In this document: piece after piece, positions 1 through 64,000 of the stretch
Layout of the letters: the number at the start of each line of letters is the position of its first letter
Position numbering within the stretch: the first letter of the stretch is position 1
NCBI RefSeq assembly: GCF_041053105.1
Contig: NZ_CP163444.1
Location: 6,076,001-6,140,000, forward strand
Length of the DNA stretch: 64,000 nt
Reading direction: 5' to 3'
Source: Streptomyces sp. R44
Lineage (GTDB): Bacteria > Actinomycetota > Actinomycetes > Streptomycetales > Streptomycetaceae
Notes under the pieces: model-generated
Told to the model about the DNA's origin: nothing
Seen by the model: only the letters and a program-made list of their open reading frames with translations
Databases searched by the model: none
Translations under genes and position numbers: made by a program

Positions 1-677
1 TCCCCGCCGAACTGCCTGTGACATGGCCCACGGAACTGATGGACGGCCTGCGCGATGAATGTCAGGTCGCGGGCGCCGCGGTGGTCGGCGGCGACGTCGT
101 CCGCGGCGACACGATCATGGTCTCCATCACCGCCCTCGGCGACCTCCGCAACCACGACCCGGTGACCCGGGGCGGCGCGCAGCCCGGCGACGTCGTCGCC
201 TACACCGGCTGGCTCGGCTGGTCCGCCGCCGGATACGCGGTCCTCTCCCGCGGCTTCCGCTCCCCGCGCGCCTTCGTCGAGGCCCACCGCAGGCCCGAGC
301 CGCCCTACCACGCGGGCCCGGCCGCCGCCGGTCTCGGCGCCACCGCCATGTGCGACGTCAGCGACGGCCTCATCGCCGACCTCGGGCACATCGCCGAGGC
401 CAGCAAGGTCCGCATCGACCTGCGCTCCGGCCTCATCGACATCCCCACCCAGATGAACGACATCGGCCAGGCCGTCGGCGTCGACCCCATGCAGTGGGTG
501 CTCACCGGGGGAGAGGACCACGCGATCGTCGCCACCTTCCCGCCGGACGTGAAGCTCCCCGCCCGCTGGAAGGTCATCGGCGAGGTCCTCCACCCCTCGG
601 CCCTGCCGCAGGTCACCGTGGACGGCGCGCCCTGGCACAGCGTGGGCGGCTGGGACCACTTCGGGGAGACCGAGTGA
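1..677 (+). CDS. thiL: Thiamine-monophosphate kinase, C-terminal part
   Basis: This is the 3' part of thiL; the reading frame is open to the window edge, so the start lies outside. ThiL phosphorylates thiamine monophosphate to thiamine pyrophosphate in the cytoplasm. Visible AIR-synthase/ThiL-type signatures are [12 protein letters not shown] in the middle and [13 protein letters not shown] near the C-terminus, the latter being the glycine-rich ATP-site segment of this family. The last codons overlap the thiD start by 4 bp (GTGA), so the two are translationally coupled. Both belong to thiamine cofactor synthesis, which connects with the riboswitch-controlled thiamine transporter at 55.5-59.5 kb. 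Confidence 0.93.
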
Positions 678-1468
678 AACCCCCGCTCGTGCTGACCGTC
701 GCCGGATCCGACTCCGGCGGCGGCGCCGGCGTCCAGGCCGACCTGAAGACGATGCTCGCGCTCGGCGTCCACGGCATGAGCGTGCTCACCGCCGTCACCG
801 CCCAGAACTCGCGGGGCGTCCAGGGCGTCTGGGAGCTCCCCGCGGAGGCCGTACGCGCCCAGTACCGGGCGGTCGTCGACGACATCGGCGTCCAGGCCGT
901 GAAGACCGGCATGCTCGCCACGGCCGCGCTCGTGGAGACGGTGGCGGAGCTGCTCGCCGGGACCCCGGGAGTGCCCGTCGTCGTCGACCCGGTCGGCGTC
1001 TCCAAGCACGGCGACCCGCTGCTCGCGGAGAGCGCGCTCGACTCCGTCCGTACGAAGCTGCTGCCGGCCGCGACCGTCGCCACCCCGAACCTGGACGAGG
1101 TGACGCAGCTCACCGGCGTGCGCGTGGAGGACGAGAGCGACATGCGGCCGGCCGCCGAGGCGGTCCTCTCGTACGGGCCGCGCTGGGTCCTGATCAAGGG
1201 CGGCCACCTGCCCACCGGCCGGGAGGCCGTGGACCTGCTCACCGACGGGACCGAGGAGCACTGGCTGCGCGCCCCGCGCCACGACAACCGGCACACCCAC
1301 GGCACGGGCTGCACGCTCGCCTCGGCGATCGCCTCCGGGCTCGCCAAGGGCCTGACGGTGCCGGAGGCCGTACGGGAGGCGAAGGAGTACGTGACGGGGG
1401 CGATCGCCGCCGGATTCGCCCTGGGCTCGGGCATCGGACCGGTCGACCACGGCTGGCGGACGCGCTAG
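674..1468 (+). CDS. thiD: Hydroxymethylpyrimidine/phosphomethylpyrimidine kinase
   Basis: ThiD phosphorylates HMP and then HMP-P to HMP-PP, the pyrimidine half of thiamine. The 264-residue length is normal for the family. The N-terminus reads [20 protein letters not shown], the hallmark substrate-binding start of ThiD/PdxK ribokinase-like enzymes, and the C-terminal third has [12 protein letters not shown], the anion-hole/catalytic motif. The GTG at 674 was chosen because it overlaps the thiL stop and begins directly before the conserved motif; the frame is open further upstream but without similarity. It is followed by a strong hairpin shared with convergent rpmB. Confidence 0.96.
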
Positions 1469-1525
1469 ATCCCGGGGGCGGGCCGACCGCTTCCTGGGGC
1501 GGGCCGTTTGTCTCCGGGCATGGCA

Positions 1526-1557
1526 AAAGGCCGGTTCACCGAGGTGAACCGGCCTTT
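1526..1557. terminator. Bidirectional hairpin terminator between thiD and rpmB
   Basis: A perfect 14-bp stem with a CGAG tetraloop; arms begin AAAGGCCGG and end CCGGCCTTT. The A and T runs at the two ends give a short U tract in either direction, fitting convergent thiD and rpmB. Confidence 0.85.
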
Positions 1558-1598
1558 CAAGGCAACCGCAGGGGCTGCGCTACGACAGAACGTCGCGA

Positions 1599-1784
1599 CT
1601 AGCGCGAGACCTTGCCGGCCTTGATGCACGAGGTGCAGACGTTGAGCCGCTTCGGCGTCCGACCGACCACGGCACGCACGCGCTGGATGTTCGGGTTCCA
1701 GCGACGGGACGTACGGCGGTGCGAGTGCGAAATGTTGTTGCCGAAGCCCGGCCCCTTGCCGCAGACGTCGCAGTTGGCAGCCAC
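1599..1784 (-). CDS. rpmB: 50S ribosomal protein L28, zinc-binding form
   Basis: A 61-residue L28 of the large ribosomal subunit. It starts [19 protein letters not shown] and carries two CxxC pairs (CDVC near residue 5 and CTSC near residue 51), so it is the four-cysteine, zinc-ribbon (C+) version. Streptomycetes usually also encode a cysteine-free, zinc-starvation-induced paralogue elsewhere; the cysteines here mark the housekeeping copy. It is transcribed alone, convergent with thiD, and its upstream region (1785-2057) is shared with the divergent DAK gene. Confidence 0.97.
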
Positions 1785-1969
1785 GGGTCACTCCAAAGAC
1801 TTCAGAATTACAGTGAAATCCGGCGCACCGGAATCAGGAGTCTGAAGTGGCTTGCCGGGGAACGGCCCGGTTTGAACCGGGCAACCGAAGCAGCATACAA
1901 CGCCTGCTTCCGTGGAACGAAACTACCATGGTCTCCGCGGACCTCGCCCCGGGCCCCGGTCACAGGGGG

Positions 1970-2005
1970 TCCCCCCTGCTCGAGCGAAGCCGAGAGCTTG
2001 GGGGA
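1970..2005. repeat. Hairpin-forming intergenic repeat upstream of the DAK gene
   Basis: TCCCCC at 1970 pairs with GGGGGA ending at 2005 around an inner hairpin containing GCTCGAGCGAAGCCGAGAGC. The shape and sequence resemble a hairpin that recurs between genes in many Streptomyces genomes (recollection, not searched). It lies between the divergent rpmB and DAK starts. The rest of 1785-2057 shows no gene. Confidence 0.55.
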
Positions 2006-2057
2006 GGCCGATCCCCGGTCTACCCTGCGGTGATCACCGCCGAAGGAGGACCCCCCG

Positions 2058-3791
2058 TTGTCGCGAGCCCTTCAGCCCGACGAGGAGCTCGTCGAGCTCG
2101 ACGCCGAAGCGGTCCGGAGCTGGTGCGCAGGGGCCCTGGAGGCCCTCGGACGGGAGCGCGAGGCGATCGACGCGATCAACGTCTACCCGGTCGCGGACGG
2201 GGACACCGGCACCAACCTGTACCTGACGGCCGAGGCCGCCCACGAGGCCGTCGAGGCCGTCTTCGCCGCCTCCGCGCCCGACACCGCCGAGACCGTACGG
2301 GCCATGGCCCACGGCGCCCTGCTCGGCGCCCGGGGCAACTCCGGCACCATCCTCGCCCAGCTCCTGCGCGGCATGGCCGCCGTCCTCGCCGAAGGACGTG
2401 ACGGTGATCACCTCGCCCGCGCCCTCGCCGAGGCCGCCGCCGCCGCGCGGCAGGCCGTCGCCCACCCCGTGGAGGGCACCGTCCTCACCGTGGCCTCGGC
2501 GGCCGCCGAGGGCTGCGCGGGCGGCGGGACGCTCGCCGACGTGGCCGCACGGGCCCACGACGGGGCCAGGAAGGCCCTGGCGGCCACCCCCGGCCAACTG
2601 GACGTGCTCGGCCGCGCCGGAGTCGTGGACGCCGGCGGACGGGGCCTGGTGACCGTCCTCGGAGCACTCCTCCGGACGGTGACGGGCCGGGCGCCGGACC
2701 GCGCGGGAGACGCGAGCGCGACGGACCGCACCGGGGACGTGAGCGACCGGGGTCCGGACCGCGCGGCGACCGCACGCGGCGGACCCGACCAGGTCCCGGC
2801 CGGCCCGGGCGGGGTACGGCTCCTCGGCGACCCCCGCGCCGTCCCCGCCGCCCCCGACCAACCCTGCGACGGCGAGGCCGGGCCCGCCTACGAGGTGATC
2901 TACCTCCTGGAGGCCGAGGACGCGGCCGTGGAACTGCTGCGGGCCCGCCTCGACGCCCTCGGCGACTCCCTCGTCGTCGTCGGCGGCGACGGCCTGTGGA
3001 ACGTCCACGTCCACGTCGACGACGCGGGCGCCGCCGTCGAGGCGGGCGTCGAGGCCGGCCGGCCCCACCGCATCCGCATCACCCACTTCGCCGCCGACGC
3101 GGCGGCCGCCACCGGGCCCGGGGAACGCGCCCAGCGCGCGGTCGTCGCCGTCGTCCCCGGCGAGGGCCTCGCCGGACTCTGCGCCGAGGCCGGCGCGACC
3201 ACGGTCCGCAGCAGGCCCGGCGAACCGCCCGCCGGCGAGGAACTCGTCGAGGCGATCCGACGGGCGCACGCGCGCGAGGTGGTCCTCCTGCCCAACGACA
3301 CCGACCTGCGCCAGACCGCGGCCGCCGCCGCCGAACGCGCCAGGGCCGAAGGCATCCGCGTCGCGCTCATCCCGACCCGGGCCGCCGTCCAGGGCATCGC
3401 CGCCCTCGCCGTCCATGAACCCGACCGGCGCTTCGACGAGGACGTCGTCGCCATGACCGCCGCCGCCGGAGCCACCCGCTACGCCGAACTCGCCGTCGCC
3501 GAACGCCAGTCGTTCACCTCCGCCGGCGTCTGCCAGGCCGGCGACATCCTCGGCCTCATCGAGGGCGACGTCGCCGTCATCGGCAAGGACCTCACCGAGA
3601 CCGCCCGCACCGTCCTGGACCGGATGCTCTCGGCGGGCGGCGAACTCGTCACCCTCGTCGTCGCCGACGACACCCCGCCCGAGCTCGCCCCCGACCTGGA
3701 ACGGCACGTCCGGCGCGGCTACCTGGCCGTCGACACCACCACGTACCACGCGGGCGCGGGGGCCCCGCCGCTGCTCATCGGGGTGGAATAG
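2058..3791 (+). CDS. DAK2/DhaL domain protein, fatty-acid-kinase (FakA)-like
   Basis: A 577-residue protein with an N-terminal DhaL (DAK2) nucleotide-binding domain, residues about 15-205, marked by AINVYPVADGDTGTNL (Asp cluster binding Mg-ATP) and GARGNSGTILAQLLRG. A charged variable linker of about 50 residues follows (around 205-260), then the FakA-type middle and C-terminal domains. FakA phosphorylates fatty acids bound to DegV-family FakB partners. Position between rpmB and recG matches the rpmB-(asp23)-fakA-recG order of Firmicutes, although no Asp23-family gene is present here. The start is TTG at 2058, supported by AGGAGGA at 2045-2051. The kinase role is family inference; substrate unproven. 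Confidence 0.88.
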   Translation: MSRALQPDEELVELDAEAVRSWCAGALEALGREREAIDAINVYPVADGDTGTNLYLTAEAAHEAVEAVFAASAPDTAETVRAMAHGALLGARGNSGTILAQLLRGMAAVLAEGRDGDHLARALAEAAAAARQAVAHPVEGTVLTVASAAAEGCAGGGTLADVAARAHDGARKALAATPGQLDVLGRAGVVDAGGRGLVTVLGALLRTVTGRAPDRAGDASATDRTGDVSDRGPDRAATARGGPDQVPAGPGGVRLLGDPRAVPAAPDQPCDGEAGPAYEVIYLLEAEDAAVELLRARLDALGDSLVVVGGDGLWNVHVHVDDAGAAVEAGVEAGRPHRIRITHFAADAAAATGPGERAQRAVVAVVPGEGLAGLCAEAGATTVRSRPGEPPAGEELVEAIRRAHAREVVLLPNDTDLRQTAAAAAERARAEGIRVALIPTRAAVQGIAALAVHEPDRRFDEDVVAMTAAAGATRYAELAVAERQSFTSAGVCQAGDILGLIEGDVAVIGKDLTETARTVLDRMLSAGGELVTLVVADDTPPELAPDLERHVRRGYLAVDTTTYHAGAGAPPLLIGVE

Positions 3792-3850
3792 GCGCCGTTC
3801 CCGGCGGTTGTCCACAGGCTTCGGCGCGACTGTCGGTCCCGTGGTCTTCA

Positions 3851-6043
3851 ATGGGAGACGTGCCCGCGCTCGACGAACCACTCAAGAAGTCCCTCGGCCC
3901 CGCCACCGCCAAGGTCATGGCCGAGGCGCTCGACCTGCACACGGTCGGGGACCTGCTCCACCACTACCCCCGCCGGTACGCCGAGCGCGGGGAGCTCACC
4001 ACGCTCTCCGACCTGCCGCTCGACGAGCACGTCACGGTGGTCGCACAGGTCGCGGACGCCCGGGTGCACACCTTCAACGGCTCCAAGGGCCGCGGCCAGC
4101 GCCTCGAAGTGACCATCACCGACGGCAGCGGCCGGGTGCAGCTGGTCTTCTTCGGCAAGGGCGTGCACAAGCCGCACAAGGACCTGCTGCCCGGCACCCG
4201 CGCGATGTTCGCCGGCAAGGTCTCGCTCTTCAACCGGCGCCTCCAGCTCGCCCACCCGTCCTACGAGTTGCTCCGCGGCGAGAGCGACGAGGCCGTCGAC
4301 ACCTGGGCGGCCGCCCTCATCCCGATCTACCCGGCCACCGCCAAGCTGGAGTCCTGGAAGATCGCCAAGGCCGTCGACGCCGTCCTGCCCAGCGCCGGAG
4401 ACGCCGTCGACCCGCTGCCGCCCGCCCTGCGCGAGGGCCGGGGCCTCAGCGAGCTGCCCGACGCCCTGCGGATGATCCACCGCCCCCGTACCAAGGCGGA
4501 CATCGCCGACGCCCGCGAGCGGCTCAAGTGGGACGAGGCCTTCGTCCTCCAGGTCGCCCTCGCCCGCCGCCGGCACGCCGACACCCAACTGCCCGCCGTC
4601 GCCCGGAAACCGGCCCCCGACGGCCTCCTCGACGCCTTCGACGCCAAGCTGCCCTTCACCCTCACCGAGGGCCAGCAGAAGGTCTCGAAGGAGATCTTCG
4701 ACGACCTGGCCACCGAGCACCCGATGCACCGCCTCCTCCAGGGAGAGGTGGGCAGCGGCAAGACGATGGTGGCGCTGCGCGCCATGCTCGCCGTCGTCGA
4801 CTCCGGCGGCCAGGCCGCCATGCTCGCCCCCACCGAGGTCCTCGCCCAGCAGCACCACCGCTCCGTCACCGAGATGATGGGCGAGCTCGCCGAGGGAGGG
4901 ATGCTCGGCGGCGCCGAGCGGGCCACCAAGGTCGTCCTGCTCACCGGCTCCATGGGCGCCGCCGCCCGCCGCCAGGCCCTGCTCGACCTCGTCACCGGCG
5001 AGGCGGGCATCGTCATCGGCACGCACGCGCTGATCGAGGACAAGGTCCGGTTCCACGACCTCGGCCTGGTCGTCGTCGACGAGCAGCACCGCTTCGGAGT
5101 CGAGCAGCGCGACGCCCTCAGGGGCAAGGGGAAGCAGCCGCCGCACCTCCTCGTCATGACCGCCACCCCCATCCCGCGCACGGTCGCCATGACCGTCTTC
5201 GGCGACCTGGAGACCTCCGTCCTCGACCAGCTGCCCGCCGGCCGCTCGCCGATCGCCAGCCATGTCGTGCCCGCCGCCGACAAGCCGCACTTCCTCGCGC
5301 GCGCCTGGGAGCGGGTCCGCGAGGAGGTCGGGAAGGGACACCAGGCGTACGTCGTCTGCCCCCGCATCGGCGACGAGGAGGACCAGAAGAAGAAGGCCAA
5401 GGCCTCCCCGGAGGACGAGGCCGAGAAGCGCCCGCCGCTCGCCGTCCTCGACGTCGCCGAGAAGCTCGGCGCCGGCCCTCTCGCGGGCCTGCGGATCGCC
5501 GTCCTGCACGGCCGTATGCACCCCGACGACAAGGACGACGTCATGCGCCGCTTCGCCGCAGGCGAGCTCGACGTCCTCGTCGCCACCACCGTCATCGAGG
5601 TCGGTGTCAACGTGCCCAACGCCACCGCCATGGTGATCATGGACGCCGACCGCTTCGGCGTCTCCCAGCTCCACCAGCTCCGCGGCCGCGTCGGCCGGGG
5701 CTCCGCCCCGGGCCTCTGCCTCCTCGTCAGCGAGATGCCCGAGGCCAGCCCCGCCCGGCAGCGGCTGAACGCCGTCGCCACCACCCTCGACGGCTTCGAG
5801 CTCTCCCGCATCGACCTCGAACAGCGGCGTGAGGGCGACGTCCTCGGCCAGGCCCAGTCCGGCGTCCGCTCCTCGCTGCGGGTGCTCGCCGTCATCGACG
5901 ACGAGGAGGTCATCGCCGCCGCCCGCGAGGAGGCCACCGCCCTCGTCCTCGCCGACCCCGACCTCACCGCCCACCCGGGCCTGCGCACCGCGCTCGACGC
6001 CCTCCTCAGCGAGGAGCGGGAGGAGTACCTGGAGAAGGGCTGA
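3851..6043 (+). CDS. recG: ATP-dependent DNA helicase RecG
   Basis: RecG remodels stalled replication forks and branch-migrates Holliday junctions. The 730 residues show an N-terminal OB-fold wedge domain (about 50-200), Walker A GEVGSGKT near residue 300, the DExx-type box DEQHRFG near 410, and the C-terminal helicase motif [19 protein letters not shown] near 615. A charged insert ([18 protein letters not shown], about residues 512-530) is typical of actinobacterial versions. ATG 3851 has no clear ribosome-binding site; GTG 3860, giving MPALDEP, is an alternative. It lies 59 bp after the DAK gene, probably co-transcribed. Confidence 0.96.
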
Positions 6044-6071
6044 GCACGAGGCCCCGGCGGCGCCATAAGCT

Positions 6072-6085
6072 ATTGCATACGCAAT
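6072..6085. promoter_or_regulatory. Perfect 14-bp palindrome upstream of rsmD
   Basis: ATTGCATACGCAAT is a perfect inverted repeat (ATTGC-ATAC-GCAAT) in an unusually AT-rich patch between recG and rsmD, 24 bp before the rsmD start. The size and symmetry suit an operator for a dimeric repressor, but it is not assignable to a known regulator by eye. Confidence 0.45.
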
Positions 6086-6109
6086 GGTTTATGGAGAACG
6101 AGGACACCG

Positions 6110-6691
6110 ATGACCCGCGTGATCGCCGGTACCGCCGGCGGACGGCGCCTGGCCGTGCCCCCCGGCAACGGCACCCGCCCCACCTCCGACCGGGCACGGG
6201 AAGGCCTCTTCTCCACCTGGGAGGCGTTCCACGGCCTGGAAGGGGCCCGGGTCGCCGACCTGTACGCGGGCTCCGGCGCCGTCGGCCTGGAGGCGCTCTC
6301 CCGCGGCGCCGTCCACGCCCTCCTCGTCGAGGCCGACCCCCGCGCCGCGAAGACGATCCGGGACAACGTCCGCTCGATCGGCCTGCCCGGCGCCGAACTC
6401 CGCACCGGCAAGGCCGAGCAGATCGTGACCGGACCGGCCCCGGCCGAACCGTACGACCTCGTCTTCCTCGACCCGCCCTACGCGGTCACGGACGCCGATC
6501 TTCGCGAGATTCTCCTCACACTGCGCTCGGGGGACTGGCTGAGCGAGGATGCCCTCGTCACGGTGGAGCGCAGCACCCGAGGCGGGGAGTTCGGCTGGCC
6601 GGCCGGATTCGAGGCCCTGCGGTCCCGTCGCTACGGCGAGGGAACGTTTTGGTACGGTCGCGCCGCCTCTACGTGCGAAGACGCACGATGA
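6110..6691 (+). CDS. rsmD: 16S rRNA (guanine(966)-N(2))-methyltransferase
   Basis: RsmD methylates N2 of G966 in 16S rRNA late in small-subunit assembly, using S-adenosylmethionine. The 193 residues include SAM-binding [19 protein letters not shown] (about 45-63) and the catalytic DPPY motif in FLDPPYAV (about 124). The N-terminus [15 protein letters not shown] and [11 protein letters not shown] are family signatures. ATG 6110 has an AGG-type site at suitable distance. It is followed directly by coaD, the common rsmD-coaD pair; the stop shares an ATGA with a possible upstream coaD start at 6688. Confidence 0.95.
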
Positions 6692-6717
6692 CCGGACCGG
6701 AGAGCGAGGGACCCAAG

Positions 6718-7197
6718 TTGCGCCGCGCCGTCTGTCCGGGGTCATTCGACCCCATCACCAACGGACACCTCGACATCATCGCCCGCGCCTCCAAGCTGTA
6801 CGACGTCGTACACGTCGCGGTGATGATCAATCAGTCGAAGAAGGGCCTCTTCACGGTCGACGAGCGGATCGACCTGATCCGCGAGGTCACCGCCGACTTC
6901 GGCAACGTCGAGGTGGAGTCCTTCCACGGACTGCTCGTCGACTTCTGCAAGCAGCGCGACATCCCCGCGATCGTCAAGGGCCTGCGCGCGGTCAGCGACT
7001 TCGACTACGAGCTGCAGATGGCCCAGATGAACATCGGCCTCTCGGGCGTGGAGACCCTGTTCGTCCCCACCAACCCGACGTACAGCTTCCTCTCCTCCTC
7101 GCTGGTCAAGGAGGTCGCGGCCTGGGGCGGCGACGTCTCGCACCTGGTCCCGCCGACGGTCCTGCCCCGGCTGACCGAGCGGCTCGCACAGAAGTAG
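6718..7197 (+). CDS. coaD: Phosphopantetheine adenylyltransferase
   Basis: CoaD transfers AMP from ATP to 4'-phosphopantetheine, the penultimate step of coenzyme A synthesis. It begins with the nucleotidyltransferase signature [19 protein letters not shown], containing the TxGH motif, and has the C-terminal [11 protein letters not shown] segment equivalent to ISSTxVR. TTG 6718 is preferred because GAGGGA lies 6 bp upstream and the resulting 159 residues match the usual length. ATG 6688 (169 residues) overlaps the rsmD stop as ATGA and cannot be excluded. Confidence 0.93.
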
Positions 7198-7319
7198 CCA
7201 CGGAAGTGACGCGCGGCCACCGCCGCTGACGCTCCGTCACCTGGTGTCGGACGGGCACCGACTGCCCTTACAGTCGTCCCGTCCGTCTCCATCCAGCTGT
7301 AGAGAGTGGCGAGCACCAG

Positions 7320-8357
7320 GTGGACGTGCAGAAGAAGCTCGACGAGATCGTCGCGACCGTGCAGGGCGCCCGCTCCATGCCCATGTCGGCATCCTGCGTG
7401 GTCAATCGCGCCGAGCTGCTCTCCCTGCTGGAAGAGGTGCGGGAGGCCCTGCCCGGCTCCCTCGCCCAGGCCCAGGAGCTGATCGGCGGCCGCGAGCAGA
7501 TGGTCGAGCAGGCCCGCCAGGAGGCCGAGCGGATCATCGAGGCCGCCCACGCCGAGCGGGGCTCGATCGTCTCCGACACGCAGGTCGCCCGCGAGTCGCA
7601 GGAGGAGGCCGACCGGATCCTCTCCGAGGCCCGTCGCGAGGCCGAGGAGGTACGGGCCGAGGCCGACGACTACGTCGACTCCAAGCTCGCCAACTTCGAG
7701 GTCGTCCTCAACAAGACCATCGGCTCCGTCGACCGCGGGCGCGAGAAGCTCCTCGGCCGCGGCCCGGGCCTCGACCAGGACGGCTACGCCGACGCGGACG
7801 CCCCCGAGTACAGCGCCGACCCGCAGACCCTGATCCGGCGGGCCGACGAGTACGTGGACGCCAAGCTGGGCGCCTTCGAGGCCGTCCTCAGTAAGACCCT
7901 GGAGGCCGTCGGACGCGGCCGGCAGAAGCTGCACGGCCGGATCGCCACGGACGCCCTCGGCGAGCACATGGCCGCGCAGGACGGCCTCGGCGGCGCGGTG
8001 CACACCAGCGACGCGGACTACCTGGCCGGCCTCGCGGAGCTGGCCACCCCCGAACCCGCGCCGGCCGCGCAGATCCCCGCGCAGCAGCCCGACCCGTACG
8101 GCTACCCGCAGCAGCCCCAGCAGGACCCCTCGTACGGCTACCAGCAGCAGGACGCCTACGCCTACCAGCAGCAGGACCCCTACGCGTACCAGGGCCAGTA
8201 CGGCTACGAGCAGCAGCAGTACGACCCCCAGGGCCAGGGGCAGGTCCACGCCCAGCCCCACCAGCCGCAGCAGGCCGCCGCGCTCGACGAGACCAGCTTC
8301 TTCGACACGAGCATGATCGACCTGGAGCAGCTGCGCCGGTACGAACAGGGACAGTAA
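7320..8357 (+). CDS. Coiled-coil DivIVA-like/cell-envelope protein with Gln-Tyr-rich tail
   Basis: A 345-residue protein conserved in streptomycetes between coaD and yceD; exact function unknown. Residues about 40-125 form a long charged coiled coil rich in EAERIIEAA-type heptads, resembling DivIVA or ATP-synthase b-subunit helices. A segment beginning DDYVDSKLANFEVVLNKT (near 119) recurs as DEYVDAKLGAFEAVLSKT (near 179), an internal duplication, each copy ending in a GR(E/Q)KL(L/H)GR motif. The C-terminal 90 residues are low-complexity Pro-Gln-Tyr repeats such as QQQDPYAYQ. No signal peptide or membrane helix is seen. A cytoskeletal or scaffolding role is inference. GTG 7320 starts just before the conserved helix. 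Confidence 0.8.
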   Translation: MDVQKKLDEIVATVQGARSMPMSASCVVNRAELLSLLEEVREALPGSLAQAQELIGGREQMVEQARQEAERIIEAAHAERGSIVSDTQVARESQEEADRILSEARREAEEVRAEADDYVDSKLANFEVVLNKTIGSVDRGREKLLGRGPGLDQDGYADADAPEYSADPQTLIRRADEYVDAKLGAFEAVLSKTLEAVGRGRQKLHGRIATDALGEHMAAQDGLGGAVHTSDADYLAGLAELATPEPAPAAQIPAQQPDPYGYPQQPQQDPSYGYQQQDAYAYQQQDPYAYQGQYGYEQQQYDPQGQGQVHAQPHQPQQAAALDETSFFDTSMIDLEQLRRYEQGQ

Positions 8358-8495
8358 GGGGCACGGGGCCCGGATTGGGCCCTGGGCGAAGCGTCCAGTA
8401 TCCTGGCTCTTCGGTCGCGCTATGTCCGCGATCCTTGCTGCCCACGTCTGGCAGCCTCCTCTACGCCGCAGAACGATCCGAAAGCAGGAAGACCC

Positions 8496-9149
8496 CTGAG
8501 TACGCGCCTCGACCACCGCAACCCCCTCGTGTTCGACACGCACGAGCTGGGGCGGCGTCCTGGTGCCCTCCAGCGGATCTCGCGTTCGGTCGAGGCTCCT
8601 GCGGAGCTCGGCGTCGAAGGAGTCATCGGAGTGCCCCAGGGCTCCCCGGTGGACATCGATCTCCGTCTTGAGTCGGTCATGGAAGGGGTGCTTGTCACAG
8701 GCACCGCCCGTGCATCGGCCGAGGGGGAGTGCGTAAGGTGTCTGGAGCCCGTCGCGCTTGAGCTCGACGTGGACTTCCAGGAGATGTTCTCGTACCCCGA
8801 CTCCGACGACCGGGGCCGCTCCAAGGCGGCCGCGGACGACGAAGCCGAGGACGACGAGGACATGATCCCCCTCGAGGACGGCATGTTCGACCTCGAACCC
8901 TTGCTGCGTGATGCGGTGGTGCTCGCACTGCCGATGCAGCCGGTGTGCCGGGAGGACTGTGCGGGTCTGTGTTCCGAGTGCGGGACCAACCTGAACGAGA
9001 ACCCGGACCACCACCATGACGCCGTCGACATCCGTTGGGCGGCACTGCAGGGACTCGCCGGTTCGCTGGGAACCGATGAGAAGGACAACATGAGCGGCAA
9101 AGCCTCTGACGGGGACGTCCGAAGCGCCGCCGAGAAGCAGGAGAAGTAG
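8496..9149 (+). CDS. YceD/DUF177 family protein, probable CTG start
   Basis: DUF177 proteins are needed for normal 23S rRNA accumulation and nearly always precede rpmF, as here. Four cysteines in the C-terminal half ([14 protein letters not shown], around residue 150-163) form the typical metal-binding knuckle. The conserved N-terminal stretch [15 protein letters not shown] begins before the first GTG (8529), so translation must begin upstream. The only sensible in-frame start is CTG 8496, giving MSTRLDHRN, with AGGAAG at 8486-8491. Without that start the protein would lose a conserved segment. Length is then 217 residues. rpmF follows after 2 bp, so the two are coupled. Confidence 0.85.
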
Positions 9150-9151
9150 CC

Positions 9152-9325
9152 GTGGCTGTTCCGAAGCGGAAGATGTCGCGCAGCAACACGCGCCACCGCC
9201 GGTCGCAGTGGAAGGCTGCGGTCCCCACCCTGGTTTCGTGTGAGCGTTGCCAGGAGCCGAAGCTGCAGCACATCGCGTGCCCGAGCTGCGGCACCTACAA
9301 CAAGCGCCAGGTCCTCTCGGTCTGA
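9152..9325 (+). CDS. rpmF: 50S ribosomal protein L32
   Basis: A 57-residue large-subunit protein that was short enough to be missed by length-limited ORF calling. It begins [20 protein letters not shown], the family N-terminus, and contains a zinc ribbon CERC-x9-CPSC, so it is the cysteine-containing form. GTG 9152 lies 2 bp after the yceD stop, with AGGAGAAG overlapping the end of yceD as ribosome-binding site. rnc follows 19 bp later, giving the classic yceD-rpmF-rnc order. Confidence 0.97.
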
Positions 9326-9344
9326 GTGGCTGGTGAGAGGCACG

Positions 9345-10139
9345 ATGTCTGAGAACATCAGCGCAGCCTCGTCCCACACGCTTCTGGAAGGGCGGCTCGG
9401 GTATCAGCTCGAGTCCGCCCTTCTGGTGCGTGCGCTGACCCACCGCTCGTACGCGTACGAGAACGGCGGTCTGCCCACCAACGAGCGCCTCGAGTTCCTC
9501 GGGGACTCCGTGCTCGGCCTGGTGGTCACGGACACGCTGTACCGCACCCACCCCGACCTGCCGGAAGGCCAGCTGGCCAAACTGCGGGCCGCGGTGGTCA
9601 ACTCGCGTGCGCTGGCGGAGGTCGGCCGCGGCCTCGAACTCGGCTCCTTCATCCGGCTCGGCCGGGGCGAAGAGGGCACGGGCGGCCGGGACAAGGCGTC
9701 CATCCTCGCCGACACCCTTGAAGCGGTGATCGGCGCGGTCTATCTCGACCAGGGCCTCGACGCGGCGTCCGAGCTGGTGCACCGGCTCTTCGACCCGCTG
9801 ATCGAGAAGTCCTCGAACCTCGGTGCCGGACTGGACTGGAAGACCAGCCTCCAGGAGCTCACCGCGGCCGAGGGTCTTGGCGTCCCGGAGTACCTCGTCT
9901 CCGAAGAGGGTCCGGACCACGAGAAGACCTTTACTGCTGCCGCCCGCGTCGGTGGTGTCTCGTACGGCACCGGCACCGGCCGCAGCAAGAAGGAAGCGGA
10001 ACAGCAGGCGGCGGAGTCCGCGTGGCGCGCGATCCGCGCGGCCGCGGACGAGCGCGCGGCGGCGGCGAAGGCCGCGGCCGACGCCGGCACGGGAGAGGTC
10101 GCCGACCCCTCTCCGACCGCCGACCGGGCCTCGGCCTGA
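9345..10139 (+). CDS. rnc: Ribonuclease III
   Basis: RNase III cleaves double-stranded RNA, maturing rRNA and controlling mRNAs; in S. coelicolor the orthologue (AbsB) affects antibiotic synthesis globally. The 264-residue protein has the signature [13 protein letters not shown] near residue 46, with the catalytic acidic residues there and in [13 protein letters not shown] (about 123-135). A dsRNA-binding domain spans about 164-230 and ends in [12 protein letters not shown]. The tail after 235 is a low-complexity Ala-rich extension. ATG 9345 has GAGAGG just upstream. It is in one operon with yceD and rpmF. Confidence 0.97.
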
Positions 10140-10323
10140 CGACCGGCGAGCCGTCCCGGAGAGACGGGGCCACACCGGCCACCGACTGACGGCGCCCCCG
10201 CACTCCTTCAGCGGAGACCTCCCGCCCGCCCCCGCCAGGGGCGGGCGGAGCCGTTTCCGGGGGAGCGGGGCGAGCCTTCCCCGCGCGAAGGACGGGCCGT
10301 CCCGGGCGACAGGGAAGGAAGGG

Positions 10324-10422
10324 GGGCCTTCCCCGGGGGTAGGTCGGTGGGCTTTCCCGGGGGTAGGTAGGTGGGCTTTTCCGGGCGGTAGGTGGGCGGG
10401 CTTCCCCGGGCGGTAGGCTGGT
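10324..10422. repeat. Four tandem 24-25-bp repeats upstream of mutM
   Basis: Units begin at 10324, 10349, 10373 and 10398; each starts GGGC, has a TTYCC(C)GGG core and a GGTAGGYNGG tail, and differs from its neighbours at a few positions. The array fills the rnc-mutM gap and ends 69 bp before the mutM start. There is no coding potential that looks real. Confidence 0.8.
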
Positions 10423-10491
10423 TCGGCCTGTTCGGCGGACCAGGGCCGGAGCGTCCTGGGACCACCACCCGTACCCCTCCGGAGGAGTCCC

Positions 10492-11352
10492 GTGCCCGAG
10501 CTGCCCGAGGTCGAGGTCGTACGGCGCGGTCTGGAGCGCTGGGTCGCCGGACGCACCGTGACCGAGGTCGAGGTGCTGCACCCCAGGGCCGTACGGCGCC
10601 ATCCGGCGGGCGGCGAGGACTTCGCGGCCCGGCTGAAGGGGCAGCGCTTCGAGGGCGCGCGCCGGCGCGGCAAGTACCTGTGGCTGCCCCTGGCGGAGAC
10701 CGGCACCTCCGTCCTGGGCCACCTCGGCATGAGCGGTCAGCTGCTCGTGCAGCCGGAGGGAGCCCCGGACGAGAAGCACCTCCGCATCCGCGTCCGCTTC
10801 GACGACTCCGCCGGCACGGAGCTCCGTTTCGTCGACCAGCGCACCTTCGGTGGCCTCTCGCTCCACGACCAGACCCCCGACGGGCTCCCGGACGTCATCG
10901 CGCACATCGCCCGCGACCCGCTGGACCCGGCGTTCGACGACGCCGCCTTCCAGAGCGCGCTGCGGCTGCGCCGTACCACCGTCAAGCGGGCGCTGCTCGA
11001 CCAGTCGCTGATCAGCGGCGTCGGGAACATCTACGCCGACGAGGCGCTCTGGCGGTCGAAGCTGCACTACGACCGGCCGACGGCCACCCTGACCCGGCCG
11101 CGCTCGGCCGAGCTGCTCGGCCATGTCCGGGACGTGATGAACGCGGCGCTCGACGCCGGCGGCACGAGCTTCGACAGCCTGTACGTGAACGTCAACGGCG
11201 AGTCCGGCTACTTCGACCGCTCCCTCGACGCGTACGGACGAGAGGACGAGCCCTGCCGCCGCTGCGGTACGCCGATGCGGCGGCGGGCGTGGATGAACCG
11301 GTCCAGCTACTTCTGCCCGCGCTGCCAGCGCCCGCCGCGCGTCACGCCGTAG
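10492..11352 (+). CDS. mutM: Formamidopyrimidine-DNA glycosylase
   Basis: MutM removes oxidised purines such as 8-oxoguanine and nicks the abasic site. After the initiator Met the chain begins [13 protein letters not shown], giving the catalytic N-terminal Pro and Glu. The conserved lysine lies in RRGKYLWL near residue 60, a helix-two-turn-helix is around [13 protein letters not shown] (about 175), and the C-terminal zinc finger reads CRRCGTPM-x14-CPRC. The 286 residues are standard. GTG 10492 has GGAGGAG upstream. The 3' end overlaps the convergent hxlR-type gene by 11 bp. Confidence 0.96.
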
Positions 11353-11728
11353 GGGTCGCGGCGCGCTCCGTGTCGTAACTCTCGCGCGAGGCCAGCACCT
11401 GGTCCATCCGGCCCTCGACGAGCTGGATGAGTCCGAGGAGCCGCTCGGCGATCTCGCGGCCGAGCGGGGTGAGCCGGTAGTCGACCCGCGGCGGGTTCGT
11501 GGGCTGCGCCTCGCGGTGGACGAGGCCGTCGCGCTCCAGGGCGTGCAGGGTCTGCGACAGCATCTTCTCGCTCACGCCGTCGACCCGGCGCCGCAGCTCG
11601 TTGAAGCGGAACGTCCCTTCGTGCAGGGCGCTCAGGGTCAGGCTGCCCCAGCGGCCCGTCACGTGCTCCAGCGTGCCGCGCGAGGGACAGGCGCGCGCGA
11701 ACACGTCGTAGGCGAGGTCGTCAGTCAT
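11342..11728 (-). CDS. HxlR-family winged-helix transcriptional regulator
   Basis: A 128-residue MarR/HxlR-type regulator. After a single cysteine ([16 protein letters not shown], residues 14-29) comes the winged-helix core [20 protein letters not shown], in which the recognition helix holds SEKMLSQTL, and the wing VDYRLTPLG. The N-terminal Cys is the redox- or electrophile-sensing residue in several HxlR relatives. It is divergent from the flavodoxin-fold oxidoreductase at 11852, the arrangement usually seen when HxlR represses a neighbouring quinone or electrophile-detoxifying enzyme; that link is inference. It overlaps mutM by 11 bp at the 3' ends. Confidence 0.9.
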
Positions 11729-11783
11729 GCCTCCACGTTACTCCCGCACAGCGCTTACCGCCATGAGGGCGCTACCCATCTGC

Positions 11784-11812
11784 TTGCGCTTTCCAAAAGT
11801 TAGTGCTCTACT
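11784..11812 (+). promoter_or_regulatory. Candidate promoter of the flavodoxin-fold oxidoreductase gene
   Basis: TTGCGC (11784-11789) and TCTACT (11807-11812) are separated by 17 bp in the divergent hxlR/oxidoreductase gap. The spacer contains CTTTCCAAAAGTTAG, an AT-rich stretch where an HxlR dimer could bind. The -10 match is only fair. Confidence 0.4.
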
Positions 11813-11851
11813 TCTGGTCATCACCCCGAACGCCTCTTCGAGGAGCCTTTT

Positions 11852-12436
11852 GTGACCACCCCCGTCGTCTCCATCGCCTACCACTCCGGCTACGGCCACA
11901 CCACGGTCATCGCCGAGGCCGTCCGTGCCGGCGCCGCCGACGCGGGCGCCACCGTCCACCTGATCAAGGTCGACGAGATCACCGACGCCGAGTGGGAGCT
12001 GCTCGACGCCTCCGACGCGATCGTCTTCGGCTCCCCGACCTACATGGGCACCGCCTCCGGCGCCTTCCATCAGTTCGCCGAGGCCACCTCGAAGCGCTGG
12101 TTCACCGACGCCTGGCTGGACAAGCTCGCCGCCGGCTTCACCAACTCCGGCTCCAAGAGCGGCGACAAGGGGCACACCCTCCAGTACTTCCAGACCCTCG
12201 CCGGCCAGCACGGCATGAACTGGATCAACCTCGGCCTGAAGCCCGGCTGGAACACCAGCGAGGCCTCCGAGAACGACCTCAACCGCCTCGGCTTCTTCTC
12301 CGGCGCCGGCGCCCAGACCCACAACGACCTCGGCCCGGAGGGCGTCCACAAGGCCGACATCGCCACCGCCGAGCACCTCGGCCGCCGCGTCGCCCTGACG
12401 GCCCGCACCTTCGCGGCCGGCAAGGCCGCCGCCTGA
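11852..12436 (+). CDS. Flavodoxin-fold NAD(P)H-dependent oxidoreductase, WrbA-like
   Basis: A 194-residue flavodoxin-like protein close in length to WrbA-type NAD(P)H:quinone oxidoreductases. The FMN phosphate loop is SIAYHSGYGHTTVIAE (residues 5-20), and the isoalloxazine loops are FGSPTYMGTASG (about 57-68) and NSGSKSGDKGHTL (about 97-109). It probably reduces quinones by two electrons, avoiding semiquinones. It is divergent from an HxlR regulator that may control it. A strong hairpin follows 14 bp after the stop. Confidence 0.88.
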   Translation: MTTPVVSIAYHSGYGHTTVIAEAVRAGAADAGATVHLIKVDEITDAEWELLDASDAIVFGSPTYMGTASGAFHQFAEATSKRWFTDAWLDKLAAGFTNSGSKSGDKGHTLQYFQTLAGQHGMNWINLGLKPGWNTSEASENDLNRLGFFSGAGAQTHNDLGPEGVHKADIATAEHLGRRVALTARTFAAGKAAA

Positions 12437-12450
12437 CCTCCACGCACACG

Positions 12451-12486
12451 AAAGGGCCCCGTCACCTCAGGGTGACGGGGCCCTTT
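12451..12486. terminator. Bidirectional hairpin terminator
   Basis: A perfect 16-bp stem (AAAGGGCCCCGTCACC and its complement) with a TCAG loop and A/T runs at both ends. It serves the oxidoreductase gene and the convergent CAP-domain gene. Confidence 0.88.
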
Positions 12487-12499
12487 CCGGGTCGGTGGC

Positions 12500-13408
12500 T
12501 CAGTAGCCGAAGTCCTGCGTCCACCAGGGGCCGCCGTCGCCGAAGACGACGCCCACGCCCAGGGTGGTGAAGTCGCAGTTCAGGATGTTGGCGCGGTGGC
12601 CGTCGCTGTTCATCCAGGACGCCATCACCGCCGCCGCGTCCACCTGGCCGCGGGCGATGTTCTCGCCGCCCATGCCGGTGACGCCCGCCTGCTCCGCCCG
12701 GGCCCACGGGGTGTCGCCGTCCGGGTCCGTGTGGTCGAAGAAGCCGCGCGCCGCCATGTCCGCGCTGAACGCGCCGGCCAGCGCCGAGAGCTTCGCGTCC
12801 ATGCGGACCGGGGTGCAGCCCACCTTGGCGCGTTCGGCGTTGACCAGGCGCACGACCTCGGCCTCGGCGGCGTCGCCCCGGTCGGCGGTGGAGGTGACCG
12901 TGGTCGTCCGGGTCGGTGCGGGCGTCGTCGGGTCCGGCTTCGGCGCGGGCGCCTTCGTCGTGGGGACGGCCGCGATCTTCGTCGGCACCGGCTTCGCCGT
13001 GGGCGTCTTCGACTTCGTCGGGGTCGGCTTCGGCTTCGGCGTCGCCTTCGGGCTCGGCTTCCTGGACGGCGTCGCCGAGGGGGAGGGGGCGGTGCGGGCC
13101 TTGTCGCCGCTCGCCTCCGTGCCCGTGCCGGTCGGAGTCCGGGTGGCCCCGCCCTGCGTCGTCAGCTCCGGGGCCTGCCGGGACTGGACCTGGCGCTCGC
13201 TCGTGCCGGCGCTGCCGACGGTGAACGTGTCGCCGCCGGGAAGCAGGCCCGAGGCGACGGCGACGGCGCCGACCGCGACCGCCGCGGAGGCGCCGAGCAG
13301 GCCGTTGCGCACCGGCCGACGGCGGCGGGCACCCCGGTTCGGGCGGCCCGCACCGGCCGCGTAGTCTTCTGCGGCGGGTGCGGCGCCGGAGCGACGGTGG
13401 CGTCCCAT
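12500..13408 (-). CDS. Secreted CAP-domain (SCP/PR-1-like) protein
   Basis: A 302-residue exported protein. A basic N-terminus is followed by one hydrophobic segment (NGLLGASAAVAVGAVAVASG, about 38-57) acting as signal anchor. A long Pro-Thr-Lys-Ala linker (about 75-175) of cell-wall-spanning type comes next, then a C-terminal CAP domain of about 125 residues. CAP hallmarks are VNAERAKVGC, FFDHTDPDG, GENIARG and the helix SWMNSDGHRANILNCDFTTLG. Family members often bind lipids or polymers; catalytic activity is uncertain. The start at 13408 (MGRHRRSG) has AGGAAG upstream; the open frame extends further but lacks similarity. Confidence 0.88.
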   Translation of the reverse strand: MGRHRRSGAAPAAEDYAAGAGRPNRGARRRRPVRNGLLGASAAVAVGAVAVASGLLPGGDTFTVGSAGTSERQVQSRQAPELTTQGGATRTPTGTGTEASGDKARTAPSPSATPSRKPSPKATPKPKPTPTKSKTPTAKPVPTKIAAVPTTKAPAPKPDPTTPAPTRTTTVTSTADRGDAAEAEVVRLVNAERAKVGCTPVRMDAKLSALAGAFSADMAARGFFDHTDPDGDTPWARAEQAGVTGMGGENIARGQVDAAAVMASWMNSDGHRANILNCDFTTLGVGVVFGDGGPWWTQDFGY

Positions 13409-13610
13409 CTGCTCTGCCTTCCTCTGCTGGTCTTCGCGGTGCTTCGCCGGTTCTTTGCCGGGCTTTGCTGATCTTTGCTGTCGGTACCGTTCCGGATCGA
13501 CAGTCGAACGGCACGCCCTCGAACGGGTGAGGCGTGTTCGGTCGGGACTGTACGCCATGAGAAGCAGGGGCGATGTGCTCATCTGGCAATCCGCCCGTTA
13601 GCGTGCAGCC

Positions 13611-13892
13611 ATGAGCGACGACGTACGGATGACCGCCTGGGTGCGCGGCCGGGTGCAGGGAGTTGGCTTCCGCTGGTTCACCAGGGCAAACGCCTTGGAG
13701 ATCGGCGGCCTGGTGGGCTTCGCCCTGAACCTCGACGACGGCAGGGTGCAGGTCGTGGCCGAGGGGCCGCGTGAGAATTGCCACCGTCTGCTCGACTGGC
13801 TCCAGTCCGCCGACACACCCGGACGTGTGGACGGCGTGACTGAGATCTGGGACACCCCGCGCGGCGGCTACGACAGCTTCGCCATCCGCTGA
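13611..13892 (+). CDS. acyP: Acylphosphatase
   Basis: A 93-residue acylphosphatase, hydrolysing carboxyl-phosphate bonds of small acylphosphates. The signature [16 protein letters not shown] (residues 15-30) provides the phosphate loop with its catalytic Arg, and the catalytic Asn lies in [13 protein letters not shown] (about 36-48). It is a single-gene unit, divergent from the CAP gene. From memory it sits upstream of smc in other streptomycetes as well. Confidence 0.95.
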
Positions 13893-14281
13893 CGATCACG
13901 CTCCGGAACCCCGCCCGGTGACCCAGAGCGGCACCGGGCGGACGCGCGGTAACAGGGGCGTGACCAGCGAACCGCCTGATGGTTGCCAAGTCGCGCCGGT
14001 CGTGCAAGGCTGCCCGGTAAGGATGATCGCGACGCCCCCGAGGCACCGAGTTCGAAGGCCCCGCCGCCCGCTGAGCGGCCGTGGACTCCTCGGTAGCCCT
14101 TCAAACGGGGCGTGATCGTGTTGACCGTCAAACTTTTTGGTGAGACGCTGGAATCCCCGCGCACCTTAGCTGTTTGGCAGTGGAACCGGCACGACAAGCA
14201 GTACTGCCGAGCACCGCGGGTGCGAATCCCTCACGACCCACACCGCTTCGGTCGGTCACTCATTGTGGAGGACCATCCATC
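13893..14281. other. 389-bp gene-free region, possible structured leader
   Basis: No convincing gene is present. A perfect small inverted repeat TTGAC-C-GTCAA lies at 14121-14131, followed by a run of T. Further on, CGGCA (about 14187-14191) can pair with TGCCG (about 14205-14209). GGGTGCGAATCCC at 14218-14230 looks like a tRNA T-arm but lacks a matching acceptor stem. The region immediately precedes the small gene at 14282 and could be its 5' untranslated region. Confidence 0.35.
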
Positions 14282-14500
14282 ATGGCAAAGGCGCTTCTCG
14301 GTTACGTCGGCGGCTCCGACCCGCGACTCCTCGCCGAGATGCGACGGCTCCAGCAGCGCGTCCAGGACCTCGAATCCGAGCTGGTACGGATCCAGTCCGA
14401 GAACGACACGCTCGCCGCTGCCGCCGCTCAGCACAAGGGAGAGTCGCTGCTGAACAGCATCGACCTCGACGTACCCCAGGCAGAGCCTGCGCTCACCTGA
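14282..14500 (+). CDS. Small conserved hypothetical protein upstream of smc
   Basis: A 72-residue protein starting MAKALLGYVGGSDPRLLAEM, followed by a short coiled coil (RRLQQRVQDLESELVRIQSEND, residues about 20-41). GTGGAGGA at 14265-14272 is a good ribosome-binding site for ATG 14282, and codon third positions are GC-rich as in real genes here. I know the family only as a conserved streptomycete protein of unknown function. The short leucine-zipper-like helix suggests a dimeric adaptor. It is 232 bp upstream of smc and on the same strand. Confidence 0.82.
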   Translation: MAKALLGYVGGSDPRLLAEMRRLQQRVQDLESELVRIQSENDTLAAAAAQHKGESLLNSIDLDVPQAEPALT

Positions 14501-14732
14501 CAACCCAGCCCCCAGGGGCCAGGTGGAAAGCATTCTCGTCGGCGCAGCCGGACACCCACACAGCTGATCGTGCGGAACGACGCACGTGCACGACAGCTGG
14601 ACATGCAAGGGGCGCCTCGGCGTCCCTTCTTTCTTTCACCCGCTGTTTCCCCCGCGTACCACCCCTCCTCATCCGAGGATCTGCCCCACGCGATCGCGGG
14701 CGAAACGCACGCGCCCCGGTAGAGTCCCCGGG

Positions 14733-17700
14733 GTGCACCTCAAGGCCCTGACGCTCCGCGGATTCAAGTCGTTCGCCTCGGCCACCACGCTGCGGTTCGA
14801 GCCGGGAATCACCTGTGTCGTGGGCCCCAACGGTTCGGGCAAGTCCAACGTGGTGGACGCCCTGTCCTGGGTCATGGGCGAGCAGGGCGCCAAGTCGCTG
14901 CGCGGCGGCAAGATGGAGGACGTCATCTTCGCCGGCACGACCGGGCGCCCTCCGCTCGGCCGCGCCGAGGTCTCGCTGACCATCGACAACTCCGACGGCG
15001 CGCTGCCCATCGACTACGCCGAGGTCACCCTCACCCGGATCATGTTCCGCGGCGGCAGCAGCGAGTACCAGATCAACGGCGACACCTGCCGGCTGCTCGA
15101 CTTCCAGGACCTGCTCTCCGACTCCGGCATCGGCCGCGAGATGCACGTCATCGTCGGACAGGGGCAGCTCGACTCCGTGCTGCACGCCGACCCGATGGGC
15201 CGCCGCGCCTTCATCGAGGAGGCCGCCGGCGTCCTCAAGCACCGCAAGCGGAAAGAGAAGGCGCTGCGGAAGCTGGACGCGATGCAGGCCAACCTCGCGC
15301 GCGTGCAGGACCTCACCGACGAGCTCCGCCGTCAGCTCAAGCCGCTGGGCCGGCAGGCCGCCGTCGCCCGCCGCGCCGTCGTCATCCAGGCAGACCTGCG
15401 CGACGCCCGGCTCCGCCTCCTCGCCGACGACCTCGTCCGCCTCCAGCAGGCGCTGACCGCCGAGGTCGCCGACGAGGCGGCCCTGCTCGCCCGCAAGGAG
15501 GCCACCGAGGCCGAGCTGCGCGCCGCCCTCGCCACGGAGGCCGAGCTCGAAGCGGAGGCCCGCACCCTGGTGCCCCGCCTGGAACGCGCGCAGCAGAACT
15601 GGTACGCCCTCTCCCAGCTCGCCGAACGCGTCCGCGGCACCATCTCCCTGGCCGACGCGCGCGTGAAGAGCGCCACCACCGCACCCGCCGAGGAGCGCCG
15701 CGGCCGCGACCCGGAGGACCTGGAGCGGGAGGCCGCCCGCGTCCGCGAGCAGGAGGCCGAGCTCGAAGCCGCCCTGGAGGCCGCCGAGCGCGCCCTGGAG
15801 GACACCGTCGCCCACCGCGCGGAGCTGGAGCGGAGCCTCGCGGCCGAGGAGCGCCGCCTCAAGGACCTCGCCCGCGCCGGCGCCGACCGCCGCGAGGGCC
15901 TCGCCCGGCTCCACGGCCAGGTCAACGCCGCCCGCTCGCGCGCCGCCTCCGCCCAGGCCGAGATCGACCGGCTCGCCGCCGCCCGCGACGAGGCCGCGGA
16001 GCGCGCGGCAGCCGCCCAGGAGGAGTACGAACAGCTCAGGGCCGAGGTCGACGGCCTCGACGCGGAGGACACCGAGCACGGCGAGCGGTACGAGGCCGCC
16101 CGCCGCGAACTCGCGGACGCCGAGGCCGCGCTGAGCGCCGCCCGCGAGGCCGCCGCCACCGCCGAACGCCGCCGCGCCGCCACCCGTGCCCGGCACGACA
16201 CCCTCGCCCTCGGGCTCCGCCGCAAGGACGGCACGGGCGCCCTGCTCTCCGCCGGGCTCACCGGACTCCTCGGCCCGGCGGCCGAACTCCTCACCGTCAC
16301 CCCGGGATACGAGATCCCCGTCGCCGCCGCCCTCGGCGCGGCCGCCGACGCGCTCGCCGCCGAAGGTCCCTCCGCCGCCGCCGAGGCCCTGCGCCTGCTG
16401 CGCAAGCAGGACGCGGGCCGGGCCACCCTGATCCTGGCCGGAGCCCCCGAGCCGCGGCCCGCGGTGCCGGCCGACGGACACCCGTACGCCGCCGACCTGG
16501 TCCACGGGCCCGACGAACTCCTGGCCGCCGTCCGCCGGTTGCTCGCGGGGACGGTGGTCGTCGGCGACCTGGACGAAGCCGCCGAACTGGTCAGGACCCG
16601 GCCCGAGCTGACCGCCGTCACCGCCGAAGGGGACCTGCTCGGGGCGCACTTCGCGCAAGGAGGCTCGGCCGGCGCGCCCAGCCTCCTCGAAGTCCAGGCC
16701 TCGGTCGCCGAAGCGGCCGCCGAGCTCGACGAACTGGCCGTACGGTGCGAGGAGTTCGCCGCCGCACAGGCCCAGGCAACCGAGCGGCGGCGCCACGCGG
16801 GGGCGCTCGTCGAGGAGCTCGACGCCCGCCGCCGCGCCGGTGAGCGCGAGCGGTCCGCCGTCGCCCAGAAGCTCGGACGGCTCGCCGGGCAGGCCAGGGG
16901 AGCGGCCGGGGAGGCCGAGCGGACCGCGGCGGCCGCCGCCCGCGCCCAGGAGGCCCTGGAGAAGGCCACCGCGGAAGCCGAGGAACTCGCCGAACGGCTC
17001 CTCGTGGCGGAGGAGATGCCGGCCGAGGACGAGCCCGACACCTCGGTGCGCGACCGGCTCGCGATCGACGGCTCCAACGCGCGCCAGACCGAGATGGAGG
17101 CGCGGCTCCAGGTCCGTACCCACGAGGAGCGGGTCAAGGCTCTCGCCGGACGCGCCGACTCGCTCGACCGGGCCGCCCGCGCCGAACGGGAGGCACGCGC
17201 GCGTGCCGAGCAGCGCCGGGCCCGGCTGCGCCACGAGGAGCGCGTCGCCGGCGCGGTCGCCGCCGGTGCCCGCGCCCTGCTCGCCCATGTCGAGGTGTCC
17301 CTGGTCCGCGCCGAGCGGGAACGGGTGGTGGCCGAGGCGGCGAGGGCCGACCGGGAGCAGGGCCTGACGGCCGCCCGGGCCCGGGGCCGGGACCTCAAGG
17401 CCGAGCTCGACAAGCTGACCGACTCGGTGCACCGGGGCGAGGTGCTCGGCGCCGAGAAGCGGCTGCGGATCGAGCAGCTGGAGGCGAAGGCCCTGGAGGA
17501 GTTCGGCGTGGAGGCGACCGCGCTGGTCGCCGAGTACGGCCCGGACCAGCCCGTGCCTCCGTCGCCGGCCGCGGAGGGGGATCCGGAGGAGGCGTCCGAC
17601 GCCCGCCCGCGGCCGTTCGTCCGTTCGGAGCAGGAGAAGCGGCTGAAGGCCGCCGAACGGGCGTACCACCAGCTCGGCAAGGTCAACCCGCTGGCCCTGG

Positions 17701-18266
17701 AGGAGTTCGCGGCCCTGGAGGAGCGGCACCGCTTCCTCTCGGAGCAGCTGGAGGACCTGAAGAAGACCCGTACGGACCTGCTTCAGGTCGTGAAGGAGGT
17801 CGACCTGCGCGTCGAGCAGGTCTTCACCGAGGCGTACCGGGACACCGCGCGCGAGTTCGAGGGCGTCTTCTCGCGGCTCTTCCCGGGCGGCGAGGGCCGT
17901 CTGGTCCTCACCGACCCGGAGAACATGCTCACCACCGGCGTCGAGGTGGAGGCCCGCCCGCCGGGCAAGAAGGTCAAGCGCCTCTCGCTGCTGTCGGGAG
18001 GGGAGCGCTCGCTGACCGCCGTGGCGCTGCTCGTCTCGATCTTCAAGGCCAGGCCCAGCCCGTTCTACGTGATGGACGAGGTCGAGGCGGCGCTCGACGA
18101 CACCAACCTCCAGCGGCTGATCCGGATCATGCGGGAGCTCCAGGAGTCCTCGCAGCTGATCGTGATCACGCACCAGAAGCGGACGATGGAGGTCGCGGAC
18201 GCGCTGTACGGCGTGTCCATGCAGGGCGACGGCGTCTCCAAGGTGATCAGCCAGCGACTCCGCTGA
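14733..18266 (+). CDS. smc: Chromosome segregation protein SMC
   Basis: SMC is the ATPase core of bacterial condensin, which compacts and segregates chromosomes with ScpA and ScpB (not in this window). The 1177 residues show Walker A GPNGSGKSNVVDALSW near residue 31 and two long coiled-coil arms (about 165-500 and 665-1010). The flexible hinge (about 505-660) starts at GALLSAGLTGLLG. The C-terminal head has the ABC signature LSLLSGGERSLTAVAL (about 1083) and Walker B FYVMDEVEAALDD (about 1110). GTG 14733 was selected because it directly precedes the universal HLKALTLRGFKSF start. The gene is probably expressed on its own. Confidence 0.97.
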   Translation: MHLKALTLRGFKSFASATTLRFEPGITCVVGPNGSGKSNVVDALSWVMGEQGAKSLRGGKMEDVIFAGTTGRPPLGRAEVSLTIDNSDGALPIDYAEVTLTRIMFRGGSSEYQINGDTCRLLDFQDLLSDSGIGREMHVIVGQGQLDSVLHADPMGRRAFIEEAAGVLKHRKRKEKALRKLDAMQANLARVQDLTDELRRQLKPLGRQAAVARRAVVIQADLRDARLRLLADDLVRLQQALTAEVADEAALLARKEATEAELRAALATEAELEAEARTLVPRLERAQQNWYALSQLAERVRGTISLADARVKSATTAPAEERRGRDPEDLEREAARVREQEAELEAALEAAERALEDTVAHRAELERSLAAEERRLKDLARAGADRREGLARLHGQVNAARSRAASAQAEIDRLAAARDEAAERAAAAQEEYEQLRAEVDGLDAEDTEHGERYEAARRELADAEAALSAAREAAATAERRRAATRARHDTLALGLRRKDGTGALLSAGLTGLLGPAAELLTVTPGYEIPVAAALGAAADALAAEGPSAAAEALRLLRKQDAGRATLILAGAPEPRPAVPADGHPYAADLVHGPDELLAAVRRLLAGTVVVGDLDEAAELVRTRPELTAVTAEGDLLGAHFAQGGSAGAPSLLEVQASVAEAAAELDELAVRCEEFAAAQAQATERRRHAGALVEELDARRRAGERERSAVAQKLGRLAGQARGAAGEAERTAAAAARAQEALEKATAEAEELAERLLVAEEMPAEDEPDTSVRDRLAIDGSNARQTEMEARLQVRTHEERVKALAGRADSLDRAARAEREARARAEQRRARLRHEERVAGAVAAGARALLAHVEVSLVRAERERVVAEAARADREQGLTAARARGRDLKAELDKLTDSVHRGEVLGAEKRLRIEQLEAKALEEFGVEATALVAEYGPDQPVPPSPAAEGDPEEASDARPRPFVRSEQEKRLKAAERAYHQLGKVNPLALEEFAALEERHRFLSEQLEDLKKTRTDLLQVVKEVDLRVEQVFTEAYRDTAREFEGVFSRLFPGGEGRLVLTDPENMLTTGVEVEARPPGKKVKRLSLLSGGERSLTAVALLVSIFKARPSPFYVMDEVEAALDDTNLQRLIRIMRELQESSQLIVITHQKRTMEVADALYGVSMQGDGVSKVISQRLR

Positions 18267-18344
18267 GGCTCGGAGAGCACCGCTCGTTCAATATGTGAAC
18301 TCAAGCGGCCTCGCCGTGCTCATAAAGTCACACGACATCGGCTA

Positions 18345-18384
18345 TTGACTTCGAAACTTGAAGGCATAGTCTCTGCAACGTTGC
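18345..18384 (+). promoter_or_regulatory. Candidate glcP promoter with overlapping palindromic operator
   Basis: TTGACT (18345-18350) and TAGTCT (18367-18372), 16 bp apart, form a plausible sigma-HrdB promoter. The perfect palindrome GCAACGTTGC (18375-18384) would sit at the transcription start, where a LacI- or ROK-type repressor could block initiation. The patch is AT-rich compared with its surroundings. Confidence 0.55.
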
Positions 18385-18457
18385 TTTTACCTTCACGTGG
18401 TGGGCGGCGTGAAGTTGTGCGCCACTGGAAGGGCTTGCCCCCCACCGAGGAGTCCAT

Positions 18458-19891
18458 GTGACCAGCACCGCGCAGGCGCCCACGCCGCCGCCTTCCGAAG
18501 GCCGAGCCGCTCACCCGGACCACCTCGGCCACGTCATCTTCATCACGGCCTCCGCCGCGATGGGCGGCTTCCTCTTCGGCTACGACAGCTCCGTCATCAA
18601 CGGCGCCGTCGAGGCGATCCGCGACCGCTACGACATCGGCTCCGGCACCCTCGCCCAGGTCATCGCCATCGCCCTGATCGGCTGCGCCATCGGCGCCGCC
18701 ACCGCAGGACGGATCGCCGACCGCATCGGCCGCATCCGTTGTATGCAGATCTCCGCGGTCCTCTTCGCCGTCAGCGCCGTCGGCTCCGCGCTGCCCTTCG
18801 CCCTCTGGGACCTCGCCCTCTGGCGGATCATCGGCGGCTTCGCCATCGGCATGGCCTCCGTCATCGGCCCCGCCTACATCGCCGAGGTCGCCCCCGCCGC
18901 CTACCGCGGCCGCCTCGGCTCCTTCCAGCAGGCCGCGATCGTCATCGGCATCGCCATCTCCCAGCTGGTGAACTACGGCATCCTCCAGCTCGCCGACGGC
19001 GACCAGCGCGGCGAGATCGGCGGCCTGGAGGCCTGGCAGTGGATGCTCGGCGTGATGGTCGTCCCCGCACTCCTCTACGGCATGCTGTCCTTCGCGATCC
19101 CCGAGTCCCCGCGCTTCCTCATCTCGGTCGGGAAGACCGACCGGGCCAAGGAGGTCCTCGCCGAGGTCGAGGGCCACGGCGTCGACCTCGACCACCGCGT
19201 CGCCGAGATCGACCGGGCCATGCGCAGCGAGCACAAGTCCACCTTCAGGGACCTGCTCGTCGCCGGCAGCAGGTTCAAGCTGCTGCCCATCGTCTGGGTC
19301 GGCATCGGACTCTCGGTCTTCCAGCAGCTCGTGGGCATCAACGTCGCCTTCTACTACTCCGCGACCCTCTGGCAGTCCGTCGGCATCGACCCGTCCAGCT
19401 CGTTCTTCTACTCGTTCACCACGTCGATCATCAACATCATCGGCACCGTGATCGCGATGGTCCTGGTCGACCGCGTCGGCCGCAAGCCGCTCGCCCTCGT
19501 CGGTTCCGTCGGCATGGCGGTCGCCCTCGCCTTCGAGGCCTGGGCCTTCTCCGCCGACCTCGTCGACGGCAAGCTGCCCGAGACCCAGGGCGTCATGGCC
19601 CTCGTCGCCGCCCATGTCTTCGTGCTCTTCTTCGCCCTCTCGTGGGGCGTGGTGGTCTGGGTCTTCCTCGGCGAGATGTTCCCCAACCGGATCCGCGCCG
19701 CCGCGCTCGGCGTCGCCGCCTCCGCCCAGTGGATCGCCAACTGGGCCATCACCGCCAGCTTCCCGTCCCTCGCGGACTGGAACCTCTCCGGCACCTACGT
19801 GATCTACACGATCTTCGCCGTGCTCTCGATCCCCTTCGTGCTCAGGTACGTCAAGGAGACGAAGGGCAAGGCGTTGGAGGAGATGGGCTAA
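18458..19891 (+). CDS. glcP: Major-facilitator glucose/sugar permease
   Basis: A 477-residue sugar-porter MFS protein with 12 predicted membrane helices. Sugar-porter signatures are GYDSSVINGA in helix 1, GRIADRIGRIR after helix 2, PESPRFL before the central loop, QQLVGINVAFYYS in helix 7, and DRVGRKPLAL after helix 8. By sequence type and position between smc and ftsY it matches the streptomycete glucose permease GlcP, the main glucose uptake route that also underlies glucose kinase-dependent catabolite repression. GTG 18458 has GAGGAG upstream. The promoter region carries a palindromic operator, consistent with sugar-induced expression. Confidence 0.9.
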   Translation: MTSTAQAPTPPPSEGRAAHPDHLGHVIFITASAAMGGFLFGYDSSVINGAVEAIRDRYDIGSGTLAQVIAIALIGCAIGAATAGRIADRIGRIRCMQISAVLFAVSAVGSALPFALWDLALWRIIGGFAIGMASVIGPAYIAEVAPAAYRGRLGSFQQAAIVIGIAISQLVNYGILQLADGDQRGEIGGLEAWQWMLGVMVVPALLYGMLSFAIPESPRFLISVGKTDRAKEVLAEVEGHGVDLDHRVAEIDRAMRSEHKSTFRDLLVAGSRFKLLPIVWVGIGLSVFQQLVGINVAFYYSATLWQSVGIDPSSSFFYSFTTSIINIIGTVIAMVLVDRVGRKPLALVGSVGMAVALAFEAWAFSADLVDGKLPETQGVMALVAAHVFVLFFALSWGVVVWVFLGEMFPNRIRAAALGVAASAQWIANWAITASFPSLADWNLSGTYVIYTIFAVLSIPFVLRYVKETKGKALEEMG

Positions 19892-19920
19892 ACCCCGCTG
19901 CCCCTCTCCTCACGACGACC

Positions 19921-19953
19921 GCCCCGGCCGAGGCCTCACGCCTCTGCCGGGGC
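19921..19953 (+). terminator. Hairpin terminator after glcP
   Basis: GCCCCGGC pairs with GCCGGGGC around an inner GAGGC/GCCTC stem and CTCAC loop. There is no U tract, which is common for streptomycete terminators. Confidence 0.7.
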
Positions 19954-20038
19954 GGTACGCGTCTCAGGCGGTGAGCCGTTGCGGTACGTGTCTCAAGCGG
20001 TGAGCCGCCGCGGTACGGGTCTCAGGCGGTGAGCCGCG
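19952..20038. repeat. Three tandem 29-bp copies of the LLM-oxidoreductase 3' end
   Basis: Units at 19952, 19981 and 20010 begin GCGGTACG and contain GTCTCARGCGGTGAGCCG; they differ at only a few bases. The third copy contains the stop and last codons (encoding RLTA) of the minus-strand oxidoreductase gene, so the two others are duplicated gene ends lying downstream of it. Confidence 0.85.
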
Positions 20039-20993
20039 GCAGTACGTCGTCGCAGAACAGCCGCAGGCTCCGCCACCCCTCCTCGACCGGCATCCCGCCG
20101 CACAGCGGATGCAGCACGAGGCTCTCCAGGCCGAGCTCCAGGCACTCCTCCGGCGTCACCACCCGGTACACCCCCTCCGCCCGCAGCTTCGCCACCGTCC
20201 TCGCCGCCGAACGCACCGCCGAGCGGATGTCCTTCGACTGCCAGGAGGCGTAGGTCCGCGCCTCGTGCAGGAAGTGCTCCCCGTACTCCGCCCAGGTCCG
20301 GTCCGGGTCCGCCGACAGATGCAGCAGCGGGGTCTCCTCCGCCGGCATCATCGTCCAGCCCTCCGTGCCGTACTCCGCGCACCGCTCCTGGTAGTACGTC
20401 TCCAGGTCCGGAAGGTGCGCGCTCGGGAAGAACGGCAGCCCCAGCCGGGCCGCCCGCCGCGCCGCCGCCCGCGAGGACCCCCCGACCAGAAGCAGCGGAT
20501 GCGGCCGGGTGAACGGCCGCGGGGTGACCCGTACCGTACGGCCCTGATACGTGAACGGCTCCCCGGTCCAGGCCGTGAGCAGGGTCTCCAGGAGCAGGTC
20601 CTGGAGCTTGCCCCGCCGCCCCCAGTCGACCCCGCGCTCCTCGTACTCCTCCGGCCGGTAGCCGATCCCCGCCACCGTCACCAGACGGCCCCCGCTCAGC
20701 AGGTCGAGGACCGCGATGTCCTCGGCCAGGCGCAGTGGATCGTGCAGCGGGCCGATGATCGCCGAGACCGTGACCGCGATCCTGCGCGTCGCGCCGAAGA
20801 CCGCGCCCGCGAAGGTGAAGGGGGAGGGCAGCCAGTTGTTCTCGACCCCGTGGTGCTCCTCCGTCTGCACGGTGTCGACGCCGTGCTCGTCGGCGTACGC
20901 GGCCATGGCGAGCGCGGCCCGGTAGCGCTCCGAGAGGGAGTCCGGGGTCGCACGGGGATCGACGAGGTTGAACCGTACGACGCTGAACGGCAT
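20022..20993 (-). CDS. Luciferase-like (LLM class) flavin-dependent oxidoreductase
   Basis: A 323-residue bacterial-luciferase-like monooxygenase using F420 or FMN; substrate unknown. Family features are the N-terminal TVQTEEHHGVENNWLPSPF (about 42-60), VSAIIGPLHDPLRLAEDIAVLD (about 77-98) and LVTVAGIGYRPEEYEERG (about 104-121), all characteristic of the LLM TIM barrel. HPLLLVGGSSRAAARRAA is the phosphate-binding segment. It is a single gene convergent with glcP and unlinked to an obvious pathway. Its 3' end forms part of a 29-bp tandem repeat. Confidence 0.88.
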   Translation of the reverse strand: MPFSVVRFNLVDPRATPDSLSERYRAALAMAAYADEHGVDTVQTEEHHGVENNWLPSPFTFAGAVFGATRRIAVTVSAIIGPLHDPLRLAEDIAVLDLLSGGRLVTVAGIGYRPEEYEERGVDWGRRGKLQDLLLETLLTAWTGEPFTYQGRTVRVTPRPFTRPHPLLLVGGSSRAAARRAARLGLPFFPSAHLPDLETYYQERCAEYGTEGWTMMPAEETPLLHLSADPDRTWAEYGEHFLHEARTYASWQSKDIRSAVRSAARTVAKLRAEGVYRVVTPEECLELGLESLVLHPLCGGMPVEEGWRSLRLFCDDVLPRLTA

Positions 20994-21046
20994 GGGAAAG
21001 TCCCCCTTCGCAGGTGCGCGGAAGGGGGACAGTAGCTGACGGAGCG

Positions 21047-22504
21047 TCAGATGGAAACGGTCTCGCGGACTTCGGCGGGCGCCACGGGAACCGGCTGCGG
21101 AGAGCGCGGCAGCACGGCGTACAGCGCGCCCGCGACCACGATCGTCACCGCCCAGCCCAGACCGTTCTCACCGATCCAGGTCGAGGCGAGCGGACCCGAG
21201 AACCAGTCCACCTTCGTGAACAGCAGACCCACGGCCAGCGCCACGGCCCACGCCGTCATCGCCTGCCAGGCGAAACCGCCCCGGTACCAGTAGGCACTCG
21301 CCCGCGTGGTGTCCATCAGGGCCTTCGCGTCGTACGACCTCCGGCGCAGCATGTCCACGCCGAAGACGCCGATCCACGCCGAGAACGCCACCGCGAGCAG
21401 CGTCAGGAAGGAGATGAACGAGCCGATGAAGCTCGTCGCCACGACCATCAGGAGGAAGCCGAAGACCAGGCTGATCACCGCGTTCACGCTCACCGCCGCG
21501 GCCCGCGGCACCTTGATGCCCAGGGTCTGCGCCGTGAACCCGGCCGAGTACATCGACATCGAGTTGATCAGCAGCATCCCGATCAGGGCGATCAGCAGGT
21601 ACGGCACCGAGATCCACATCGGCAGCAGCTCGCCGATGAAGGAGACCGGGTCCTGCGCCGAGGCCAGGTCCGGCGTCGACACCGCCATCACGGCGCCCAT
21701 CAGCACCATGGGGAGCACCACGATCCCGGCGCCGCCGATCGTCGAGCCGACCATCGCCCGCGAGGAGGCCGTACGGGGCAGGTAGCGCGTGAAGTCGGGG
21801 CCCGAGGGCACCCAGCTGATGCCGCCCGCCGCGATCGTGCCGATCCCCGCGACCATCATCGCCGTCGAACCGGCGGGCTTGTCGAAGACCGCGGACCAGT
21901 CGGTGTTCGCCACCAGATGGACCAGGACGAGCACGGAGAAGGCGCCGAAGAGGTACGTCGACCACGTGCTGCACACCCGCAGCGCGTTGATGCCGAGACC
22001 CGACACCAGGAACGTGCAGGCCACGAAGAGCAGTAGCGTCACCACGATCAGGAGCGTGTTCGACTTCACCCCGAAGAGCAGGTCGAGGACGGTCAGCACC
22101 GCGTACGCCCCCGCGACCGCGTTGATCGTCTCCCAGCCCCAGCGGGCCACCCAGATCAGCGCACCGGGAAAAAGGTTTCCGCGCTGACCGAACACGGCCC
22201 GCGACAGCGCCATGCCGGGCGCCCCGCCGCGCTTCCCCGCGATCGAGATCAGGCCGACGATCCCGTACGAGAGGACCGGCGCGACGACCGCCACGACCAG
22301 GACCTGCCAGAAGTTCAGGCCGTTGAAGACGACCAGACCGGCGCCCATCGTGAGCAGCAGCACACTGATGTTGGCCGCGACCCAGGTCGGGAAGAGTTCG
22401 CGGACCCGGCCGGTCCGCTCGGCGTCGGGGACGGGTTCGAGACCGCGGGTCTCCATGGCGCCGTCGTGCGTCGCGCCTTCGGCATCGGAGGCGACGTGGG
22501 GCAT
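21047..22504 (-). CDS. NCS1-family cytosine/purine permease (CodB-like)
   Basis: A 485-residue membrane protein with about 12 helices of the nucleobase-cation symporter-1 family. Helix 1 contains LTMGAGLVVFNGLNFWQ. The family motif after helix 2 is GKRGGAPGMALSRAVFGQRG, and GPDFTRYLP in the middle is an NCS1 hallmark for cytosine and purine transporters. The start at 22504 (MPHVASDA) was chosen as the first Met with an acidic cytoplasmic N-terminus; the open frame continues far upstream only as antisense of ftsY. Divergent from ftsY, with 87 bp between. Substrate (cytosine, purine, or other nucleobase) is not resolved. Confidence 0.9.
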   Translation of the reverse strand: MPHVASDAEGATHDGAMETRGLEPVPDAERTGRVRELFPTWVAANISVLLLTMGAGLVVFNGLNFWQVLVVAVVAPVLSYGIVGLISIAGKRGGAPGMALSRAVFGQRGNLFPGALIWVARWGWETINAVAGAYAVLTVLDLLFGVKSNTLLIVVTLLLFVACTFLVSGLGINALRVCSTWSTYLFGAFSVLVLVHLVANTDWSAVFDKPAGSTAMMVAGIGTIAAGGISWVPSGPDFTRYLPRTASSRAMVGSTIGGAGIVVLPMVLMGAVMAVSTPDLASAQDPVSFIGELLPMWISVPYLLIALIGMLLINSMSMYSAGFTAQTLGIKVPRAAAVSVNAVISLVFGFLLMVVATSFIGSFISFLTLLAVAFSAWIGVFGVDMLRRRSYDAKALMDTTRASAYWYRGGFAWQAMTAWAVALAVGLLFTKVDWFSGPLASTWIGENGLGWAVTIVVAGALYAVLPRSPQPVPVAPAEVRETVSI

Positions 22505-22591
22505 AGGGGTACTCCGTTGTACAGATGTGGGGGAACCACCCACTGTACGTGCTCCGCCATCCGCCCCTTCGTGGCCGATACTGGACGCGTT

Positions 22592-23812
22592 ATGGAACTC
22601 ATCCTTGCTGTAGTCATCGCTCTGGTCGTCGCGGTCGCCGTGACGAGCGGGCTCGTGATCAGCGGTCGCAAGAAGAAGCAGCTGCCGCCGGCCGAGCCGC
22701 CGTCCACCACGCCGACCATCACCGCTCCGCCCGCCGAACCGCACGTCGGCGAGGAGGCGGAGACACCGCGGGAGGAACCACGCCGCACGGTCGAGGAGGT
22801 CGAACTCCCCACCGAGGCGGCCCCCGAGGCCCCGGTCGCGGTCGAGGAGCCCCTCGTCGAGGAGCCCGCCGCCCCCGAGATCGAGGTCCCCGAGCCCACC
22901 GCCGGCCGCCTCGTGCGGCTCCGGGCCCGGCTGGCCCGCTCCCAGAACTCGCTCGGCAAGGGGCTGCTCACGCTCCTGTCCCGCGAGCACCTCGACGAGG
23001 ACACCTGGGAGGAGATCGAGGAGACGCTTCTCACGGCCGACGTCGGCGTCGCCCCCACCCAGGAGCTCGTCGACCGGCTGCGCGAGCGGGTCAAGGTGCT
23101 CGGCACCCGCACCCCGGACGAGCTGCGCGGCCTGCTCCGTGAGGAGCTCGTCACCCTTCTCGGTGACTTCGACCGCTCGGTGAAGACCGAGAGCCCCGAG
23201 GACACCCCGGGCGTGGTCATGGTCGTCGGCGTCAACGGCACCGGCAAGACCACCACCACCGGCAAGCTGGCCCGTGTCCTGGTCGCCGACGGCAAGTCCG
23301 TCGTCCTCGGCGCCGCCGACACCTTCCGCGCCGCCGCCGCCGACCAGCTCCAGACCTGGGGCGAGCGCGTCGGCGCCCGGACCGTGCGCGGACCGGAGGG
23401 CGGCGACCCGGCGTCGATCGCCTTCGACGCGGTCAAGGAGGGCATCGCCGAGAAGGCCGATGTCGTCCTCATCGACACCGCCGGCCGGCTCCACACCAAG
23501 ACCGGCCTCATGGACGAGCTCGGCAAGGTCAAGCGCGTCGTCGAGAAGCACGGCCCGCTCGACGAGATCCTCCTCGTCCTCGACGCCACCACCGGCCAGA
23601 ACGGCCTGATCCAGGCCCGCGTCTTCGCCGAGGTCGTCGACATCACCGGCATCGTGCTGACCAAGCTCGACGGCACCGCCAAGGGCGGCATCGTCGTCGC
23701 CGTCCAGCGCGAGCTGGGCGTCCCGGTCAAGCTGATCGGCCTCGGCGAGGGCCCGGACGACCTGGCACCGTTCGAGCCGGGCGCCTTCGTCGACGCCCTG
23801 ATCGGCGACTGA
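22592..23812 (+). CDS. ftsY: Signal recognition particle receptor FtsY
   Basis: FtsY docks the SRP-ribosome complex at the membrane; its partner Ffh is encoded at 31.0 kb. The 406 residues start with a true membrane helix (LILAVVIALVVAVAVTSGLVI, residues 3-23), an actinobacterial feature. An acidic Pro-Glu-rich linker runs to about residue 108, then the NG domain. GTPase motifs are GVNGTGKTTTTGKL (about 212), DTFRAAAADQL, DTAGRLHTK and TKLDGTAKGG. The C-terminus GLGEGPDDLAPF is diagnostic for FtsY. A strong bidirectional terminator follows. Confidence 0.97.
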   Translation: MELILAVVIALVVAVAVTSGLVISGRKKKQLPPAEPPSTTPTITAPPAEPHVGEEAETPREEPRRTVEEVELPTEAAPEAPVAVEEPLVEEPAAPEIEVPEPTAGRLVRLRARLARSQNSLGKGLLTLLSREHLDEDTWEEIEETLLTADVGVAPTQELVDRLRERVKVLGTRTPDELRGLLREELVTLLGDFDRSVKTESPEDTPGVVMVVGVNGTGKTTTTGKLARVLVADGKSVVLGAADTFRAAAADQLQTWGERVGARTVRGPEGGDPASIAFDAVKEGIAEKADVVLIDTAGRLHTKTGLMDELGKVKRVVEKHGPLDEILLVLDATTGQNGLIQARVFAEVVDITGIVLTKLDGTAKGGIVVAVQRELGVPVKLIGLGEGPDDLAPFEPGAFVDALIGD

Positions 23813-23840
23813 CACCGCGTACGGCATCTCGTACGGCATA

Positions 23841-23879
23841 CGGAAGGGCCCCCGCCGGCTTCTGGCGGGGGCCCTTCCG
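23841..23879. terminator. Bidirectional terminator between ftsY and the prim-pol gene
   Basis: A perfect 16-bp stem (CGGAAGGGCCCCCGCC and complement) with a seven-base loop GGCTTCT. Confidence 0.85.
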
Positions 23880-23884
23880 CGTCC

Positions 23885-24538
23885 TCAGAAGTGCGTCCGG
23901 TGGCAGATGTACGCCAGCGTGCCGAGCAGCAGCCGGGCCTGCGGGGGCGCGCCCGCCGTGTCCAGCGTCGGGGGCCGCAGCCAGCGCACCGGCCCGAGCC
24001 CGCCCAGGTCCGACGGGGGAGCGGTGATGTGGGCGCCGGGGCCCAGACAGTGCAGGTCCAGATCGGCGTCGTCCCAGCCCATCCGGTAGAGCAGCTGCGG
24101 CAGCTCGGCCGCCGCGCCCGGGGCCACGAAGAAACGCGCCCGGCCGGTCGGGGTCGCGCACACCGGGCCGAGCGGCAGCCCCATGCGCTCCAGGCGCACG
24201 AGCGCCCGTCGGCCCGCGGCCTCGGCTACCTCGATCACGTCGAAGGCGCGGCCGACCGGGAGGAGCAGCGCCGCGCCCGGGTACGCGGACCAGGCCTTCA
24301 CGGCGTCGTCGAGGCCGGCGCCCGCCGGGACCGGTTCCGCGAAGGAGAGGGGGTGCGCGCCGGGGGCCGCGCAGGCCGGATCGCCGCAGGAGCACTGGCC
24401 GGAGACGGCCCGCGCGCCGGGGACGACGTCCCAGCCCCAAAGTCCCGTGTACTCGGCCACCGCTGTGCACTCCGTGGTGCGTACGCGGCGGCGTGCGCCG
24501 GACCGCATCTCACGAATGCCGCCGATCGTGAAACCCAT
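23885..24538 (-). CDS. Bifunctional DNA primase/polymerase (prim-pol) domain protein, stand-alone
   Basis: A 217-residue protein resembling the N-terminal prim-pol domain of plasmid and phage replication proteins, but without a helicase domain. The N-terminal YTGLWGWDVVPGAR and a four-cysteine/histidine patch CSCGDPACAAPGAHP (about 48-62) match that family, as does the conserved C-terminal half. From memory, streptomycetes carry this stand-alone gene next to nsdA. Catalytic acidic residues cannot be assigned with confidence, so polymerase activity is unproven. The start MGFTIGG at 24538 is the first Met of the conserved part; transcription is divergent from nsdA. Confidence 0.72.
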   Translation of the reverse strand: MGFTIGGIREMRSGARRRVRTTECTAVAEYTGLWGWDVVPGARAVSGQCSCGDPACAAPGAHPLSFAEPVPAGAGLDDAVKAWSAYPGAALLLPVGRAFDVIEVAEAAGRRALVRLERMGLPLGPVCATPTGRARFFVAPGAAAELPQLLYRMGWDDADLDLHCLGPGAHITAPPSDLGGLGPVRWLRPPTLDTAGAPPQARLLLGTLAYICHRTHF

Positions 24539-24963
24539 GCCCCCTCCAACGGGTCGAGCGCGCCGGTGGTTACGACCCGGAGCACAGCCGTCACCCTTCG
24601 TCACGGTCCGTCGCCGAGTGTGGCGCGCGGTCGTGAGAGGGGTGGTGCGGAGTGGGACACGCGCCTCTCCGCGCTTCCGTCCGCCGACTCCGGTTCGTCG
24701 CATGTCAAGTGAATCGCGTTCCACGCGTGGCGAGTTCATTCGAAGGGGTGGCGAATGGTGGCGTTTCTTGAATCGCCCTCGTGGAGGGGTGATCGTAGGA
24801 TTACTTTCGGTACTCGAAGCTCGGGATCGCTTGCACGCGTGGGTATGCCGGAGGCAACCCGGTTTCCAGTTCGAAGGAGTGCGAACGTCGGACGGGTGCC
24901 GCGAGAGACGGCATTCTGATAGGGGTTCGTACGACAGGTCATCAGGTGGATGGGGGCGTTCCA
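24539..24963. other. 425-bp divergent intergenic region before nsdA
   Basis: No gene is seen. It holds the divergent promoters of the prim-pol gene and nsdA. Notable is a perfect 10-bp palindrome CCACGCGTGG at about 24721-24730. The region is AT-richer than average around 24.75-24.92 kb, as expected for promoters, but no single -35/-10 pair stands out. Confidence 0.5.
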
Positions 24964-26439
24964 GTGAGCGGCAACGGCGCAGACGGTACGACTGCCGGCA
25001 AGCGCCCGAACGAGCAGCTGGGCTCGTGGTTCGTGCGCAGCGGCTGGTCGAAGGGCGAACTGGCACGCCAGGTGAACCGCAGGGCACGCCAGATGGGCGC
25101 GCACCACATCTCCACGGACACTTCGCGCGTGCGCCGCTGGCTCGACGGCGAGCAGCCCCGCGAACCGATCCCGCGGATCCTCTCCGAGCTCTTCTCCGAG
25201 CGCTTCGGCTCCGTCGTCGCCATCGAGGACCTCGGGCTGCGCACCGCCCACCAGTCGCCCTCCGTCTCCGGCGTCGACCTGCCCTGGGCGGGGCCGCAGA
25301 CCGTCGCCCTGCTCAGCGAGTTCTCCCGCAGCGACCTCATGCTCGCCCGCCGCGGCTTCCTCGGCTCCTCCCTCTCGCTCGCCGCGGGACCCGCCCTCAT
25401 CGAACCGATGCAGCGCTGGCTCGTCCCCACGCCGGCCGGCGACATCGAGCGCCCCGAGCCGATCGTCGACGCCCGCAGACCCAACCGGCTCTCCGAGATC
25501 GAGCTCGACCTCCTGGAGTCCACCACCGCGATGTTCCGCAAGTGGGACGCCCAGTGCGGCGGCGGACTGCGCCGCAAGGCCGTCGTCGGCCAGCTCCACG
25601 AGGTCACCGACCTCCTCCAGGAGTCCCAGCCCGCCGCCACCGCCAAGCGCCTCTTCACCTGCGCCGCCGAACTCGCCGAGCTGGCCGGCTGGATGAGCTA
25701 CGACGTGGGTCTCCAGCCCACCGCCCAGAAGTACTTCGTGCTGGCGCTGCACGCCGCCAAGGAGGCCGGCGACAAGCCCCTCGGCTCGTACATCCTGTCC
25801 TCGATGAGCCGCCAGATGATCCACCTCGGGCGGCCCGACGACGCCCTCGAACTCATCCACCTCGCCCAGTACGGCAGTCGGGACTGCGCCACCTCCCGCA
25901 CCCAGGCCATGCTGTATGCGATGGAGGCCCGCGCCTACGCCAACATGGGGCAGCCCTCCAAGTGCAAGCGGGCCGTGCGGATGGCCGAGGACACCTTCGC
26001 CGACGTCGGCCTCGACGGCGAGCCCGAGCCCGACTGGATCGGCTTCTTCTCCGAGGCCGAGCTCAACGGCGAGAACTCCCACTCCTACCGCGACCTCGCC
26101 TATGTCGCCGGCCGCTCCCCGACCTACGCCTCGCTGGCCGAGCCCGTCATGGAGCGGGCCGTCGAGCTCTTCGAGAAGGACCCCGACCACCAGCGCTCGT
26201 ACGCGCTCAACCTGATCGGCATGGCCACCGTCCACCTCCTCAAGCGCGAGCCCGAGCAGTCCGTGGTCCTCGCCGAGAAGGCCCTCGGGGTCGCCCGCAG
26301 CATCCGCTCCGAACGGGTCAACACCCGGCTCCGCAAGACCGTCGACCACGCCGCCCGCAACTACAGCGACGTCGCCGAGGTCGTCCAGCTCACCGACCGG
26401 CTCACCCAGCTCCTCCCCGAGGCCGCCGAAGCGGTCTGA
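24964..26439 (+). CDS. nsdA: Negative regulator of differentiation NsdA
   Basis: NsdA represses sporulation and antibiotic production in streptomycetes; deletion of it in S. coelicolor raises actinorhodin and calcium-dependent antibiotic output. The 491 residues contain an N-terminal helix-turn-helix-like domain (WFVRSGWSKGELARQVNRRA, and later TDTSRVRRWLDGEQPREPI). A TPR-like helical repeat region follows (about 190-480), with motifs such as AQKYFVLALHAAKEAGD and MEARAYANMGQPSKCKRAV. GTG 24964 follows a GGGGG stretch and gives MSGNGADG; GTG 24946 adds six residues and is the alternative. It is monocistronic between the prim-pol gene and amtB. Confidence 0.93.
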   Translation: MSGNGADGTTAGKRPNEQLGSWFVRSGWSKGELARQVNRRARQMGAHHISTDTSRVRRWLDGEQPREPIPRILSELFSERFGSVVAIEDLGLRTAHQSPSVSGVDLPWAGPQTVALLSEFSRSDLMLARRGFLGSSLSLAAGPALIEPMQRWLVPTPAGDIERPEPIVDARRPNRLSEIELDLLESTTAMFRKWDAQCGGGLRRKAVVGQLHEVTDLLQESQPAATAKRLFTCAAELAELAGWMSYDVGLQPTAQKYFVLALHAAKEAGDKPLGSYILSSMSRQMIHLGRPDDALELIHLAQYGSRDCATSRTQAMLYAMEARAYANMGQPSKCKRAVRMAEDTFADVGLDGEPEPDWIGFFSEAELNGENSHSYRDLAYVAGRSPTYASLAEPVMERAVELFEKDPDHQRSYALNLIGMATVHLLKREPEQSVVLAEKALGVARSIRSERVNTRLRKTVDHAARNYSDVAEVVQLTDRLTQLLPEAAEAV

Positions 26440-26611
26440 CCCCCCCAGGGGCCCCAGGCCCCGGCCCCCGGCCCCGCTACGGGGCCCGCACCAGACCCCG
26501 GCCGCGCCGGACGTCCCGTAAAGCCCGACTCGGCTCCCCCGCCGCAAGGTCACACGGACGCCCGGCGCGGCCGGTCCGTTCCCCGGACGTCTCCTCGTAC
26601 CGACACGGCCG

Positions 26612-26627
26612 TTCACGGTCACGTAAC
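26612..26627 (+). promoter_or_regulatory. Candidate GlnR box upstream of amtB
   Basis: TTCAC-N6-GTAAC fits the a-site/b-site pattern gTnAc-N6-GaAAc bound by the nitrogen regulator GlnR. It lies about 155 bp before the amtB start, in the 341-bp nsdA-amtB gap (26440-26780), which contains no gene. Two GAAAC half-sites occur further downstream (26654 and 26676). Confidence 0.6.
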
Positions 26628-26707
26628 ACGCCCCACCCCTTCGTCACTGCGCCGAAACATCGAGCGGCATCGGCGGAAACCGCGCTGCGCGAATCTCTGG
26701 CCCATAA

Positions 26708-28462
<1,755 letters not shown>

Positions 28463-28482
28463 GCACGGATGGGAGCCGCCGG

Positions 28483-30933
28483 GTGACGAACCTCGACACG
28501 AGCGACACGACCGAAGAATCGGGACCCGGCGGTTACGCGGCGGCCCGGCTGCTCCTCCTCCAGGAGAAGGAGCGGCCCGGGCCGCCGCGCCGTGCCGCCC
28601 TCGCCCGGCTCACCGACGACTGGCTGGCCGGCCTCTTCGCCGCCGCCGCACCGCCCCGCGGGACCGCCCTCGTCGCCGTCGGCGGCTACGGGCGCGCCGA
28701 ACTCTCCCCGCGCAGCGACCTCGACCTCCTCCTGCTCCACGACGGCACCGCCGACAAGGCCGCCGTCGCCGCCCTCGCCGACCGGATCTGGTACCCCGTC
28801 TGGGACCTCGGCCTCGCCCTCGACCACTCCGTCCGCACCCCCGCCGAGGCCCGCGCCACCGCCGCCGACGACCTCAAGGCCCACCTCGGCCTCCTCGACG
28901 CCCGGCTTCTCGCCGGAGACGCCGGACTCGTCGCCGCCCTGCGCACCACCGTCCTCGCCGACTGGCGCAACCAGGCCCCCCGGCGCCTCCCCGAACTCGA
29001 CGCGCTCTGCCGCGAGCGCGCCGAACGCGCGGGGGAGCTGCAGTACCTCCTCGAACCCGACCTCAAGGAGGCCAGGGGCGGCCTCCGCGACGCCCAGGTG
29101 CTGCGCGCCGTCGCCGCCTCCTGGCTCGCCGACGCCCCCCGCGAAGGCCTCGACACGGCCCGCCGCCGCCTCCTCGACGCCCGTGACGCGCTCCACCTCG
29201 CGACCGGCCGCGCCACCGACCGGCTCGCCCTCCAGGAACAGGACGCCGTCGCCGCCGAACTCGGCCTCCTCGACGCCGACACCCTGCTCCGCGAGGTGTA
29301 CGAGGCCGCCCGGACCATCTCGTACGCCACCGACGTCACCTGGCGCGAGGTCAACCGCGTCCTCAAGGCCCGCTCCGCCCGCCCGGCCCGGCTCCGCACC
29401 CTCCTCAGCCGCAACGGCGGCGCGAAACCCCTCGTCGAACGGACCCCGCTCGCCGAGGGCGTCGTCGAGATGGACGGCGAGGCCGTCCTCGCCCTCGGCG
29501 CCAAGCCGGAACGCGACCCCGTCCTGCCCCTGCGGGCCGCCGCCGCGGCCGCCCAGTCCGCCCTGCCGATCTCCCTGCACGCCGTACGCCGCCTCGCGGC
29601 CGCCGCCAAGCCCCTGCCGGTGCCCTGGCCCGCCGAAGCCCGTGAGGAGCTCGTGACGCTCCTCGGCGCGGGCGAGGCCACCGTCCCCGTCTGGGAGGCC
29701 CTGGAGGCCGAGGGGCTGATCAGCCGGCTCCTGCCCGACTGGGAGCGGGTCCGCTGCCGCCCCCAGCGCAACCCCGTCCACACCTGGACCGTCGACCGGC
29801 ACCTCGTCGAGACCGCCGTACGGGCCTCCTCGCTCACCCGCCGCGTCGGCCGCCCCGACCTCCTCCTCGTCGCCGCCCTCCTCCACGACATCGGCAAGGG
29901 CTGGCCCGGCGACCACTCCGTCGCCGGCGAGACCATCGCCCGCGACCTCGCCGCCCGCATCGGCTTCGACCGCACCGACACCGCCGTCATCGCCACCGCC
30001 GTCCGCCACCATCTGCTCCTCGTCGAGACCGCCACCCGGCGCGACCTCGACGACCCCGCCACCGTCCAGTCCGTCGCCACCGCCGTCGGCACCCTCGGCA
30101 CCCTGGAGCTCCTGCACGCCCTCACCGAGGCCGACGCCCTCGCCACCGGGCCCGCCGCCTGGTCCTCCTGGCGCGCCTCGCTCGTCGCCGACCTGGTCAA
30201 ACGGGTCGCCGGGGTGCTCGCGGGCGCGCCCCTGCCCGATCCCGAGGCCGCCGCGCCCAGCGCCGAACAGGAACGGCTCGCGATCGAGGCCCTGCGCACC
30301 GGCGAACCCGTCCTCGCCCTCCACACCCGCGACGAGCAGCCCCTCGACGAGGAGGAGCCGGAGCCCGTCGGCGTCGAACTCCTCATCGCCCTGCCCGACC
30401 AGCCCGGCGTCCTCCCCGCCGTCGCGGGCGTCCTCGCCCTCCACCGGCTCACCGTCCGCGCCGCCGACCTCCGCGCCGTCGACCTCCCCGGCGACCTCGG
30501 CTCCGGCTCCGTCCTCGTCCTCGACTGGCGCGTCGCCGCCGAGTACGGCTCCCTGCCCGAGGCCGCCCGGCTCCGCGCCGACCTCGTCCGCGCCCTGGAC
30601 GGCTCCCTCGACATCCCCGCCCGGCTCGCCGAACGCGAGGCCGCCTACCCCCGCCGCCGTGGCCTCACCGCCCCGCCGCCCCGGGTCACCGTCGCCGCGG
30701 CCGACTCCCGCCTCGCCACCGTCATCGAGGTCCGCGCCCAGGACGCGCCCGGCCTGCTCCACCGCATCGGCCGCGCGCTGGAGGGAGCGGCGGTACGGGT
30801 GCGCAGCGCCCACGTCTCCACCCTGGGCGCCAACGCCGTCGACACCCTGTACGTGACCCGCCCGGACGGCTCCCTCCTCCCGGACGAGGAGGCGATCGAC
30901 CTGGCCCGGGCGCTGGAGGAGGCGCTGCGATGA
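28483..30933 (+). CDS. glnD: PII adenylyltransferase/uridylyltransferase GlnD
   Basis: GlnD modifies and demodifies PII in response to nitrogen status; in streptomycetes it attaches AMP to GlnK Tyr51. The 816 residues have the nucleotidyltransferase motif GGYGRAELSPRSDLD (67-81), a central HD hydrolase domain with LLHDIGKGWPGDHS (about 465-478), and two C-terminal ACT domains (about 627-700 and 745-816). The second ACT domain has VIEVRAQDAPGLLHRIG. GTG 28483 has GGGAG upstream; an in-frame extension to 28396 lies inside glnK and is unlikely. It closes the amtB-glnK-glnD operon. Confidence 0.95.
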   Translation: MTNLDTSDTTEESGPGGYAAARLLLLQEKERPGPPRRAALARLTDDWLAGLFAAAAPPRGTALVAVGGYGRAELSPRSDLDLLLLHDGTADKAAVAALADRIWYPVWDLGLALDHSVRTPAEARATAADDLKAHLGLLDARLLAGDAGLVAALRTTVLADWRNQAPRRLPELDALCRERAERAGELQYLLEPDLKEARGGLRDAQVLRAVAASWLADAPREGLDTARRRLLDARDALHLATGRATDRLALQEQDAVAAELGLLDADTLLREVYEAARTISYATDVTWREVNRVLKARSARPARLRTLLSRNGGAKPLVERTPLAEGVVEMDGEAVLALGAKPERDPVLPLRAAAAAAQSALPISLHAVRRLAAAAKPLPVPWPAEAREELVTLLGAGEATVPVWEALEAEGLISRLLPDWERVRCRPQRNPVHTWTVDRHLVETAVRASSLTRRVGRPDLLLVAALLHDIGKGWPGDHSVAGETIARDLAARIGFDRTDTAVIATAVRHHLLLVETATRRDLDDPATVQSVATAVGTLGTLELLHALTEADALATGPAAWSSWRASLVADLVKRVAGVLAGAPLPDPEAAAPSAEQERLAIEALRTGEPVLALHTRDEQPLDEEEPEPVGVELLIALPDQPGVLPAVAGVLALHRLTVRAADLRAVDLPGDLGSGSVLVLDWRVAAEYGSLPEAARLRADLVRALDGSLDIPARLAEREAAYPRRRGLTAPPPRVTVAAADSRLATVIEVRAQDAPGLLHRIGRALEGAAVRVRSAHVSTLGANAVDTLYVTRPDGSLLPDEEAIDLARALEEALR

Positions 30934-31039
30934 ACGGTCCCCGCGCGCCGGATTCGGCGGGCGGGGGCACACACTTCGAGCGGCCCGATACCCTGGAGGG
31001 CAATCCGACCGCCCCCGACACCGAGGATCCGCGACCGCC

Positions 31040-32593
31040 GTGTTCGATACCCTCTCCGACCGCCTTGCAGCGACCTTCAAGAACCTCCGCGGCAAGGGCC
31101 GTCTGTCCGAGGCGGACATCGACGCCACCGCGCGCGAGATCCGTATCGCGCTGCTGGAGGCGGACGTCGCCCTGCCGGTCGTCCGCGCCTTCATCAAGCA
31201 GGTCAAGGAGCGCTCGCTGGGGGCGGAGGTCTCCCACGCCCTCAACCCCGCCCAGCAGGTCATCAAGATCGTCAACGAGGAGCTCATCTCCATCCTCGGT
31301 GGCGAGACCCGTCGTCTGCGGTTCGCCAAGACCGCGCCGACCGTGATCATGCTCGCCGGTCTCCAGGGTGCCGGTAAGACCACCCTCGCCGGAAAGCTCG
31401 GTGTCTGGCTGAAGAGCCAGGGCCACTCGCCGCTGCTCGTCGCCTGTGACCTCCAGCGCCCCAACGCCGTCAACCAGCTCTCCGTCGTCGCCGACCGCGC
31501 GGGCGTGGCCTTCTACGGCCCGCAGCCGGGCAACGGCGTCGGTGACCCGGTCCAGGTCGCCAAGGACTCGATCGAGTACGCGCGGACCAAGCTGTACGAC
31601 GTCGTCATCGTCGACACCGCCGGCCGCCTCGGCATCGACCAGGAGCTGATGCAGCAGGCCGCGGACATCCGCGACGCCGTCAGCCCCGACGAGGTCCTCT
31701 TCGTCGTCGACGCCATGATCGGTCAGGACGCGGTCAACACCGCCGAGGCCTTCCGCGACGGCGTCGGCTTCGACGGCGTCGTGCTCTCCAAGCTCGACGG
31801 CGACGCCCGCGGTGGTGCCGCGCTCTCCATCGCGCACGTCACCGGCAAGCAGATCATGTTCGCCTCCAACGGCGAGAAGCTGGACGACTTCGACGCGTTC
31901 CACCCGGACCGCATGGCGTCCCGCATCCTCGGCATGGGCGACATGCTCTCCCTCATCGAGAAGGCGCAGCAGACCTTCGACGAGGAAGAGGCCGCCAAGA
32001 TGGCCTCGAAGCTCGCCTCGAAGAAGGGCGAGGGCTTCACGCTCGACGACTTCCTGGCCCAGATGGAGCAGGTCCGCAAGATGGGCTCCATCTCGAAGCT
32101 GCTCGGGATGCTGCCCGGCATGGGCCAGATGAAGGAGCAGATCGCCAACATCGACGAGCGCGATGTCGACCGTACGGCCGCCATCATCAAGTCGATGACC
32201 CCGGCCGAGCGCCAGGACCCGACCATCATCAACGGCTCCCGCCGTGCCCGTATCGCCAAGGGTTCCGGCGTCGAGGTCAGCGCGGTCAAGGGCCTGGTCG
32301 AGCGGTTCTTCGAGGCCCGCAAGATGATGTCCCGCATGGCGCAGGGCGGCGGCATGCCGGGGATGCCGGGCATCCCGGGCATGGGCGGCGGCCCCGGCCG
32401 GCAGAAGAAGCAGGTCAAGCAGGCCAAGGGCAAGCGCAAGAGCGGCAACCCGATGAAGCGGAAGGCCGAGGAGCAGGCCGCGGCCGAGCGCCGTGAGCAG
32501 GCGCAGGCCGGCGGCGCCTTCGGTCTCCCGGCGGCGGGGCAGACCCCGAAGGACTTCGAGCTCCCGGACGAGTTCAAGAAGTTCATGGGCTGA
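31040..32593 (+). CDS. ffh: Signal recognition particle protein Ffh
   Basis: Ffh binds signal sequences and 4.5S-type SRP RNA, and works with FtsY. The 517 residues show an N domain, GTPase motifs GLQGAGKTTLAGKL (about 106), DTAGRLGID and SKLDGDARGG, and a C-terminal methionine-rich M domain (about 320-460). The M domain includes MMSRMAQGGGMPGMPGIPGM. A basic linker and a short tail ending in DEFKKFMG follow. GTG 31040 starts at the conserved FDTLSDRLAATFKNLRG. A terminator with a U tract follows directly. Confidence 0.97.
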   Translation: MFDTLSDRLAATFKNLRGKGRLSEADIDATAREIRIALLEADVALPVVRAFIKQVKERSLGAEVSHALNPAQQVIKIVNEELISILGGETRRLRFAKTAPTVIMLAGLQGAGKTTLAGKLGVWLKSQGHSPLLVACDLQRPNAVNQLSVVADRAGVAFYGPQPGNGVGDPVQVAKDSIEYARTKLYDVVIVDTAGRLGIDQELMQQAADIRDAVSPDEVLFVVDAMIGQDAVNTAEAFRDGVGFDGVVLSKLDGDARGGAALSIAHVTGKQIMFASNGEKLDDFDAFHPDRMASRILGMGDMLSLIEKAQQTFDEEEAAKMASKLASKKGEGFTLDDFLAQMEQVRKMGSISKLLGMLPGMGQMKEQIANIDERDVDRTAAIIKSMTPAERQDPTIINGSRRARIAKGSGVEVSAVKGLVERFFEARKMMSRMAQGGGMPGMPGIPGMGGGPGRQKKQVKQAKGKRKSGNPMKRKAEEQAAAERREQAQAGGAFGLPAAGQTPKDFELPDEFKKFMG

Positions 32594-32607
32594 TCGGGCC
32601 CGTATGA

Positions 32608-32646
32608 GGGGCCCGGGGCGGTACGAAACCGCCCCGGGCCCCTTTT
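32608..32646 (+). terminator. Rho-independent terminator after ffh
   Basis: A perfect 15-bp stem GGGGCCCGGGGCGGT/complement with an ACGAA loop and a four-T run. Confidence 0.9.
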
Positions 32647-32725
32647 CATACCTCCGCGCCGCCCGTAATGCCGGACCGATCCCGCTCTTCGATACTGGGG
32701 CCACTGCCGCCCCGAGGAGAGCCAC

Positions 32726-34651
32726 GTGGCCAACCCCGTACCCCCGCGCGACCGGACCGACCAGCCCTGGCGCTCGGAAGGGGCCCCACCGCCCCCGTCG
32801 CCGAAGAAGCGGATGCCGGGCAGCTGGGGCAGCCTCATCCTCACGGCGCTCGTCGTCTACCTGATCGCCAACATCGTGCTGTCGTTCTTCAACGAGGGCG
32901 ACGGGCCGACGATCTCCTACACCGAGTTCGACAAGCAGGTCGCCGCCGGGAACGTCACCAAGATCTACTCCAAGGGCGACGCGATCCAGGGGCAGCTGAA
33001 GAACAAGCAGCCCGTGCCGGGCGGCGACGGCGACTACACCAAGTTCCAGACCCAGCGTCCGGCCTTCGCCGACGACGACCTGTGGGCACAGCTGACCAAG
33101 CAGAACGTGGTCGTCACGGCCGAGCCGGTCGTCAAGGAGCGCAGTTTCCTCGCCAACCTCCTGATCTCGCTGGCGCCGATGCTGCTGCTCGTCGTGCTGT
33201 GGGTGTTCATCGCCCGCCGGATGAGCGCCGGCATGGGCGGCGCGGGCGGGATGCTCGGCCGCAAGCAGCCGCCGAAGCCGGTCGAGCTGGAGGGCGGCAA
33301 GCGCACCACCTTCCAGGACGTCGCCGGCATCGACGAGGTCGAGGGCGAGCTCAACGACGTCGTCGACTTCCTGAAGAACCCGCAGGCCTACCGCGAGATG
33401 GGCGCCAAGATGCCCCGCGGCGTGCTCCTCGCGGGCCCTCCCGGCACCGGCAAGACCCTGCTCGCCCGGGCCGTCGCGGGCGAGGCGGGGGTGCCGTTCT
33501 TCTCGGCCTCCGCCTCCGAGTTCATCGAGATGATCGTGGGCGTCGGCGCCTCCCGGGTCCGCGAGCTGTTCGCCGAGGCCCGCAAGGTCGCCCCCGCGAT
33601 CATCTTCATCGACGAGATCGACACCATCGGCCGGGCCCGCGGCGGCGGCTCCGGGATGGGCGGCCACGACGAGCGGGAGCAGACCCTCAACCAGATCCTC
33701 ACCGAGATGGACGGCTTCACCGGCTCCGAGGGCGTCATCGTCCTCGCCGCCACCAACCGCGCCGACGTGCTCGACCCGGCCCTCACCCGGCCGGGCCGCT
33801 TCGACCGCATCGTCCACGTCAACCCGCCCGACCGGGGCGGCCGCGAGGCCATCCTGAAGATCCACACCCGGGAGATCCCGCTCGCCCGGGACGTCGACCT
33901 GGAGCACGTGGCCCGCACCACCCCCGGCATGACCGGCGCCGAGCTCGCCAACCTCGCCAACGAGGCCGCCCTCCTCGCCGTCAAGCGCCAGCAGCAGGCC
34001 GTCACCCAGTCGGATCTGTCGGACGCCCTGGAGAAGGTCCAGCTCGGCGCCGAACGGCCGCTGGTGATGCCCCTGGAGGAGCGGCGCAGGACCGCGTACC
34101 ACGAGAGCGGCCACGCCCTGCTCGGCATGCTCCAGCCCGGCGCCGACCCGGTCCGCAAGATCACCATCGTGCCGCGCGGCCGGGCCCTCGGCGTCACCCT
34201 GTCGACCCCCGACGCCGACAAGTACGCCTACACCGAGGACTATCTGCGCGGCCGGATCATCGGCGCCCTCGGCGGGATGGCCGCCGAGCAGGTCGTCTTC
34301 GGCGTCATCACCACCGGCGCCGAGAGCGACCTCGAACAGGTCACCAACATCGCCCGGGGCATGGCAGGCCGCTGGGGCATGAGCGAGCGCGTCGGCCGCC
34401 TCACCGCCATCCCGAGCGACGCCCAGCAGGCCTACGGGCTCTCGGCCGCCCCCGCGACCCTCGACACCGTCGACGAGGAGATGCGGCGCATCGTCGACGA
34501 GTGCTACGAGAGCGCGGTACGGCAGCTCCGCGAGCACCGCGACAAGCTGGACGCCCTGGCCGAGGCCCTCCTCGCCAACGAGACCCTGGAGGAGGACGCG
34601 GCCTACCGGGCAGCGGGCATCCCGCGCCTGAGGAAGGAGCCCGAGTCCTGA
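32726..34651 (+). CDS. ftsH: ATP-dependent zinc metalloprotease FtsH
   Basis: FtsH is a membrane-anchored AAA+ protease that degrades damaged membrane proteins and regulators. The 641 residues carry two membrane helices (about 35-53 and 146-165), a periplasm-side domain between them, and the AAA module: Walker A GPPGTGKT (about 237), Walker [10 protein letters not shown] (about 291), second region of homology [12 protein letters not shown]. The zinc site is HESGH (about 453). A Pro-rich N-terminus precedes helix 1. It looks like the second FtsH type of actinobacteria rather than the copy linked to folE/tilS. The last codons (EPES) lie in a heptamer tandem repeat that continues downstream. Confidence 0.95.
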
Positions 34652-34753
34652 GTCCCGCGTCCTGAGCCCGAGTCCTGAGTTCCGCGTTCCGCGTTCTGAG
34701 TCCCGAGTCCCGAGTCCCGAGTCCCGAGTCCCGAGTCCTGAGTCCCGCGTCCT
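34637..34753. repeat. Heptanucleotide tandem repeat at the ftsH 3' end
   Basis: Seventeen units with consensus GAGTCCY (two units are 6 bp, the rest 7 bp), including five identical GAGTCCC copies at 34698-34732. It begins within the last codons of ftsH and stops just before the convergent methyltransferase gene. Not a CRISPR: there are no spacers. Confidence 0.93.
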
Positions 34754-34760
34754 GCGCGGC

Positions 34761-35486
34761 CTACCGCACGCGTGCGACCACGTACCGGAAGACGTTCGGC
34801 ATCCACACCGTCCCGTCCGGGCGGACGTAGGGGGCGAGCGCCTCCTCGATCTCCTTCGCCACCTGCGCGTGCTCCGTCGCCCGGACCGCCTCGTCGAAGA
34901 CGCCCGTCGACAGCAGCCCGCGCACCGCGCTGGCCTCGTCCGCGTACCCGAAGGGGCAGGCCACCCGGCCCGAGCCCGCCGGCCGCAGCCCCGCCCCTGC
35001 CACCAGCGCGTCCAGGTCGGGACCCGGCGCGGGCCCGCGGTCCGCGAGCCGGGCCGCGACCCGCAGCACCGGCTCCGTGGCGCACCGCTCCGGCGGCCCC
35101 CACCCGGCGAGTACGACCGCCGTGCCCGAGTGGGCCGAACGGGTGAGAGCCCGGAGTTCGGGGAGCATCCCGTCCGTCGCGTGGAAGGCCGTGATCACGT
35201 CGTACGGGAGGTCCTCCGGGAGCTCCTCGGTGACGGTGACGTCCTCCGGCAGCCGCTCCCTGGCCAGCTCCACGCGCGCGTGGTCCCGGTCCGCGCCGGC
35301 CACCCGCGCGCCCCGCGCCGCGGCCATCAGGAGGGCCAGGCCCGAGCCGCAGCCCAGGCCCAGCAGCCGGGAACCCGCGCCCACGCCCAGGCGGTCGTAC
35401 ACCGCCTCGTAGAGCGGGACCAGCATGCGTTCCTGGATCTCGGCCCAATCGCGCGCGGGGTGGTGCGGGACGAGCGTAGGTGTCAT
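34761..35486 (-). CDS. SAM-dependent methyltransferase
   Basis: A 241-residue class I methyltransferase of unknown substrate. Motif I is SRLLGLGCGSGLALL (about 39-53) followed by an acidic motif II region VAGADRDHARVELARERL. The region after DVITAFHATDGM corresponds to motif IV. The start at 35486 (MTPTLVPHH) is preferred over an upstream Met five codons earlier because of the similarity start. It is convergent with ftsH and divergent from the SprT-like gene, and not obviously in an operon. Confidence 0.82.
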   Translation of the reverse strand: MTPTLVPHHPARDWAEIQERMLVPLYEAVYDRLGVGAGSRLLGLGCGSGLALLMAAARGARVAGADRDHARVELARERLPEDVTVTEELPEDLPYDVITAFHATDGMLPELRALTRSAHSGTAVVLAGWGPPERCATEPVLRVAARLADRGPAPGPDLDALVAGAGLRPAGSGRVACPFGYADEASAVRGLLSTGVFDEAVRATEHAQVAKEIEEALAPYVRPDGTVWMPNVFRYVVARVR

Positions 35487-35826
35487 GGAAAAGCGCCCCA
35501 ATCCGTGCTCGGACGACAGCCCCCCGTAGCCAGGGAACTGCGCTTCCCCGGCCGCGTCCAGTGCTCGCGCCGGACCGATTCACCCGGGGGAGGGGCGGTG
35601 CGCCGCCTTGCGCATCGACCCGGTAATGTCCTCGCAACAGTTCCCCGGGCCGCTCCGCCCACCCGGGGGCGCGCGCACCGCGGCCACGCGCCGGGGCGTA
35701 TGCGCCACTACGCACCGGCTTGACGATCTCTGCGTGACTTCTCCGCAGATCGGGGGCACTGGCCCGCGTCGGGACACATCAAGGCAACTGACGGGTACGT
35801 GCAAAATATTTGGGATGCCCCGGAAT
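35487..35826. other. Divergent intergenic region
   Basis: No gene is visible between the methyltransferase start and the promoter of the SprT-like gene. The stretch is typical high-GC non-coding sequence with an AT-rich patch (GCAAAATATTTGGG) near 35.8 kb. Confidence 0.5.
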
Positions 35827-35852
35827 GGAACCCGGGGGCACTTCGGCTCGTT
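35827..35852 (+). promoter_or_regulatory. Candidate ECF-sigma (SigR/SigE-type) promoter
   Basis: GGAAC (35827-35831), exactly 18 bases, then GTT (35850-35852). This matches the spacing of streptomycete ECF promoters of the GGAAC/T-N18-GTT kind. The expected transcription start falls at or within a few bases of GTG 35862. Confidence 0.5.
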
Positions 35853-35861
35853 GTACGCGAC

Positions 35862-36455
35862 GTGAGCACGACACCCCCTGTTCTCGCCGCAGAGCTGGCA
35901 CAGGCGTGGGCCGACATTCAGCGGCACCACCCCGAGCTGCCCGATCTTGCCGCGCCCGAGTCCCTGATCGGAGAGTCCTCGTCCGCCTGTGGCGCCGAGC
36001 TCTCCTTCGAGCGACTGCTCCACGAGGCAGTCCACGGCATCGCCGCCGCCCGAGGTGTCCGCGACACCTCCCGGGCCGGCCGCTACCACAACCGCAGATT
36101 CCTCGCGATCGCCGAGGAAATGGGCCTCGACCATCCCGAGGAGCCGCACGCCAGCAGCGGCTTCTCCCTGGTCACGCTCAACCCAGAGGCCAGGCGCCGG
36201 TACCGGCCCACCATCGAGCGGCTCCAGCGCGCCCTCAAGGCGCACACGGTCGCCACGGCCGCCGACACCAAGCGCTCCTTCCGCGGACCGGCCGCCCGGC
36301 ACGGATCCTCGGGCGGCGGCGTGCGCGTCAAGGCCGTCTGCGACTGCGGGCGCAACGTGCGCGTGGTGCCGTCCGTGCTGGCCCAGGCCCCGATCGTCTG
36401 CGGCGGCTGCGGCAAGCCCTTCCGCATCCCCGAGACAGTGGGCGCCGCCAACTGA
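35862..36455 (+). CDS. SprT-like putative metalloprotein with C-terminal zinc ribbon
   Basis: A 197-residue conserved streptomycete protein. A HExxH motif (LLHEAVHGIAAARG, about residue 52) and a third histidine region (RYHNRRFLAIAEEMGL, about 72-88) are as in SprT/Spartan-like proteases. The C-terminus has four cysteines (CDCGRN and CGGCGKPF, about 163-190), forming a zinc ribbon. Function is not established; SprT relatives cut DNA-protein crosslinks. No Shine-Dalgarno precedes GTG 35862, and an ECF-type promoter lies just upstream, which together suggest a leaderless mRNA. It precedes rpsP but by 154 bp. Confidence 0.75.
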   Translation: MSTTPPVLAAELAQAWADIQRHHPELPDLAAPESLIGESSSACGAELSFERLLHEAVHGIAAARGVRDTSRAGRYHNRRFLAIAEEMGLDHPEEPHASSGFSLVTLNPEARRRYRPTIERLQRALKAHTVATAADTKRSFRGPAARHGSSGGGVRVKAVCDCGRNVRVVPSVLAQAPIVCGGCGKPFRIPETVGAAN

Positions 36456-36609
36456 GTCGGCGGCGTGTGGCACAATGGCTAGCTGTACTCGACAGTCGCA
36501 CAGGACCCCTCTCTCCTCCGGCTGACGCGTCCATCGGGCACCCGAGTACCGCAACCCCACGTGGCATCTCAAGTGCCCAACCACGTCAAGACCAGGAGAC
36601 ACCACTCCA

Positions 36610-37053
36610 GTGGCAGTCAAGATCAAGCTCAAGCGCCTCGGCAAGATCCGCCAGCCGCACTACCGCATCGTCGTCGCCGACTCGCGCACCCGTCGTGACG
36701 GTCGCGCGATCGAGGAGATCGGCCTCTACCACCCGACGTACAACCCGTCGCGTATCGAGGTCGACTCCGAGCGTGCGCAGTACTGGCTGTCCGTCGGCGC
36801 CCAGCCGACCGAGCCGGTTCTCGCCATCCTGAAGCTCACCGGCGACTGGCAGAAGCACAAGGGTCTGCCGGCCCCCGAGAAGGCTCTGCTCGTCCCCGCC
36901 ACGAAGGAGGCGAAGCGCGCCTCGTTCGACGAGTTCGCGAAGACCCTCGAGGGCGGCGACGACAAGGGTGAGGCCATCACCCCGAAGGCCAAGAAGGCCG
37001 ACAAGAAGGCGGACGAGGCCGAGGCCGCGTCCACCGAGTCGACCGAGGCCTGA
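36610..37053 (+). CDS. rpsP: 30S ribosomal protein S16
   Basis: S16 helps assemble the 30S body. The 147 residues start with the family signature [20 protein letters not shown]. The protein is longer than the roughly 80-90 residue bacterial norm because of a Lys-Ala-Glu-rich actinobacterial tail (after about 90). GTG 36610 has AGGAG upstream. It opens the rpsP-khpA-rimM-trmD-rplS cluster. Confidence 0.97.
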
Positions 37054-37055
37054 TC

Positions 37056-37295
37056 ATGCTCGAGGAGGCTCTCGAGCACCTCGTGAAGGGCATCGTCGAC
37101 AACCCCGACGAGGTGCAGGTCGCCTCGCGCAACCTGCGCCGGGGTCGCGTGCTGGAGGTCCGGGTCCACCCCGACGACCTCGGCAAGGTGATCGGCCGCA
37201 ACGGCCGCACCGCGCGTGCGCTGCGCACCGTCGTGGGCGCCATCGGCGGCCGGGGGATCCGCGTCGACCTCGTCGACGTGGACCAGGTCCGCTGA
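37056..37295 (+). CDS. khpA: KH-domain RNA-binding protein
   Basis: A 79-residue single KH domain protein of the KhpA type; KhpA partners with KhpB (Jag) in RNA-mediated control of cell division and envelope in Firmicutes. The GxxG loop is [11 protein letters not shown] (about 47-57). It begins 2 bp after rpsP, the usual position between S16 and rimM. Confidence 0.93.
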
Positions 37296-37326
37296 GCAGG
37301 TCGGCAGCATAACTAGTTGTGCCGGC

Positions 37327-37364
37327 ACGGGCCGGGGAGGGCTGAAGAGCCCGCCCCGGCCCGT
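37327..37364 (+). terminator. Strong intra-operon hairpin between khpA and rimM
   Basis: ACGGGCCGGGG plus GGGCT pair with AGCCC plus CCCCGGCCCGT, one A-G mismatch, GAAG loop; 16 bp of mostly GC. No U tract. It may end rpsP-khpA transcripts or act as a processing/attenuation site before rimM. Confidence 0.7.
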
Positions 37365-37404
37365 TGTCGTACGTACGAGCTGTGTGACAGGAGAGTGTGG
37401 AGCA

Positions 37405-37974
37405 GTGCAGTTGGTAGTCGCGCGGGTCGGCCGCGCCCATGGCATCAAGGGCGAGGTCACCGTCGAGGTGCGGACGGACGAGCCCGAGCTCAGGCTCGGC
37501 CCCGGTGCCGTACTGCTCACCGACCCGGCCTCCGCCGGGCCGCTGACCATCGAGACCGGCCGCGTCCACAGCGGCAGGCTGTTGCTGCGCTTCGAGGGCG
37601 TCCGCGACCGCACCGCCGCCGAGGCCCTCCGCAACACCATCCTCATCGCGGAGGTCGATCCCACGGAGCTGCCCGAGGAGGAGGACGAGTACTACGACCA
37701 CCAGCTGATCGACCTCGACGTCGTCCTCGCCGACGGCACCGAGATCGGCGTGATCACCGAGATCTCCCACCTGCCGTCCCAGGACCTCTTCATCGTCGAG
37801 CGCCCCGACGGCACCGAGCTGATGATCCCCTTCGTCGAGTCGATCGTCACCGAGATCGACCTGGAGGAGCAGCGGGCCGTGATCGACCCGCCGCCCGGTC
37901 TGATCGACGACCGCGCCGAGATCGTCTCCTCCCGGGACGACGGCCCCGCGGAGTCCGGCGAGGAGTCGGCATGA
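37405..37974 (+). CDS. rimM: Ribosome maturation factor RimM
   Basis: RimM binds S19 and helps mature the 30S head. The 189 residues begin [20 protein letters not shown], the family hallmark, and include a PRC-barrel domain (about 90-175) starting [17 protein letters not shown]. An acidic tail ends the protein. GTG 37405 has GAGAG and GGAG elements before it. It overlaps trmD by 4 bp (ATGA), so the two are coupled, as in most bacteria. Confidence 0.96.
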
Positions 37975-38792
37975 GGCTCGACGTCGTCACGATCTTCCCC
38001 GAGTACCTCGAACCGCTGAACGTCTCCCTCGTCGGCAAAGCACGCGCGCGCGGACAGCTGGACGTCCATGTGCACCACCTGCGCGACTGGACGTACGACC
38101 GGCACAACACGGTCGACGACACCCCCTACGGCGGCGGCCCCGGCATGGTCATGAAGACCGAGCCGTGGGGCGACGCGCTCGACCAGACGCTCGCCGACGG
38201 CTACGAGGCCGGCGCGCACGGGCCGGTCCTCGTCGTCCCGACCCCCAGCGGCCGCCCCTTCACCCAGGAGCTCGCCGTCGAGCTCTCCGAGCGCCCCTGG
38301 CTGATCTTCACGCCGGCCCGCTACGAGGGCATCGACCGCCGCGTCATGGACGAGTACGCGACCCGGATGCCCGTCTACGAGGTCTCCATCGGCGACTACG
38401 TCCTCGCCGGCGGCGAGGCGGCCGTCCTCGTCGTCACCGAGGCGGTGGCCCGCCTGCTGCCCGGCGTCCTCGGCAACGCCGAGTCCCACCGGGACGACTC
38501 CTTCGCCCCCGGCGCCATGGCCAACCTCCTGGAAGGCCCCGTCTACACCAAGCCCCCCGAGTGGCGCGGCCGGGGCATCCCCGACGTCCTCCTCAGCGGG
38601 CACCACGGCAAGATCGCCCGCTGGCGGCGCGACGAGGCCTTCCGCCGTACGGTCGCCAACCGGCCCGACCTCATCGAGCGCTGCGACCCGTCCGCCTTCG
38701 ACAAGAAGGACCGCGAGATCCTCTCCATGCTGGGGTGGGCGCCCGAGCCCGGCGGCCGATTTTGGCGCAGGGTCGAGGGCGTGGAAGAATAG
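37971..38792 (+). CDS. trmD: tRNA (guanine(37)-N(1))-methyltransferase
   Basis: TrmD methylates N1 of G37 beside the anticodon, preventing +1 frameshifts. The 273 residues start [16 protein letters not shown] and show the SPOUT knot segments GGGPGMVMK (about 45-53), RYEGIDRRV and [15 protein letters not shown] (about 138-152). It sits between rimM and rplS in the standard order. Confidence 0.97.
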
Positions 38793-38798
38793 GCCGCT

Positions 38799-38858
38799 GT
38801 CGTCCGTCCGGCGCGCGCCCCTGCCACAGGGGGAACGACGCCGCCAGAAACGGACGAC
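38799..38858 (+). other. Structured leader candidate before rplS
   Basis: GTCGTCCGT (38799-38807) pairs with ACGGACGAC (38850-38858), enclosing a CGGCG/CGCCG stem and a CCCCTG-CCA-CAGGGG hairpin (38818-38832). The nested stems occupy the trmD-rplS gap and could be a ribosomal-protein autoregulatory leader or a terminator. Confidence 0.5.
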
Positions 38859-38919
38859 GCTCCCCATCATTCGAACGTACCGCTGATGACCTGTGGCATC
38901 AGCGAGGAAAGAGACCTCC

Positions 38920-39270
38920 ATGGCCTCCCTGCTCGACCAGGTCAACGCGGGTTCGCTCCGCTCCGACCTCCCCGCCTTCCGTCCCGGCGACACCGTGAAC
39001 GTCCACGTGCGCGTCATCGAGGGCAACCGCTCCCGTATCCAGCAGTTCAAGGGTGTCGTCATCCGCCGTCAGGGCTCGGGCGTCTCCGAGACCTTCACGG
39101 TCCGCAAGGTCTCGTTCTCCGTCGGCGTCGAGCGCACCTTCCCGGTGAACTCCCCGATCTTCGAGAAGATCGAGCTCGTCACCCGCGGTGATGTCCGTCG
39201 CGCCAAGCTCTACTACCTGCGCGAGCTGCGCGGCAAGGCTGCCAAGATCAAGGAGAAGCGCGACCGCTGA
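38920..39270 (+). CDS. rplS: 50S ribosomal protein L19
   Basis: L19 lies at the 30S-50S interface. The 116 residues contain [20 protein letters not shown] and [17 protein letters not shown], both family signatures. ATG 38920 (MASLLDQVN) has GAGGAAAGAG upstream; an in-frame TTG-type extension to 38893 covers the ribosome-binding site and is rejected. Confidence 0.97.
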
Positions 39271-39339
39271 GCTCAGGCTCCCGGCACGCTCCCCGCTTCG
39301 GACTCCTCGCACAGACAGGCCGGATAGGCTTTGCCGGCG

Positions 39340-40173
39340 ATGGACACCGAAGCACAGCACACGGAGCGCGACCCCTCTTCCGACACGGATACGTCCGGTA
39401 CGGAGGAAGGGTCGCGCTCCGCGCGCGTTTCCGACGGCTCGGAGCGCGCGTCCGAGGATTCCGGAAGCGCGTCCGAGGACTCGAGCCGCGCCCCTTCCTG
39501 GCGGCGCACCGCCCTCGTGGGAGGCGCCTGCATGGCCTTCCTGCTGCTCCTGAGCCACTTCGTGATCCAGCCGTTCCTGATCCCCAGCGGCTCCATGGAG
39601 CCGACGCTCCAGGTCGGCGACCGGATCCTCGTGAACAAGCTGGCGTACCGTTTCGGCAGTGAGCCCGCCCGGGGAGACGTCGTCGTCTTCGACGGCACCG
39701 GCTCCTTCGTACGGGAACAGCCGAAGGACAATCCCGTCACCGGGCTCCTGCACGACGGGGCGGCCGCCCTCGGCCTCGCCGAGCCCGACGAGACCGACTT
39801 CGTGAAGCGGGTCGTCGGCATCGGCGGCGACCGGGTCGTCTGCTGCGACAAGGACGGCCGGATCACCGTCAACGGCGCCCCCGTCCAGGAGCGGTACGTG
39901 ATGCTCGGCGACCGGCCCTCCAGCGTGCCCTTCGACATCGTCGTCCCGCAGGACAGGCTCTGGGTGATGGGCGACCACCGCAGCCAGTCCAGCGACTCCC
40001 GCGACCACCTGGGCAACCCCGGCGGCGGCATGGTCCCCGTCGACAAGGTCGTCGGCCGCGCCGACTGGATCGCCTGGCCCTTCGGCCGCTGGACCACCGT
40101 GCCCGGCACCGACGCCTTCGGCGCCGTACCGGCCCCGCCGGCCGGCGGACACGGAGCGGGAGCCCATGGGTAG
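39340..40173 (+). CDS. sipW: Type I signal peptidase, first of four (SipW-type)
   Basis: Signal peptidase I removes signal peptides from exported proteins on the outer face of the membrane. A 54-residue acidic Ser-rich cytoplasmic extension precedes one membrane helix (about 57-78). Box B is IPSGSMEPT with nucleophile Ser85, and box D is DFVKRVVGIGGD with general base Lys155. Box E is LWVMGDHRSQSSDSR. There is no C-terminal membrane helix. It overlaps sipX by 8 bp. Naming follows the S. lividans sipWXYZ order. Confidence 0.92.
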   Translation: MDTEAQHTERDPSSDTDTSGTEEGSRSARVSDGSERASEDSGSASEDSSRAPSWRRTALVGGACMAFLLLLSHFVIQPFLIPSGSMEPTLQVGDRILVNKLAYRFGSEPARGDVVVFDGTGSFVREQPKDNPVTGLLHDGAAALGLAEPDETDFVKRVVGIGGDRVVCCDKDGRITVNGAPVQERYVMLGDRPSSVPFDIVVPQDRLWVMGDHRSQSSDSRDHLGNPGGGMVPVDKVVGRADWIAWPFGRWTTVPGTDAFGAVPAPPAGGHGAGAHG

Positions 40174-41146
40174 CCGGGGCCGCGGCCGCCCCTCCGCCGG
40201 GGCCGACCAGGGCCCCACCGCCCTGCCCGGACGGGCCGAGCGCCGCAGGCTGGCCCGCAAGGTCAAGCGGCGCCGGCAGCGCTCCGCGATCCGGGAGATC
40301 CCGGTCCTGATCATCGTGGCCGTGTTCATCGCGCTCGTCCTCAAGACCTTCCTGGTCCAGGCGTTCGTCATCCCCTCCGGCTCCATGGAGCAGACGATCC
40401 GCATCGAGGACCGGGTCCTCGTCGACAAGCTCACGCCCTGGTTCGGCTCCCGCCCGCAGCGCGGCGACGTCGTCGTCTTCAAGGACCCCGGCAGCTGGCT
40501 CCAGCAGGAGGCCGAGCCGCCCGCCGACGACCCGATCGGCATCAAGCAGGCCAAGCAGGCCCTCACCTTCATCGGGCTGCTGCCCTCGGCCGACGACCGG
40601 GACCTCATCAAGCGGGTGATCGCAGTCGGCGGCGACACTGTGCGCTGCTGCGGCGCGGACGGGCGGATCAGCGTCAACGGCGTACCCCTGGACGAGCCGT
40701 ACCTGCATCCCGGGAATCCGCCGTCCAAGATCCCCTTCGAGGTGAAGGTCCCGCAGGGCCGCATCTTCGTCCTCGGCGACCACCGCTCCGACTCGGCCGA
40801 CTCCCGCTTCCACCTCGACGAGGAGGGCCACGGCACCGTCTCCGAGGAGCAGGTCGTCGGGCGCGCGGTGGTGATCGCCTGGCCCTTCGGGCACTGGCGC
40901 GGCCTGGAGGAGCGGGAGACCTTCTCCGCCGTACCGGACGCACGTGCGAGTTCCGGGACCGCATCCGATCTGTCGCATAGTGTGTCCCAGCGGAATCTGA
41001 ACGGATTGCCCGGGCTCCCGACCCCTGCGGAACTTCTGCTCGTTATGGGAGTGGTGGGCCTGTCCCTGACCCGGGGCAGGCGTTCGCACGGACTGAGGAG
41101 TGGATGTGGGGGATTTGGCCGTCGGCGCACGATCCGGACACGATGA
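40166..41146 (+). CDS. sipX: Type I signal peptidase, second of four (SipX-type)
   Basis: A 326-residue signal peptidase I. An Arg-Lys-rich cytoplasmic stretch leads into a membrane helix (VLIIVAVFIALVLKTFLV, about 47-64). Catalytic Ser73 is in IPSGSMEQT, Lys149 in DLIKRVIAVGGD. A GDHRSDSADSRFH box E is intact. A hydrophobic segment near the C-terminus (ELLLVMGVVGLSL, about 292-304) may be a second membrane anchor. The gene overlaps both neighbours (8 bp with sipW, 41 bp with sipY). Confidence 0.92.
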   Translation: MGSRGRGRPSAGADQGPTALPGRAERRRLARKVKRRRQRSAIREIPVLIIVAVFIALVLKTFLVQAFVIPSGSMEQTIRIEDRVLVDKLTPWFGSRPQRGDVVVFKDPGSWLQQEAEPPADDPIGIKQAKQALTFIGLLPSADDRDLIKRVIAVGGDTVRCCGADGRISVNGVPLDEPYLHPGNPPSKIPFEVKVPQGRIFVLGDHRSDSADSRFHLDEEGHGTVSEEQVVGRAVVIAWPFGHWRGLEERETFSAVPDARASSGTASDLSHSVSQRNLNGLPGLPTPAELLLVMGVVGLSLTRGRRSHGLRSGCGGFGRRRTIRTR

Positions 41147-42050
41147 GCCCGAGAAGAGGGCCGACGGGGCCTTCGGCGATGACACGACGGGTGGCGACGT
41201 GACGGGTGACGAGCAGGCGCAGCCGCCGGGCGGCGGTACGCCGGGCGAAGGCGGCGACGAAGCGGCGGACGGGTCCGGCAAGGGCCCGAAGAAGCAGCGT
41301 TCCTTCTGGAAGGAACTGCCCCTCCTCGTCGGCATCGCGCTGGTGCTCGCCCTGCTGATCAAGACCTTCCTGGTGCAGGCGTTCTCGATTCCCTCGGAAT
41401 CGATGATGAACACCCTTCAGAAGGGCGACCGCGTCCTCGTCGACAAGCTGACCCCCTGGTTCGGCTCCGAGCCCGAGCGCGGCGAGGTCGTCGTCTTCCA
41501 CGACCCGGGCGGCTGGCTGGAGGGCCAGGAGACGCCCACGCCGAACGTCGTGCAGAAGTTCCTCAGCTTCATCGGCCTCATGCCCTCCGCCGAGGAGAAG
41601 GACCTCATCAAGCGCGTCATCGCCGTCGGCGGCGACACCGTCTCCTGCAAGGAGGGCGGCAAGGTCGTCCTCAACGGCGTGGCGCTCGACGAGAGCGCGT
41701 ACCTCGCCCCCGGCGCGGTGCCCTGCCAGGACTCCTTCGGTCCGATCAAGGTCCCCAAGGGCCGGATCTGGGTCATGGGCGACAACCGGCAGAACTCCCT
41801 GGACTCCCGCTTCCACCAGCAGCTCCCCGGCGGCGGCACCGTCTCCAACGACGAGGTCGTGGGCCGCGCCGTCGTGATCGCCTGGCCGGTCACCCGCTGG
41901 GCCACGCTCCCCGTGCCCGACGTCTTCGACCAGCCGGCCCTCAACAAGGCCCTCGGCGCCGCCCCCCTCGGGGCGGCCGGGCTCGCCGGAGCGCTCCCGC
42001 TCGTGCTGTGGCGCCGGAAGAAGCAGGCCGCACGGCATACCGCCGAGTAG
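41106..42050 (+). CDS. sipY: Type I signal peptidase, third of four (SipY-type)
   Basis: A 314-residue signal peptidase I. The first 64 residues are Gly-Asp-rich and cytoplasmic, followed by a membrane helix (about 71-90). Ser99 lies in IPSESMMNT and Lys169 in DLIKRVIAVGGD; box E is MGDNRQNSLDSRFH. A C-terminal hydrophobic segment with basic tail (LGAAGLAGALPLVLWRRKK) gives a second anchor, the topology of SipY, the major S. lividans enzyme. GTG 41106 is chosen because GAGGAG sits 5 bp upstream; GTG 41100 would overlap that site. Confidence 0.92.
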   Translation: MGDLAVGARSGHDEPEKRADGAFGDDTTGGDVTGDEQAQPPGGGTPGEGGDEAADGSGKGPKKQRSFWKELPLLVGIALVLALLIKTFLVQAFSIPSESMMNTLQKGDRVLVDKLTPWFGSEPERGEVVVFHDPGGWLEGQETPTPNVVQKFLSFIGLMPSAEEKDLIKRVIAVGGDTVSCKEGGKVVLNGVALDESAYLAPGAVPCQDSFGPIKVPKGRIWVMGDNRQNSLDSRFHQQLPGGGTVSNDEVVGRAVVIAWPVTRWATLPVPDVFDQPALNKALGAAPLGAAGLAGALPLVLWRRKKQAARHTAE

Positions 42051-42124
42051 CGACCCGCGGGTAGGGTGCCGTCCCGGACCGTCGACAGGGCTACGGTCCG
42101 CCGACAGACCTACGGGGTGCGCAC

Positions 42125-42892
42125 ATGAGCGGAACCATACGGACCAAGGGCGGCCGCGGCCGCCTCGGCAGCGTGCTGTCGGGGCTGGCCGTGGCCGTCG
42201 GCTGTGTGCTCTTCCTCGGGGGATTCGTCTGGGGCGCGGTGCTCTACCAGCCGTACACGGTCCCCACCGACTCCATGACCCCCACCCTCGACGTCGGTTC
42301 CAAGATCCTCGCCCAGCGGATCGACGGCGACGAGGTGCGGCGCGGTGACGTCGTCGTCTTCGTCGACCCGCTCTGGGGCTCTTCGCCCATGGTGAAGCGG
42401 GTCGCGGCCGTGGGCGGTGACACCGTCGCCTGCTGCGACCGGGACGGGCGGCTCACCGTGAACGGGAAGCCGGTCGACGAGCCGTACCTGCGGCCCGGAC
42501 CCGGCGGCCGGACCGTCGCCTCGGGCCAGGACTTCTCGGTGACCGTCCCCCGGGACAACCTCTTCCTGCTCGGCGACGACCGGCACACCTCGCTCGACTC
42601 CCGTACGCACATGGAGGAGGCCGGACAGGGCTCCGTGCCCCGCTCCACGGTCGTCGGCAGGGTGGACGCGGTCGTCTGGCCCGCCAAGGGCCGTCTGGAG
42701 CCCGCCGAGGGCTTCGCGGGTCTCCCGGGCGGCATCTCGCGACCGGGCCCGTTCAAGGCGCTCCTCACGGCGATCACGGCCGGCACCGTGCTGATCCTCG
42801 CGGGAGCCGCGTACGGTCCGGTGGTCGGCCGCCTGGGCCGGGGTCGGTCCGGGGGGCCGAGGCCGGGCGCGAGGGAGAAGGTGGGGGCATGA
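42125..42892 (+). CDS. sipZ: Type I signal peptidase, fourth of four (SipZ-type)
   Basis: A 255-residue signal peptidase I with a short basic N-terminus and membrane helix (about 15-40). Box B is the variant VPTDSMTPT with Ser50; Lys91 is in MVKRVAAVGGD; box E is LGDDRHTSLDSR. A clear C-terminal membrane helix (ALLTAITAGTVLILAGAAYG) follows. Box B differs from the IPSGS/IPSES of the three upstream copies, suggesting a different preference. It overlaps the Nudix gene by 4 bp. Confidence 0.92.
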   Translation: MSGTIRTKGGRGRLGSVLSGLAVAVGCVLFLGGFVWGAVLYQPYTVPTDSMTPTLDVGSKILAQRIDGDEVRRGDVVVFVDPLWGSSPMVKRVAAVGGDTVACCDRDGRLTVNGKPVDEPYLRPGPGGRTVASGQDFSVTVPRDNLFLLGDDRHTSLDSRTHMEEAGQGSVPRSTVVGRVDAVVWPAKGRLEPAEGFAGLPGGISRPGPFKALLTAITAGTVLILAGAAYGPVVGRLGRGRSGGPRPGAREKVGA

Positions 42893-43404
42893 CGGACACG
42901 GCTCCGGAAGCGGGGCTCGTCGCGCGGCAGGTCGCGCGGGTCGTGCTGCTCGATCCCGACGACCGCATCCTGCTCCTGCACGGCTACGAGCCCGACGACC
43001 CGGACCAGACCTGGTGGTTCACCCCGGGCGGCGGCCTGGAGGGCGACGAGACCCGGGAGGAGGCGGCCCTGCGCGAACTCGCGGAGGAGACCGGCATCAC
43101 CGAGGTCGAGCTCGGCCCGGTGCTCTGGAAGCGGTACTGCTCCTTCCCCTTCGACGGGCGCCGCTGGGACCAGGACGAGTGGTACTACCTGGCCCGCACC
43201 CGCGGGACCGAGGCCGCGCCCCGGCCGCAGGCCCTCACGGAACTGGAGACCCGCAGCCTCGCGGGCCTGAGATGGTGGACCTCCGCCGAACTGTCGGCGG
43301 CGCGTGAGACGGTGTACCCGACCAGACTCGCCGAGCTGCTGCGCACGCTGCTCGACGAGGGACCTCCGAGTGCACCGGTGGTTCTCGCCCCGGAAATCGT
43401 TTAG
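42889..43404 (+). CDS. Nudix hydrolase
   Basis: A 171-residue Nudix protein hydrolysing a nucleoside-diphosphate-linked substrate that cannot be told from sequence. The Nudix box is complete: GGGLEGDETREEAALRELAE followed by ETGI (residues about 44-67), with the RELAEET metal-binding glutamates. It is translationally coupled to sipZ (ATGA overlap), so it is the fifth gene of the signal peptidase operon. Confidence 0.93.
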   Translation: MTDTAPEAGLVARQVARVVLLDPDDRILLLHGYEPDDPDQTWWFTPGGGLEGDETREEAALRELAEETGITEVELGPVLWKRYCSFPFDGRRWDQDEWYYLARTRGTEAAPRPQALTELETRSLAGLRWWTSAELSAARETVYPTRLAELLRTLLDEGPPSAPVVLAPEIV

Positions 43405-43459
43405 GGGCGCGTACGACTGGCGCACAATAGGGGGACGCACGGCTGAAGGGGAACATGCC

Positions 43460-43768
43460 ATGAGCGCCGAGGACCTCGAGAAGTACGAGACCGAGATGGA
43501 GCTGAAGCTCTACCGGGAGTACCGCGACGTCGTCGGGTTGTTCAAATACGTGATCGAGACCGAGCGGCGCTTCTACCTCACCAATGACTACGAGATGCAG
43601 GTGCACTCGGTCCAGGGCGAGGTCTTCTTCGAGGTCAGCATGGCCGACGCCTGGGTCTGGGACATGTACAGGCCCGCCAGGTTCGTGAAGCAGGTCCGTG
43701 TGCTGACCTTCAAGGACGTGAACATTGAGGAGCTCAACAAGAGCGACCTCGAACTTCCCGGCAGCTGA
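43460..43768 (+). CDS. DUF2469 family protein
   Basis: A 102-residue protein typical of actinobacteria (DUF2469), function unknown. It starts MSAEDLEKYETEMELKLYRE and is rich in aromatic and acidic residues (YLTNDYEMQVH, DAWVWDMYRPARFVKQVRV). ATG 43460 has AAGGGGA upstream. It lies between the signal peptidase operon and yraN-yifB-dprA, an arrangement conserved in the group. A terminator follows. Confidence 0.9.
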   Translation: MSAEDLEKYETEMELKLYREYRDVVGLFKYVIETERRFYLTNDYEMQVHSVQGEVFFEVSMADAWVWDMYRPARFVKQVRVLTFKDVNIEELNKSDLELPGS

Positions 43769-43782
43769 CGTCATCCTTCGGG

Positions 43783-43812
43783 CGGCCTCACCCTCGGGGG
43801 TGAGGCCGTTTT
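43783..43812 (+). terminator. Rho-independent terminator after the DUF2469 gene
   Basis: An 11-bp perfect stem CGGCCTCACCC/GGGTGAGGCCG, TCGG loop, then four Ts. Confidence 0.88.
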
Positions 43813-43890
43813 CCACAGCCTCCCGGCCGTCCACAGCGCCGCACGCGGCCCTCCGCACTCCGTCACAGTCGGTGACGGAGGTGGTACCGC

Positions 43891-44256
43891 ATGAACAGGA
43901 CCCAAGCCCTCGGACGGTACGGGGAGGAGCTGGCGACCCGCCGGCTCACCGCGACCGGCATGCACATCCTCGCCCGCAACTGGCGCTGCGGCCGGACCGG
44001 CGAGATCGACATCGTCGCCCGCGACGGCGACACCCTCGTCATCTGCGAGGTCAAGACCCGGCGCGACGGCGCCTACGAACACCCGATGGCCGCCGTCACA
44101 CCCCGCAAGGCCGAGCGGCTACGCCGCCTCGCCGCCTGCTGGCTCGACCGCAACGACACCCCGGCCCCCGCCGGCGGCGTCCGCATCGACCTCGTCGGCA
44201 TCGTCCTGCCGTACAAGGGCGCCCCCGTCCTCACCCACGCCCAGGGGGTGGCCTGA
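43891..44256 (+). CDS. YraN family (UPF0102) nuclease-like protein
   Basis: A 121-residue protein with a Holliday-junction-resolvase-like nuclease fold. Motifs [41 protein letters not shown] (residues about 37-57, with the D..E-x-K catalytic set) are intact. It is the first gene of the yraN-yifB-dprA cluster linked to DNA uptake and processing in many bacteria. One base separates its stop from the next gene. Confidence 0.92.
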
Positions 44257-44257
44257 G

Positions 44258-45871
44258 ATGGGTTTCGCCCGTACCTGCTCCGTCGCCCTCGTCGGCGTCG
44301 AAGGCGTCGTCGTCGAGGTCCAGGCCGACCTCGAACCGGGCGTCGCCGCCTTCACCCTCGTCGGCCTCCCCGACAAGAGCCTCAGCGAGAGCCGCGACCG
44401 GGTCCGCGCCGCCGTCGTCAACTCCGGCGCCGAATGGCCCCAGAAGAAGCTGACCGTCGGCCTCAGCCCGGCATCCGTCCCGAAGGGCGGCTCGGGATTC
44501 GATCTGGCCGTCGCCGCGGCCGTCCTCGGCGCCGCCGAGCGGATCGATCCGCGGGCCATCGCCGACCTCGTCCTCATCGGCGAACTCGGCCTCGACGGGC
44601 GCGTCCGGCCCGTCCGCGGTGTCCTGCCCGCCGTCCTCGCCGCCGCCGACGCCGGATACCGCCAGGTCGTCGTCCCCGAACAGACCGCGGGCGAGGCCTC
44701 GCTCGTCCCCGGGGTCTCCGTCCTCGGCGTCCGCAGCCTCCGCCAGCTGATCGCCGTCCTCACCGACGAACCCGTCCCCGACGAGGAAGCCGACGAGGAC
44801 GGCCGGCCCGACGCCATGCTCGCCGGACTGCTCGTCCCCGGCGCCTGCCTCGGCACCGGACTCGCCGCCGAGGCCACCGAAGGACCCGACCTCGCCGACG
44901 TCGCCGGCCAGCACCGTGCCCGCCTCGCCCTGGAGATCGCCGCCGCCGGCAGCCACCACCTGCTGCTCTCCGGCCCGCCCGGCGCGGGAAAGACCATGCT
45001 GGCCGAGCGTCTCCCCGGCATCCTGCCGCCGCTCACCCGACAGGAATCCCTGGAGGTCACCGCCGTCCACTCCGTCGCCGGCATCCTCCCTCCCGGCGAA
45101 CCCCTCGTCCGCCGCGCGCCCTACTGCGCGCCCCACCACTCCGCCACCATGCAGTCCCTCGTCGGCGGCGGGAACGGCCTCCCCAGGCCCGGCGCCGTCT
45201 CCCTGGCTCATCGAGGAGTCCTCTTCCTGGACGAGGCCCCGGAGTTCTCCGGCAAGGCCCTCGACGCCCTCCGTCAGCCCCTCGAATCCGGGCACGTCGT
45301 CATCGCCCGCGCCGCCGGAGTCGTCCGCCTCCCCGCCCGCTTCCTCCTCGCCCTCGCCGCCAACCCCTGCCCCTGCGGCCGCCACACCCTCCACGGCGCA
45401 GGCTGCGAATGCCCCGCCTCCGTCGTCCGCCGCTACCAGGCGCGGCTCTCCGGACCCCTGCTCGACCGCGTCGACCTCCGTCTGGAAGTCGAACCCGTCA
45501 CCCGCGAGGACCTCCTCGGGCGGGGCGGCCGCGGCGAGACCACCGCCACCGTCGCCGCCCGCGTCCACGAAGCCCGGGCCAGGACCGCCGCGCGCCTCGC
45601 CGACACCCCCTGGAGGGTGAACAGCGAGATCCCCGGACACGAACTCCGCACCCGCTACCTCGCCGCGCCCGGAGCCCTCGCCATCGCCGAACGCGACGTC
45701 GAACGCGGACTGCTCACCGCCCGCGGCCTCGACCGGGTCCTGCGCGTCGCCTGGACCGTCGCCGACCTGAACGGCCACGACCGGCCCGACAGCCAGGACA
45801 TCGCCCTCGCCCTCGAACTGCGCACCGGCGTCGCCCGCGGCGTGCCCGTCGGAGCGGGGGAGCCCGCATGA
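44258..45871 (+). CDS. YifB/ComM-family Mg-chelatase-like AAA+ ATPase
   Basis: A 537-residue protein of the YifB/ComM family; ComM is a branch-migration helicase used in natural transformation of Vibrio. Domains: N-terminal Lon-protease-like fold (about 20-140), AAA+ core with Walker A LSGPPGAGKTMLAERLPG (about 242-259) and Walker B GVLFLDEAPEFS (about 320-331), and C-terminal Mg-chelatase subunit domain. A four-cysteine patch NPCPCGRHTLHGAGCECP lies near 369-386. It overlaps dprA by 4 bp. Confidence 0.93.
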   Translation: MGFARTCSVALVGVEGVVVEVQADLEPGVAAFTLVGLPDKSLSESRDRVRAAVVNSGAEWPQKKLTVGLSPASVPKGGSGFDLAVAAAVLGAAERIDPRAIADLVLIGELGLDGRVRPVRGVLPAVLAAADAGYRQVVVPEQTAGEASLVPGVSVLGVRSLRQLIAVLTDEPVPDEEADEDGRPDAMLAGLLVPGACLGTGLAAEATEGPDLADVAGQHRARLALEIAAAGSHHLLLSGPPGAGKTMLAERLPGILPPLTRQESLEVTAVHSVAGILPPGEPLVRRAPYCAPHHSATMQSLVGGGNGLPRPGAVSLAHRGVLFLDEAPEFSGKALDALRQPLESGHVVIARAAGVVRLPARFLLALAANPCPCGRHTLHGAGCECPASVVRRYQARLSGPLLDRVDLRLEVEPVTREDLLGRGGRGETTATVAARVHEARARTAARLADTPWRVNSEIPGHELRTRYLAAPGALAIAERDVERGLLTARGLDRVLRVAWTVADLNGHDRPDSQDIALALELRTGVARGVPVGAGEPA

Positions 45872-47037
45872 CCACCACACCCGGCCCCACCGACGAGCAC
45901 CTGGCCCGCGCGACCCTCAGCCGCGCCGTCGAACCCGGCGACGAACACGCCGGCCGATGGCTCCGCCAGTACGGCGCCACCGGCTTCCTCGACCGCCTCC
46001 TCCGTGCCGGGGACGACCCCGGCCCCTTCCCCGGCACCGGAGCCGGACGCCTCACCTCCTGGCGGCAACGCGCCCTCGCCGCCCGCCCCGGCCACGACCT
46101 CGACACCGTCCACGGACTCGGCGGCCGCTTCCTCGTCCCCGGCGACACCGAATGGCCACGTCAACTCGACGACCTCGGCGACGCCCGCCCCATCGGCCTC
46201 TGGGTCCGGGGCCCGGCCGACCTGCGCGCCTGGGCCCTGCGCTCCGTCGCCCTCGTCGGCGCCCGCGCCTGCACCCCGTACGGCGCCCACACCGCCGCCG
46301 ACCTCGCCGCCGGCCTCAGCCGACAGGGCTGGGTCGTCGTCTCCGGGGCCGCCTACGGCATCGACGGCGCCGCCCACCGGGGCACCCTCGCCGCCGGCGG
46401 CGCCACCGTCGCCGTCCTCGCCTGCGGCGTCGACACCCCGTACCCCCGCGGCCACGACCGACTCATCCGGCGCATCGCGGAACAAGGCCTCGTCGTCGGA
46501 GAACTGCCACCCGACAGCCACCCCACCCCCAGCCGCTTCATCCTCCGCAACCGCGTCATCGCCGCCCTCACCCGCGGAACCGTCGTCGTCGAGGCCCAGC
46601 ACCGCAGCGGCTCCCTCGTCACCGCCCGCGCCGCCACCCGCCTCGGCCGCCACACCATGGGCGTCCCCGGCCCCGTCACCAGCGCACTCTCCGCAGGCGT
46701 CCACGAACTCCTGCGCGGCGACGCCACCCTCGTCACCGACGCCGACGAGATCATCGAGCTCGTCGGGGACATCGGACAGCTCGCCCCGGCGCGCCGGGGC
46801 CCCGTCCTGCCCCGCGACCTCCTCGCCCCCGCCACCGCGCACGTCCTCGAAGCGGTCCCCGCCCGAGGTCCCACGCCCACCACCGCCATCGCCCGCCGTG
46901 CCGGAACCACCCCCGACGACACCCTCGCCAAGCTGTACGAACTCCACTCGCTCGGCTTCCTCGAACGGCACGGGGACGGTTGGCAGTTGACGAACACCGC
47001 GACAGAAGCGTCGAACGCGCGGCGAGGCGGTACTTGA
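45868..47037 (+). CDS. dprA: DNA-processing protein DprA
   Basis: DprA (Smf) loads RecA onto incoming single-stranded DNA. The 389 residues include the Rossmann-fold core with VALVGARACTPYGAHTAADL (about 128-147) and VVVSGAAYGIDGAAHRGTLA, and RNRVIAALTRGTVVVEAQ. A C-terminal winged helix ends near 370. Streptomycetes are not known to be naturally transformable, but dprA and yifB are retained and affect chromosomal recombination. In this genome whiG follows 240 bp downstream. Confidence 0.95.
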   Translation: MTTTPGPTDEHLARATLSRAVEPGDEHAGRWLRQYGATGFLDRLLRAGDDPGPFPGTGAGRLTSWRQRALAARPGHDLDTVHGLGGRFLVPGDTEWPRQLDDLGDARPIGLWVRGPADLRAWALRSVALVGARACTPYGAHTAADLAAGLSRQGWVVVSGAAYGIDGAAHRGTLAAGGATVAVLACGVDTPYPRGHDRLIRRIAEQGLVVGELPPDSHPTPSRFILRNRVIAALTRGTVVVEAQHRSGSLVTARAATRLGRHTMGVPGPVTSALSAGVHELLRGDATLVTDADEIIELVGDIGQLAPARRGPVLPRDLLAPATAHVLEAVPARGPTPTTAIARRAGTTPDDTLAKLYELHSLGFLERHGDGWQLTNTATEASNARRGGT

Positions 47038-47277
47038 CCTGGCGCATTCGAGTGAAAAGGTGAAGGCCGATGAACAAGCCAGTTCTCTCGACCGCACCCG
47101 AGGGGCCGACACGCGCCACGGCCCGGGTTCGAAGATGTGGCCGACGGCGTCCACCCGGAGCGGCGCGATCCGCCGATGTTCGCTCACCGCGACAGCACAC
47201 TCACGCTACGCTCACCAGGATTCCCTCCAGGACACCCACACCGACACACCCGACAGCAGAACGGCTCAAGGCAACGC

Positions 47278-48114
47278 ATGCCCCAGCACACCTCCGGGTC
47301 TGACCGCGCTGCGGTGCCCCCAGCGGCCCGGGGCACCGTGCGACCGCCCGCACCGACCTCCCTCGACGAGCTGTGGCGCTCGTACAAGGACACCGGCGAC
47401 GAGCGGCTGCGGGAGCAGCTGATCCTGCACTACTCGCCGCTCGTCAAATACGTCGCGGGACGGGTCAGCGTGGGGCTGCCGTCCAACGTGGAACAGGCCG
47501 ACTTCGTCTCCTCCGGGGTCTTCGGGCTCATCGACGCCATCGAGAAGTTCGACGTCGAGCGGGCGATCAAGTTCGAGACGTACGCCATCACCCGCATCCG
47601 CGGCGCCATGATCGACGAACTCCGCGCCCTGGACTGGATCCCGCGCTCCGTCCGCCAGAAGGCCCGCAACGTCGAGCGCGCCTACGCCACCCTCGAAGCG
47701 CAGCTCCGCCGGACACCCTCCGAGAGCGAGGTCGCCGCGGAGATGGAGATCACGCTGGAGGAACTGCACGCGGTTTTCAGCCAGTTGTCCCTGGCGAACG
47801 TGGTCGCCCTGGAGGAGCTGCTGCACGTCGGCGGCGAGGGCGGCGACCGGCTCTCCCTCATGGACACCCTGGAGGACACCGCCGCCGACAACCCCGTCGA
47901 GGTCGCCGAGGACCGCGAGCTGCGCCGGTTGCTCGCCCGTGCGATCAACACGCTCCCCGAGCGGGAGAAGACCGTCGTCACGCTCTACTACTACGAGGGC
48001 CTGACCCTCGCCGAGATCGGCCACGTCCTCGGCGTCACCGAGAGCCGCGTCAGCCAGATCCACACCAAGTCCGTCCTCCAGCTCCGGGCCAAGCTGGCCG
48101 ACGTCGGCCGCTGA
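47278..48114 (+). CDS. whiG: Sporulation sigma factor WhiG
   Basis: WhiG is the FliA-like sigma factor that commits aerial hyphae to sporulation, driving whiH and whiI; it is held by the anti-sigma RsiG with cyclic di-GMP. The 278 residues show region 2 ([18 protein letters not shown], and [22 protein letters not shown]), region 3 ([18 protein letters not shown]) and region 4 ([20 protein letters not shown], then [13 protein letters not shown]). ATG 47278 has AAGG 6 bp upstream and gives MPQHTSGSD. The 240-bp upstream gap contains no gene. Confidence 0.96.
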
Positions 48115-48143
48115 CCCTTGCGGGCCGGTCGTACAGTGGATCC

Positions 48144-48734
48144 GTGCCCAGGATTCGAGCGGCCTCCGTGGCCGAGCACCGGACCATGCAGCGCGGCGCC
48201 CTCCTGGACGCCGCGCGTTCCCTGCTGTCCGAGGGGGGTACGGAGGCGCTGACCTTCCCCGCCCTCGCCGAGCGCACGGGCCTGGCCCGCTCGTCGGTCT
48301 ACGAGTACTTCCGTTCGCGCGCCGCCGTCGTCGAAGAGCTCTGCGCCGTCGACTTCCCGGTCTGGGCGGCCGAGGTCGAGGCCGCCATGGCCGGTGCCGA
48401 GACCCCGCGCGGCAAGGTCGAGGCGTACGTCCGCACCCAGCTGGACCTCGTCGGGGACCGGCGCCACCGGGCCGTCGTCGCCATCTCGGCGAGCGAGCTG
48501 GACGACGGCGCCCGCGAGAAGATCCGCGCGGCCCACGGCGGCCTCGTCGCCATGATCGTCGAGGCCCTCGCCGCCCTGGGCCAGCCCCAGCCCCGCCTGG
48601 GCGCCATGCTCCTCCAGGGCGTCGTCGACGCCGCCGTCCGCCGCATCGAACTCGGCGCGGCCGAAGACCCCACGGTGATCGCCGAAGCAGCGGTCACGAT
48701 GGCCCTCCACGGAGTCTCCGGCCCCACGCACTGA
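48144..48734 (+). CDS. TetR-family transcriptional regulator
   Basis: A 196-residue TetR-type repressor. The N-terminal helix-turn-helix spans about 18-62: GALLDAARSLLSEGGTEALTF, ALAERTGLARSSVYEYFRSR. The C-terminal ligand domain is helical, without clues to ligand. It starts 29 bp after whiG on the same strand. The position suggests co-transcription, although a regulatory link to sporulation is only inference. Confidence 0.88.
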   Translation: MPRIRAASVAEHRTMQRGALLDAARSLLSEGGTEALTFPALAERTGLARSSVYEYFRSRAAVVEELCAVDFPVWAAEVEAAMAGAETPRGKVEAYVRTQLDLVGDRRHRAVVAISASELDDGAREKIRAAHGGLVAMIVEALAALGQPQPRLGAMLLQGVVDAAVRRIELGAAEDPTVIAEAAVTMALHGVSGPTH

Positions 48735-48752
48735 CCCCTCGGCCGGTCGGCC

Positions 48753-48999
48753 GTGTCAGTGGTTCCCCTCCTGTGCGACCCCGAGGCCATGGCCGAGCCA
48801 CTCGGCCCGGAGCGCGTCGACGCCGTCCGGCTGGAGGTGGTCCTCGCCGAGGACTTCGCCGACCACCGCCGCCGGCTACTGCCGTATTGGTCGGACCCGA
48901 CGCCGACGCCCGAACATCGTCGACGACCCGCCCACCCCGTTCCCCGAGTACGCCGCGGGCCTCGTCGGGCGGGGCCACTGGTCGTTCTGGTGGGACTAG
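48753..48999 (+). pseudogene. Frameshifted small gene remnant
   Basis: GTG 48753 opens a frame with good codon usage through VRLEVVLAEDFADHRRRLL and YWSDPTPTP. From about 48900 the GC-rich third position moves to the +1 frame, which reads NIVDDPPTPFPEYAAGLVG then GHWSFWWD and stops at 48997-48999. Joining the two gives a protein of about 80 residues. I do not recognise the family. Either a real frameshift or a sequencing error would explain it. The tail overlaps the 3' end of the convergent M23-like gene by 4 bp. Confidence 0.5.
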
Positions 49000-49454
49000 G
49001 GGGCGCCCCGGGTGACGGGGAGGAGCCGTGACGCGGGGCGGTGCGTCAGGGGCAGGGGGTTCAGGTAGGTCTCGCCCTTCAGGAGGCCCCAGTGGAGGCA
49101 GGTCTTCGGGCAGTGGGGGTTCTCCGTGACCTCGGCGATCGGGGTGCCCGGTGAGACCTGGGTGCCCTGGGGGACCAGGGGGGTCACCGGGGTGAACGTC
49201 GTGCGGAGCGGGGGAGTGCCCGTGCCCGGGAGGGTGAGGGTGACCGCGCCGCGGCCGCCCACCGGGCCGGCGAACGTGACCGTGCCCGCCGCCGGTGCGA
49301 GGACCGGGGTGCCCGGCGGCGCGGCGAGGTCCACACCGCGGTGACCCGCGGCGTACGGGCCCGGCGGGGGCTCCCAGCCGCGGAGGATCTCCGGCGGGGG
49401 AGGGCCCACCGGCCAGAGCAGGGTCAGCATCGCGAGCAGCATCGTCAGGTGCAT
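48996..49454 (-). CDS. Secreted M23-family (LytM-like) peptidase, atypical metal site
   Basis: A 152-residue exported protein: a short hydrophobic signal ([17 protein letters not shown]) is followed by a single LytM-type beta-barrel domain. The first metal motif is HRGVDLAAP (H-x3-D). The second motif, normally HxH, reads [10 protein letters not shown], so Cys replaces the first His while the second remains. A PHCPKTC pair of cysteines could form a disulfide. Enzyme activity on peptidoglycan is thus uncertain; many such domains are activators. The start at 49454 is chosen at the signal peptide; an in-frame extension upstream has no similarity. It is divergent from rpsB. Confidence 0.85.
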
Positions 49455-49710
49455 GGGGGAAGGTTTTCCCGGGCGCCCGGTCCGTGGGGGTCCAGGGCGA
49501 CATCTGTGGATCGCTCGCCCGCTGTGGACAGTGCCGTCACCCGGCGCTCCCAGGGTCCCGTACACTTCCTATGGCGACTCGGGTCACCGGGTCGACTTCG
49601 CACGCCCCGCCACCAGTCCTTGCGGCGGGTGGCAGCGCCTTTCGGTCCCTCTGGGGCATGGCGCGCCGGGGCGTCAGGAACACAAAACCGAGAAAACCAA
49701 GGAGATGGCC

Positions 49711-50583
49711 ATGGCCGTCGTCACGATGCGGGAGCTGCTGGAGAGCGGCGTCCACTTCGGTCACCAGACCCGTCGCTGGAACCCGAAGATGAAGCGCTTC
49801 ATCTTCACCGAGCGCAACGGCATCTACATCATCGACCTGCTCCAGTCGCTGTCGTACATCGACCGCGCCTACGAGTTCGTCAAGGAGACCGTCGCGCACG
49901 GCGGCTCCATCATGTTCGTCGGTACGAAGAAGCAGGCCCAGGAGGCCATCGCCGAGCAGGCGACGCGTGTCGGCATGCCGTACGTCAACCAGCGTTGGCT
50001 CGGTGGCATGCTCACCAACTTCTCCACCGTCTACAAGCGTCTGCAGCGCCTCAAGGAGCTCGAGCAGATCGACTTCGAGGACGTCGCCGCCTCGGGTCTC
50101 ACCAAGAAGGAGCTCCTGGTCCTCTCCCGCGAGAAGGCCAAGCTGGAGAAGACCCTCGGTGGTATCCGCGAGATGCAGAAGGTGCCCAGCGCCGTCTGGA
50201 TCGTCGACACCAAGAAGGAGCACATCGCCGTCGGTGAGGCGCGCAAGCTCCACATCCCGGTCGTCGCGATCCTCGACACCAACTGCGACCCCGACGAGGT
50301 CGACTACAAGATCCCGGGCAACGACGACGCGATCCGCTCCGTCACCCTGCTCACCCGCGTGATCGCCGACGCCGTCGCCGAGGGCCTCATCGCCCGTTCC
50401 GGCGCCGCGACCGGCGACTCGAAGCCGGGCGAGAAGGCCCAGGGCGAGCCGCTCGCCGAGTGGGAGCGCGACCTGCTCGAGGGTGAGAAGAAGGCCGACG
50501 AGGCCGCCGAGGCCCCCGCCGCCGAGGCCGCTCCGGCCGAGGCCGCCGCCGAGGCTCCGGCCGCGGACGCCGAGCAGGCCTGA
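49711..50583 (+). CDS. rpsB: 30S ribosomal protein S2
   Basis: S2 is needed for S1 binding to the 30S subunit. The 290 residues have [20 protein letters not shown] at the start and family signatures [15 protein letters not shown] and [21 protein letters not shown] Glu-Ala-rich tail (after about 245) is usual in actinobacteria. ATG 49711 is chosen over 49705 because AAGGAG lies 6 bp before it. A 250-bp leader region precedes it and a hairpin follows, then tsf. Confidence 0.97.
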
Positions 50584-50614
50584 CCCTTCAGGACCCTGAG
50601 GATCTTCGGGTGAC

Positions 50615-50645
50615 GACGGCGGGGGCCCACGAAGCCCCCGCCGTC
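50615..50645 (+). terminator. Hairpin between rpsB and tsf
   Basis: GACGGCGGGGGC pairs with GCCCCCGCCGTC around CCACGAA (12-bp perfect stem, no U tract). It may partly terminate or stabilise the rpsB transcript so that S2 and EF-Ts levels differ. Confidence 0.65.
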
Positions 50646-50694
50646 CACCCGTGGACCCGCCCGATCTTTCAGACTTCGAGAGAGAAACAGACTC

Positions 50695-51531
50695 ATGGCG
50701 AACTACACCGCCGCTGACGTCAAGAAGCTCCGCGAGCTCACCGGCGCCGGCATGATGGACTGCAAGAAGGCCCTGGACGAGGCCGACGGCAACGTCGACA
50801 AGGCCGTCGAGGCGCTCCGTATCAAGGGTCAGAAGGGCGTCGCCAAGCGCGAGGGCCGCTCTGCCGAGAACGGCGCCGTGGTCTCCCTCATCGCCGACGA
50901 CAACACCTCCGGTGTCCTGGTCGAGCTGAAGTGCGAGACGGACTTCGTCGCCAAGGGTGACAAGTTCCAGGCCGTCGCCGCCCAGCTGGCCGAGCACGTC
51001 GCCGCCACCGCCCCGGCCGACCTGGAGGCCCTGCTCGCCTCCGAGATCGAGGCCGGCAAGACCGTGCAGGCGTTCGTCGACGAGGCCAACGCCAACCTCG
51101 GCGAGAAGATCGTCCTCGACCGCTTCGCGCAGTACGCCGACGGCTTCGTCTACGCGTACATGCACCGCACGATGCCCGACCTGCCGCCGCAGATCGGTGT
51201 CCTCGTCGAGTTCGACAAGGCCGACGCCGACGTCGCCAAGGGCATCGCCCAGCACATCGCCGCCTTCGCGCCGAAGTACCTCACCAAGGAAGACATTCCG
51301 GCCGAGGTCGTCGAGTCCGAGCGTCGCATCGCCGAGGAGACCACCCGCGCCGAGGGCAAGCCCGAGGCCGCGATCGCCAAGATCGTCGAGGGTCGCGTCA
51401 ACGGCTTCTTCAAGGACGCCACGCTGCTCGGCCAGCCGTACGCCCTTGACAACAAGAAGTCCGTCCAGAAGGTCCTGGACGAGGCCGGTGTCACCCTGAA
51501 GCGCTTCACCCGCATCAAGGTCGGCATCTGA
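50695..51531 (+). CDS. tsf: Translation elongation factor Ts
   Basis: EF-Ts recycles EF-Tu by exchanging GDP for GTP. The 278 residues begin [20 protein letters not shown] and have the EF-Tu contact motif [14 protein letters not shown] (about 82-95), with TDFV at the heart of nucleotide exchange. It follows rpsB in the usual order. GAGAGAAA precedes ATG 50695. Confidence 0.97.
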
Positions 51532-51615
51532 GTCCGTACGCAGACGCGACGGACACCGGACCCCGGTAGGGTCTGAGGCAGTCGTCCACGCCCGCGCAGG
51601 ACGACCGCAGATCTG

Positions 51616-51688
51616 ACGAGGAGGCCATTGCCGTACGGGATACCGAGAGGACCCAAGGCAATGGCCTCCTTCGTATGTGCACGAGGAG
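51616..51688 (+). promoter_or_regulatory. Two-state pyrH leader with SD-sequestering alternative
   Basis: ACGAGGAGGCCATTGCC (51616-51632) pairs with the 51657-51674 segment over 17 bp with one bulge, loop 24 bases. The right arm (CTCCTTCGT, 51666-51674) can instead pair with the pyrH Shine-Dalgarno ACGAGGAG (51681-51688) across a six-base loop. The left arm therefore copies the Shine-Dalgarno sequence. The long stem would leave the site free; its loss would hide it. Confidence 0.6.
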
Positions 51689-51694
51689 ATCTCC

Positions 51695-52459
51695 ATGAAT
51701 CAGGGCGCCGTACAGGGCGACGACAACAACGGCAAGAAGGCCGGCCGCTACATGCTGAAGCTGTCCGGAGAAGCCTTCTCCGGCGGTACCGGCCTGGGCG
51801 TCGACCCCGACGTCGTGCACGCCATCGCGCGTGAGATCGCGGCCGTCGTCCGCGACGGCGCGGAGATCGCGATCGTGATCGGCGGCGGCAACTTCTTCCG
51901 CGGTGCCGAGCTCCAGCAGCGCGGCATGGACCGGGCCCGCTCCGACTACATGGGCATGCTCGGCACCGTGATGAACTGCCTCGCCCTCCAGGACTTCCTG
52001 GAGAAGGAGGGCATCGACTCGCGCGTCCAGACCGCCATCACCATGGGCCAGGTCGCCGAGCCGTACATCCCGCTGCGCGCCGTGCGCCACCTGGAGAAGG
52101 GCCGCGTGGTCATCTTCGGTGCGGGCATGGGCATGCCGTACTTCTCCACGGACACCACCGCCGCCCAGCGCGCCCTGGAGATCGACGCCGAGGCCCTGCT
52201 CATGGGCAAGAACGGCGTGGACGGCGTCTACGACTCCGACCCGAAGCGCAATCCCGACGCGGTCAAGTTCGACGCCCTCGAGTACGGCGAGGTGCTGTCC
52301 CGCGACCTCAAGGTCGCCGACGCCACCGCCATCACCCTGTGCCGGGACAACAACCTCCCGATCCTCGTCTTCGAACTGCTCACCGAGGGCAATATCGCTC
52401 GCGCGGTGAAGGGTGAGAAGATCGGCACGCTCGTGAGCGACCAGGGCACCCGGGCCTGA
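51695..52459 (+). CDS. pyrH: UMP kinase
   Basis: PyrH makes UDP from UMP, feeding all pyrimidine nucleotides. The 254 residues contain [13 protein letters not shown] (about 19-31), [13 protein letters not shown] (about 63-75), [28 protein letters not shown] and [13 protein letters not shown], all family signatures of the amino-acid-kinase fold. A short extra N-terminus ([17 protein letters not shown]) precedes the core. ATG 51695 has GAGGAG 6 bp upstream, part of the leader switch described at 51616-51688. Confidence 0.96.
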
Positions 52460-52553
52460 CCCGAACCGGGGAACCGCCCCGCAAGGGGATGGACAGAGCC
52501 CTGCCGGTCGTACACCGTGCAGGACACAACGCGACGACACGCAGGAGCAAGTG

Positions 52554-53111
52554 GTGATCGAAGAGACCCTCCTCGAGGCCGAGGAGAAGATGGAGAAGGC
52601 CGTCGTGGTCGCCAAGGAGGACTTCGCCGCGATCCGCACCGGCCGTGCGCACCCGGCGATGTTCAACAAGATCGTGGCCGACTACTACGGTGCCATCACC
52701 CCCATCAACCAGCTGGCGTCCTTCTCCGTCCCGGAGCCGCGCATGGCCGTGGTGACGCCGTTCGACAAGAGCGCGCTGCGCAACATCGAGCAGGCGATCC
52801 GGGACTCGGACCTCGGCGTCAACCCGAGCAACGACGGCAACATCATCCGCGTGGTGTTCCCCGAGCTGACCGAGGAGCGCCGCCGGGAGTACATCAAGGT
52901 CGCCAAGGGCAAGGCCGAGGACTCGAAGATCTCGATCCGCTCGGTGCGCCGCAAGGCCAAGGAGACCATCGACAAGTTCGTCAAGGACGGCGAGGTCGGC
53001 GAGGACGAGGGCCGCCGCGCCGAGAAGGAGCTCGACGACACCACCGCGAAGTACGTCGCGCAGGTGGACGAGCTGCTCAAGCACAAGGAAGCCGAGCTGC
53101 TCGAGGTCTGA
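52554..53111 (+). CDS. frr: Ribosome recycling factor
   Basis: RRF splits post-termination ribosomes together with EF-G. The 185 residues match the family throughout: [28 protein letters not shown] and [23 protein letters not shown] 52554 ([12 protein letters not shown]) is preferred to GTG 52551 because AGGAG then lies 6 bp upstream and the length equals the norm. The stop overlaps the cdsA start as TGATG. Confidence 0.97.
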
Positions 53112-54214
53112 TGAACGACTCTTCCTGGGGGGCGCCGGCCGGTTCAGGCCTCGGCGGACCCGACCAGGGGCCTGCCCCGGCGGGTCCCGCATACGATCGG
53201 CATCAGGCGGCGCAGACTCGGCCCATGCCCATCGTGCCCGACGTTCCCGCCGGCGGATTCCAGGACGGTCACGGCCGGGGGGCCGCTCACCCGAGCGGTC
53301 CCCTGTTCCGTGACGAGACGCCGCACGAGCACCCGCAGGAGCCCATGTCCAGCCCCACCCCGCCTCCGCCGCCCGCGCCGACGGCGCCACGGCAGAAGAA
53401 GAGCGCGGGGCGCGACCTGGGCGCGGCCATAGGGGTCGGGGTCGGTCTCGGTGCCGTCATCATCGCGTCGCTGTTCATCTGGAAGCCGGCGTTCGTCGGC
53501 GTGATAGCGGTCGCGGTGGTCGTCGGCCTGTGGGAGCTCACCTCCCGCCTCCAGGAGCGCAAGGCGATCAAGGCGCCGCTGGTGCCGCTCGCGGTCGGCG
53601 GCGCGGCGATGGTCGTCGCCGGCTACGTCCGGGACGCCGAGGGCGCCTGGGTGGCGATGGCCCTGACGGCGCTCGCGGTGCTCGTCTGGCGGATGACGGA
53701 GCCTCCCGAGGGCTACCTGAAGGACGTCACGGCGGGGGTCTTCGCCGCGTTCTACGTGCCGTTCCTGGCGACGTTCGTGGCGATGCTGCTGACCGCGGAC
53801 GACGGGCCGCAGCGGGTGCTGACCTTCCTGATCCTGACCGTGGTCAGCGACACCGGGGCGTACGCGGTCGGCTGGCGCTTCGGCAAGCACAAGCTGGCCC
53901 CGCGGATCAGCCCCGGCAAGACCCGGGAGGGCCTGCTCGGCGCGGTGACCTTCGCCATGGCGGCGGGCGCGCTGTGCATGGAGTTCATGATCGACGAGGG
54001 TGCCTGGTGGCAGGGCCTGATCCTCGGCCTCGCGGTGGCGGCGAGCGCGACGCTCGGCGACCTCGGCGAGTCCATGATCAAGCGCGACCTGGGCATCAAG
54101 GACATGGGCACGCTGCTGCCGGGCCACGGCGGCATCATGGACCGTTTGGACTCGCTGCTGCCGACGGCGCCGGTGGTGTGGCTGCTGATGGCGATCTTCG
54201 TCGGAACGGGTTGA
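53111..54214 (+). CDS. cdsA: Phosphatidate cytidylyltransferase
   Basis: CdsA makes CDP-diacylglycerol, precursor of all phospholipids. The 367 residues start with about 97 residues rich in Pro, Gly and His (cytoplasmic and low complexity), then 8-9 membrane helices. The family signature is [18 protein letters not shown] followed by [14 protein letters not shown] near the C-terminus. One base overlaps frr, so the two are coupled. The pyrH-frr-cdsA order is standard. Confidence 0.95.
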
Positions 54215-54269
54215 CGGACAGCGGGTACTCTGGAAGGGCTCGTGGCGCGTGCGCTGCGGGCCCTTCCGT

Positions 54270-54291
54270 CGTCCTCGCCGCCGCGAGGACG
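54270..54291 (+). terminator. Small hairpin after cdsA
   Basis: CGTCCTCG pairs with CGAGGACG around CCGCCG. It is just upstream of the structured rlmN leader and could end cdsA transcripts in part. Confidence 0.45.
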
Positions 54292-54298
54292 GTCCAGT

Positions 54299-54378
54299 GA
54301 GGTCTCCTGGCTTCGGCATCGTGATGCCGCGCTCCCCGCCGTCGCGGGGATGCCAGACCTCGTGCCGTCTGAGGAGAC
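54299..54378 (+). promoter_or_regulatory. Riboswitch-like three-way junction leader of rlmN
   Basis: P1: GAGGTCT (54299-54305) with AGACCTC (54355-54361), extended by GGC/GCC past a CCT bulge. P2: CGGCAT-CGTG-ATGCCG (54314-54329). P3: TCCCCG-CCGTCG-CGGGGA (54333-54350). The alternative pairing GTCTCCT (54302-54308) with AGGAGAC (54372-54378) covers the rlmN Shine-Dalgarno and shares four bases with P1, so the two states exclude each other. No short leader peptide with its own stop was seen. Confidence 0.6.
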
Positions 54379-54386
54379 ACCCGATC

Positions 54387-55499
54387 GTGGCCCGTCCAGT
54401 GCCCGGAGAACTCACTTTCGTCGCCCCCCGCGGAGCCAAGAAGCCGCCGCGGCACCTGGCCGACCTCTCGCCCGCCGAGCGGAAGGAGGCCGTCGCCGCG
54501 ATCGGCGAGAAGCCGTTCCGCGCCAAGCAGCTTTCCACGCACTACTTCGCGCGGTACGCGCACGACCCCGCCGAGTGGACCGACATCCCGGCCGCCTCGC
54601 GGGAGAAGCTGGCCGGCGAGCTGCTGCCCGACCTGATGTCCGTGGTGCGGCACATCTCGTGCGACGACGACACCACCCGTAAGACCCTGTGGCGGCTGCA
54701 TGACGGCACGCTCGTGGAGTCCGTGCTCATGCGCTACCCGGACCGGGTGACCATGTGCATCTCCTCGCAGGCCGGCTGCGGCATGAACTGCCCGTTCTGC
54801 GCGACCGGGCAGGCGGGGCTCGACCGGAACCTGTCGACCGCCGAGATCGTGCACCAGATCGTGGACGGCATGCGTTCCCTGCGCGACGGGGAGGTGCCCG
54901 GGGGACCGGCGCGCCTTTCCAACATCGTGTTCATGGGCATGGGCGAGCCGCTCGCCAACTACAAGCGGGTCGTCGGCGCCATCCGGCGGCTCACGGACCC
55001 CGAGCCGGACGGGCTCGGGCTGTCGCAGCGCGGCATCACCGTCTCCACCGTCGGCCTCGTCCCCGCGATGCTGCGCTTCGCCGACGAGGGCTTCAAGTGC
55101 CGGCTCGCCGTCTCGCTGCACGCCCCGGACGACGAGCTCCGCGACACCCTCGTGCCCGTCAACACCCGCTGGAAGGTCCGCGAGGTCCTCGATGCGGCCT
55201 GGGAGTACGCGGAGAAGTCCGGGCGCCGGATCTCCATCGAGTACGCCCTCATCCGGGACATCAACGACCAGGCCTGGCGCGGCGACCTCCTCGGCCGCCT
55301 CCTCAAGGGCAAGCGGGTGCACGTCAACCTGATCCCGCTGAACCCGACGCCCGGCTCGAAGTGGACGGCCTCCCGCCCGGAGGACGAGAAGGCCTTCGTC
55401 GAGGCGATCGCCCGCCACGGCGTGCCGGTGACCGTGCGGGACACCCGCGGTCAGGAGATCGACGGTGCCTGTGGACAGCTCGCGGCCGCCGAGCGCTGA
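54387..55499 (+). CDS. rlmN: 23S rRNA (adenine(2503)-C(2))-methyltransferase
   Basis: RlmN is a radical-SAM enzyme methylating C2 of A2503 in the peptidyl-transferase centre and A37 of some tRNAs. The 370 residues show CGMNCPFC (about 133-140, the CX3CX2C iron-sulfur motif) and [14 protein letters not shown] (about 180-193). The C-terminal [11 protein letters not shown] contains the second catalytic cysteine. GTG 54387 ([11 protein letters not shown]) has GAGGAGA upstream and fits the conserved start; the frame is open back to 54249, but that stretch encodes the leader RNA. Confidence 0.95.
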
Positions 55500-55532
55500 C
55501 CTTGTAGTCTGAGCTCGAACACATCTCCATAT

Positions 55533-55626
55533 TCCGACAGGGGAGCGCCACAGCGCTGAGAGTGCGGTAACCGTAGACCGCAGACCCTCTGAACCTCGCC
55601 CAGGTCATTCTGGGTAGGAAGTTCGG
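55533..55626 (+). promoter_or_regulatory. TPP riboswitch (THI element)
   Basis: Hallmark THI-box segments are in order: GACAGGGGAGC, GCTGAGAGTGCGG, CCGCAGACCCTCTGAACCT and GGGTAGGAAGT. It binds thiamine pyrophosphate and turns off the downstream transport operon. It starts about 30 bp after rlmN, so the thi operon has its own promoter in or near the end of rlmN. Confidence 0.96.
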
Positions 55627-55645
55627 TCGTAACTCAAGCTGTTGC

Positions 55646-55710
55646 GCCCTGCCCGCGCCCGGTCCGCCGGACGTGGGCAGGGCCGCGTCTCTTCCTGGTC
55701 ATACCCAGGA
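55646..55710 (+). promoter_or_regulatory. Expression platform of the TPP riboswitch
   Basis: GCCCTGCCC (55646-55654) pairs with GGGCAGGGC (55675-55683) as a terminator-like stem. Immediately after, TCCTGG (55693-55698) pairs with CCAGGA (55705-55710), which contains part of the thiB Shine-Dalgarno AGGAGG (55707-55712). Control is thus probably at initiation of translation, with a second stem upstream. Confidence 0.65.
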
Positions 55711-55718
55711 GGAATCCA

Positions 55719-56813
55719 GTGAGCATCAAGAAGGCCGCCGCCGCCGCGCTCGTCGCGGCGCTCGGCATCACCGGTCTCGCCGCGTGCGGCACCGACGACG
55801 TCCGGGGCTCGGCCGGCAAGACCGACCAGCCCGCGCCGAAGACGGTGACGCTGGTGAGCCACGACTCGTTCAACGCCTCCAAGGAGGTGCTCGCGGACTT
55901 CACCCAGCAGACCGGTTTCACGGTCAAGGTGCTGAAGAGCGGCGACGCCGGTGAGGCCGTCAACAAGGAGATCCTCACCAAGGGCTCCCCGCAGGGTGAC
56001 GTCTTCTTCGGCGTCGACAACACGCTCCTCTCCCGCGCCCTGAGCAACGGGATCTTCGTCCCGTACGAGGCGAAGGGCCTGGACCGGATCCCCGCCGCGT
56101 ACCAGCTGGACAAGGAGCACCGGGTCACCCCGATCGACTCCGGCGACATCTGCGTCAACTACGACAAGAAGTACTTCGCCGACAAGAAGCTGGCCCCGCC
56201 GCAGACCTTCGACGACCTCGCCGAGCCGGAGTACAAGGACCTCCTCGTGGTGGAGAACCCCGAGCGGTCCTCCCCGGGCCTCGGCTTCCTCCTCGGCACG
56301 GCCGCCAAGTACGGCGACGAGGGCTGGCAGGACTACTGGAAGAAGCTCAAGGCCAACGGCGTGAAGACCGTCGACAGCTGGGAGCTCGCCTACAACCAGG
56401 AGTTCTCCGGCTCGGCCGGCGGCAAGCAGGCCAAGGGCGACCGGCCGCTGGTCGTCTCGTACGCCTCCAGCCCTCCGGCCGAGGTGCTGTACGGCGAGCC
56501 GCAGCCGAAGGTGGCGCCCACCGGTGTCTCCACCGGCACCTGCTTCCGGCAGACCGAGTTCGCGGGCCTGCTGAACGGCGCGAAGAACCCCGAGGGCGGC
56601 AAGGCGCTCATCGACTTCCTGATCTCCAAGAAGTTCCAGGAGGACATGCCGCTCCAGATGTTCGTCAACCCGGTGGCGAAGGACGCGGCCCTGCCGGAGC
56701 TCTTCACCAAGCACGGCGTGGTGATCGAGAAGCCGGAGACCATGGCGCCCGAGAAGATCGCCGAGAAGCGTGACCCGTGGATCCAGCAGTGGTCGTCGCT
56801 CGTCCTGAAGTGA
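55719..56813 (+). CDS. thiB: Thiamine ABC transporter, substrate-binding lipoprotein
   Basis: A 364-residue lipoprotein. The signal peptide ends in the lipobox GLAAC (Cys near residue 23), then a ThiB-like periplasmic-binding fold: TVTLVSHDSFNASKEVLADF at the start of the mature part and GDVFFGVDNTLLSRAL (about 92-107). Length and motifs fit the thiamine-binding family better than iron-binding relatives. It is the first gene of a three-gene operon under a TPP riboswitch. GTG 55719 has AGGAGG 6 bp upstream. thiP overlaps its stop as GTGA. Confidence 0.9.
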   Translation: MSIKKAAAAALVAALGITGLAACGTDDVRGSAGKTDQPAPKTVTLVSHDSFNASKEVLADFTQQTGFTVKVLKSGDAGEAVNKEILTKGSPQGDVFFGVDNTLLSRALSNGIFVPYEAKGLDRIPAAYQLDKEHRVTPIDSGDICVNYDKKYFADKKLAPPQTFDDLAEPEYKDLLVVENPERSSPGLGFLLGTAAKYGDEGWQDYWKKLKANGVKTVDSWELAYNQEFSGSAGGKQAKGDRPLVVSYASSPPAEVLYGEPQPKVAPTGVSTGTCFRQTEFAGLLNGAKNPEGGKALIDFLISKKFQEDMPLQMFVNPVAKDAALPELFTKHGVVIEKPETMAPEKIAEKRDPWIQQWSSLVLK

Positions 56814-58468
56814 CCCGCGACCTCAAGGGGAGCGCGACGCGGCTGGGCCTCATGGCCCTGCCCGTCGCGTTCTTCGGGGTCTTCTTCGCCTGGCCCGTCG
56901 TGTCCATCGTGGACCGGGGGCTGCGGCCCGACGGCGCCTGGCGGTTCGGCCGGATCGGCGAGACGCTCAGCCGACCGGACATCCTCGACGTGCTCGGCTT
57001 CACCGTGTGGCAGGCGCTCGCCTCCACCGGGCTCACCCTCCTGGTCGCGCTGCCCGGCGCGTACGTCTTCGCCCGCTTCGACTTCCCCGGCAAGAGCGTG
57101 CTGCGGGCCGTCGTCACCGTGCCGTTCGTGCTGCCGACCGTCCTCGTCGGCACGGCGTTCCTCGCGCTCGTCGGCCGGAACGGGCTCACCGACGAGTTGT
57201 GGGGGCTGCGCCTCGACACCAGCGTGTGGGCGATCCTCCTCGCGCACGTCTTCTTCAACTACGCGGTCGTCGTCCGCACCGTCGGCGGCCTCTGGTCGCA
57301 GCTCGACCCGCGCCAGGAGGAAGCCGCCCGGGTCCTCGGCGCCTCGCGCTGGACGGCCTGGCGGACGGTGACGCTGCCCGCGCTCGTGCCGGCGGTGGCG
57401 GCGGCCGCCCTGATGGTCTTCCTCTTCACCTTCACCTCCTTCGGCGTCGTACAGATCCTCGGCGGGGACGCGTACTCCACGCTGGAAGCCGAGATCTACC
57501 GGCAGACCGCCCGGCTGCTCGACCTGCCCACGGCCGCCGTGCTCACCCTCGTGCAGTTCGTGGCCGTAGGCGTGATCCTCGGTGTGCACGCCTGGACGGT
57601 ACGGCGGCGCGAGACCGCGCTCCGGCTCGTACCGCCCGAGTCGACGGCGCGCCGGCCGCGCGGCGCCGGCCAGTGGGCGCTGCTCGCCGGTGTTCTCGTC
57701 TCGGTGGCCCTGCTGATCCTGCTGCCGCTCGGTGTCCTCGTGGAGCGGTCCTTCGCCGGGCCGGACGGGTACGGTCTCGGCTACTACCGGGCGCTCGGCT
57801 CGCTCGACGAGTCCGGGACCTTCCTCGTCCCGCCCCTGGAGGCGATCGGGAACTCGCTGCGGTACGCGGTGGCCGCGACCGCCATCGCCGTGCTGATCGG
57901 CGGACTCGCGGCGGCGGCGCTCACCCGGCGGCGGGCCGGAAGGCTCGTGCGGGGCTTCGACGCGCTGCTCATGCTGCCGCTCGGGGTCTCCGCCGTCACC
58001 GTCGGCTTCGGTTTCCTCATCACGCTCGACGAGCCGCCGTTCGACCTGCGGGCCAGCTGGATCCTCGTACCGCTCGCCCAGGCCCTCGTCGGCGTCCCCT
58101 TCGTCGTACGGACGATGCTGCCGGTGCTTCGCGCGGTGGACGAGCGGCTGCGGGAGGCCTCGGCCGTGCTCGGCGCCTCGCCCTGGCGGGCCTGGCGGGA
58201 GGTGGACCTGCCGCTGGTGCGGCGGGCGCTGCTCATCGCGGCCGGGTTCGCGTTCGCGGTGTCGCTCGGCGAGTTCGGGGCGACCGTCTTCATCGCCCGG
58301 CCCGAGAGCCCGACGCTGCCGGTGGCGGTGGCCCGGCTGCTCGGCCGGCCCGGCGCGCTCAACTACGGCCAGGCGATGGCCCTCTCGACGATTCTGATGG
58401 TGGTGTGCGCGGTGTCCCTGCTGCTGCTGGAACGACTCCGCACCGACCGGACCTCCGGGGAGTTCTGA
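56810..58468 (+). CDS. thiP: Thiamine ABC transporter, permease (duplicated type)
   Basis: A 552-residue permease with 12 helices in two halves. Each half carries the EAA loop that contacts the ATPase: EEAARVLGASRWTAWRTVTLP (about 169-189) and REASAVLGASPWRAWREVDLP (about 447-467). This fused arrangement is that of E. coli ThiP. GTG 56810 overlaps the thiB stop by 4 bp, which is better than an upstream start inside thiB. Confidence 0.9.
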   Translation: MTRDLKGSATRLGLMALPVAFFGVFFAWPVVSIVDRGLRPDGAWRFGRIGETLSRPDILDVLGFTVWQALASTGLTLLVALPGAYVFARFDFPGKSVLRAVVTVPFVLPTVLVGTAFLALVGRNGLTDELWGLRLDTSVWAILLAHVFFNYAVVVRTVGGLWSQLDPRQEEAARVLGASRWTAWRTVTLPALVPAVAAAALMVFLFTFTSFGVVQILGGDAYSTLEAEIYRQTARLLDLPTAAVLTLVQFVAVGVILGVHAWTVRRRETALRLVPPESTARRPRGAGQWALLAGVLVSVALLILLPLGVLVERSFAGPDGYGLGYYRALGSLDESGTFLVPPLEAIGNSLRYAVAATAIAVLIGGLAAAALTRRRAGRLVRGFDALLMLPLGVSAVTVGFGFLITLDEPPFDLRASWILVPLAQALVGVPFVVRTMLPVLRAVDERLREASAVLGASPWRAWREVDLPLVRRALLIAAGFAFAVSLGEFGATVFIARPESPTLPVAVARLLGRPGALNYGQAMALSTILMVVCAVSLLLLERLRTDRTSGEF

Positions 58469-59490
58469 TGCTTTCGATCGAGGCCGCGACCGTACGGTTC
58501 GGGGAGCGGGCCGTGCTCGACGCCGTGGACCTGGAGGTCGCCGAGCACGAGATCGTGTGTGTGCTCGGCCCCAGTGGCAGCGGCAAGTCCACGATGCTGC
58601 GGTCCGTCGCCGGGCTCCAGGCGCTCGACGGTGGCCGGGTGCTGCTCGGCGGCGCCGACCAGGCCGGGGTGCCGGTGCACCGGCGGGGCGTCGGCCTGAT
58701 GTTCCAGGACCACCAGCTGTTCCCGCAGCGGGACGTCGGCGGCAACGTCGCCTTCGGACTCCGCATGCGGGGCGCCCGGAAGGCCGAGCAGGCGGAGCGG
58801 GTGCGGGAGCTGCTCGACCTCGTCGGCCTCCCCGGGGCCGAGCGGCGGTCCGTCGCCGCGCTCTCCGGCGGTGAGCAGCAGCGGGTGGCGCTCGCGCGGG
58901 CCCTGGCGCCCCGGCCGCGGCTCCTCATGCTCGACGAGCCGCTCGGCCAGCTCGACCGGGGGCTGCGGGAGCGGCTCGTCGTGGAGCTGCGGCAGCTCTT
59001 CGGGAGGCTCGGGACGACGGTCCTCGCCGTCACCCACGACCAGGGCGAGGCCTTCGCGCTCGCCGACCGTGTCGTGGTCATGCGGGACGGACGGATCGCC
59101 CAGTCGGGGGCGCCGGTCGACGTGTGGCGGCGGCCCGCGTCGGAGTTCGTGGCGCGGTTCCTGGGCTTCGACAACGTCGTGGCGGCGCGGGTGACGGGCG
59201 GGGTCGCGCAGACCGTGTGGGGGAAGATCCCGGTGCCGGACGGCTCGCCGGAGGGGGAGCGGCGGCTCCTCGTCCGCCCGGGCGGGGTACGGCTCGTGGA
59301 GCAGCGTCCGGTGTGGACGGTGGAGTCCCGGACCTTCCGGGGCAGCCAGGTCCTCGTACGGCTCCGCCCGGCCGAGGGGCCCGCCCTGGAGGCCGAGCTG
59401 CCGCTCCGGGACGCGCCGGAGGAGGGCGCCGGGGTGGGCGTGGAGTTCCGGGCGGAGGACGTGGTCGTGCTGGCGGACGACACCCCGTAG
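58468..59490 (+). CDS. thiQ: Thiamine ABC transporter, ATP-binding protein
   Basis: A 340-residue ABC ATPase. Walker A GPSGSGKST (about 34-42), Q-loop MFQDHQLFPQ, signature LSGGEQQRVALARAL, Walker B LLMLDEPLGQLD and the His switch VTHDQGEA are all canonical. The C-terminal 110 residues form a TOBE-type regulatory domain (about 240-340), so it is longer than the E. coli ThiQ. It starts within the thiP stop (TGATG). By operon context it powers thiamine uptake. Confidence 0.9.
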   Translation: MLSIEAATVRFGERAVLDAVDLEVAEHEIVCVLGPSGSGKSTMLRSVAGLQALDGGRVLLGGADQAGVPVHRRGVGLMFQDHQLFPQRDVGGNVAFGLRMRGARKAEQAERVRELLDLVGLPGAERRSVAALSGGEQQRVALARALAPRPRLLMLDEPLGQLDRGLRERLVVELRQLFGRLGTTVLAVTHDQGEAFALADRVVVMRDGRIAQSGAPVDVWRRPASEFVARFLGFDNVVAARVTGGVAQTVWGKIPVPDGSPEGERRLLVRPGGVRLVEQRPVWTVESRTFRGSQVLVRLRPAEGPALEAELPLRDAPEEGAGVGVEFRAEDVVVLADDTP

Positions 59491-59569
59491 CGGAGCGATG
59501 AGTTTTTGCGGCCGGTGGAGTCTCCTGTTCGTACGTTGTCTCACTGTCGACCACGCGGGAGGAACAGAC

Positions 59570-60217
59570 ATGGGCCAGTTGCTCAGGGTGCAGAACTTCA
59601 TGGTCTCGTCCGACGGATTCGGTACGGGGGAGGGCCAGAGCCTGGAGCGACCGTTCGGGCACGCGGATCCGGGGGCGCTGTTCTCGTGGGCGGGTGCCAC
59701 GGCGAGCTGGCCCAACCGCACCGACCCCGGGGGCAGCCGGGGCCTCGACGACTACTTCACCCGGGACTTCGCCCGGAACATCGGCGCCGAGATCATGGGC
59801 CGCAACAAGTTCTCCCCCCTGCGCGGGCCCTGGGAGAACGAGGACTGGCGCGGCTGGTGGGGCGACGAGCCGCCGTTCCACACGCCGGTGTTCGTGCTGA
59901 CCCACCACCCGCGCCCGTCGTTCACGCTCTCCGACACCACGTTCCACTTCATCGACGCCGACCCGGCGACGGCGCTCGCGCGGGCGAAGGAGGCGGCCCA
60001 GGGGAAGGACGTTCGCCTCGGCGGCGGCGCCACCACGATCCGGGAGTTCCTGGACGCAGATCTCGTCGACACCCTGCACGTGGCGGTCGCGCCGGTGAAG
60101 CTCGGGGCCGGCGTACGGCTCTGGGACTCGCCCGAGGAGCTGCTCGACCGCTTCCACTGCGACGTCGTGCCGAGTCCGGGCGGGCAGGTGACGCACCACC
60201 TGTTCTGGCGGAAGTGA
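59570..60217 (+). CDS. Dihydrofolate reductase-like (RibD C-terminal) protein
   Basis: A 215-residue protein with the DHFR/RibD-C fold: VQNFMVSSDGFGTG (residues 7-20), IGAEIMGRNKFSPL (about 76-89), VFVLTHHPRP, and the NADPH-loop LGGGATTIREFLDADLVDTL (about 150-169). Such proteins are NADPH-dependent reductases of unknown substrate; they are not the housekeeping folate enzyme. ATG 59570 has GGGAGGA upstream. It is a single gene, convergent with the LOG gene across a palindromic element. Confidence 0.87.
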   Translation: MGQLLRVQNFMVSSDGFGTGEGQSLERPFGHADPGALFSWAGATASWPNRTDPGGSRGLDDYFTRDFARNIGAEIMGRNKFSPLRGPWENEDWRGWWGDEPPFHTPVFVLTHHPRPSFTLSDTTFHFIDADPATALARAKEAAQGKDVRLGGGATTIREFLDADLVDTLHVAVAPVKLGAGVRLWDSPEELLDRFHCDVVPSPGGQVTHHLFWRK

Positions 60218-60239
60218 GGGAGCGGTGCCTCCGCCCGCC

Positions 60240-60450
60240 GCCGTGTGGGCGATCGTCCCGCTGGGGCGGGACGGGTGGGCACACGGGACGGCGCCTTCTC
60301 GCGGCGCCTCCGCGTTCCGCGCCCCGACCCGCACCACCTTGCGCGGCGCACATCCGGTGCGGGTCCAGGCTCGGGAGCCTCTGGCGCCGGCATGGGCGCC
60401 GTCCGTTGTGCCCACCCGTTCCGCCCCGGCGGAACGCATGCCCACAACGA
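60240..60450. repeat. 211-bp MITE-like palindromic intergenic element
   Basis: The outer arms of about 55 bp are imperfect inverted repeats; the best 33-bp core (60263-60295 against 60395-60427) matches at 30 of 33 positions. Each arm also holds its own hairpin (CGTCCCGC-TGGG-GCGGGACG; CGTTCCGCC-CCG-GGCGGAACG). The centre has ACCCGCACC (60327-60335) pairing with GGTGCGGGT (60356-60364). No ORF is present. The motif GTGGGCACAACG recurs in many Streptomyces intergenic regions (recollection). Confidence 0.7.
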
Positions 60451-60455
60451 GGGGG

Positions 60456-61592
60456 CTACGCCCCCAGGCGTTCCAGTGTGGCCGGGGCCTCGTCGATCGA
60501 GTCGACCAGGGCTATGCGGCTTGCCATCGGGCGGTCTGCGGCGAGGGTTTCCAGGAGGGGCCAGGCCGGGAGGTGGGTGGTCCAGTGGGCGCGGTTCACC
60601 AGGACCATCGGGGTCGGGGTGCCCCGGGAGCCGTAGTAGTTCGGGGTCGCGTTGTCGAAGATCTCCTGGACCGTGCCCGCAGCGCCCGGCAGGAAGACGA
60701 TGCCCGCCGTCGAGCGGGCGAGCAGGCCGTCCTCCCGGGTGGCGTTCGCGAAGTACTTGGCGATGTGCGCGGCGAACGGATTCGGCGGCTCGTGGCCGTA
60801 GAACCAGGTCGGGATGCCGACCGAGTCCCCGCCGCGCGGCCACAGGGCCCGTACCGCGAAGGCCGCCCGCGCCCAGTCCGTCACCGACGGGGTGAAGGAC
60901 GGGGCCTTGGCGAGGAGGTCCAGCGAGGAGGCGAGGGCCTCGTCCGCGTGGGGCGCCAGGTAGGCGCCGAGGTTCGCGGCCTCCATCGCGCCCGGTCCGC
61001 CGCCGGTCGCCACGGTGAGCCCGGCGCGGGCCAGGGTCCTGCCGAGCCGGGCGGCGCCCGCGTACGCCTCGGTGCCCCGGCCCATCGCGTGCCCGCCCAT
61101 GACGCCGACGACCCGGGCCCCGTCGAGGTGTTCGTCGAGGGCGTCGGAGACGGCGTCGTCGTGGAGGGAGCGGAGCATCGAGGAGAGGATGTCGCCGTCG
61201 GCCCTGGTCCGGCCGAACCACGTGTACGCGCGGAAGTCGGGCGTCGACTCGTACCCGGTCTCGGCGATCCCCGCGAAGAGTTCCTCGGGGGTGTAGAGCC
61301 TGGCCCGGTACGGGTCGAAGGGCAGCTCGGGGACGGGCGGGAAGACGAGGGCCCCGTCGGCGCGGACCTTGGCGGCGGCCTCCGGCTCCATGGGGCAGCC
61401 GAGGAAGACGGCCTCGGCGGTGACGGCGGTGAGCAGGGCGAAGGTCCGGCCGGTGAGGTCGATCGACTGGATCCGGTGTCCGGCGAGCGAGCCGGGGCGG
61501 GCGAGCGCCGCGTCGAACTCGGCGAGGGTGTGGATCTCGCGTCCGTGCCCGCGCGGTCCGGGCGGGCGGTGTGCCGGGGGAAGCATCGCCAT
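60456..61592 (-). CDS. LOG-family (lysine-decarboxylase-like) Rossmann protein
   Basis: A 378-residue protein of the LOG/TIGR00730-like superfamily in an extended form. LOG motifs: GGHAMGRG (about 167), VATGGGPGAMEAANLG (about 195-210) and VFLPGAAGTVQEIF (about 320-333). The last corresponds to PGGxGTxxE, with AA in place of GG but the Glu kept. An N-terminal 130-residue extension is not typical of plant-like LOG enzymes. Nucleotide-5'-monophosphate phosphoribohydrolase activity is the family expectation; the substrate is uncertain. It ends directly at the palindromic element. Confidence 0.83.
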   Translation of the reverse strand: MAMLPPAHRPPGPRGHGREIHTLAEFDAALARPGSLAGHRIQSIDLTGRTFALLTAVTAEAVFLGCPMEPEAAAKVRADGALVFPPVPELPFDPYRARLYTPEELFAGIAETGYESTPDFRAYTWFGRTRADGDILSSMLRSLHDDAVSDALDEHLDGARVVGVMGGHAMGRGTEAYAGAARLGRTLARAGLTVATGGGPGAMEAANLGAYLAPHADEALASSLDLLAKAPSFTPSVTDWARAAFAVRALWPRGGDSVGIPTWFYGHEPPNPFAAHIAKYFANATREDGLLARSTAGIVFLPGAAGTVQEIFDNATPNYYGSRGTPTPMVLVNRAHWTTHLPAWPLLETLAADRPMASRIALVDSIDEAPATLERLGA

Positions 61593-61671
61593 GGGCCCAC
61601 GATAGGGGCCGCCGTGACGGGCGGCCCCTCGGGGAGGACCGGCGAGCCACCCCCCTCGTCGTACGGATCGC

Positions 61672-62820
61672 TCAGCCGTTGAGCGGCAGCGCCGCCATTT
61701 CCGCCACCGCCCAGGTCAGCGGTGCGAAGACGGCGAAGAGCGCGCCCGCGCGCAGCAGGGCCGCCGTGCGCAGGACCGTGGGCGGGGCGCCGATGCGGAG
61801 GAGGGCCTCGGTGGTGTGGGCGCGGCCCTGCCGGGATTCCAGCGCGGCGGTCAGGAGGCTGGCGGTGGTGCAGGCCAGGATCAGGGCCGCGCCGAGGGCG
61901 GTGAGCGGCCCGAAGGCGTCGGAGCCGTCCGACTCGTACAGCTGCGCCGCCGCGAGGAGACCGGAGAGCACCGCGCTGACCACGCCGAGGGGGCGGCCGA
62001 TACGGCGGGACTCGTCCATCAGGACGCGGCCCGCGAGCAGCCGCGTGGCGCCCGGCCGGACGGCCTGGAGGAGCCGGCCGCAGCCGAACGCGAGGCCCGG
62101 GCCCGCCATGGCGAGGCCGACGGCGGTGAGGACCCAGCCGGCGAGGACGCCGGCCGGGTTGCCGTCGAAGCCGCCCGGCAGCGGGAGGCCGCTCTTGGAG
62201 TCGCCCTGGGCCGCGTACGTCTCGATGGCGAGGCCGATCGCGACGAGGGCGATCCCCCAGGGCAGCCCGGACGGCATCGTCTTCTCGGCGCCCTCGGGCG
62301 CGGCGGGCGCGGTGCGGGGGCGCAGTGCGAGGCCGGCCGCCGTGGCGGCGACGACCGGCAGGACGGCGAGCAGGGTGAGGGCGGCGGCGAGCGGGACCGG
62401 CTGGTCGGCGGCGAGGAGCTCGGCGGCGGCGCCGTCGAAGGGCAGGCCGGTGATGTCGCCGCGCAGGTGCAGATAGAACAGGAGCGCGACCGTGGAGCCC
62501 AGCGTGCAGGCGACGGCCGTCGAGGCGGCGGCGATGGCGGTGAGCCGGGCGGGGCCGAGGCCGACGGCGGAGAGTCCGGGGCGGGGCCGGGTGCTGGGGT
62601 CGGTGCGGGCCACGGCGACGGCGAACTGGACGGTGGCGGCGAGCGGCAGGGCGCACCAGAGCAGCCGCAGCGCCGAGGCCGAGGACCGGTCCGGGTGGCC
62701 GACGGCGTATCCGAGGGTGCAGAGCAGCAGGAAGCCCACCCCCGCGGCCGCCGCGGCGACGAGGAGCCGGCGCGTCAGGACGAGGGGGTGGGTCCCGCGG
62801 GCTAGACGGAGAGCGAGCAC
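61672..62820 (-). CDS. ABC transporter permease
   Basis: A 382-residue membrane protein with about 8-10 hydrophobic segments and no catalytic domain, arranged as two copies of helix clusters around a loop with GLPLPGGFDGNPAGVL. It resembles FtsX/MacB-like permeases in general layout only; substrate is unknown. GTG 62820 (VLALRLARG) overlaps the end of the ATPase gene by 19 bp, so the two form one coupled unit. Its N-terminal residues are conserved-looking, which supports this start. Confidence 0.78.
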   Translation of the reverse strand: MLALRLARGTHPLVLTRRLLVAAAAAGVGFLLLCTLGYAVGHPDRSSASALRLLWCALPLAATVQFAVAVARTDPSTRPRPGLSAVGLGPARLTAIAAASTAVACTLGSTVALLFYLHLRGDITGLPFDGAAAELLAADQPVPLAAALTLLAVLPVVAATAAGLALRPRTAPAAPEGAEKTMPSGLPWGIALVAIGLAIETYAAQGDSKSGLPLPGGFDGNPAGVLAGWVLTAVGLAMAGPGLAFGCGRLLQAVRPGATRLLAGRVLMDESRRIGRPLGVVSAVLSGLLAAAQLYESDGSDAFGPLTALGAALILACTTASLLTAALESRQGRAHTTEALLRIGAPPTVLRTAALLRAGALFAVFAPLTWAVAEMAALPLNG

Positions 62821-63530
62821 GCGGCGACGCCCTCCGCCCCTGACGCCGGGGGTACGGCGCCGACCCGGCGTCCGTCGAGCAGGGTGACGGTGCGGTCGGC
62901 GAGCGCGGCGACCTCGGCGTCGTGGGTGGCGAGGAGCACGGTGATGCCGTGCGAGCGGGCCGCGGCCGTCAGCGTGCGCAGGACCTGCGCGCCGTCGGCG
63001 CGGTGCAGGGTGGCGGTGGGTTCGTCGGCGAAGAGGACCGAAGGGGTGGTGACCAGGGCGCGGGCGATCGCGATGCGCTGGCGCTGGGAGTGGGTGAGGG
63101 CGTGCGGCCGCTTGCGGGCGCAGTCGCCGATGTCGAGCCGCTCCAGCCATTCCGTGGCGGCGGTCTTCGCGGCCCGGTGGGAGGTCCCGCGGAGCAGCAG
63201 GGGCAGGGCGGTGTTCTCCCAGCCGGTGAGCTCGGGGACGAGGCCCGGTTCGGGGTCGATCCAGCCGAAGCGGTCGCGGCGGAGCCGTTCGCGCTGGGCG
63301 GGGCCCAGGGTGTGCACGGGGCCGCTGTTGAACCAGACCTCGCCCCGCTGGGCGACGAGCTGGCCGGAGAGGCAGCGCAGGAGGGTGGACTTGCCGCTGC
63401 CGCGCGGGCCGACGACGGCGAGGATCTCGCCTTCGCGGACGCCGAGGGAGACGCCGCTGAGGGCGTCCGCACCGCCCAGTTCGCAGTGCAGGGAACGCGC
63501 CCAGAGCACGTCGTTGTCCGGTGGGGCCAT
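62802..63530 (-). CDS. ABC transporter ATP-binding protein, degenerate signature motif
   Basis: A 242-residue ABC ATPase in the MacB/LolD-like size class. Walker A GPRGSGKST, Walker B VLFADEPTATL and the His switch LATHDAEVA are normal. The signature motif, canonically LSGGQ, reads LTHSQRQRIAIARAL, so the two glycines are lost. The transporter could work asymmetrically or be slow. ATG 63530 has GAGG upstream; GTG 63539 is the alternative. It is followed by its permease. Confidence 0.88.
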   Translation of the reverse strand: MAPPDNDVLWARSLHCELGGADALSGVSLGVREGEILAVVGPRGSGKSTLLRCLSGQLVAQRGEVWFNSGPVHTLGPAQRERLRRDRFGWIDPEPGLVPELTGWENTALPLLLRGTSHRAAKTAATEWLERLDIGDCARKRPHALTHSQRQRIAIARALVTTPSVLFADEPTATLHRADGAQVLRTLTAAARSHGITVLLATHDAEVAALADRTVTLLDGRRVGAVPPASGAEGVAACSLSV

Positions 63531-63649
63531 CGCGTACACCTCGATGTCGGATCCGATACTCGCCTTCCCCCGTCCGGGGGAACGAAGGGACGGGCCTGTC
63601 GGTCACTCGGCACCGTAAGGATTCAGATCCGGTTGTACGGACAGCACAC

Positions 63650-63694
63650 GGCCCGGGCAGCCGCCATCCACTCGGATGGCGGCATACCCGGGCC
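63650..63694. terminator. Long hairpin between aminotransferase and ABC genes
   Basis: GGCCCGGG and CCGCCATCC pair with GGATGGCGG and CCCGGGCC across CAG/CATA internal loops, with an ACTC apical loop. It follows the minus-strand aminotransferase gene and probably terminates it. Confidence 0.75.
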
Positions 63695-63750
63695 GTGGGG
63701 TCACGCCGTGAGGGCGGCGTGATGCTGGGGGGACCGCCGTGGTTCGGTCC

Positions 63751-63806
63751 TTACAGCGTGGTGCTCACAGCGTCGTGCCGAGAGCTTCGTGCCTACAGCT
63801 TGGTCC
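63751..63806. repeat. Four 14-bp tandem copies at the aminotransferase 3' end
   Basis: Units at 63751, 63765, 63779 and 63793 follow TTACAGCGTGGTGC with several substitutions. The last unit contains the stop and final codons of the minus-strand aminotransferase; the other three lie downstream of it. Confidence 0.65.
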
Positions 63807-64000
63807 ACGCCTCGCTGAGCACGTTCCGCAGGATGCCCTCGATCTCGTCGAAGGTGCCCTGGTCGGCGATCAGCGGCGGGGCCAGCTGGATGACCGGGTC
63901 GCCGCGGTCGTCGGCACGGCAGTACAGGCCGGCGTCGTACAGCGCCTTGGAGAGGAAGCCGTACAGGACGCGCTCCACCTCCTCGTCGTTGAAGGACTCC
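63793..64000 (-). CDS. Class III aminotransferase, C-terminal fragment
   Basis: The last 68 codons of a gene running off the window. The sequence ESFNDEEVERVLYGFLSKAL, then CRADDRGDPVIQLAPPLIAD and FDEIEGILRNVLSEAW matches the C-terminus of PLP-dependent class III (omega-amino acid or 4-aminobutyrate type) aminotransferases. The catalytic lysine lies outside the window, so the substrate is open. Its 3' end is part of a 14-bp tandem repeat. Confidence 0.8.
   Translation of the reverse strand, partial: ESFNDEEVERVLYGFLSKALYDAGLYCRADDRGDPVIQLAPPLIADQGTFDEIEGILRNVLSEAWTKL

Follow-up and report, generated by a model that had tools for sequence, protein, structure and literature searches.

A probable, undescribed structured leader upstream of rlmN in some Streptomyces, not an established riboswitch

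The rlmN gene of Streptomyces sp. R44 is probably preceded by an undescribed structured leader, which is not an established riboswitch. In the 64,000-nucleotide stretch of this genome that was analysed (the window) and among its relatives, the leader is marked by its position behind cdsA, its conservation and its specificity for one gene, with modest support for its base pairing. We hold with moderate confidence, on the basis of sequence comparison, that it is a folded leader which relatives can dispense with and which acts on translation, and that helix P1 would keep one strand away from the Shine-Dalgarno (SD) sequence and the start region of rlmN. The gap between cdsA and rlmN includes, from 5' to 3', a TACTCT box, the hairpins SL0 and SL1, the P1-P2-P3 module and the SD sequence:

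54214: end of the stop codon of cdsA, upstream of rlmN
54226..54231, + strand: TACTCT box, probable -10 element of an rlmN promoter directly behind cdsA
54234..54265, + strand: SL0, a hairpin of 13 bp where the mRNA is predicted to begin
54270..54291, + strand: SL1 hairpin
54285-54289, + strand: GAGGA in the 3' arm of SL1, possibly serving as SD to the GTG of 54297
54297..54311, + strand: possible start of a short ORF, GTG AGG TCT CCT GGC (V-R-S-P-G), unproven
54299..54311, + strand: 5' strand of P1, GAGGTC(T), T-C-C bulge, TGGC, where conservation within the module is highest
54314..54329, + strand: P2 hairpin, CGGCAT-CGTG-ATGCCG
54333..54350, + strand: P3 hairpin, TCCCCGC-CGTC-GCGGGGA
54352..54361, + strand: 3' strand of P1, GCCAGACCTC
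54372-54376, + strand: AGGAG, the SD of rlmN, 10 nt upstream of its GTG
54372..54378, + strand: AGGAGAC, SD-side partner of a proposed 7-bp anti-SD helix
54387..55499, + strand: rlmN coding sequence (CDS), GTG start at 54387-54389 set by the SD position and comparison; product, 23S rRNA A2503 / tRNA A37 methyltransferase

The gene is taken to be rlmN from its naming in the preliminary description of this DNA and from a radical-SAM-type motif, rather than from a family search. According to the proposed mechanism, rlmN would be expressed from its own promoter located directly behind cdsA, giving a leader of about 150 nt that would start with SL0, continue with SL1 and end with the module, where P1 encloses P2 and P3. 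The module would be a lineage-specific, dispensable cis element, most likely acting at translation initiation. When P1 is formed, the strand GTGAGGTCTCCTGGC would be held away from the SD and from rlmN codons 5-9, leaving the start region open; once P1 comes apart, this strand would be free to lower initiation. RlmN is described as methylating A2503 of 23S rRNA and A37 of some tRNAs (PMC10336011), and A2503 as helping to relay nascent-peptide stalling signals (PMC10336011, citing Vazquez-Laslop 2010). If the leader regulates, it would constitute a simple system coupling the ribosome state to ribosome modification.

The transcription start of rlmN is predicted at about 54236-54240. Of the 61 distinct non-leaderless loci, 60 contain the TAC-CT box pattern, which none of the 93 leaderless ones has; in the 61st non-leaderless locus, L104, the box was recognised by eye. 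The -10 motif given for S. lividans is TAnnnT (PMC8079986). cdsA is located within 330 nt in all 61 non-leaderless regions versus 29 of the 93 leaderless-type ones. As P1 follows the TAC-CT box, it should be part of the mRNA, and transcription of the leader probably begins before this helix. The presence of P1 in the mRNA, on which the preliminary description depended, therefore has the predicted start in its favour, while a simple promoter scan of the window found no promoter for the leader. No conserved -35 element was seen among the upstream regions of the relatives.

SL0, which does not appear in the preliminary description, is the best-supported structure of the leader, with 99.5% of cells paired versus 85.9% under a tree-aware null (30 sequences; p = 0.0033, the floor of this test), although the value for double changes was 0.030 in one of the slid SL0 controls as well. 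It was probably derived from the terminator hairpin of cdsA. For SL1 the same kind of null gave p = 0.057 when pairing was scored and p = 0.047 when double changes were. Unguided RNAalifold recovered SL0 and SL1 from 30 leaders, most SL0 pairs being changed on both sides, and predicted no pair in P1-P2-P3, either for the module alone or within the 30 leaders.

The arms of P1 (GAGGTCT at 54299-54305, AGACCTC at 54355-54361) and the hairpins P2 and P3 are present in the window where they had been placed. Comparison of relatives modestly supports P1, P2 and P3 together as a conserved fold, which is probably real, with weaker support than SL0. In A5, where 60 distinct relatives were aligned by sequence only, the whole module exceeded the tree-aware null in pairing (p = 0.010) and double changes (p = 0.048). 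A4, an alignment fitted to the structure which, as expected, does better on every measure, gave 0.004 for both. None of the single helices fell below 0.05 on A5 (P1 0.093, P2 0.12, P3 0.15), and on neither alignment did an R-scape-like G-test, run with no positive control, find any of the 23 pairs significant. On A5 75.1% of cells pair, and the covariation score was reached by no shuffle or slide; double-changed pairs and pair types were unremarkable (151 and 494 of 500 shuffles as high, respectively). For P1 alone on A5, 16 of 500 shuffles reached the covariation score, and sliding by -1 gave almost the same value (0.099 vs 0.103). A MAFFT alignment of 30 sequences has 75.3% of cells paired and a covariation score reached by 1 of 500 shuffles, with more double-changed cells at a slide of +2 (34 vs 28). 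P2 cells are paired in 71.9% of cases (alignment A2), and one pair of P3 is C-G in 33 and U-A in 18 of the 60 sequences.

P1 also shows signs of co-adaptation between its arms. Its own partner beats swapped ones in 27 of 36 loci (p = 0.0002 with one representative each of 11 groups; median p 0.001, range 0.0007-0.0107, in 40 draws with 21 groups), the groups for these and the anti-SD comparisons having been set by eye. In locus L178 the lower P1 stem is kept with other bases.

The thermodynamic picture is mixed. The stretch 54280-54420 is no more stable than chance (z = -0.80; a fold at least as good is reached by 40 of 200 shuffles), while z equals -2.41 for the window element without the SD and -3.62 for the predicted full leader. 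Over 36 loci the mean z of the element relative to shuffles is -1.10, with negative values in 30. The fold predicted for this region of the window varies with the length of sequence supplied. The element alone is predicted to form the anti-SD helix, leaving the SD unpaired at 0.04. With 32 nt of CDS added, P1 falls to 0.00 and the anti-SD helix to 0.01; in the minimum free energy structure the partners of the strand are rlmN codons. With 110 nt of upstream sequence and 48 nt of CDS (L081, the window's locus), strand pairing is mixed: 0.30 per base with the SD, 0.16 with the CDS and 0.06 with the P1 side, compared with means over 62 loci of 0.06, 0.32 and 0.08, respectively.

Our reading of the region as a structured leader is based on the module-wide pairing, the P1 swaps, the substituted stem of L178, the stability in 30 of 36 loci and the occurrence of the module before rlmN in 53 of 392 genomes (see below). 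We counted against it the G-test, the non-significant single helices, the slides of P1 alone and the blank RNAalifold result, as well as the greater pairing of the strand with the CDS than with the P1 side, the groups set by eye and the absence of the module from many relatives.

The preliminary description had proposed a translational metabolite riboswitch with a P1-P2-P3 aptamer toggling against the 7-bp anti-SD helix. The arms of the latter, GTCTCCT (54302-54308) and AGGAGAC (54372-54378), can be seen in the sequence, and bases 54302-54305 are common to it and P1, so mutually exclusive arms do exist in the window; the fold predicted for the isolated element and the modest support for the module also suit this explanation. 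Yet the SD-side partner of each locus was better than swapped ones in only 15 of 36 loci (p = 0.067), pairing of the anti-SD helix on A5 gave 0.49 under the tree-aware null, and no alignment-based test that was run revealed a covariation excess for it. Only the group to which the window belongs and a small number of others have a long anti-SD match. These comparisons support neither the anti-SD helix as part of the conserved fold nor the on/off switch with the SD. Loci L007, L098 and L099 retain SL0, SL1 and P1 (39-42 bits) and have lost both P2 and P3, and some near relatives, of the SHORT type described below, do not have the module at all, which argues against a junction aptamer, as does the leaderless type of 93 of the 154 upstream regions. 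Nothing in the comparison points to a small-molecule ligand. A search of the window against Rfam with E up to 10 gave a sole overlap with the leader, a 16-bit chance match to MIR918 over SL0 (gathering score 268), and at gathering scores none of six relatives had a match on the leader, only a downstream TPP element in two. The earlier remark that no described element lies upstream of rlmN agrees with the lack of any Rfam family match. Taken together, a metabolite riboswitch appears very improbable here.

The TPP riboswitch-like element is located right after rlmN (55529-55638, + strand) and precedes a gene (55719-) whose product is a binding protein of transporter type. It scores 49.6 bits in the window, below the gathering score of 54.3, and the same place scores 72.5 and 70.1 bits in L019 and L107.

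The covariance model of the module, R2, was used to search 392 Streptomyces genomes at E <= 1e-4 and matched in 66 of them. Matches of at least 39 bits were found in 53 genomes, each followed by an rlmN start. The other 13 genomes had weaker matches of 32.0-36.6 bits; the two that were looked at are not the element, one being a locus without rlmN (G013) and the other CRISPR-like by eye (G221). Among 121 genomes of the family there were 19 matches at E <= 0.01: four relatives with more than 40 bits, all before rlmN and one of them in another genus (L179), and 15 further loci, none of which holds rlmN. The genome of the window itself has one strong match (89.5 bits), followed by one of 23.3 bits. 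Loci L178, L233, L234 and L235 match the model and lack the conserved strand. A pattern search found the element in 20 of 295 genomes, with 13 of the 20 places before rlmN and 7 elsewhere.

Some weak model matches (L182, L184, L186 and L192) fall, by eye, into CRISPR-like arrays whose repeats have CCCCGC...GCGGGG-like stems. We see no link of such repeats to rlmN and take them as a warning for searches that use hairpins of this kind in GC-rich genomes.

In all three model searches (genus, family and own genome) strong matches occur only before rlmN. Such gene specificity speaks against a metabolite riboswitch and would rather suit a protein-binding leader, for example one where RlmN binds the bulged P1 stem and represses its own mRNA, especially as P1 with its T-C-C bulge remains after the loss of P2 and P3. 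However, the T-C-C bulge is not kept in all loci and many relatives do without the leader, which leaves this explanation with a very slight probability.

The occurrence of the leader was traced in the regions upstream of rlmN of 80 named contigs, the best among 576 that were confirmed, and of further genomes of the genus, a sample that leans towards close relatives of the window's RlmN. These regions are of a leaderless type, with TCTGCGACACTGG directly before the ATG; of a SHORT type, where the SD directly follows a TAC-CT box and SL0, without SL1 and the whole module (L010, L097, L100, L104, L105, L113-L120, L122, L124, L126); of the window-like EL type; or of a few others (e.g., L006, L060, L145). 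Two exclusive 5' ends are seen for one gene: a leaderless-type promoter, found in 93 of 154 distinct upstream regions (L001-L170), or a TAC-CT box behind cdsA, found in 61. In 79 of the 93 leaderless loci the first ATG lies 9 nt after the box of their own, leaderless-type promoter, the shorter distances being partly due to an ATG inside the spacer. Many relatives thus appear to make rlmN mRNA without a leader, and the conserved P1-P2-P3 leader of the preliminary description holds for some Streptomyces only, being missing in many others. One genome, G168, has two equal-scoring rlmN copies about 9 kb apart (G168:C51:218704-219807 and 227601-228704), either a duplication or an assembly fault (genome contamination 6%).

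On a FastTree phylogeny of 128 rlmN sequences, labelled by pattern (L103 was labelled EL with a model match of only 12.8 bits), the leaderless label requires 24 changes, at least 10 of which are forced by strongly supported branches. The SHORT locus L104 and the EL locus L106 are sisters on this tree. Since the EL modules are alike across clades, repeated loss or exchange seems likelier than repeated invention. A switch between leaderless and structured forms that occurred at least 10 times within a sample drawn mostly from one genus constitutes a natural experiment on the role of a 5' leader.

This history also fits a passive leader, a module with little or no function whose fold and sequence are shared through descent and where P1 merely keeps an awkward stretch folded. 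Its repeated absence (the leaderless majority, the SHORT loci and the interchanges) and weak covariation are what such a leader would show. On the other hand, the strand TGAGRTCTCC is conserved while its flanks drift, the arms of P1 are co-adapted and the module pairs beyond the tree-aware null, so we regard a passive leader as unlikely, though not far-fetched. The strand GTGAGRTCTCCNGG is kept even where its lower P1 partner has decayed (L019, L035, L036, L128, L142).

Pairing of this strand with the coding sequence was considered as a cause of its conservation and rejected. Leader positions 54296-54311 pair with rlmN codons 5-9 at -21.6 kcal/mol in the window, but 69 of the 42,656 windows that were scanned do as well, and around codon 170 rlmN itself has a site that pairs better still (-22.4). 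Of the 58 loci with the GEL motif, 51 pair in this way at 10-13 of the 14 positions, 4 further loci with PGVL being left out. The strand motif gave a mean z of -1.62 against its own CDS (p < 0.05 in 26 of 62 loci), with z from -0.29 to 0.52 for control stretches. However, own codons pair no better than swapped ones (median p 0.87), leaderless genes are stricter (Gly is GGA in 77 of 77 versus 40 of 62 leadered genes) and variable codon positions are uncompensated by eye. Judging by the folding models, where it prevails in some ensembles, the pairing may still affect leader folding. The RlmN start motif PGELTF, near-constant elsewhere, reads PGVLTF in L035, L128, L129 and L131. Two other ideas were set aside: a hairpin CCNG...CNGG around the strand, seen by eye only, and a likeness to 23S helices 90-92, too short to be counted.

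The strand also overlaps the putative upstream ORF. An NTG triplet occupies its start position in 53 of 62 loci (GTG, ATG, CTG and TTG are all used), behind a G-rich stretch, and codons 2-5 vary mostly at third positions, with 8.0 changes on average versus 3.5 and 2.25 at the others (permutation p = 0.016, uncorrected for the choice of frame). A leader-peptide attenuator could explain this: a ribosome starting at GTG 54297 (V-R-S-P-G...) would decide by its position whether P1 forms. But 9 of the 62 loci have no start codon there, the ORF stands in the three frames relative to rlmN in 26, 20 and 16 loci, its stop and later peptide are not conserved (some ends run off short loci), no periodicity follows codon 5, and P1 can also explain which positions vary. 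The scatter of frames led us to reject an in-frame extension of RlmN as well. We therefore consider the attenuator quite unlikely; nevertheless, if P1 is regulated, the most plausible regulator, doubtful as it is, would be a ribosome on this putative ORF. In a narrower version, pausing on V-R-S-P-G from GTG 54297 would depend on the A2503 state, and the ribosome position would set P1 against pairing with the rlmN start. This seems highly improbable; if true, it would provide feedback on methylation of the peptidyl-transferase centre through the ribosome itself.

The titles and abstract openings of the papers found on an rlmN leader, its translational regulation and a Streptomyces rlmN riboswitch mention no rlmN leader, and the word rlmN is absent from the main texts, supplements aside, of PMC8079986 and PMC8780764. 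Judging by this part of the literature, control of rlmN expression seems to be little studied.

Comparison with known systems places our preferred reading, a structured and dispensable leader, among several classes of 5' regions. Like the Streptomyces translational riboswitches of Rfam (TPP, SAM-IV, cobalamin and others), it is a structured 5' leader with helices that possibly compete with the SD; unlike them, it has neither an Rfam match nor a supported anti-SD helix, its junction is lost in one group and the module is absent in many relatives. It shares with the erm attenuators of 23S rRNA methyltransferases, as described in PMC8274638, a short-ORF start overlapping a helix arm before a methyltransferase gene, whereas only the first five codons look conserved in the rlmN case, with no conserved stop or frame and no sign of induction. 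Leaderless mRNAs, which constitute 17% of primary starts in S. lividans according to PMC8079986, correspond to most of the sampled rlmN genes, while the window's copy is of the leadered type. The ligand-less actino-pnp and msiK leaders of Actinobacteria, as presented in PMC8079986, are likewise gene-specific conserved folded leaders of housekeeping genes; in contrast to them, the rlmN leader occurs only in scattered members of the genus and lacks an Rfam entry.
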